A DNA stretch of 20,611 nt, taken from positions 108,676-129,286 of the forward strand of contig MU647228.1 of NCBI GenBank assembly GCA_026770585.1, in the 5' to 3' direction. A model generated the notes under the pieces. That model saw only the letters and a list, made by a program, of their open reading frames with translations. It did no database searches and was not told the DNA's origin. Position 1 is the stretch's first letter; each line of letters opens with the position of its first letter. Position numbers and translations under genes: made by a program. Below, one piece after another: positions 1 through 20,611 of this stretch. This stretch comes from Baffinella frigidus (taxonomy: Eukaryota > Cryptophyceae > Cryptomonadales > Baffinellaceae).

Positions 1-11
1 CCCCTACGCGA

Positions 12-102
12 TAAGACCTAGGACCCTACGGTAGACAATCCGTGGGGACATAGGGGGGGTTCCTACGGATAAGGTGACGGAAAGGTGGCCCGATTTGGGC
101 CG
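12..102 (+). repeat. Dispersed repeat, copy 1 (inverted copy at 5872-5955)
   Basis: This ~90 bp block with the palindromic motif ACCCTACGGTAG reappears reverse-complemented at 5872-5955 with only scattered substitutions and a few small indels. It belongs to a wider set of elements in the window built around GCCTACGGTAGGC (11661-11800, 12346-12400, 13294-13396). It has no coding potential that I trust; the minus-strand open frame across it is a shadow of the repeat. Confidence 0.7.
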
Positions 103-197
103 AAAATGCCTTCGTAGCCCGCTGTGTGGCCAAACCCCACCCCCCACCAGGTGCGCATGAGGAGCCCACTCCAGGCCCTTGGGTAGGGTATTCCATG

Positions 198-343
198 CTC
201 GTTCTGTGTGGTTAGTCAACCGCCGTTCGGGGAACTCCTGTGCGCACCTCCGACTTTGGGGTTCGGATTTAGCGTTTGGATTTTTGGGTTCTCGCACCTC
301 CGATGAGCACGGACCCGTCCGGAGAGAAGTGCAGCGCCGCCAC
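198..343 (-). CDS. WD40-type blade exon(s), minus strand
   Basis: The minus strand reads VAALHFSPDGSVLIGG (exon 298-343), a textbook WD40 strand pattern with an FSPDG turn. The acceptor CTCCAG lies at the very end of a long TC microsatellite that would serve as the polypyrimidine tract. A GT donor follows at 297/296, and the next CACAG acceptor at 240-238 would resume as GVPRTAVD before a stop, giving a 60 bp intron (238-297). The 46 nt exon is short, and the downstream part (to about 198) is weak. The neighbouring direct repeat CGCACCTCCGA (244 and 294) suggests that the intron arose by a local duplication. Confidence 0.5.
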
Positions 344-347
344 CTGG

Positions 348-751
348 AGAGAGAGAGAGAGCGAGAGTGTGTGTGTGTGAGAGAGAGGGAGGGAGAGAGA
401 GAGAGGGGGGGAGGGAGGAATCGAGAGAGAGCGAGAGAGCGAGAGAGAGAGAGAAAAAAAAAGAGGGAGGGAGAGAGAGAGAGAGAGGGGGGGAGGGAGG
501 GATCGAGAGAAAGAGCGAGAGAGCGAGAGAGAGACAGGGAGGGAGGGAGGGAGAGATATAGAGAGGGAGAGAGTCAGTGAGCGAGCGAGAGAGAGAGCGA
601 GAGAGAGAGCGAGAGAGAGAAAGAGCGAGAAAGAGAGAGAAAGTGAGCGAGCGAGAGAGAGCGAGAGAAAGAGTGAGCGAGCAAGAGCGAGAGCGAGAGC
701 GAGAGAGAGAGAGAGCGAGCGAGAGAGCAAGAGAGAGCGAGAGAGAGAGAC
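348..751. repeat. GA/TC microsatellite, ~400 bp
   Basis: Almost pure (GA)n with GAGC, GAGG and GT interruptions. On the coding (minus) strand it is a 400-base polypyrimidine tract that stops exactly at a CCAG acceptor. The long Arg/Glu or Ser/Leu open frames through it are artefacts of the repeat. Confidence 0.95.
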
Positions 752-775
752 ACTGTTGTTAATACCAACAGGGTA
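745..775 (-). other. Short duplicated segment, possible exon end
   Basis: This ~30 bp is nearly identical to 1183-1212. In both copies the minus strand has CCCTGTTG followed by GTATT, a possible donor, and both lie beside GA repeats. The 1198-1240 copy is read below as a WD40 exon end. This copy is shorter (RLIPC) and may be a truncated duplicate. Confidence 0.35.
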
Positions 776-838
776 TTAACCGTCTGGATAGAGAGAGACT
801 CGCTCGGTCTCAGTCTGTTGGGCATCGTTGATTTGGTG

Positions 839-1037
839 CCACGCCAGGTCATAAAAGAGAATTTCAAACGCAACGTTTCACGCTCAACGTGTTAACGTAC
901 CTTATCCTGGTACAGGTTCTTAATAATCCGGTAAAGGGCTCCAATTCCCAACACGTTTGGAGTGTTTCCCCTTTGATAATCAACTTTGCTCGTAGATCGT
1001 GCAGTGAAATGAAATTTCGACTTGTGACCTGGCGTGG
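839..1037. mobile_element. Foldback element, CCACGCCAGGTCA ends
   Basis: Thirteen-base terminal inverted repeats, CCACGCCAGGTCA at the left and TGACCTGGCGTGG at the right, bound ~200 bp with a second, weaker inverted match inside (GAATTTCAAACG / CGAAATTTC region). There is no coding content. It is a non-autonomous MITE-like element with no other full copy in the window, although CCACGCCAG also ends the 8641-8757 element. Confidence 0.65.
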
Positions 1038-1197
1038 ATCCTGGCTCTTTTCCGCTCCAACGTTGAGGAATTTGTACCGCAAATCCAGCATGTCAACTTG
1101 AGAACAGCCGGTGAACCCGAGTGAGGCCGAGCTAGAGAGAGAGAGTCGTGTGTCAAGCAGGGTATGCGGTATCAAAGGAAGAGACTGTTGTCAATAC

Positions 1198-1240
1198 CAA
1201 CAGGGTATGAGGAACACCAACTTGCGAGTCTCCCATGCGA
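1198..1240 (-). CDS. WD40-type blade exon end (VAWETRKLVFLIP)
   Basis: Read as (G)TC GCA TGG..., the minus strand gives VAWETRKLVFLIPC. This resembles the d-strand and tail of a WD40 blade and the confident exon at 16310-16402 (RVYDAASGRLRFLIGH). A TTGCCAG acceptor precedes it and a GTATTG donor follows. The exon is 43 nt. The alternative is a conserved repeat fragment, since part of it recurs at 745-775. Confidence 0.35.
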
Positions 1241-1258
1241 CTGGCAACGAATCTCATG

Positions 1259-1406
1259 TGAAAACGGTTTTAACTTGAATCTGTCTTAATTTCAAACCGT
1301 TTTGGGAATCAATAAAAATTACTGCGCGAATGCTTTAACTTTAATAATAAAGATCATGTGTGGTAAATTTCATTGCCCAAAGGGTTTAAATAAAAACCGT
1401 TTTCGT
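1259..1406. mobile_element. Foldback element with shared TTACTACACAA-type core
   Basis: The outer arms GAAAACGGTTTTAA and the TAAAAACCGTTTTC end are inverted, and CAAACCGTTTTGGGAATCAA repeats the motif inside. The core (AAAAATTACTGCGCGAATGCTTTAA ... GTGGTAAATTTCATTGCC in outline) is the same core seen at 4008-4153, 10630-10773, 15332-15468 and 15556-15727, whose outer arms differ. Confidence 0.65.
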
Positions 1407-1407
1407 A

Positions 1408-1495
1408 TTAAATCCGGGGAGGGCTTCTAACCGGACGATGACTAAACCGGGCACGAGCTGTACCAGGAAGAGGAAAGGTTTGGTCATCCAGAGGG
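1408..1495 (-). CDS. Continuation exon after introner (PLDDQTFPLPGTA...)
   Basis: The minus strand is open as S-PLDDQTFPLPGTARARF and on to a stop at about 1408. It joins in frame to the 1661-1754 exon if the element 1496-1660 is spliced out (AG|C phase). I do not recognise the peptide. Because it runs into a foldback on its other side, the true 3' boundary is uncertain. Confidence 0.35.
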
Positions 1496-1660
1496 CTCGG
1501 CACCCGACCACCAGCCCTCACAGTGGGACCAAATCGACGGTTTTCGATTTCCCAATTCCTATGGAAAATGGCTCCACCACAGGCGAATTCGCCTGGCTGC
1601 CCGGTCAAATCTGGGATTTTCAAATCGACGATTTGGTCCCGCCATGAGGGTTGGTTGGAC
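1496..1660 (-). mobile_element. Introner-like foldback, GT-AG, family B copy 1
   Basis: On the minus strand the element begins GTCCAACCAACCCTC and ends GGTGGTCGGGTGCCGAG, so its own ends supply GT and AG. CCACCAGCCCTC / GAGGGTTGGTTGG and the inner CAAATCGACG / CGTCGATTTG are inverted. A CGAG duplication flanks it, although CGAG may be part of the element end because copy 2 also has it. Removal joins ...FSHT to SPLDD in frame. The second copy is 1918-2072. Confidence 0.6.
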
Positions 1661-1754
1661 CTCGTGTGTGAAAACCTTGTCTTTGGAATCACTTCGCTCA
1701 AGTACATCCGGACCTGTTGGTCGTCAATAACGAACCGTCGCTCTCTCTCTCTCT
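1661..1754 (-). CDS. WD40-type exon (RRFVIDDQQVRMYLSEVIPKT)
   Basis: The minus frame gives RFVIDDQQVRMYLSEVIPKT then RFSHT up to the GTCC donor of the adjacent element. The paralogous exon at 13691-13800 reads EFFIDDQLVRIHL, and the one at 2073-2131 ends PKTGFAHK at the same donor. These independent matches make the frame credible. The 5' end runs into (AG)n; the likely acceptor is CCTTAG at 1756-1755, which would translate part of the microsatellite as ERERER. Confidence 0.55.
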
Positions 1755-1774
1755 CTAAGGCTGGAGAGTGATAA

Positions 1775-1912
1775 CCACTTAGCAGCCACGGGGGCTTCAC
1801 GGATACAGTCCATCTAAACGATTTGTACTAGAATCTTATCCATTGCCCTGGAACCTAACCGGGATTCCACCATGGATTCAAGGTGAAAAGGTCTTCGCTC
1901 GCTGCCAAGTGG
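1775..1912. mobile_element. Foldback element, CCACTTAGCAGCC ends (copy 1 of 3)
   Basis: The ends CCACTTAGCAGCCAC and GCTGCCAAGTGG are inverted. The interior (CGATTTGTACTAGAATCTTA, then CCATTGCCCTGGAACC) is shared with 7773-7911 and 18792-18904, which are reverse-complemented relative to it. It lies head to tail with 1918-2072 with about 5 bp between them. Confidence 0.8.
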
Positions 1913-1917
1913 TAGGG

Positions 1918-2072
1918 CTCGGCAGCCGACCACCAGCCCTCACAACTGGACCAAATCGTCGATTTTAGAGCGTAGATTCACCCTTGCACAGACCCCGGAT
2001 CTGGGGTCTCTGCAAGGGCAAATCTCAAGTGTAAAATCGATGATTTAGTCCAACCGGGAGGGTTGGTGGGAC
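1918..2072 (-). mobile_element. Introner-like foldback, GT-AG, family B copy 2
   Basis: The minus strand starts GTCCCACCAACCCTC directly after a coding CACAAG and ends GGTCGGCTGCCGAG, the same termini as 1496-1660. Inner inverted repeats include GACCCCGGATCTGGGGTC. The interior otherwise differs from copy 1, so the conserved parts are the ends and the splice signals. Confidence 0.6.
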
Positions 2073-2131
2073 CTTGTGTGCGAAGCCTGTCTTTGGACAG
2101 TCCTCGGCCGGTCCGCTCAGCTCCGCCAGCT
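2073..2131 (-). CDS. Probable exon (LAELSGPAEDCPKTGFAHK)
   Basis: The minus strand reads AG-CTG... as LAELSGPAEDCPKTGFAHK, bounded by an ACACAG acceptor preceded by CCCTAAACCC repeats and by the GTCCCACC donor of the 1918-2072 element. Its last residues match the 1661-1754 exon (PKTRFSHT), also ending at a GTCC donor of the same element family. The length is 59 nt, phase 1 to 0. It is probably part of the same repeated blade family, though no WD motif shows in this piece. Confidence 0.5.
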
Positions 2132-2135
2132 CTGT

Positions 2136-2395
2136 GTAGGGTTTGGGGTTTGGCGTTTAGGGTTTACTGTTTGGTGTTTGGTGTTTGGTGATTGGTGATT
2201 GGTGTTTGGTGTTTCAGGTTACGGGTTTCTGGTTTCTGGTTCCTGGTTTCTGGTTTCTGGTTTCGGGCTTAGGGTTTAGGGTTTAGGGTCTAGGGTTTAG
2301 GGTTCAGGGTTTAGGGTTTAGGGTTTAGGGTTTAGGGTTTAGGGTTTAGAGTTTAGGACTTAGGGTTTAGGATTTAGGGTTTAGGGTTTAGGGTT
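2136..2395 (+). repeat. TTTAGGG heptamer array with variants
   Basis: TTTAGGG units grade into GTTTGGT and GTTTCTG variants at the left side. The array is interstitial rather than a chromosome end, since unique sequence and exons lie on both sides. It is placed as an intron of the minus-strand exons. Confidence 0.95.
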
Positions 2396-2516
2396 AAACC
2401 AGGAGTTTGAATGATCCATGCACCGCTGTACCACATGCGGAAAAGAGGGTTTATCTCACCAAGACTCAACCCTGAGGGTTTATTCGTGGTGAAATTTACT
2501 ACAGGCGACATATCAC

Positions 2517-2606
2517 TTACTTACTTACCAACTAACTAACTTAGTTACTAATCAACTAACTAACCAACTCACTCACTCACCCACTCACCCACTCACTCAC
2601 TCACTC
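2517..2606. repeat. ACTT / ACTC / ACTA tetranucleotide tract
   Basis: Runs of CTTA, CTAA and ACTC units. The tract is bracketed by the direct repeat CTACAGGCGACATAT at about 2502 and 2724, so the whole ~220 bp (tract plus partial foldback) may be a single insertion or duplication. Confidence 0.8.
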
Positions 2607-2654
2607 TTGTAAAATATCGTAAAAGCCTTGAAACATTTTAAATGGACACTTCTG

Positions 2655-2722
2655 GTTCAAATAAAACCCGGAAAACCGGAAAACCGCACGTCCAAAACGG
2701 ACAACAATTACCGCACACGCTC
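2655..2722. mobile_element. Partial arm of the 19.8 kb foldback family
   Basis: GGAAAACCGGAAAACCGCAC... through CAACAATTACCGCACACGC matches one ~60 bp arm of the complete foldback at 19799-19998. Upstream bases (TTTTAAATGGACACTTCTGG) match its loop. Only one arm remains here. Confidence 0.75.
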
Positions 2723-2769
2723 TACAGGCGACATATCCTGATCTGGTCAACTTCGGGTGGCTGGTGGAA

Positions 2770-2982
2770 CCACTCGAGGCTAGAAATGTGACTATTTTAA
2801 AACAGGGATTCCTGTGTAAGTGAAGAAAAAATAGACGTGTAGTAATTTTCACACGCATAGGGGCGTTTGGTCATGTAGCTGGGGGGGGGAATTCCCCCAG
2901 CTACGTGACCAAGCCTGCCCGTGACTGGTACTAGATTTAACAACCCCACATTTAAAATGCTCCCTCCTCCAGCCTCGAGTGG
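2770..2982 (+). mobile_element. MITE family A, copy 1 (CCACTCGAGGCT ends)
   Basis: One of four copies, ~210 bp, with 12-base inverted ends CCACTCGAGGCT / AGCCTCGAGTGG. Shared internal blocks are GTGACTATTTTAAAACAG, a GTAATTTTCACAC block, GGCGTTTGGTCA, a central palindrome flanked by GTAGCT / AGCTAC, then CGTGACTGGTACTAGATTTAA. No coding capacity, so it would be non-autonomous. It abuts the 2984-3164 element, separated by one base. Confidence 0.9.
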
Positions 2983-2983
2983 A

Positions 2984-3164
2984 CCACACGAGGCTATCCA
3001 TGCGAACAGATTCATAAGTCAACTATTGGATTATTGCCCAGAAAACACACCAAAAGTCAGCATTTGATCACGTTTCCGTACGGACATCCGTACGGAAACG
3101 TGATCATTCCCCCACAAATTTTAAAATGTCCTTTTATTCTGTTCGCATGGATAGCCTCGTGTGG
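2984..3164. mobile_element. Foldback element with 27-bp perfect ends
   Basis: The ends CCACACGAGGCTATCCATGC... (2984-3010) are perfectly inverted at 3138-3164. The core is a perfect 20-base palindrome arm pair (3065-3084 and 3087-3106, GATCACGTTTCCGTACGGA). The first 12 bases differ from MITE family A by a single base, so the two share an end signal. On the minus strand it starts just inside a GTGAGT donor of the 3174-3247 exon. Confidence 0.85.
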
Positions 3165-3173
3165 GAAACTCAC

Positions 3174-3247
3174 GCTCTTGGAGGATTTCGTCGTACTCGA
3201 TCTCATCGACGCCGTTTTCGATCTGGCTGACATCCACGCACGTGCAC
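3174..3247 (-). CDS. Probable exon (CTCVDVSQIENGVDEIEYDE...)
   Basis: The minus strand gives CTCVDVSQIENGVDEIEYDE then ILQE. It is bounded by a CTTGTAG acceptor and a near-consensus GTGAGTTT donor, in 74 nt. The peptide is acidic and I do not recognise it. The upstream intron contains the TC microsatellite of 3296-3440; the downstream intron would start with two consecutive mobile elements. The good splice signals are the main support. Confidence 0.55.
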
Positions 3248-3295
3248 CTACAAGAAAAGATTATGGTTTCAGTCCAAATCACCGCCGAAGCCCAG

Positions 3296-3440
3296 AGCGA
3301 GCGAGAGGGAGAGAGAGAGCGAGCGAGAGAGAGAGAGAAAGGAAGGCAGAGAGAGAGAGAGAGAGAGAGAGTTTGTCTTCGAGAGAGAGTTTGTCTCTCT
3401 CCGTGAGAGAGAGAGAGTTTGTCTTCAAGAGAGAGAGTTT
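3296..3440. repeat. GA/TC microsatellite
   Basis: (GA)n with GAGTTTGTC(T/C)TC interruptions occurring three times. On the minus strand it is again the pyrimidine side that precedes an exon acceptor, as at 348-751. Confidence 0.9.
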
Positions 3441-3603
3441 GTCCCTCTCCGTGTGGACAGTACCGAGGCGGGCCTGTCGTAAGGCTCATGGACGTTTGGA
3501 CCACTCATCTCCAGGCTTGAGATTAACAAAGAAGAAGAAAGAAGGACCTGCACAGTTGCTAAAGTTCATGTTTTGGTACGATGGCCGTCAACTTTTACCG
3601 ATC

Positions 3604-3647
3604 CTTCTTCTTCTTCTTCTTCTTCTTCTTCTTCTTCTTCTTCTTCT
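3604..3647 (+). repeat. CTT trinucleotide microsatellite
   Basis: About 14 uninterrupted CTT units. The surrounding 3450-3960 has no exon that I can support; it contains mildly AT-rich sequence next to the exon at 3961-4007. Confidence 0.95.
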
Positions 3648-3960
3648 ACATTACTCTCGATACAGGTCCTAAATCAGGCCCTTGAGCCTTGAGTCGAGTG
3701 ATACAAAAGTTTATGAGCCTGAAGAAACGGGCCCGCCTCAGGGACAAGAGCTATAATGGTTTACCGATCCAACTCGCGTTCGCCTGGTGGTCCAAACAAA
3801 GGTCAAATCCGCCGCATTTCATCATGAGTCTGGTCCAAACCACCTTGGAAGCCAACAGTGCTGGACTCGCACCTTCTACATTTTAATTACCAACATCAAT
3901 ATTTATTATAACAGATTCATTGGTATCTTGATAAGTGATTTCAAAATTGTTATTGTTCTC

Positions 3961-4547
3961 CCCGTTCTGGCCGGGGTGCTCTTGAACGGACCACAGAAGC
4001 TTAGAACCTCATCCGGGGAAACCCATTTTTCTTTCATTTCCTGGCACAACGAAAATTACTACACAAATCGTTTTTGTAAGTAATATTAAAGCATTTGTGT
4101 GGTAATTTTCGTTGCCAGGAAATAAAAGGAAAACAGGTTTCCCCGGATGAAACCAGCCCCCTCGCCACCGACATTCCAGAATTCGAGCGCCATCCGTGCC
4201 ATCTTCGGGGTGGGATTTGTGCTATGGTAAAGCTATGTCGAGGCTAAGATATAAAAATCCACCCTTACGATAGATAACACACACCGGAGTCTAATCTGGG
4301 GACATGTTTAATTCACACAAAAATGGATCCCTATGTGTTCATAGGAGTTGGAAGAAGATTAATTAGAGCCCTAATTAAATTTAATTAGGGCAGAATCCGG
4401 TTTGATAGTCTATTTTCTTTTAAATTGAATATGTTCCCGGATGAAGTCTCACCCGTGCTTGCCGGTGTGGCCTTCGGCGGACCACACAAGCTTTGAAGCA
4501 GCCCCCTTGTTTCTGAACACTCCGACCGTCCCGTCTTCCCAGCCTAC
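3961..4547 (-). CDS. Four-exon WD40 segment split by two introners
   Basis: Best gene model in the window, minus strand. Exon a 4453-4547: VGWEDGTVGVFRNKGAASK then LVWSAEGHTGKH. Exon b 4269-4290: LRCVLSI. Exon c 4154-4202: MARMALEFWNVGGEGA. Exon d 4007 down to about 3961: GSKLLWSVQEHPGQNG. Phases agree at every junction (GG|A, ATC|ATG, G|GT). Donors are GTGAGA, GTAAGG and GTTTCA; acceptors are GCAG, TTAG, GAAG and GATGAG. LEFWNV...SKLLWS...EHPG is a typical WD40 d-strand plus tail, and exon a repeats it (GAASKLVWSAEGHTG), so these are two successive blades. Beyond 3961 the frame stays open (ENNNNFEITYQD) to a stop at about 3885, but the sequence turns AT-rich and may be intron. Confidence 0.65.
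4008..4153 (-). mobile_element. Introner-like foldback, GT-AG, GGTT duplication
   Basis: The minus strand starts GTTTCATCCGGGGAAACC and ends GGTTTCCCCGGATGAG. The inverted arms continue through TTCCTGGCA / TGCCAGGAA and ACGAAAATTACTACACAAA. AACC (plus strand) is duplicated at 4005-4008 and 4151-4154. Excision of 146 bp joins GGEGA to GSKLLW, completing a WD40 blade. Its TCATCCGGG end is shared with 4291-4452, 15079-15221 and 15332-15468. Confidence 0.75.
4291..4452 (-). mobile_element. Introner-like foldback, GT-AG, AGACT duplication
   Basis: The minus strand reads GTGAGACTTCATCCGGGAAC ... CCCAGATTAG. The inverted ends are TCATCCGGGAACATATT and the mirrored ACATGTCCCCAGA. AGTCT is duplicated at 4288-4292 and 4445-4449. 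Removal of 162 bp joins GKH-G to LRCVLSI in frame. A relative lies at 12914-13050 (shared CGGTTTGA(C/T)AG(G/T)C(C/T)ATTTTC block) and another, inverted, at 5764-5975. Confidence 0.65.
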
Positions 4548-4553
4548 CTGCTC

Positions 4554-4800
4554 AGGGTTTAGGGTTCAAGGTTTAGGGTTTAGGGTTTGGGGTGTAGGCT
4601 TAGGTTTTAGGGATTTGGGTTTAGGTTTGAGGTGTAGGGTTTAGGTCCAAAGAAGGGTCGAATTGGCCCCTTGTGTCTGAACACTCGGACCGTCCCGTTT
4701 TAGGTTTCGGGTTTTGGGTTTTGGGTTTTGGGTTTAGGTTTTTGGTTTTTGGGTTTAGGGTTTAGGGTTGAGGGTGTTCTCTGCAGGGTTTAGGGTTTAG
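4554..4800 (+). repeat. TTTAGGG-type array with embedded exon fragment
   Basis: Degenerate TTTAGGG, TTTGGGT and TGTAGGG units. The embedded island 4645-4698 is described separately. Confidence 0.9.
4645..4698 (-). pseudogene. Truncated WD40 blade fragment (GTVRVFRHKGPIRPFFG)
   Basis: The minus strand reads GTVRVFRHKGPIRPFFG, paralogous to GTVGVFRNKGAA of the 4453-4547 exon (about 28 of 31 bases identical over the shared part). Both ends run straight into heptamer repeats with no splice signals, so it looks like a duplicated fragment stranded in the array, or an exon overrun by repeat expansion. Confidence 0.6.
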
Positions 4801-4845
4801 GCTCGAGGGCGCTGGCGTCAGACTCTGGCCACACTTTGAACAACC
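4799..4845 (-). CDS. WD40-type exon fragment (GLFKVWPESDASALEP)
   Basis: The minus strand reads (G)LFKVWPESDASALEP after an ACACACAG acceptor. FKVWPES fits a WD40 d-strand. No donor is visible before the CCTAAACCC array begins, so the 3' end may be truncated. A short similar piece (AACCTGTGTGTCCTTCGG) sits at 7224-7242. Confidence 0.4.
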
Positions 4846-4927
4846 CTGTGTGTCTTGCGGATGGCCTACCGCAGGGTCCCAAGCATGATTCCCTTAGGGG
4901 TTATTCACGAAATCCCTCGTCAGGGTA

Positions 4928-5043
4928 GACGGCCTAATTCCGGCGTCAATCTATTGACAGCATTCCGTAGGGGTGCTACTGTATTCAATACGGAATGGTG
5001 ATACGGAATGCCGGCATTAGGTTGACGCCGGAATTAGGCCGTC
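4928..5043. mobile_element. Foldback element with 21-bp perfect ends
   Basis: The ends GACGGCCTAATTCCGGCGTC(A) are perfectly inverted, and a second nested pair GCATTCCGTA / TACGGAATGC lies inside. 116 bp. No other copy in the window. Confidence 0.8.
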
Positions 5044-5147
5044 CGGATCAACTTCTAAAAGAGGTTTTACGAAGGCACTAGTAGATTTCAACAAAGGTCA
5101 GCCTGGACTGGCCAAAGTAAGGTGACTGCAGGCTACCACGAAAGTAA

Positions 5148-5255
5148 GGTTTAGGGTTTACTGTTTGGTTTCGGGTTTCGGGTTTCGGGTTTCGGGTTTC
5201 GGGTTTCGGGTTTCGGGTTTCGGGTTTCGGGCTTAGGGTTTAGGGTTTAGGGTTT
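5148..5255 (+). repeat. TTTCGGG heptamer array
   Basis: Eight or more near-perfect TTTCGGG units between TTTAGGG units. The homogeneity of the C variant indicates local expansion rather than random decay. The same variant dominates 10236-10433. Confidence 0.95.
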
Positions 5256-5274
5256 GGCTGAGGGTTCGGCTGAC

Positions 5275-5324
5275 CGCGAAGCGTGTTCCGTCGTCTGAAA
5301 TGGCGAGCGCGGGGGCGGAAGACT
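5275..5324 (-). CDS. WD40-type exon (ALAISDDGTRFA), duplicate 1
   Basis: The minus strand reads SSAPALAISDDGTRFA between a TTGAG acceptor and a GTCAGC donor, 50 nt. It aligns base for base with the exon at 5445-5494, with identical boundaries and phase; six codons differ synonymously. ALAISDDGTRFAV matches the b-c strand turn of a WD40 blade. Confidence 0.6.
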
Positions 5325-5364
5325 CTCAACACATGTCGTTGACGCTTTGTACCAAGCAATTATC

Positions 5365-5446
5365 AATCAGTACCACGCAAATAAACGGACCGATCTGCGC
5401 ACCACAATCAGTACCACGCAAATAAATGGAACGATCTGGCGTACCG
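5365..5446. repeat. 41-bp tandem repeat, two copies
   Basis: AATCAGTACCACGCAAATAAA... is repeated with a 41 bp period and four or so differences, lying between the two duplicated WD40 exons. Confidence 0.85.
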
Positions 5447-5494
5447 CGAAGCGTGTGCCATCGTCCAAGATAGCGAGAGCGGTTGCGCGAGACT
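5445..5494 (-). CDS. WD40-type exon (ALAILDDGTRFA), duplicate 2
   Basis: The minus strand reads SRATALAILDDGTRFA between a TTTTCAG acceptor and a GTACGC donor. The 170 bp distance to its twin, with the same 50 nt length, same phase and mostly third-position differences, argues for two protein-coding exons in a tandemly duplicated gene or gene segment. Confidence 0.6.
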
Positions 5495-5763
5495 CTGAAA
5501 ACACGCGAGCGTTGATGAACGCCTTGATCTGAGCGCCCGTGCCTGCAACGGAGCATGCTATCTTACGGGTAAAATTCGCTATCTTAGCCTCTATGTACAT
5601 CGTTACCACAGCGCAACAATCACCGCTAAGCTAGCACTGAGTACAATCGATTGTTGGGAAAGGCCTTGATCTTGGGGCCCGTACCTGCAGGGGTTGAGGG
5701 TTTGGGGTTTAGGGGTTAGGGGTTAATGCACCCCCATATGCTGAACACCAACCCTCAAGCTCA

Positions 5764-5975
5764 TCCGGAAACATGTTTAATTTTCAGATGACGAAAATGG
5801 ACTGGCAAACGGAATTCCAGCCCTACTGAAATTCATTTAGGGTCCTAATTAAGCTTGGTCCAACTCCTATGACAAATCGGGCCATCTTTCCGTTACCTTG
5901 TCCGTAGGAACCCCCCTATGTCCCTACGGGCTGCCTACCGTAGGGTCCTAAGGGATCATTTGAACATGTTCCCGG
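5764..5975. mobile_element. Foldback of the TCATCCGG family with a nested insertion
   Basis: The left end TCATCCGGAAACATGTTTAAT and the right GAACATGTTCCCGGA are inverted, as in 4291-4452. The right half is interrupted by the 5872-5955 copy of the repeat at the window start, so one element has inserted in another. Confidence 0.65.
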
Positions 5976-5989
5976 ATTGGCGCGTGGCA

Positions 5990-6130
5990 AAGAGTCCCAC
6001 CACGCCAGGATCATCAAAACATCCACTTTTGACATCTTTCATGGGAAACCCCTTGAATCCTTAAGTCAACCACGTCAGATCTGACGTGGATAAGGCGTCG
6101 GTTTTCCTCGATCAATCTGGTGTGGCACGC
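5990..6130 (+). mobile_element. Foldback element, inverted copy of 8641-8757
   Basis: CCACGCCAGGATC... CTTTTGACATCTTTCA ... CTTAAGTCAAC ... GGATAAGGCGTCGGTTTTCCT is the reverse complement of 8641-8757 with about 80-85% identity by eye. Inner palindrome CCACGTCAGATCTGACGTGG. Confidence 0.8.
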
Positions 6131-6230
6131 CTCTTAGCTTACAATTACCCGCTTAACTCAGCTGTGTTGGGAATCCGAACGTCGTAAAGAAGCTCAAGGA
6201 GGCAAGGCTTGATTTTCAAGCAACTTAATT

Positions 6231-6354
6231 TCGGACCAAGACAGAATCTGTCCCGCTATCTTAGGCTCCCCACGCGGAAGGTAAGGGTGTATATGCTATT
6301 TTAGGCATCAAATGATGCTGTCTTACGCCTTTTCATCAGGACCGATTCTGGTAC
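6231..6354 (+). mobile_element. Foldback element (inverted copy 12150-12281)
   Basis: It begins TCGGACCAAGACAGAATCTGTCC and ends GGACCGATTCTGGTACG. The interior CACGCGGAAGGTA ... GGCATCAAATGATGCTGTC is almost identical to the reverse complement of 12150-12281, so both copies moved recently or are conserved. Confidence 0.85.
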
Positions 6355-6411
6355 GTTCCTTCATAAAATTGCTATCAGCTGCAGCGCTGCCTACGCCCGA
6401 ACCCCCAGACC

Positions 6412-6509
6412 CTACACCCTGCACCCTACACCCTACACCCACCCTACACCCTACACCCTACACCCTACACCCTACACCCTACACCCTACACCCTACACCC
6501 TACACCCTG
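6412..6509 (+). repeat. CCCTACA heptamer array
   Basis: A near-perfect run of CCCTACA units on the plus strand, opposite in polarity to the TTTAGGG arrays on both sides. Its edge supplies a GTGTAG donor for the neighbouring minus-strand exon. Confidence 0.95.
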
Positions 6510-6569
6510 ACTGCGACTAACTCTAAAAGCCGCACCGGCATCGAGGAGCAAAACGCCGCCCAAGTGAGC
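6506..6569 (-). CDS. Possible WD40-type exon (AHLGGVLLLDAGAAFRVSRSQ)
   Basis: The minus strand reads AHLGGVLLLDAGAAFRVS then RSQ, from a GATGCAG acceptor to a GTGTAGGG donor formed by the first heptamer. It is an open, compositionally protein-like island between two arrays. No paralog is visible in the window. Confidence 0.4.
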
Positions 6570-6577
6570 CTGCATCA

Positions 6578-7470
6578 AGGTTTAGGGTTCAGGGTTTAGT
6601 GTTTAAGGTTTAGGGTTTAGGGTTTAGGGTTTAGGGTTCAGGGTTCAGGGTTCAGGGGTTAGGTTTAAGGGTTGGGTGATTGGGGATTAGGGTTTAGGGT
6701 TTAGGCTTCAGGGTTTAGTTTAGTTTTTTTGGTTTGGTGATTGGTGATTGGGGTTAAGGGTTCAGGTTTTACCCACGCTCCGTCGAGCCAGCGTCTGCCT
6801 GCCTGGATATGGGTTGATGGGTTTAGGGATCGGGATTTAGAGATTGGCGTTGAGGGGTTAGGGGTTTAGGATTAGGGATCAGGGGTTAGGGGTGTCAGGA
6901 GTTGAGGGTTGAGGGTTTAGGGTTTTAGGTTTAAGGTTCAGAGTTTAAGGTTTAGGGTTTAGGGTTTAGGGTTTGGGGTTTTAGGTTTTAAGGTTTAAGG
7001 TTAAGGGTTTAGGGTTTAGGGTTTTAGGTTTTAGGTTTAAGGTTTAAGGTTAAGGGTTTAGGGTTAAGGGTTTAGGGTTTTTAGGTTTAGGGTTTTAAGT
7101 TTAAGGTTTAGGGTTTAGGGTTTAGGGTTTGGGGCTCAGGGGTCGGTGGTACCGGGCCAGCGGTAACAGTTTTAGGTTTTAGTTTTTAGGTTCAAGGTCA
7201 AGGGTTTATGGTTTAGGGTTCAGTCAACCTGTGTGTCCTTCGGGGGTTAGGGTTTCGGAGTTAGGGGTTAGGGTTTAGGGTTTAGGGGTTGGGGTCTAAT
7301 AGGGTTTAGGGTTTAGGGTTTAGGGTTCAGGGTTTAGGGTTTAGGGTATAGGGGTTGGGGGTTAGGGTTTAGGGTTTGGGGTTTAGGGTTTTGGATTTAG
7401 GGTTCAGGGTTTAGGGTTTAGGGTTTAGGGTGTTGGATTTAGGGTTTAGGGTTCAAGGTTTAGGGTTTAG
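6578..7470 (+). repeat. Large TTTAGGG array with islands
   Basis: About 900 bp of TTTAGGG with TTTTAGG, TTTAAGG, TTCAGGG and GGGGTTA variants. Small non-repeat islands are 6775-6803 (minus strand has CCAG ... GAGC|GTGGGTAA, a possible 26 nt exon), 7145-7172 (below) and 7222-7245. Confidence 0.95.
7153..7172 (-). pseudogene. Truncated WD40 exon end (TVTAGP)
   Basis: The minus strand reads (K)TVTAGP then GTACC, matching the last codons and donor of the 7477-7521 exon (TIVTAGP|GTACCC). The 5' part is replaced by heptamer repeats. Confidence 0.5.
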
Positions 7471-7476
7471 GGGTAC

Positions 7477-7521
7477 CGGGCCCGCTGTAACGATCGTGCG
7501 GCTGTCGGGGAGGAAGGCAAT
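7477..7521 (-). CDS. WD40-type exon (IAFLPDSRTIVTAGP)
   Basis: Fifteen codons, phase 0 to 0: IAFLPDSRTIVTAGP, a clear WD40 b-c strand (hydrophobic, F-x-PDS turn, then IVTAG). Acceptor TGCTGCGCAG, donor GTACCCC. Heptamer arrays flank it on both sides as introns. A truncated duplicate of its end lies at 7153-7172. Confidence 0.6.
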
Positions 7522-7739
7522 CTGCGCAGCAGGGCATAGGGGTTAGGGTTTAGGGTTTAGGGTTTAGGGTTTCGGGTTTCGGGTTTGGGGATTAATTTTT
7601 AGAGTTCAGGGTTCAGGGGGTTGGGTTCAAGGTTCAGGGTTGAGGGTTCAGGGATTCGAGTCTGCAGTGGCATGGCTGCTGGATGAGATGCAGGCGTGGT
7701 CCACCCTAACCCCTCAACTCTGAACTCTGAACCCCAAAC

Positions 7740-7940
7740 CCGCGAGGATCCGGCATAAGGCTCGCGTGGAGACCACTTCGCAGCGGCCGAGTTCCTTTCC
7801 ACCTTGGATTCAAGGTGAAATTCCGGTTAGGTTCCAGGGCAATGGATAAGATTCTAGTACAAATCGTTTATATGGACTGTATTCATGCAACCCCCGGTGG
7901 CTGCTATGTGGAGACCAAAGTTCTGCACGTTGGGCGTCAC
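7740..7940 (-). CDS. Exon pair (NVQNF / VVSTRALCRILA) split by an element
   Basis: The minus strand reads TPNVQNF up to 7916 and, after an element, VVSTRALCRILA to a GTTTGG donor at 7739. GT at 7915 and AG at 7776 would remove 140 bp. The joined NFVVSTRALCRILAG resembles the end of a WD40 blade. The 5' part runs into a heptamer array of opposite polarity with no clear acceptor, so this copy may be truncated. Confidence 0.4.
7773..7911. mobile_element. Foldback element, CCACTTAGCAGCC ends (copy 2 of 3)
   Basis: It begins CCACTTCGCAGCGGCC and ends GGTGGCTGCTATGTGG. TGGAGACCA occurs at both edges, consistent with a target duplication overlapping the ends. The interior is the reverse complement of 1775-1912. 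Confidence 0.8.
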
Positions 7941-8031
7941 CCCACCCCCCCAACCCCTGAACCCTAAACCCTAAGCCCCAAACCCTACACCCTGCACCCT
8001 ACACCCTACACCCTACACCCTAAACCCTGCA
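7940..8031 (+). repeat. CCCTAAA / CCCTACA array, reversed polarity
   Basis: A short array on the plus strand, an exception to the TTTAGGG polarity that otherwise holds from 2 to 16 kb. Confidence 0.9.
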
Positions 8032-8129
8032 CGTAGTCATGTAGTCTCCACACATCTACATGCAGCTCTTCAGCCTCCATCCATCTACAGTATTGCATTC
8101 TCTCATGTTTCAAGCACCTTGCTGCCGAA

Positions 8130-8335
8130 CCACTCGAGGCTGAAAAAGGGAGCATTTTAAATGAGGGGTTATTAAATTTAGTACCAGTCACTTGCAGGTT
8201 TGGTCACGTATCTGGGGGAATTCCCCCAGATACGTGACCAAACGCCCCTACTTGTGTGAAATTTACCACACAGTTTTTTCTTCACTTGTAAAAGAATCCC
8301 TGTTTCAAAATAGTCACATTTCTAGCCTCGAGTGG
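8130..8335 (-). mobile_element. MITE family A, copy 2 (reverse orientation)
   Basis: Same CCACTCGAGGCT ends and internal blocks as 2770-2982 but inverted. The central palindrome is ATCTGGGGGAATTCCCCCAGAT. AA flanks both ends, a possible two-base duplication. Confidence 0.9.
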
Positions 8336-8420
8336 AAGTTTCGTACGTGGAGCGTGACCCCTATGTCACAACTACGCGAGATCAGGTCCAGGGTTGAGAG
8401 ATTTGATACTCTTTGATATC
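8336..8420 (-). CDS. WD40-type exon interrupted by MITE (GVTLHVRNF)
   Basis: The minus strand reads NLSTLDLISRSCDIGVTLHV then RNF, where MITE copy 2 begins. The last residues match APRVTLNVRTFAS of the 8763-8853 exon. The plus-strand frame is also open (WKFRTWSVTPMSQL), so strand rests on the paralogy. Confidence 0.4.
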
Positions 8421-8530
8421 TTAGCCTTAAGATAAGCAAGGATATGCTATCTTAGGCATCAAACCAAGACTTAATATAGCATAAATGGCTCCACCAACGC
8501 GACCTGAGGTCGCGTTGGAATTTTCTAAAC

Positions 8531-8594
8531 CCTGAACCCCCTCCCGCGTAGAAGTCGCAAGGCCCATTCGACGGCTGGATCACGCAACGCAAGG
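8531..8594 (-). CDS. Possible exon (LRCVIQPSNGPCDFYAGGGS)
   Basis: The minus strand reads LRCVIQPSNGPCDFYAGGGS after the acceptor CTCTCAAG, which has a TC-rich tract before it, and before a GTTTAG donor. The phase (1) does not match the end of the 8763-8853 exon (0), so the two may not be neighbours in one transcript. Confidence 0.35.
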
Positions 8595-8640
8595 CTTGAG
8601 AGCGTAATCGAGAAGAAAAGAAGAGGGACCCACGCCAGAC

Positions 8641-8757
8641 AGCTCCAGGAAAACCGACGCCTTATCCACGCCAGATCTGTCGTCGTTGACTTAAGTATGC
8701 AGGAGCTTTCCCCTGAAAGATGTCAAAAGTAGATGTTTCGAGCCCTCTGGCGTGGAC
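8641..8757 (-). mobile_element. Foldback element, GGGACC duplication
   Basis: The ends CACGCCAGACAGC... and ...CTCTGGCGTGGAC are inverted, flanked by the six-base repeat GGGACC at 8635-8640 and 8758-8763. On the minus strand the duplicated site contains the GT of the 8763-8853 exon donor (AAG|GTCCC). Inverted copy at 5990-6130. Confidence 0.8.
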
Positions 8758-8762
8758 GGGAC

Positions 8763-8853
8763 CTTGCTAGCGAAGGTGCGCACGTTGAGTGTGACCCTTG
8801 GCGCCCCCCACGAAAGCGACCACACCACCAGGTTTTGCGTCGTTGGGTCGGCT
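8763..8853 (-). CDS. WD40-type exon (QNLVVWSLSWGAPRVTLNVR)
   Basis: The minus strand reads ADPTTQNLVVWSLSWGAPRV then TLNVRTFASK, 91 nt. Acceptor TTGGCAG, donor AAG|GTCCCG. NLVVWSLSWG is a WD40 d-strand. The exon split around 9375-9562 encodes the same stretch (DPTTQ-TLVVWSLSWGP). Across LVVWSLSWG the two DNAs differ almost only at silent third positions, which is good evidence of coding in this frame. Confidence 0.7.
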
Positions 8854-8879
8854 CTGCCAACAGTTCGGGTGCAGGGGTT

Positions 8880-9080
8880 CAGGGTTTGCGGTTTGCGGTT
8901 TGCGGTTTTTGAGGGTTTAGGGTTTAGGGTTTAGGGTTTAGGGTTTAGGGTTTAGGGTTTAGGGTTTAGGGTTTAGAGTTTAGGATTTGGGGGATTGAGG
9001 GTTTGGAGAGTATAGGTTGTAGGGTGTAGAGGGGGGGGTTCAAGAGGTCGTAGGGTGTAGAGGGGGTGGTTCAGGAGGTT
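8880..9080 (+). repeat. TTTAGGG array with TGTAGGG and TTTGCGG variants
   Basis: TTTAGGG runs flanked by TTTGCGG units (8887-8908) and GTGTAGAGGGG units (9020-9065). Confidence 0.95.
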
Positions 9081-9094
9081 TAGGGTTTCGGACC

Positions 9095-9172
9095 TGGGTC
9101 GGGTAGGCTCATACTCCCTACCGTAGGGCTATAGGACCTGCCTAGGACCTCCTGGCGGTCAAATTTGACCGC
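9095..9172. repeat. Element fragment with ACCGTAGGG and inverted GGCGGTCAAATT
   Basis: CTACCGTAGGGCT ... TGCCTAGGACCTCC is shared with 11661-11800 and 12346-12400. It ends in a perfect 22-base palindrome centred in GGCGGTCAAATTTGACCGCC. Confidence 0.7.
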
Positions 9173-9319
9173 CTGACCACTTAAGAGATAGTATGGGCCG
9201 GGTTCCCGTCGATCCCAGCCTCCCAGCACCGCCCCATTGGGTTGGGTCGGGGAGCTCATCCGTAAATTGTTCCCATCCCCTCAAGAGTGAGGTGGGCGTG
9301 GCCTGCGATGTGAGTGCAA

Positions 9320-9584
9320 TACAAAGCACGAACGCACCAAAGGGCCCCAGGAGAGCGACCACACAACGAGGGTTCCACTCGAGAATGCTCGAGGATCTTT
9401 TTTACATGTAGGGTTCTAAACATTTGTACCAGGATAGGGCATTCCAACCTCGCGCCTGGTATAAGTTTTACTTCCGTGACCAAATTTACTTGAAATTTAC
9501 TACACAAATACTTACTTGTAAAGCATCTCACTTTTAAATAGGCCCCTCTAGCATTCTGGTGTGGTTTGCGTCGTCGGATCCCAA
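9320..9584 (-). CDS. WD40-type exon disrupted by an element (DPTTQ / TLVVWSLSWG)
   Basis: The minus strand reads WDPTTQT at 9584-9563 (acceptor AAACAG) and continues as TLVVWSLSWGPLVRS at 9374-9320. The intact paralog 8763-8853 shows that these halves were contiguous. The 188 bp between them is an inserted foldback. No canonical donor sits at the left break, so either a GA donor is used (GAC|GACGCA) or this copy is dead. The 3' limit is uncertain; GTGCGT at about 9340 is a possible donor. Confidence 0.5.
9375..9562. mobile_element. Foldback in WD40 exon, GGTT duplication
   Basis: The ends CCACTCGAGAATGCTCGAGG and CCTCTAGCATTCTGGTGTGG are imperfect inverted repeats, with GGTT at 9371-9374 and 9563-9566. 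Inside are GGTACAAAT / CCTGGTA and TTTACTACACAAAT motifs seen in other elements. Confidence 0.75.
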
Positions 9585-9655
9585 CTGTTTTGTAGGGGTT
9601 GGATGTTCAGGGTGTAGGGTTGAGAGGGTTTGTACCACTAAAACATTTATTAGAC

Positions 9656-9710
9656 CTTTTTGTACCAGATCCATTCATCACGGGGGACTGCCCTGAGCAG
9701 TACATTGCCC
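9656..9710 (-). CDS. WD40-type exon (GNVLLRAVPRDEWIWYKK)
   Basis: The minus strand reads GNVLLRAVPRDEWIWYKK from a GCGATTTCAG acceptor (with TTGCG before it) to an AAAAAG|GTCTAA donor, 55 nt, phase 2 to 0. The composition looks protein-like, but the WD40 assignment is weak. It follows the 9823-10012 exon on the minus strand at a ~110 bp intron distance. Confidence 0.45.
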
Positions 9711-9822
9711 CTGAAATCGCAAGATTGACTTAAGAATGCTGATAGGTCCGCTCCAGGGCGGCGTCGGACCATAAACCTAAGGCGTTCATAAAGGGCTCGA
9801 ACTAAGTGTCTGTCAAAATCAC

Positions 9823-10012
9823 CCGGCGTAGTCCTAGCTCTGTCCCAGTTCAATTTGGGCTCGTAGATAGAGTGCCACCCCCGAAATTTCACAGGAGAAT
9901 TTCATGGGGGGGTGTCAAAATTCACCTGTGAAATTTCGGGGGGGGCATTCTATCTACGAGCCCAAATTGAACTGGGACAGAGCTAGGAGTCGGACACGAC
10001 CGCGGCGAGTTT
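9823..10012 (-). CDS. WD40-type exon (KLAAVVS / DYAG) split by an introner
   Basis: The minus strand has AAACTCGCCGCGGTCGTGTCC (10012-9992), then a 158 bp foldback, then GACTACGCCGG and a GTGATT donor. The paralog at 10437-10517 has the same stretch uninterrupted (KLAAVISDYAG). Reading across gives KLAAVVSDYAG. The 5' half of the exon is cut off by MITE copy 3, whose GAG end could serve as acceptor. Confidence 0.55.
9834..9991 (-). mobile_element. Introner-like foldback with GA-AG boundaries
   Basis: Two 62-base arms (9834-9895, 9925-9986) match with two mismatches. GAC is duplicated at both edges (plus GTC at 9831-9833 and 9989-9991). Exact restoration of the paralogous exon needs a GA donor (TCC|GACTCC) and a CTAG acceptor. 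GA donors have been reported in dinoflagellates. The near-perfect arms imply a recent insertion. Confidence 0.75.
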
Positions 10013-10224
10013 CCACTCGAGGCTAGAAATATGACTATTTAAAAACAGGAGTGCCTTTACAAGTGAAGAGGGGGAAAGAGCGGTGTAGGAATTTTCACAG
10101 AAAAAGGGGCGTTTGGTCACGTATCTAGGGGATTTTCCCTAGACACGTGACCAAGCCTGCGCGTGACTGGTACTAAATTTAACAACCGCACATTTAAAAT
10201 ACTCCCTTTTCCAGCCTCGAGTGG
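10013..10224 (+). mobile_element. MITE family A, copy 3
   Basis: CCACTCGAGGCT ends and all family A blocks, in the same orientation as copy 1. TT at both edges. The central palindrome is decayed (TATCTAGGGGATTTTCCCTAGACA). Confidence 0.9.
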
Positions 10225-10235
10225 TTGATCGGTTC

Positions 10236-10433
10236 CGGGTTTCGGGATAGGATTTCGGGTTTTGGAATAGGGTTTCGGGTTTCGGGTTTCGGGTTTCAGG
10301 TTTCGGGTTTCGGGTTTCAGGTTTCGGGTTTCGGGTTTTAGGTTTCGGGTTTCGTGTTTCAGGTTTCGTGTTTCGTGTTTCGAGTTTCAGGTTTCGGGTT
10401 TCTGGTTTCGGGTTTCGGGTTTCGGGTTTCAGG
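10236..10433 (+). repeat. TTTCGGG heptamer array
   Basis: About 25 TTTCGGG units with TTTCAGG and TTTCGTG variants; TTTAGGG is almost absent. The edge supplies the GTGCCTGAAACCC donor side of the next exon. Confidence 0.95.
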
Positions 10434-10436
10434 CAC

Positions 10437-10517
10437 CCGGCGTAGTCGGAAATGACCGCGGCGAGCTTTGTCCCATCCGGCGAGAAGGCGATAGCGACGA
10501 AGTAGGGTGTGTCGCGG
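10437..10517 (-). CDS. WD40-type exon (YFVAIAFSPDGTKLAAVISDYAG)
   Basis: The minus strand reads RDTPYFVAIAFSPDGTKLAA then VISDYAG, 81 nt, phase 2 to 2. Acceptor GATCACAG, donor GG|GTGCCT. AIAFSPDGTKLAAV is a canonical WD40 a-b-c strand. Its second half is duplicated at 9823-10012, downstream on the same strand. Confidence 0.75.
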
Positions 10518-10629
10518 CTGTGATCGGGTGTTTGGTTTTCACCCAAAAGGCCCCTTTTTACTGCCTAAACCCTAAAAAACACCAAACCACAAACCGACCA
10601 CGAACCTGCGACGCGCACCTGGTGAATGG

Positions 10630-10773
10630 TTTTAATCTCAGAGAATGTATATCAATTACAGCCTTTCCTGCAACGAAAATTACTACACAATTGGATCATA
10701 CTAGTAGTAGTAAAGCATTTGTGTAGTAATTTTCGTTGGCAGGAAAAGAACCAATCAATACATTATCTGAGAT
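10630..10773. mobile_element. Foldback element, shared core, ATCTCAGA arms
   Basis: The outer arms AATCTCAGA(G/T)AATGTAT are inverted at the right (ATACATTATCTGAGAT). The core TTCCTGCAACGAAAATTACT ... AGTAATTTTCGTTGGCAGGAA equals that of 4008-4153. Confidence 0.8.
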
Positions 10774-11160
10774 AAGGTTTAGGGTGTGGGTTTTAGGGTT
10801 TAGGGCTTGGGGTTTAGGGTTTAGGGGTTCAGGGGGTTAGGGTGTAGGGAGTAAGGTTGAGGCTTTGGGGTTTAGGGGGTAGGGCTCAAGGTTTAGGGTT
10901 TAGGGGGCTAGGGTTTAGGGTTTAGGGAGCTTACGGTTTAGGGTTTAGGGGGCTAGGGTTTGGGGCTTAGGGTTTAGGGTTTGGGGTTTGGGGTTTAGGG
11001 TTTAGGGTTTAGGGTACAGGGTACAGGGTTTAGGGTTTAAGGTTTAGGGTTGAGGGGGCTAGGGTGTAGGGTTTATGGTTTATGGTTTAGGGTTTGGGGT
11101 TTAGGATTCAGGGTTTAGGGTTTAGGGGGCTAGAGTGTAGGGTGTTGGGTCTAGGGTGTG
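10774..11160 (+). repeat. TTTAGGG array with GGGGGCTA interruptions
   Basis: TTTAGGG, TTTGGGG and TACAGGG units, with GGGGGCTAGGG recurring five or six times at irregular spacing. Confidence 0.95.
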
Positions 11161-11189
11161 GGCGAGAGCCTGCACAGGCTCTTTCGAAG

Positions 11190-11258
11190 CGTGCAAAACC
11201 ACCCCTTCGCTGAGCGATCCAAAACCTTGAACATTTTGGAATGCGTAGGCAAAGGCGA
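11190..11258 (-). repeat. Copy of the 16.4 kb intron 3' part
   Basis: CCCTTCGCTGAGCGATC...ACCTTGAAC.TTTTGGAATGCG is shared with 16430-16480, which lies inside the GT-AG intron 16403-16556 between two WD40 exons. On the minus strand a GTGCAG acceptor follows but is succeeded by CCCTAAACCC-like repeats, so its exon is missing. Confidence 0.6.
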
Positions 11259-11301
11259 CCCCCTCTCAGCGCCCTAGGTAACATCGAAATGCGAAGCACC
11301 T

Positions 11302-11442
11302 CCACCAGCCCTTGGAGGTGGCTCAAATAGTGCTCTGGGGCATTTTCGATTTACCTTGGACCGGGGTCGAATCCGACCCCAATCCAAGGTAGAATCGAAG
11401 ACCTTCCAGGGCACCATTTGAGCCACTTGGGATGGCTGGTGG
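11302..11442. mobile_element. Foldback element, CCACCAGCCC ends
   Basis: CCACCAGCCCTTGGAGGTGG ... GGATGGCTGGTGG, with inner pairs GGCTCAAAT / ATTTGAGCC, GATTTACCTTGGA / TCCAAGGTAGAATC and GGGGTCG / CGACCCC. The ends resemble family B (1496-1660), the interior does not. 11443-11660 holds no feature I can support apart from a weak TTTACAAAGGAATCGGAG match to the 14.6 and 20.3 kb family. Confidence 0.75.
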
Positions 11443-11660
11443 CTACCTGTCAAACATTTTCACAGTAAGAGAATCTGAAATTAGATTCGTAAAAAAACTC
11501 CGTCTAATACACACTTGAATACTCGGCGGCTTTTACAAAGGAATCGGAGTGTTAACGCCCCCGAGTTTTACAATTTGTAGCAAAACGCGTTGCTTTCAGA
11601 AACCAATTTCAGATCCTGTTGCTATGCATTCGACGCACCCCTCGACGTTAATAGGGTAAT

Positions 11661-11800
11661 GGACTAAAAATGGGGTAGTTAGGCCTACGGCATTGCCTAG
11701 GACCTCCTGCTGTAGGCCAAAGTCCAGGACTTTTTGGTCATAGGAGCCCTACGGCCTACGGTAGGCAATTCCGTAGGCCTAACTACCCCATTTTTGGTCC
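11661..11800. mobile_element. Foldback element, TACCCCATTTTT ends
   Basis: GGACTAAAAATGGGGTAGTTAGGCCTACGG is mirrored at 11771-11800. The inner AAAGTCC / GGACTTT is also inverted. Half of the same element lies at 12346-12400 (CCTGAAAATGGGGTAGTTAG), and a tandem derivative at 13294-13396. Confidence 0.85.
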
Positions 11801-11965
11801 GTTAGCCTATGAACGTTTGGGGGGAGAGGCGTGCTGGATCTCATGTAAAGCAAGAAATCCTCTATCTTTTCGGGTACGCGAATCGAGACGGGAACAACGG
11901 AGCAGACTAAAAGTCTAGCTCGTTCCTCCCCTCGCTTTCGGAGCAAACTTTCGAAGAGAGGAGTC

Positions 11966-12005
11966 GCACATGTCGACGTTTGAAGGGGGGGGGCGGCCCG
12001 AGCTC
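11966..12005 (-). pseudogene. Decayed copy of the 12.4 kb WD40 exon end
   Basis: Minus GAGCTCGGGCCG(C)9... GTCGACATGTGCGAC parallels CAGCTCACGCCG(C)8... GTCGACAGGTGCGTC at 12404-12445. The C tract is one base longer, changing frame, and the donor reads AT|GTGCG. Its other side is replaced by the 12007-12116 element. Confidence 0.45.
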
Positions 12006-12006
12006 C

Positions 12007-12116
12007 TGGTACAAATCACAAAACGCACCTCCTTTCAAAGGCGAAAATGCGCCAGTTTCATAGTAAAAGGACCGTCCTTTTAAAATCTGCCGCAGAAAAA
12101 AGGCCGCTTTACAAAA
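12007..12116. mobile_element. Foldback-like element, CCTGGTACAAAT / TTTACAAAA ends
   Basis: CTCCTGGTACAAATCACAAAA ... CCGCTTTACAAAACTATTCC with inner GAAAATGCGCCAG and GGACCGTCCTTTTAAAA blocks. It shares its pattern (TGGTACAAAT, TTTAAAAAGG, GCTTTACAAAA) with 20305-20430 and 14600-14735. Confidence 0.5.
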
Positions 12117-12149
12117 CTATTCCTAGGGACCCCCACTATGGATTTCATC

Positions 12150-12281
12150 TCGGACCATACCAGAATCTGTCCTGATGAAAAGGCGTAAGACAGCATCATT
12201 TGATGCCTGAAATAGCATATACACCCGTACCTTCCGCGTGGGGAGCCTAAGATAGCGGGACAGATTCTGTCTTGGTCCGAA
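12150..12281 (-). mobile_element. Foldback element (inverted copy of 6231-6354)
   Basis: The ends TCGGACCATACCAGAATCTG and CAGATTCTGTCTTGGTCCGA are inverted. Nearly identical interior to 6231-6354. Confidence 0.85.
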
Positions 12282-12407
12282 ATTAAATTTGCTCCCCCCG
12301 GCTCCTCTCCGCCCCGAAGGTGACAGATTTTCATAGGCTAACGGCCTGAAAATGGGGTAGTTAGGCATACGGCATTGCCTAGGACCTCCTACCGTAGGCC
12401 GACGCAC

Positions 12408-12472
12408 CTGTCGACGCTTGGTGGGGGGGGCGGCGTGAGCTGGTGCAACGCTTCCCCAGACTGCGCGTCCCA
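12408..12472 (-). CDS. WD40 blade tail exon (WDAQSGEALHQLTPPPPPSVD)
   Basis: The minus strand reads MWDAQSGEALHQLTPPPPP then SVDR, with a CGACAG|GTGCGT donor. WDAQSGEALHQL is the classical WD dipeptide d-strand and following turn. The 5' side enters CCCTAACCCTAA directly at WD with no AG, so the exon seems cut by the repeat, or the acceptor is GCGCAG within it. A frameshifted copy of its end is at 11966-12005. Confidence 0.6.
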
Positions 12473-12565
12473 CATTAGGGTTAGGGTTTAGGGCGTAGGG
12501 ATTAGGGCCGATCGCTTAGGAGTCAATTTCGAAACGTGGCCCAAATTCTGGAATTTCGAGACTTG
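12473..12565 (+). repeat. ~95-bp duplication shared with 16205-16305
   Basis: TTAGGGTTAGGGTTTAGGGCGTAGGG followed by TCAATTTCGAAACGTGG ... GGAATTTCGAGACTTGG is repeated at 16205-16305. There it forms the 5' part of the intron after the 16310-16402 exon. The exon itself is absent here. Confidence 0.8.
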
Positions 12566-12647
12566 GAGCGACCTAACACACGCCCGGTCAGCACTCAAAT
12601 CCGCTGTAGCAGAAAGGGACTAACAATTCACCTGGAAAGCTTGCAAT

Positions 12648-12739
12648 CCCGGAGGGAAAGAGTCCACCAAGGGCAAATGGCCAAACTCCAAGGCCCGGAG
12701 GGAAAGAGTTCACCAAGGGCAAATTGCCAAACTCCAAGG
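12648..12739 (+). repeat. 46-bp tandem repeat, two copies
   Basis: CCCGGAGGGAAAGAGT(C/T)CACC ... CAAACTCCAAGG occurs twice, head to tail, with two or three differences. Confidence 0.9.
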
Positions 12740-12834
12740 GTCCCGAAAACGCATTTTTCAGTCCTTGACATGCGCGATGGTGTTTCATGTGCTCCATAAA
12801 ACACTAGCGCGAAACGTTGCGTGTGGAATTCGGA

Positions 12835-12910
12835 CTTGGTGTTGTACGCGGGACGGCACCGTCTTTCTATTATTAGTAGTGCGCAGCGTGCAGTTTTGGA
12901 GAGGAAGCGT
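12835..12910 (+). CDS. Weak plus-strand WD40-like frame (DGTVF...SVQFWRGS)
   Basis: The plus strand reads TWCCTRDGTVFLLLVVRSVQ then FWRGS, followed by GTGATT. DGTVF and SVQFW have WD40 spacing, but the splice context is poor and it lies on the strand opposite to its neighbours. It could be chance. Confidence 0.2.
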
Positions 12911-12913
12911 GAT

Positions 12914-13050
12914 TTCTGGGGGGGACCTGGGCGGTTCCCTATTTGTTCGTAGGAGTTGGACGAGGGTTAATTAGGGCGCTAAGTGAATCTAATTAGGACC
13001 AGAACCCGGTTTGACAGGCCATTTTCTTTTCAATTAAACATGTTCCCGGA
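12914..13050. mobile_element. Relative of the 4291-4452 foldback
   Basis: CCTAT(T/G)TGTTC(G/A)TAGGAGTTGGA and CCGGTTTGACAGGCCATTTTC match 4333-4420, and the right end ACATGTTCCCGGA matches the family end. The left end is degraded. Confidence 0.7.
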
Positions 13051-13070
13051 CTACACTAGATCTGCGGGGA

Positions 13071-13177
13071 GGCAATCGCAAAAGTCAATTTCGACCAATT
13101 CCCCTGAATTCCCGTCAACTTTTGGCGGGAATCCTCAGATCTGAGGGTTCTGCCATTGAGTTGACTTCTGATTGGCC
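13071..13177. mobile_element. Foldback family C, copy 1 (GGCAATCGCAAAAGTC ends)
   Basis: GGCAATCGCAAAAGTCAATT is mirrored by TTGAGTTGACTTCTGATTGGCC. The core has GAATCCTCAGATCTGAGGGTTC. Copy 2 is 14393-14491, also followed by CACC..TCA(C/G)GTCTA. Confidence 0.65.
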
Positions 13178-13202
13178 ACCATCACGTCTAAAGTGGTGAG
13201 AC

Positions 13203-13261
13203 CTGGGCGTCGCACACGGTGATGCACTCGCAGTTGGGCCGCCCGACCGCGAGGAACTCCC
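13203..13261 (-). CDS. WD40-type exon (GEFLAVGRPNCECITVCDAQ)
   Basis: The minus strand reads (G)GEFLAVGRPNCECITVCDAQ, 59 nt, phase 1 to 0, with acceptor GAACCAG and donor CAG|GTCTCACC. GEFLAVG followed by CITVCDA fits the c and d strands of a WD40 blade. Decayed relatives lie at 13428-13470 and 14125-14175. Confidence 0.6.
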
Positions 13262-13293
13262 CTGGTTCGGGTGTTCATAGGGTCACGTCCTGA

Positions 13294-13396
13294 AAACCGG
13301 GTAGTTGAGCCTACGGAATTGCCTACGGTAGGCCGTAGGGGCCTAAACCGGGTAGTTGAGCCTACGGAATTGCCTACGGTAGGCCGTAGGGGCCTA
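13294..13396 (+). repeat. 51-bp tandem repeat, two identical copies
   Basis: AAACCGGGTAGTTGAGCCTA ... GTAGGCCGTAGGGGCCT is repeated with a 51 bp period and no visible difference. It derives from the 11661-11800 element end (GGGGTAGTTAGGCCTACGG). The identity implies a very recent duplication. Confidence 0.9.
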
Positions 13397-13427
13397 GGGG
13401 GGGTCCTATGAAACATGAGGTCCTGGC

Positions 13428-13475
13428 GAGCGAGGCAGGTTGGGCTGACTGCGAGGAAGGCCCCTGCCTAGCTCC
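13428..13475 (-). pseudogene. Decayed relative of the 13203-13261 exon
   Basis: Minus GGGCCTTCCTCGCAGTCAGCCCAA... aligns with GGGAGTTCCTCGCGGTCGGGCGGCCCAA but with a deletion that shifts the frame. It is preceded by a GAGCTAG acceptor. Confidence 0.45.
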
Positions 13476-13554
13476 GTTTCACTCGGGTTGACTAAATCGA
13501 TTGTGTCCTTTTATTCGACCCAAATCGTCAAAAGTCTACTTTTTCAAGGGAATT

Positions 13555-13620
13555 TATCAACTTTTGGCGAACCGTTGCGGTTTGGGCTCACCATTTTGGT
13601 GAGCCCGATTCAAGTGGAGC
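13555..13620. other. Hairpin GGGCTCACC / GGTGAGCCC
   Basis: A nine-base perfect stem with a six-base loop at about 13585-13608, within AT-rich sequence that contains CAACTTTTGGCG, a motif shared with other foldback ends. Confidence 0.6.
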
Positions 13621-13690
13621 ATAGCTAGCCTGCGGTAATTCCATCAAAAGGGAATTCAAACTCCCATGGCGCGAGGCCGGTCCACGAAAA

Positions 13691-13800
13691 TCATCTGAGC
13701 CATGATGAGGTGGATCCGGACCAGTTGGTCGTCAATAAAGAACTCTCTCTCGCCATCTCCGTCAGAGTGTCGATTGATTGCGTTGTGGGCAACAAAATTC
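13691..13800 (-). CDS. WD40-type exon (SDGDGEREFFIDDQLVRIH)
   Basis: The minus strand reads HNAINRHSDGDGEREFFIDD then QLVRIHLIMAQMIF. FFIDDQLVRIHL is paralogous to RFVIDDQQVRMYL of 1661-1754, and the SDGDG turn suits a WD40 b-c hairpin. Exact splice sites are unclear. The frame closes at about 13661. Confidence 0.5.
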
Positions 13801-13830
13801 ACCACACGGATGCTTGACTATTACCAGTAT

Positions 13831-14042
13831 CTACTCGAGGCTAGAGGTGTGACTATTTTAAAACAGACATTCTTTTACAAGTGAAGGGAAGAAAATAATT
13901 ATGCAGGAATTTTCACACAAATGGGGGCATTTGGTAACGTATCTCAAGTTATAACTTGAGATACGTGACCAAGTATGCCCGTGACTGGTACTGAATTTAA
14001 AACCCCCATATTTAAAATAGTCCCACTTCAAGCCTCGAGCGG
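13831..14042 (+). mobile_element. MITE family A, copy 4
   Basis: The ends CTACTCGAGGCT / AGCCTCGAGCGG each carry one change from the family consensus. The central palindrome GTATCTCAAGTTATAACTTGAGATAC is intact and different in sequence from the other copies. Confidence 0.9.
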
Positions 14043-14124
14043 AGGATCCTCTGGAATTGTGCAGTGATTTTCGTTGCCAGAAAGCGATTGCTCGATACGG
14101 TTACAGAGAGACACACGGTGAGGC

Positions 14125-14175
14125 AGCTGCAGTCGGGAGGAACGCCTCTGTTAAGGGTGTGGGGTTTGTCAGACA
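14125..14175 (-). pseudogene. Decayed WD40 exon (CSCLTVCLS)
   Basis: The minus strand has GCGTTCCTCCCGA then CTGCAGCTGCCTCACCGTGTG. The latter matches CTGCGAGTGCATCACCGTGTG of 13203-13261 (CSCLTVC versus CECITVC). A ~13 bp deletion between the two parts breaks the frame. Confidence 0.5.
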
Positions 14176-14190
14176 GTCAACCCGACGGAA

Positions 14191-14338
14191 CCACGCAGGG
14201 CTGGAGGAGGGGGTATTCAAAAGTCAATTTTTGAGGGGAAACGGTATTCAAAAGTCAATTTTTACCAGAACGGCCCCAAGAATGCGCCAATGGCCCCAAG
14301 AGCGCGCCTGGAATACCCCTCCCAAGAGCCTGGCGTGG
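14191..14338. mobile_element. Foldback family D, copy 1 (CCACGCAGGGCT ends)
   Basis: CCACGCAGGGCTGGAGG ... CCAAGAGCCTGGCGTGG with GGTATTCAAAAGTCAATTTT twice inside. Copy 2 is 16848-16997, and an end fragment lies at 156-200. Confidence 0.8.
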
Positions 14339-14392
14339 AGCTAGAAAGGCGCTGACTTGCGGGGTCGCGTGCTACTTTAGACGTGACCGGGA

Positions 14393-14491
14393 GCAATCAT
14401 AAGTTGACACAAGGGAAGAATGTACAGGATCCTGTACATTCTGCCAAAAGTTGACTCACGCCTACTGATGAGTTAACTTTTGCGATTGACC
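14393..14491. mobile_element. Foldback family C, copy 2, with 26-bp perfect palindrome
   Basis: CAATCATAAGTTGAC is mirrored by GTTAACTTTTGCGATTG. The core has a perfect 26-base palindrome (AGAATGTACAGGA and its complement). Confidence 0.7.
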
Positions 14492-14599
14492 ACCCTCAGG
14501 TCTAGCGTAGAATATGCCGCCCGTGGGGAACTCCCCAGCAGTAATTCCATCGGGTCCTTTAATAAAATCTATCTCAGATTCTGGGGGGCGGTAGAGCCA

Positions 14600-14735
14600 T
14601 TTTGTATATTTAGGGCTTAAAATTCCTTCGGTTTGTACCGGAAATGGATTAATAAAGGAATTGGAGCCGTTTTGCGGTTTAGAGGGGTTTATGATTTGTA
14701 CTACGAGAGCGACTTTACAAAACTATCAATAGATT
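14600..14735. mobile_element. Element related to 20305-20430
   Basis: AAAGGAATTGGAGCC, TTTGTACCGG and GAGAGCGACTTTACAAAA are shared with 20305-20430. The ends are degraded. Confidence 0.5.
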
Positions 14736-14744
14736 CACGGACTG

Positions 14745-14790
14745 TGAATTTAGGGTTTAGGGTTGAGGGTTTAGAGTGTAGGGTTTAGGG
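14745..14790 (+). repeat. Short TTTAGGG array
   Basis: Six or so TTTAGGG or variant units. Confidence 0.9.
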
Positions 14791-14841
14791 TCGACGGATG
14801 TGTGCCACAACCCCAGAATGTCAACTTGAGAATACAGTCCA

Positions 14842-15014
14842 ACTACCCTAACACAGGCTACCGTAACACATACTTACCCTCCACACATACTCCTTCGGCC
14901 GGCCCCCGATTTCCCCCTGCAGGGAAGTATGCCTGAGGGGTGGACACCATAACGCATACCTACCCTCCACACATACTCAATCAGTCCGGCCCCGACGGGT
15001 ATGTGTTAGGGTAG
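14842..15014. mobile_element. Foldback element, GTCCA duplication, internal direct repeat
   Basis: CTACCCTAACACA is mirrored by TGTGTTAGGGTAG, flanked by GTCCA at 14837-14841 and 15015-15019. Inside, ~44 bp (TACCCTCCACACATACTC...CGGCCCC) is repeated with a 78 bp period. On the minus strand each copy contains a strong donor-like GGAGG|GTA(A/G)GTATG. Confidence 0.7.
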
Positions 15015-15018
15015 GTCC

Positions 15019-15331
15019 ACTGTAGTCTGTCGCAATCCACCCCGGGTTTGTGCATGTCTAGGAGGGAGCGTCCCGGACCTAACCCGGGAACAAGTATTTT
15101 TCTTGTTAAAGCTGGCAATGAAAATTACCACACAACGGGTCACGTCCTCACGTCCGAAGCAATTGAGTGGTAACTTTCGTGCAGATCTTTTACAAGAAAA
15201 ATACTTGCTCCCGGATGAGACCTGCGGGGTCGCGGTATGTCTTATCGGCGGGGTCTAAGATGTGGATTGCTGACGATAGACATCCCTGATTTGCACCAAG
15301 TTTACTACACTCAGGGAAGTGGATCACGAGC
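15019..15331 (-). CDS. Two exons (LVIHFPEC...AIHILDPADKT / PGRSLLDMHKPG) around an introner
   Basis: Minus exon 15331-15222 reads LVIHFPECSKLGANQGC then LSSAIHILDPADKTYRDPA. AIHILDPADKT fits a WD40 d-strand. After the 15079-15221 element the frame continues as GPGRSLLDMHKPGVDCDRLQ, up to the next element at 15015. Both halves are open in the same frame, the main support for the model. The 15332-15468 element forms the upstream boundary. Confidence 0.6.
15079..15221 (-). mobile_element. Introner-like foldback, GT-AG, GACCT duplication
   Basis: The minus strand begins GTCTCATCCGGGAGCAAG and ends CTTGTTCCCGGGTTAG. The arms include AAGTATTTTTCTTGT and its mirror. GACCT is at 15076-15080 and 15219-15223. 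The core has ATGAAAATTACCACACAA / GTGGTAACTTTCGTGC. Excision of 143 bp joins GCAG to GTCCGG in frame. Confidence 0.75.
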
Positions 15332-15468
15332 CTTATCCGGGGAACCCTATTTTTCTTTAGTTTGATGGCAAGCAAAATTACTACATAAATGCTTTAATAT
15401 TACTTATAAGATCGAATTGTGTAGTAATTTTCCTTGCCATCAAACTAATAGGTTTCCCCGGATAAAGC
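15332..15468 (-). mobile_element. Introner-like foldback, GC-AG, AGCC duplication
   Basis: The minus strand begins GCTTTATCCGGGGAAACC and ends GGTTCCCCGGATAAG. AGCC is at 15329-15332 and 15466-15469. Core as in 4008-4153. The only boundary pair at the duplication is GC-AG. The frame downstream is open; upstream the same frame has a TGA seven bases before the boundary, so this locus may be partly decayed. Confidence 0.65.
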
Positions 15469-15489
15469 CCGTCTCAAGGGGCGCTCTCT

Positions 15490-15546
15490 GGCGTGGGACC
15501 TGCGGGGTCTCTGGAAAACGCCACGACGCAGCCCCCGTTCCTCACC
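15490..15546 (-). CDS. WD40-type exon (NPQVRNGGCVVAFSRDPAG), duplicate 1
   Basis: The minus strand reads NPQVRNGGCVVAFSRDPAG. GCVVAFSRD is a WD40 a-b strand. The twin at 15765-15830 reads NPQLRNGGCGVAFSRDPE with silent changes (AAT CCA / AAT CCG). The 5' end is cut at the foldback 15556-15727. The frame ends in TGA at 15475 unless GTCCCACG is used as donor. Confidence 0.55.
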
Positions 15547-15555
15547 TGTGGATTT

Positions 15556-15727
15556 CATATGGAAACACTTTCAATTTATAAAAAATATGAAAACACTTTC
15601 AATTTATAAAAAAGGTTTCAATCAAAATTACTACACGTTTGCTTTAATATTACTAGCCAAGACCTTTCTGCGTAGTAAATTTCATTGAACCATTTTTTTT
15701 ATAAATTGAAAGTGTTTTGGTATAAGA
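15556..15727. mobile_element. Foldback element, shared core, ACACTTTCAATTTATAAAAA arms
   Basis: The arm ACACTTTCAATTTATAAAAA occurs twice in tandem on the left and once inverted on the right. The core TCAAAATTACTACACG ... GCGTAGTAAATTTCATTGA is the common one. The duplicated left arm is unusual. Confidence 0.8.
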
Positions 15728-15757
15728 TTAGAGAGATGAGGTGCTAGGTTTCAGGGT

Positions 15758-15830
15758 CGCGGGAAAACGCCACGCCACAGCCCCCGTTCCTCAACTGCGG
15801 ATTAGACCACCAGCAACACGTAGCAGCTTT
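15758..15830 (-). CDS. WD40-type exon (WWSNPQLRNGGCGVAFSRDPE), duplicate 2
   Basis: The minus strand reads CCWWSNPQLRNGGCGVAFSR then DPET before TAG. Colinear with 15490-15546. After CCT the sequence is GAAACC, so a GA donor, or loss of the donor, is possible. The segment GAGAGATGAGGTGNTAGGTTTCAGGGT downstream of it recurs at 16166-16192. Confidence 0.5.
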
Positions 15831-15995
15831 TACCGGGTCCTTGCAAGATCCGGGAGTGAAATTATTTTTTGATTTATTCGTAGGACCCTACAGTAGGAAA
15901 CTCTAGGGACCTCGAATTGCTGACGGGAGATACCGATGAGATCTCATCGGTTTAGCTGAAAGTTACTACAGTACCTGACCCGGTTATGAGCTGCT
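15820..15995. mobile_element. Foldback element, AGCAGCT ends
   Basis: AGCAGCTTTTACCGGGTC is mirrored by GACCCGGTTATGAGCTGCT. Inside are a perfect 20-base palindrome ACCGATGAGATCTCATCGGT and the CCCTACAGTAGG motif. It is directly followed by the next foldback. Confidence 0.75.
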
Positions 15996-15996
15996 T

Positions 15997-16146
15997 TTAT
16001 CTCAGAAAACGAGTTCTAAAACTCGTTTTCTTAAGTCAATTCCCCTACAAATTCGTCAACTTATTCTTTACTCTCCGCATAAGTTGAAAAAATTGTAAGG
16101 GGATTGACTTAAGAAAACGAGTTTTAGAACTCGTTTTCTGAGATAA
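15997..16146. mobile_element. Nested-palindrome foldback, 54-bp arms
   Basis: Arms 15997-16050 and 16093-16146 match with two mismatches. Each arm itself contains the palindrome GAAAACGAGTTCTAAAACTCGTTTTC, so three alternative hairpins can form. The loop repeats the inverted GTCAACTTATT / AATAAGTTGA-like pair. Confidence 0.9.
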
Positions 16147-16184
16147 GCTTCGGGTTGCGGGTGGGAGAGATGAGGTGTTAGGTT

Positions 16185-16255
16185 TCAGGGTTTAGGATTT
16201 GGGGTTTAGGGTTAGGGTTAGGTTTAGGGCGTAGGGCTTAGGGCTGAGGGCTTAG
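16185..16255 (+). repeat. TTTAGGG / TTAGGG array, part of the 12.5 kb duplication
   Basis: Last TTTAGGG-polarity array in the window. Its right part belongs to the duplication with 12473-12565. Confidence 0.9.
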
Positions 16256-16309
16256 AGGTCAATTTCTAAACGTGGCTCGGATTCTAGAATTTCGAGACTT
16301 GGGGCCCAC

Positions 16310-16808
16310 CAAGTTCGGCGTGCCAGTCCGGTGCCCGATCAAGAACCGGAGCCTGCCGCTCGCTGCGTCGTACACCCGCACGACACTGTTCGCGTAGTCC
16401 TGCTCGCAGCGCAAGCGTGAAAAACTGTCCCTTCGCTGAGCGATCAGAAACCTTGAACGTTTTGGAATGCGGAGGGGATGAGCGTACGAGCGTGCATGCC
16501 AGCCGGCGGCACGAAAGCATTTTAAGGGGTCGTGTCATTTTTAAGGAGTGGCCAACCTCCCCGCCAGCGAACGCCACTGACTTGCCGCCAGGCGAGAAGG
16601 CGCCGGAGCCGACTTGGGTGTCGCCGAATCGGAAATCATTTCCCACTTTCAGCGTGCGAGCGGCCCACTGTTTCGAGCCGCTCTGCAACTCTCCATAGCT
16701 GCCGTTACTGCTGGCCAGCGTGAACCCGAGGTCTGTGGTGCGCCAGTCCACTGCCATCGAACTGATGTTCCTCTCCCGTCCAACAGGCAGCGACGGCCGA
16801 GCGGCCAT
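16310..16808 (-). CDS. WD40 blades, two exons (minus strand)
   Basis: Exon 16808-16557 reads ...ISSMAVDWRTTDLGFTLASS, then KQWAARTLKVGNDFRFGD and GSGAFSPGGKSVAFAGGE. Exon 16402-16310 reads QDYANSVVRVYDAASGRLRF then LIGHRTGTPNL. AFSPGGKSVAFAGG followed by SVVRVYDAASGRLRFLIGH is a complete WD40 b-c-d run only after removing the 154 bp intron 16403-16556 (GAG|GTTGGC...GCGAG|CAG, phase 0). The donor after PNL is GTGGGC. The 5' end may use TTTCAAG at about 16815 instead of the ATG at 16808. Upstream lies the family D foldback and then the plus-strand gene. Confidence 0.75.
16403..16556 (-). other. GT-AG intron, 154 bp, with dispersed 3' half
   Basis: It starts GTTGGCCACTCC and ends CGCTGCGAG, with GAG at both exon edges. 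The 3' part (GGTTTCTGATCGCTCAGCGAAG region) is repeated at 11190-11258. It has no foldback shape, so it differs from the introners. Confidence 0.7.
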
Positions 16809-16847
16809 TCCTCTTGAAAACGCGGGTTTATGGCGGGAGATTCTGAG

Positions 16848-16997
16848 TTTGACCAGCCACGCAGGGCTGGAGGGGGGGGGTATTCAAAAGTCAATTTTCC
16901 ACAGAAAATTGGATTCAAAAAGTCAATTTCAAGGAGAAAACGGCTCCAACGGCGACCATGGAATACCACCCCGAAGGGCCCTGCGTGGCTGGTCAAA
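16848..16997. mobile_element. Foldback family D, copy 2, 20-bp perfect ends
   Basis: TTTGACCAGCCACGCAGGGC and its exact complement at 16978-16997. Internal CAAAAGTCAATTTTCC and AAAAGTCAATTTCAAGG direct repeats as in copy 1. It separates minus-strand from plus-strand exons. Confidence 0.85.
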
Positions 16998-17034
16998 TCT
17001 GATTTTTTTCGTTGGCGCGATGGTCGGGATTCAG

Positions 17035-17450
17035 GATGGGTCGGCAGATCAGGGCGACGAACTCATTCCCCAGCTGTTCAATTCCGCGGAGGAGCTGTTG
17101 CAGCACGCAGAGCGATTCGAAGCGAGGACCAGGGAGGCGGCGAGTGCGCTCGGCGACTTAGAGAGCATCGTTTCGAATCTCCAGGTCGGGCGACCTGAGT
17201 TCCCTTCCATGCTCGTCAAGTAGAGGGGGCGTCATTCAGAATGAGTGGGTTGAGAAAATATGGCGGGCTCTATGCGCCGCTCTTGGTTTGATGCATGAGC
17301 AGGGAACAGACTCCGTGGTTCTGGTTTCCTCATCGAGCCGGTTTGGAGTGCAGGACGCGTACAACCAGCCGTCCATCGTCGAGCTCGCGCGGCTGGAGGA
17401 GGAGCAGTACCAGCGGGACAAAGCGCTCGCGGACAAGGGCAGACCGTCAG
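17035..17450 (+). CDS. Two exons of an unrecognised helical protein (plus strand)
   Basis: Exon 17035-17184 (50 codons) reads DGSADQGDELIPQLFNSAEE then LLQHAERFEARTREAASALG and DLESIVSNLQ. Exon 17300-17450 reads QGTDSVVLVSSSSRFGVQDA then YNQPSIVELARLEEEQYQRD and KALADKG. The acceptor GGGATTCAG follows a T-rich tract; donors are CTCCAG|GTCGGG and TCAG|GTCGAA, and the 115 bp intron 17185-17299 joins phase 0 to 0. Both peptides are rich in E, A, R, L and Q with heptad-like spacing, suggesting coiled coil. I do not recognise the family and it shows no WD motif. This is the first plus-strand gene in the window. Confidence 0.65.
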
Positions 17451-17538
17451 GTCGAATGTTTTAGGGCTCGGGATCTTTGTTTCGAAACGGTCGAATGACA
17501 CCGGCAATATTTCGTTCTCTGGATCCATGGCCTGACCC

Positions 17539-17670
17539 CTAAGCCCTAAACCTTAGGCTCTAACCCCAAAACCCAAAACCCAAACCCTAAACCCTAAACC
17601 CTAAACCCCAACCCCAACCCCTAAACCCTAGAAGCCCCAAACCCCCAACCCTAAACCCTAAACCCTCAAA
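17539..17670 (+). repeat. CCCTAAA array, first of the reversed polarity
   Basis: CCCTAAA, CCCCAAA and CCCCAAC units on the plus strand, ending at a CAAACCAG acceptor. Confidence 0.95.
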
Positions 17671-17674
17671 CCAG

Positions 17675-17726
17675 GTAGCGGGAGAGAGCGACCCTCGTCC
17701 AATACTTCAACCGGGAGCCGCAAAGG
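17675..17726 (+). CDS. Possible plus-strand exon (VAGESDPRPILQPGAAK)
   Basis: An island inside the CCCTAAA array, bounded by CTCAAACCAG and AAAGG|GTAAAC. Phase 0 reads VAGESDPRPILQPGAAK; phase 1 is also open (SGRERPSSNTSTGSRK), so the frame is undecided. The boundary pattern (array-CAG-island-GTAAAC-array) recurs at 17937-17965 and 18587. Confidence 0.4.
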
Positions 17727-18098
17727 GTAAACCCTAACTCCTAACCCCTAACCCCTAAACCCTCAACCCTTATCCCTCAACCTTAATCCCTAACCCCCAA
17801 ACCCTAAACCCTAATCCCTAAACCCTAACCCCTAATCCCGAAACCCCAAACCCCAAACCCTAAACCCTAAACCCTAATCCCCAAACCCCAAACCCCAAAC
17901 CCTAAACCCTAAACCGTAGGTCTCGGCGCCCAGGGGCAGACATCCTGTGGCCGACTCCTACGGGTAAACCCTAGACCCAACCCTAGACCACACCCTAAAC
18001 CCCAAACCCACTTATCCCTGAACCCCCTAAATCACGATCTAAATCACACCCTAATCACTAAACCCCCTAATCCCTAAACCCCCTAAACCTTAAACCCC

Positions 18099-18129
<31 letters not shown>

Positions 18130-18340
18130 TTAACCCTGAAACCCCCCAACCCTAAACCCTGCACCCGAAACCCTAAACCCTCTAAACCTTGAGCCCCCTA
18201 AACCCGTTGCCCTGAAACCTCAAACCCCAAACCCCAAACCCCCAACCCCCAACCCCACACCCCACACCCCACACCCCACACCCCACACCTAAACCCCACA
18301 CCCCACACCTTAACCACACACCTGAACCCCCAAAGCCCAC
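17727..18340 (+). repeat. Long CCCTAAA array with variants and one island
   Basis: CCCTAAA, CCCCAAA, CCCTCAA, CACACCC units. The island 17911-17966 has CGCCCAG, then ~30 bases, then CTACGG|GTAAACCC, a possible small plus-strand exon ending SCGRLLR, similar to SVGRLFSR at 18541-18587. Confidence 0.95.
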
Positions 18341-18394
18341 ACCGCACAGCAGGCAGCGACGTGTCAGGGACATCGGGAGCAGAGCGGGACATAC

Positions 18395-18487
18395 CCTCAG
18401 CTTCAAATGCCACCTCTCGGCAGGACGGCGTATCTCCCGGGTCAGACCCGAAAATCTCCAAGTAGCTGCGCAGAACCTCACCCCCCT
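18395..18487. CDS. Exon-like island, strand ambiguous
   Basis: Minus reading: GGEVLRSYLEIFGSDPGDTP then SCREVAFEAE with a good GAGG|GTATGT donor and TTTTAG acceptor, 93 nt. Plus reading: acceptor CCCTCAG, FKCHLSAGRRISR, donor CCCGG|GTCAGA. The duplicate at 18541-18587 keeps the plus reading open (LDCHLSVGRLFSR|GTAAAC) but has a stop in the minus one, which favours plus. The longer, richer peptide favours minus. I cannot decide. Confidence 0.4.
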
Positions 18488-18540
18488 CTAAAAGAGGTTT
18501 CACAATGCACAAACCCTCTAAAAGGTGCACATTTTACACT

Positions 18541-18587
18541 GAGCCTCGACTGCCACCTCTCGGTAGGACGGCTATTCTCCCGGGTAA
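18541..18587 (+). CDS. Duplicate of the 18.4 kb island (LDCHLSVGRLFSR)
   Basis: CTGCCACCTCTCGGTAGGAC ... CTCCCGGGT repeats 18409-18441. The plus frame gives SLDCHLSVGRLFSR ending at CCCGG|GTAAAC, followed by CCCTAAACC repeats. Confidence 0.35.
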
Positions 18588-18698
18588 ACGAACCCCACAC
18601 CCTAAACCTTAAACCTTGAACCCTAAACCCTAAATCATTCTTCCCAAGTCGTATCAGGATAGTCCCAGACAGTGAACATCCGCGTTTCTTGCCCCGGT

Positions 18699-18791
18699 CG
18701 TGTCCACTTAGCAGCGACCGAGATCGTTTCGTGTCCACTTAGCAGCGACCGATTTCCTTTCGTGTCCACTTAGCAGCGACCGAGTTCCTTC
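18699..18791 (+). repeat. 31-bp tandem repeat x3, expanded element end
   Basis: CGTGTCCACTTAGCAGCGACCGA... three times in exact 31 bp register. CCACTTAGCAGC is the terminal sequence of the 1775-1912 / 7773-7911 elements, and the rest of that element follows at 18792. Confidence 0.9.
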
Positions 18792-18904
18792 CCCCCCGGA
18801 TATCCGGGGGAAACGTGGTTCAAGTTCCAGGGCAATGGATAAGATTTTTCAGTACAAATCGTTTGATGGACGGTATCCGTGAAGCCTCCGGTGGCTTTTA
18901 AGTG
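18792..18904 (+). mobile_element. Foldback element, CCACTTAGCAGCC ends (copy 3 of 3)
   Basis: CAAGTTCCAGGGCAATGGAT, GTACAAATCGTTT and CCGGTGGCTTTTAAGTGG as in the other copies. A perfect CCCCCCGGATATCCGGGGG palindrome sits near the left side. The left terminal repeat is the tripled unit above. Confidence 0.8.
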
Positions 18905-19028
18905 GCTCGGCGCCCCTGCTCCAACACTCTGGGGGTGCAAGTGCGGCGGCCGTGTTGGCATTCATCAACTTCTCCTTCACTCACCCTGTCGGGCATTGAC
19001 TTTTCCGGTCGGGTAATTCACTTTTGTC

Positions 19029-19308
19029 AGGTGTTGACTTTTGGCGGGGATTGACTTTCCCGCGCGCAGGTTGAGCAGGACGGCGGGCCCCGCAGACCTC
19101 TCGGGAGGCTACGCAGCACGTCTTGCCCGGATATTTGGACATAACGTGACCAAAATTGCTGACTTTTGGCGTGTTTCCTGAGAAACAATCCAAGAATTAA
19201 CTTAAGAATGTTCCCCGTAGTGTTCCGAGTGGGTCAGAAGGCTCCCGGCAGGGAGGCGAAGGCGCGGGAACGCTGGCCAGCGAAATCCCCGCCAAAAGTC
19301 AGCACCTG
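19029..19308. mobile_element. Long inverted pair, CAGGTGTTGACTTTTGGCGG, around an exon
   Basis: CAGGTGTTGACTTTTGGCGGGG (from 19029) is mirrored by CCCCGCCAAAAGTCAGCACC TG at 19287-19308 with one mismatch. TTGACTTTT is repeated three times on the left. Unlike the other foldbacks, the 240 bp between the arms includes an exon-like segment, so it may be two separate elements in opposite orientation. Confidence 0.6.
19070..19170 (+). CDS. Possible plus-strand exon (ADLSGGYAARLARIFGHNVT)
   Basis: The plus strand reads LSRTAGPADLSGGYAARLAR then IFGHNVTKIADFW from a CGCGCAG acceptor to a GTGTTT donor. DLSGGYAARLARIFGHNVTK resembles a WD40 turn and a-strand, but no firm motif is present. The end of the frame lies in GACTTTTGGC, a foldback-end motif. 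Confidence 0.45.
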
Positions 19309-19340
19309 ACGAAAGATTTCGTACCCCCTTTTTAGACTTT
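19225..19340 (+). other. Segment paralogous to the 19.5 kb exon (SEGSRQGGEG)
   Basis: GGTCAGAAGGCTCCCGGCAGGGAGGCGAAGG parallels GACTCGGAAGGCTCGCAGCAGGGAGGGGAGG at 19568-19597. The shared plus frame reads SEGSRQGGEG here and SEGSQQGGEV there. Here the frame continues as AGTLASEIPAKSQ into the foldback arm and stops at 19333. Confidence 0.4.
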
Positions 19341-19381
19341 TTGGAGCGTAGAGGCGATTTGATCCGCTTCAGGAGTTTCAG

Positions 19382-19496
19382 GGCTGGACGCTTCGCAAAC
19401 TAGCTTGAGGCGGGCCCGACCACTCGTGCTCCGAAGGGGAACAAATCTCGATTTTGTCTTGTTGGATTTCAGGCGGGCTTTTGAGCCATTCTGTTA
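19382..19496 (+). CDS. Possible plus-strand exon (LDASQTSLRRARPLVLRRGT)
   Basis: After GAGTTTCAG the plus frame reads LDASQTSLRRARPLVLRRGT then NLDFVLLDFRRAFEPFC to a stop at about 19496. A GTTAGA donor precedes the stop. I do not recognise it. Confidence 0.35.
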
Positions 19497-19514
19497 GATT
19501 GTGAACCTCCCCAG

Positions 19515-19623
19515 GCGGAAAATGTCTGAAGCGATATCCGCGATTTGGTCCAGGTCGAAGAGGGCAGACTCGGAAGGCTCGCAGCAGGGAGGGGAGGTGC
19601 TCTTCAGGCCTCTTCCCTCGCAG
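19515..19623 (+). CDS. Possible plus-strand exon (RKMSEAISAIWSRSKRADSE)
   Basis: From CCTCCCCAG the plus frame reads RKMSEAISAIWSRSKRADSE then GSQQGGEVLFRPLPSQ, up to CTCGCAG|GTCTGC, 109 nt, phase 2 to 0. Part of it (SEGS.QGGE) is duplicated at 19225-19340. Function unknown. Confidence 0.5.
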
Positions 19624-19649
19624 GTCTGCGTCCCGAAATAATCATGAAC

Positions 19650-19682
19650 TAATTAATTAATTAATTAATAATTAATAAAAAA
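19650..19682. repeat. TTAA tetranucleotide tract
   Basis: AATT repeated about six times, then AATAATTAATAAAA. Confidence 0.9.
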
Positions 19683-19798
19683 TCCGACGTGATCTGACAA
19701 AAATCTGACGCCGAGTTATTCAAACGCCAGAGCGGGTTTCGCAGGTGTTGGTCACGAAACGTGGACGGTTCTGGCACGAAGGTTCCGAGTCTGGTTTA

Positions 19799-19998
19799 TA
19801 GAGCGTTTGCGGTAATTGTTGTCCGTTTTGGACGTACGATTTTCCGGTTTTCCGGTTTTTTAAAATGTTGTAAAGGTCGTTGAATATTTTAAATGGACAC
19901 TTCTCTGGTACAAATGAAACGGGGGGGGGGGCAAATGAAAACCGGAAAACCGGAATACCGTACGTCCAAAACGGACAACAATTACCGCAAACGCTCTA
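19799..19998. mobile_element. Complete foldback, ~60-bp arms
   Basis: TAGAGCGTTTGCGGTAATTG through GGTTTTCCGGTTTT is mirrored at 19938-19998 with very few differences. The loop carries TTTAAATGGACACTTCT and a run of 11 G. A one-armed copy is at 2655-2722. Confidence 0.9.
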
Positions 19999-20078
19999 CC
20001 GCTTGTAAAGTCCCGTCTCTGGCTTTATTGTCAAGCAACTGCTATCACTTGCAGCGCTCCCTAAATCCTGAACCCTAC

Positions 20079-20270
20079 ACCGAAAACCGAAAACCCTAAT
20101 CCATAAGCCTCAAACCCTGAACCATGAAACCCTGAACCATAAACTCCATAAACCCTGAACCATAAATCCCTGAACCATGAACCCTGAACCATAAACTCCT
20201 CAACCCAACACGATAAACGCCATAACCCGAATGCAGGGTAGGGAACCCCAAACCCTAAACCCAACACAAT
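20079..20270 (+). repeat. Degenerate CCCTAAA array (CCCTGAACCATAAA form)
   Basis: A higher-order form of about 14-22 bases, CCCTGAACCAT(A/G)AA, repeats here. CATAACCCGAA(T/A)GCAGGGTNGGG at 20221 recurs at 20461. Confidence 0.85.
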
Positions 20271-20304
20271 AAATGCATAGTGACGCGCCCTATAATTAGT
20301 TCTG

Positions 20305-20430
20305 TAAAGTGACTCGTTCCTGGTACAAATTATAAATCGAAACCTTCGTTTAAAAAGGAATTGGAGCCCATTTTAGTTTCAAATGGACTTTGTTTTATAA
20401 TTCGTACCAGAGCGAGTTGCTTTACAAAAA
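20305..20430. mobile_element. Foldback element, GTAAAGTGACTCG ends
   Basis: GTAAAGTGACTCGTTCCTGGTACAAATTATAAA is mirrored by TTTATAATTCGTACCAGAGCGAGTTGCTTTAC (bases 20305-20430). Related pieces at 14600-14735 and 12007-12116. The rest of the window (20431-20611) holds a short duplicate, two C runs and no supported gene. Confidence 0.85.
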
Positions 20431-20611
20431 TAATTATGGGTTGCGACAATGTTAAAATGCCATAACCCGAAAGCAGGGTGGGGAGAGCATGGGGGAGGGG
20501 GAATTGGACCTCGTCGGCGGCTCCGAGTATGCCCCCCCCCTGGGTTTAGGGATTTCGGTGTAGGGTTGCCCCCCCCCCCCCTCCTGATTTCAGCTCGCGT
20601 ACATGATATAT

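Follow-up and report, generated by a model that had tools for sequence, protein, structure and literature searches.

Hairpin mobile elements of two main types in one gene, at a locus that resembles intron-making transposons of plankton

The window, the whole 20.6-kb stretch of DNA that was analysed, is eukaryotic-looking and rich in TTTAGGG-like repeats and foldbacks; its features are collected in Table 1. Long degenerate arrays of the TTTAGGG-like type lie between coding pieces over the whole window, and an open stretch on the plus strand from about position 17020, starting MVGIQDGSADQGDELIPQLF by eye, suggests a second gene in the opposite direction. No tRNA was found in the window, no Rfam family was matched at gathering scores, and the genomic window held no spliced-leader match.

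The first exons of the gene studied here are joined in the same order in P0001, a 165-aa protein from a 1157-bp ENA contig that was matched with an E value of 4.9e-22. The start of the third coding segment has an earlier copy at 15794-15753 (79% over 14 positions against P0001). Because the P0001 matches follow the gene order, the minus strand holds a real gene, with its first pieces separated by intron-like sequence. P0001 supports these first exons, and its reach stops short of the region of the two foldback elements E1 and E2. Another match to it, at 20455-20294 (30%, E 0.00014, with a stop and with the composition correction off), looks like chance and was set aside. No relatives of P0001 were found in viral contigs, and two protein searches with joined exons, one of them spanning the E1/E2 region, gave no match at E ≤ 10.

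The first-pass annotation had called this a WD40 gene, a label based on short motifs that was not borne out by any Pfam WD40 family at E ≤ 10 when seven short pieces, one of them the ortholog, were searched. Propeller-type matches of the seven pieces were limited to PD40 (0.17) and Beta-prop_THOC3 (0.13), and the best Pfam match was a Teneurin TTR-like domain in the ortholog (0.00041, below the domain cut-off). SPDG- and GH-like motifs are visible, and generic WD40 peptides gave matches at motif level only.

Table 1. Coordinates of coding pieces, mobile elements and predicted introns in the window
Feature	Position	Strand	Description
First coding exon	16560-16808	minus	begins MAARPSLPVG; 59% identity with ortholog fragment P0001
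Second coding exon	16319-16396	minus	73% identical to P0001 over 26 residues
Third coding segment	15447-15539	minus	54.5% identity with P0001 across 33 aligned; one stop, in the window sequence
5' half copy of 4452-4537 exon	4667-4701	minus	NGTVRVFRHKG
Whole uninterrupted exon copy	4452-4537	minus	DGTVGVFRNKGAASKLVWSAEGHTGKHG
3' half copy of 4452-4537 exon	3961-4162	minus	AGSKLLWSVQEHPGQNG; split by E1
E1	4009-4150	minus	T.AT-type foldback element; 4-bp duplication AACC (GGTT in sense)
E1 predicted intron	4008-4153	minus	GT-AG, 146 nt
E2	4292-4444	minus	second T.AT-type family; duplication AGTC (GACT in sense); within intron with donor GTGAGA at 4452
66-nt stretch GTAAGG..GAAG	4203-4268	minus	possible separate intron, or partly within one intron 4452-4222; not unique
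E1-family element	15080-15218	minus	duplication GACC (GGTC in sense); exact excision GT-AG; limits by eye
E1-family element	15333-15465	minus	duplication AGCC (GGCT in sense); exact excision GC-AG
E1-family element	1254-1410	minus	duplication AATC (GATT in sense); exact excision AT-AG
E1-family element	15555-15725		duplication GATT; immediately upstream (sense) of likely acceptor CAG; limits by eye
CCAC-type element	15807-16164		duplication GA; in neighbouring copy of the stretch holding 15555-15725; 15997-16146 nested inside
T.AT-type element TTATCTCAG	15997-16146		duplication GCTT; nested in 15807-16164
Third-type long hairpin, ends CCTAGCTC	9833-9987	minus	duplication AGT (4-bp GACT possible); splits exon copy KLAAVVSDYAG; GA-AG
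CCAC-type element	9375-9564	minus	duplication TT; splits exon copy DPTTQT/LVVWSLSWG; no GT/GC/GA-AG excision
CCAC-type element	8130-8335	minus	duplication AA; splits exon copy VTLHVRNF/GSK; no GT/GC/GA-AG excision
CCAC-type element	10013-10224	minus	duplication TT; shares half copy with 9833-9987

The arms of E1 (ends TCATCCGGGGAA) are identical at 12 of 12 positions and form a near-perfect hairpin with AACC on each side, and its minus-strand RNA is predicted to fold as a single long hairpin (-81.4 kcal/mol, z -14.9). The ends of E2 are decayed, being alike at 9 of 12 positions (TCATCCGGG at one end and TAATCTGGG at the other), with AGTC on both sides; its RNA fold has a z of -3.9 and was equalled by that of 1 of 200 shuffles. 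The hairpins of the five elements folded had z values between -3.6 and -22.6.

Both of these foldbacks had been proposed before and are real, but the E2 duplication is of 4 bp and not of 5, since the fifth base is part of the element end on one side. Likewise, the earlier spans 4291-4452 and 4008-4153 hold as intron models but not as limits of the elements; the GT and AG dinucleotides described at or beside the duplications are present. What had been taken as a two-element locus is larger, as further foldbacks of two main types exceed chance: one with T.AT ends and 4-bp duplications, the other with CCAC ends and 2-bp duplications.

These two end types were picked beforehand from reading the window, which was then scanned for T.AT pairs (12-nt inverted ends, up to 3 mismatches, 70-420 bp) and for CCAC pairs (10-nt inverted ends, up to 2 mismatches). 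The T.AT scan yielded 23 pairs, six of them with identical 4-bp flanks (E1 and E2 included), compared to a mean of 0.17 and a maximum of 1 in 30 dinucleotide shuffles; regardless of flanks, the shuffles averaged 8.5 pairs (maximum 15), and therefore part of the 23 pairs is due to chance. With CCAC, 22 pairs were found (shuffle mean 5.5, maximum 11), nine with identical 2-bp flanks (shuffle mean 0.43, maximum 3). A duplication is thus absent in 17 of the 23 T.AT and 13 of the 22 CCAC end pairs, and one of the six flanked T.AT pairs, 4935-5036, is ambiguous because of its palindromic flank GGCC. Three T.AT elements with exact 4-bp flanks (15080, 15555 and 11649, elements being named here by a position) were added by eye, and no exact duplication was seen for 13275, 12145, 2770, 14191 and 16857.

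When the elements were aligned, E1 scored 174 with 15333, 127 with 10633, 104 with 1254, 96 with 15080 and 86 with 15555, and E2 scored 146 and 160 with 5761-5976 and 12900-13051. The score between E1 and E2 was 66, compared to a maximum of 58 in 60 shuffled-letter pairs. Aligned bases are 77-84% identical between E1 and its relatives and 79% between E1 and E2, a measure that fails to separate the two families because the alignments are gapped. The window searched therefore holds several similar copies with transposon marks, as is the case for introners.

Other resemblances were seen among the repeats. The elements 4009-4150, 10633-10775, 15333-15465, 15080-15218, 15555-15725 and 1254-1410 differ at their ends and have in common a similar inner hairpin module around AAAATTACTACACAAATGCTTTA. 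In the CCACTCGAGG-ended family, 2770-2982, 10013-10224 and 13833-14043 are 76-82% alike over their length, and 8130-8335 is similar only in parts near the ends. The CCAC-type element 13832-14041, which has no exact duplication, seems to lie inside the remnant of an E1-family element, since its joined flanks match the inner module of that family.

A CCACTT-ended repeat is present at 1775-1912, 7773-7911 and 18766-18905 without identical 2-bp flanks. In a duplicated stretch (1492-1687 and 1914-2097, 69% alike) an apparent CCACCAGCCC element occupies the same place in both copies, and its insertion may therefore predate the duplication. The inverted repeat at 19799-19998, with 61-nt arms that are 97% complementary and TA adjoining its GAGCGTTTGCGG ends, is possibly another transposon type. 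The element patterns had no match in viral contigs, and one element 23-mer matched a Bacteroidetes bin among genome contigs.

The flanks of the elements were joined and compared with the rest of the window, with gaps for 27 elements or candidates and without gaps, together with controls, for 25 of them (all except 13832 and 839). Four of the 25 joins could be aligned through the junction, in non-repetitive sequence, to a further copy of the exon, with scores of 58 for 4009 (38/47 positions), 58 for 9833 (32/35), 60 for 9375 (37/44) and 46 for 8130 (30/37), and none of the four exceeded 26 when the join was shifted by 1-3 nt. Among 1500 random joins, counted after dropping those that held several telomere-like words, 50 scored at least 36 and 30 at least 42, with a maximum of 72 and a 99th percentile of 48; the score of 8130 is therefore not extreme by itself, and the other three exceed that percentile.

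In addition, 15555 and 15807 lie in two copies of one stretch (50/59 positions identical, 48 of the first 51) and provide reciprocal empty sites, which directly demonstrates insertion with duplications of 4 bp (GATT) and 2 bp (GA), respectively. Insertions, duplications and empty sites are thus direct observations. The gapped comparison further flagged 13832 (58), 2770 (32), 16857 (26) and 11649 (38). The ungapped scores of 10633 (64) and 15807 (36) came through TTTAGGG-like repeats and were not counted, nor was that of 11649 (42), which was still 40 in the shifted join.

For E1, the joined flanks align without gaps to 4461-4507, and the far side of the junction contributes only 8 of the 47 matched positions. 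Removal of E1 with one copy of the duplication takes out a predicted GT-AG intron and restores the match to the nearby uninterrupted copy of the same exon. The acceptor AG consists of the final A of the element and the leading G of the duplicated GGTT, and the duplication thus contributes part of the GT-AG pair. That E1 is a transposon insertion is very likely, and it probably serves as an intron.

Exact excision on the minus strand was then considered for 16 elements. Predicted ends were GT-AG for 4009 and 15080, GC-AG for 15333 and GA-AG for 9833. The other 12 elements gave none of these pairs, with AT-AG in 1254 and AC-AG in 4292; none was obtained in any of eight CCAC elements (9375, 8130, 10013, 8630, 6000, 1930, 11302 and 2984) or for 11649 and 10633.

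In eight of nine T.AT elements the duplication agrees with GNYY on one strand or on both (background 0.134 per site), the motif having been chosen after inspection and 10633, with a duplication only at a one-base offset, being excluded. The fit was on the sense strand only for 4009, 4292, 15333 and 1254, on both strands for 15080 and 4935, on the antisense strand only for 15555 and 15997, neighbours in the reciprocal stretch, and absent for 11649. This pattern would be expected if AG-making insertions survive in coding sequence, but the elements are few, and 15080, 15333 and 1254 are only putatively exonic.

E2 is a transposon insertion inside a predicted intron, whose limits were modelled between two anchor exons with GT-AG introns of at least 40 nt and at most two introns. 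Thirteen models kept the frame (one with a single intron and 12 with two), all of them with the donor at 4452 and with varying acceptors; they treat MARMALEFWNV as coding, a stretch that is itself without support. The phase-consistent frame of the first-pass annotation is among the 12 two-intron models but is not unique. An in-frame stop TGA beside E2 would remain after exact removal of the element, and the donor GTGAGA at 4452 removes it.

As the donor 4452 lies outside E2 and 13 models keep the frame, E2 is not necessarily an intron in its own right, and the chances that it is are about even. Just as plausible is one older intron, 4452-4222, later entered by E2, with the 66-nt intron and a 22-nt exon nonexistent: the single one-intron GT-AG model keeps the frame (KHG-TNPTPKMARMAL) and every model found needs the outside donor, whereas the two-intron model has good-looking sites (GTGAGA, TTAG and GTAAGG).

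The two paralogous blades read earlier in this region match over 56 nt with 80% identity (4507-4452 compared to 4162-3961 minus E1), but the upstream part of the second blade does not share in the match. The match begins about 9 nt before the E1 junction, and therefore MARMALEFWNVGGE is without support as a blade half. The second blade is a 3' half copy, whose upstream part has no relative in the window.

Half copies of this kind are not limited to the E1 region. With the elements removed, four exon segments (15800-15219, 9580-8116, 5689-5268 and 4701-3961) each contain a whole copy that has a 5' half copy on its upstream side and a 3' half copy on its downstream side. Relative to the whole copy, the two halves adjoin at nearly the same place (overlap of 5, gap of 8, overlap of 9 and overlap of 5 nt); the 3' half at 15235-15219 matches over just 14 nt. 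The test covered twelve segments, with repeat-like matches filtered out: both halves were found in these four, and only downstream copies of the 3' part in three (10530, 7533 and, by a C-rich match, 12475). The upstream copy in the 1690 segment belongs to a known tandem duplication and is off-pattern, no half copies were detected for X2 (16420-16290), 3240 and 343, and the first exon had one weak match outside the gene.

Mobile elements lie in a half copy for three of the four half-whole-half segments. All four exon-borne elements (4009, 9833, 9375 and 8130) are in half copies and the nearby whole copies are uninterrupted, partly by construction because they were found by matching without large gaps.

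The changes between half and whole copies gave a pN/pS of 0.40 in the blade frame (nine comparisons), compared to 1.62 and 2.03 in the other frames; pooled, 32 of the 69 changes are synonymous (P 0.00017 if changes are independent). By half copy, synonymous to non-synonymous changes were 6:1 for 9375, 4:3 for 8130, 2:3 for 15794, 2.5:5.5 for 10530, 2:0 for 7533, and 5:8 and 8:5 for the two halves of 5560. The halves of the E1 segment (0:3 and 2.5:8.5) gave no sign of constraint, and the one that bears E1 is not coding-like (2.5 synonymous changes in 12.5 sites, 8.5 non-synonymous in 38.5). As the changes are coding-like overall, the whole and half forms were both coding, or else the half copies are leftovers of recent origin.

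Hairpin mobile elements have inserted repeatedly into this one gene, four of them in copies of coding stretches whose reading continues only once the element is taken out, and the locus resembles intron-making transposons of the plankton type. We lean towards the view that the foldbacks belong to two or more systems of non-autonomous elements mobilized by a transposase, and that those of the T.AT type are able to act as introns. Transcription, splicing and the choice of splice sites are predicted here from the DNA. The T.AT system would duplicate 4 bp, usually GNYY on one strand, and the CCAC system 2 bp. For a T.AT element inserted so that the G-first strand is in sense, AG would arise from its last A together with the initial G of the duplication, the duplicated NY would supply the donor (GT, GC or worse), and splicing would remove the element with one copy of the duplication, so that the old message returns.

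E1 would be the GT-AG case of this rule and E2 an element of the same type near the start of a possibly older intron, whereas CCAC elements would require non-GT-AG splicing, as reported for Amoebophrya A25 and A120. The earlier interpretation as introners is therefore the best one for E1, in view of its transposon-type insertion, empty site and GT-AG ends, but the E2 intron may be older or longer; that the family is active or recent has only indirect support, in the intact arms of E1 and the several related copies in the window.

The elements could also sit in spare or dead exon pieces. On a rival view they would be ordinary miniature inverted-repeat transposons in long introns, some within leftover duplicated exon pieces, which would be removed only inside larger introns and would at no time be introns themselves. 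This would fit the position of all four clean exon empty sites in half copies with the whole copy close by, the location of 15555 and 15807 directly upstream of a likely acceptor CAG, and the result of none in eight for GT/GC/GA-AG in the CCAC elements examined. However, the pooled pN/pS points to a present or past coding role of the half copies, the 9375 copy has a ratio of 6:1, and the exact GT-AG of E1 and 15080 also argues against it, so we regard this alternative as rather unlikely.

A more elaborate possibility takes the halves, once the elements are spliced out, and the whole copy as two alternative versions of the exon (nested alternative exons), or has introns born by break repair that copies a neighbouring exon, with two transposon systems, one of them able to make GT-AG and the other not, both supplying introns to one gene; this would be a speculative and improbable combination. 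Removal from DNA and not from RNA, like the internal eliminated sequences of ciliates, would give the same picture by exact loss with one short direct-repeat copy, but AG can be placed at the sense end of five T.AT elements and of 9833, which points to splicing, and such DNA elimination is not known from relatives; we consider it extremely improbable.

If the proposed T.AT and CCAC systems do supply introns, a single gene would have introns from two transposon types that differ in duplication length, one giving GT-AG by a simple rule and the other not, and the origin of splice sites could be followed one base at a time, with the gene's own exon copies as built-in empty sites. The half-whole-half arrangement would be a possible second route of intron birth.

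Miniature inverted-repeat transposable elements are short and non-coding, with inverted ends and target duplications, and intron function is not part of the definition of the class. The elements described here are likewise short, without coding capacity, with inverted ends and target duplications; the difference is the intron function proposed for them.

The closest known systems are the introners of Amoebophrya and Symbiodinium. According to the relevant parts of Farhat 2021 (PMC7789003), more than 60% of the introns of Amoebophrya A25 and A120 are non-GT-AG, and about 11% and 30% of these non-GT-AG introns, respectively, carry inverted repeats of 8-20 nt and direct repeats of 3-5 nt; in the excerpts considered of PMC12005148 and PMC11453091, Amoebophrya AT5 and a Karlodinium-derived strain have mostly GT-AG introns. 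As far as those descriptions go, the locus resembles A25 and A120 in its hairpins and many families, in having inverted repeats at the ends of predicted introns, many of them non-GT-AG, and in the short direct repeats at putative exon borders. The inverted-repeat families described there start with TTA and two purines (A25) or TAT (A120), whereas the ends here are T.AT (mostly TYATC) and CCAC; TCATCC, TTATCC, TTATCTC, TAATAC, CCAC and others do not conform to those starts. The 4 bp of the T.AT elements fit the direct repeats reported, whereas the 2 bp of the CCAC elements fall outside their range. The Amoebophrya introners are described with RNA-seq backing, in contrast to the elements here, known from DNA.

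In Symbiodinium microadriaticum, the sections of Gozashti 2022 (PMC9860276) used here describe introners with 4-bp duplications supplying the donor. Terminal inverted repeats, 4-bp target duplications, a donor from the duplication and an acceptor at the element end are likenesses by description and not by sequence, and 4009 and 15080 are predicted to combine the 4-bp duplication, the inverted ends and the donor; the difference is that AG is split here between the last A of the element and the first G of the duplication. Several introner families in one genome, as outlined for Polarella and other dinoflagellates (Roy 2023, via PMC11453091), are a further likeness by description. The kind of element is therefore already known, and what is unusual is the combination of two systems with half-whole-half exons.
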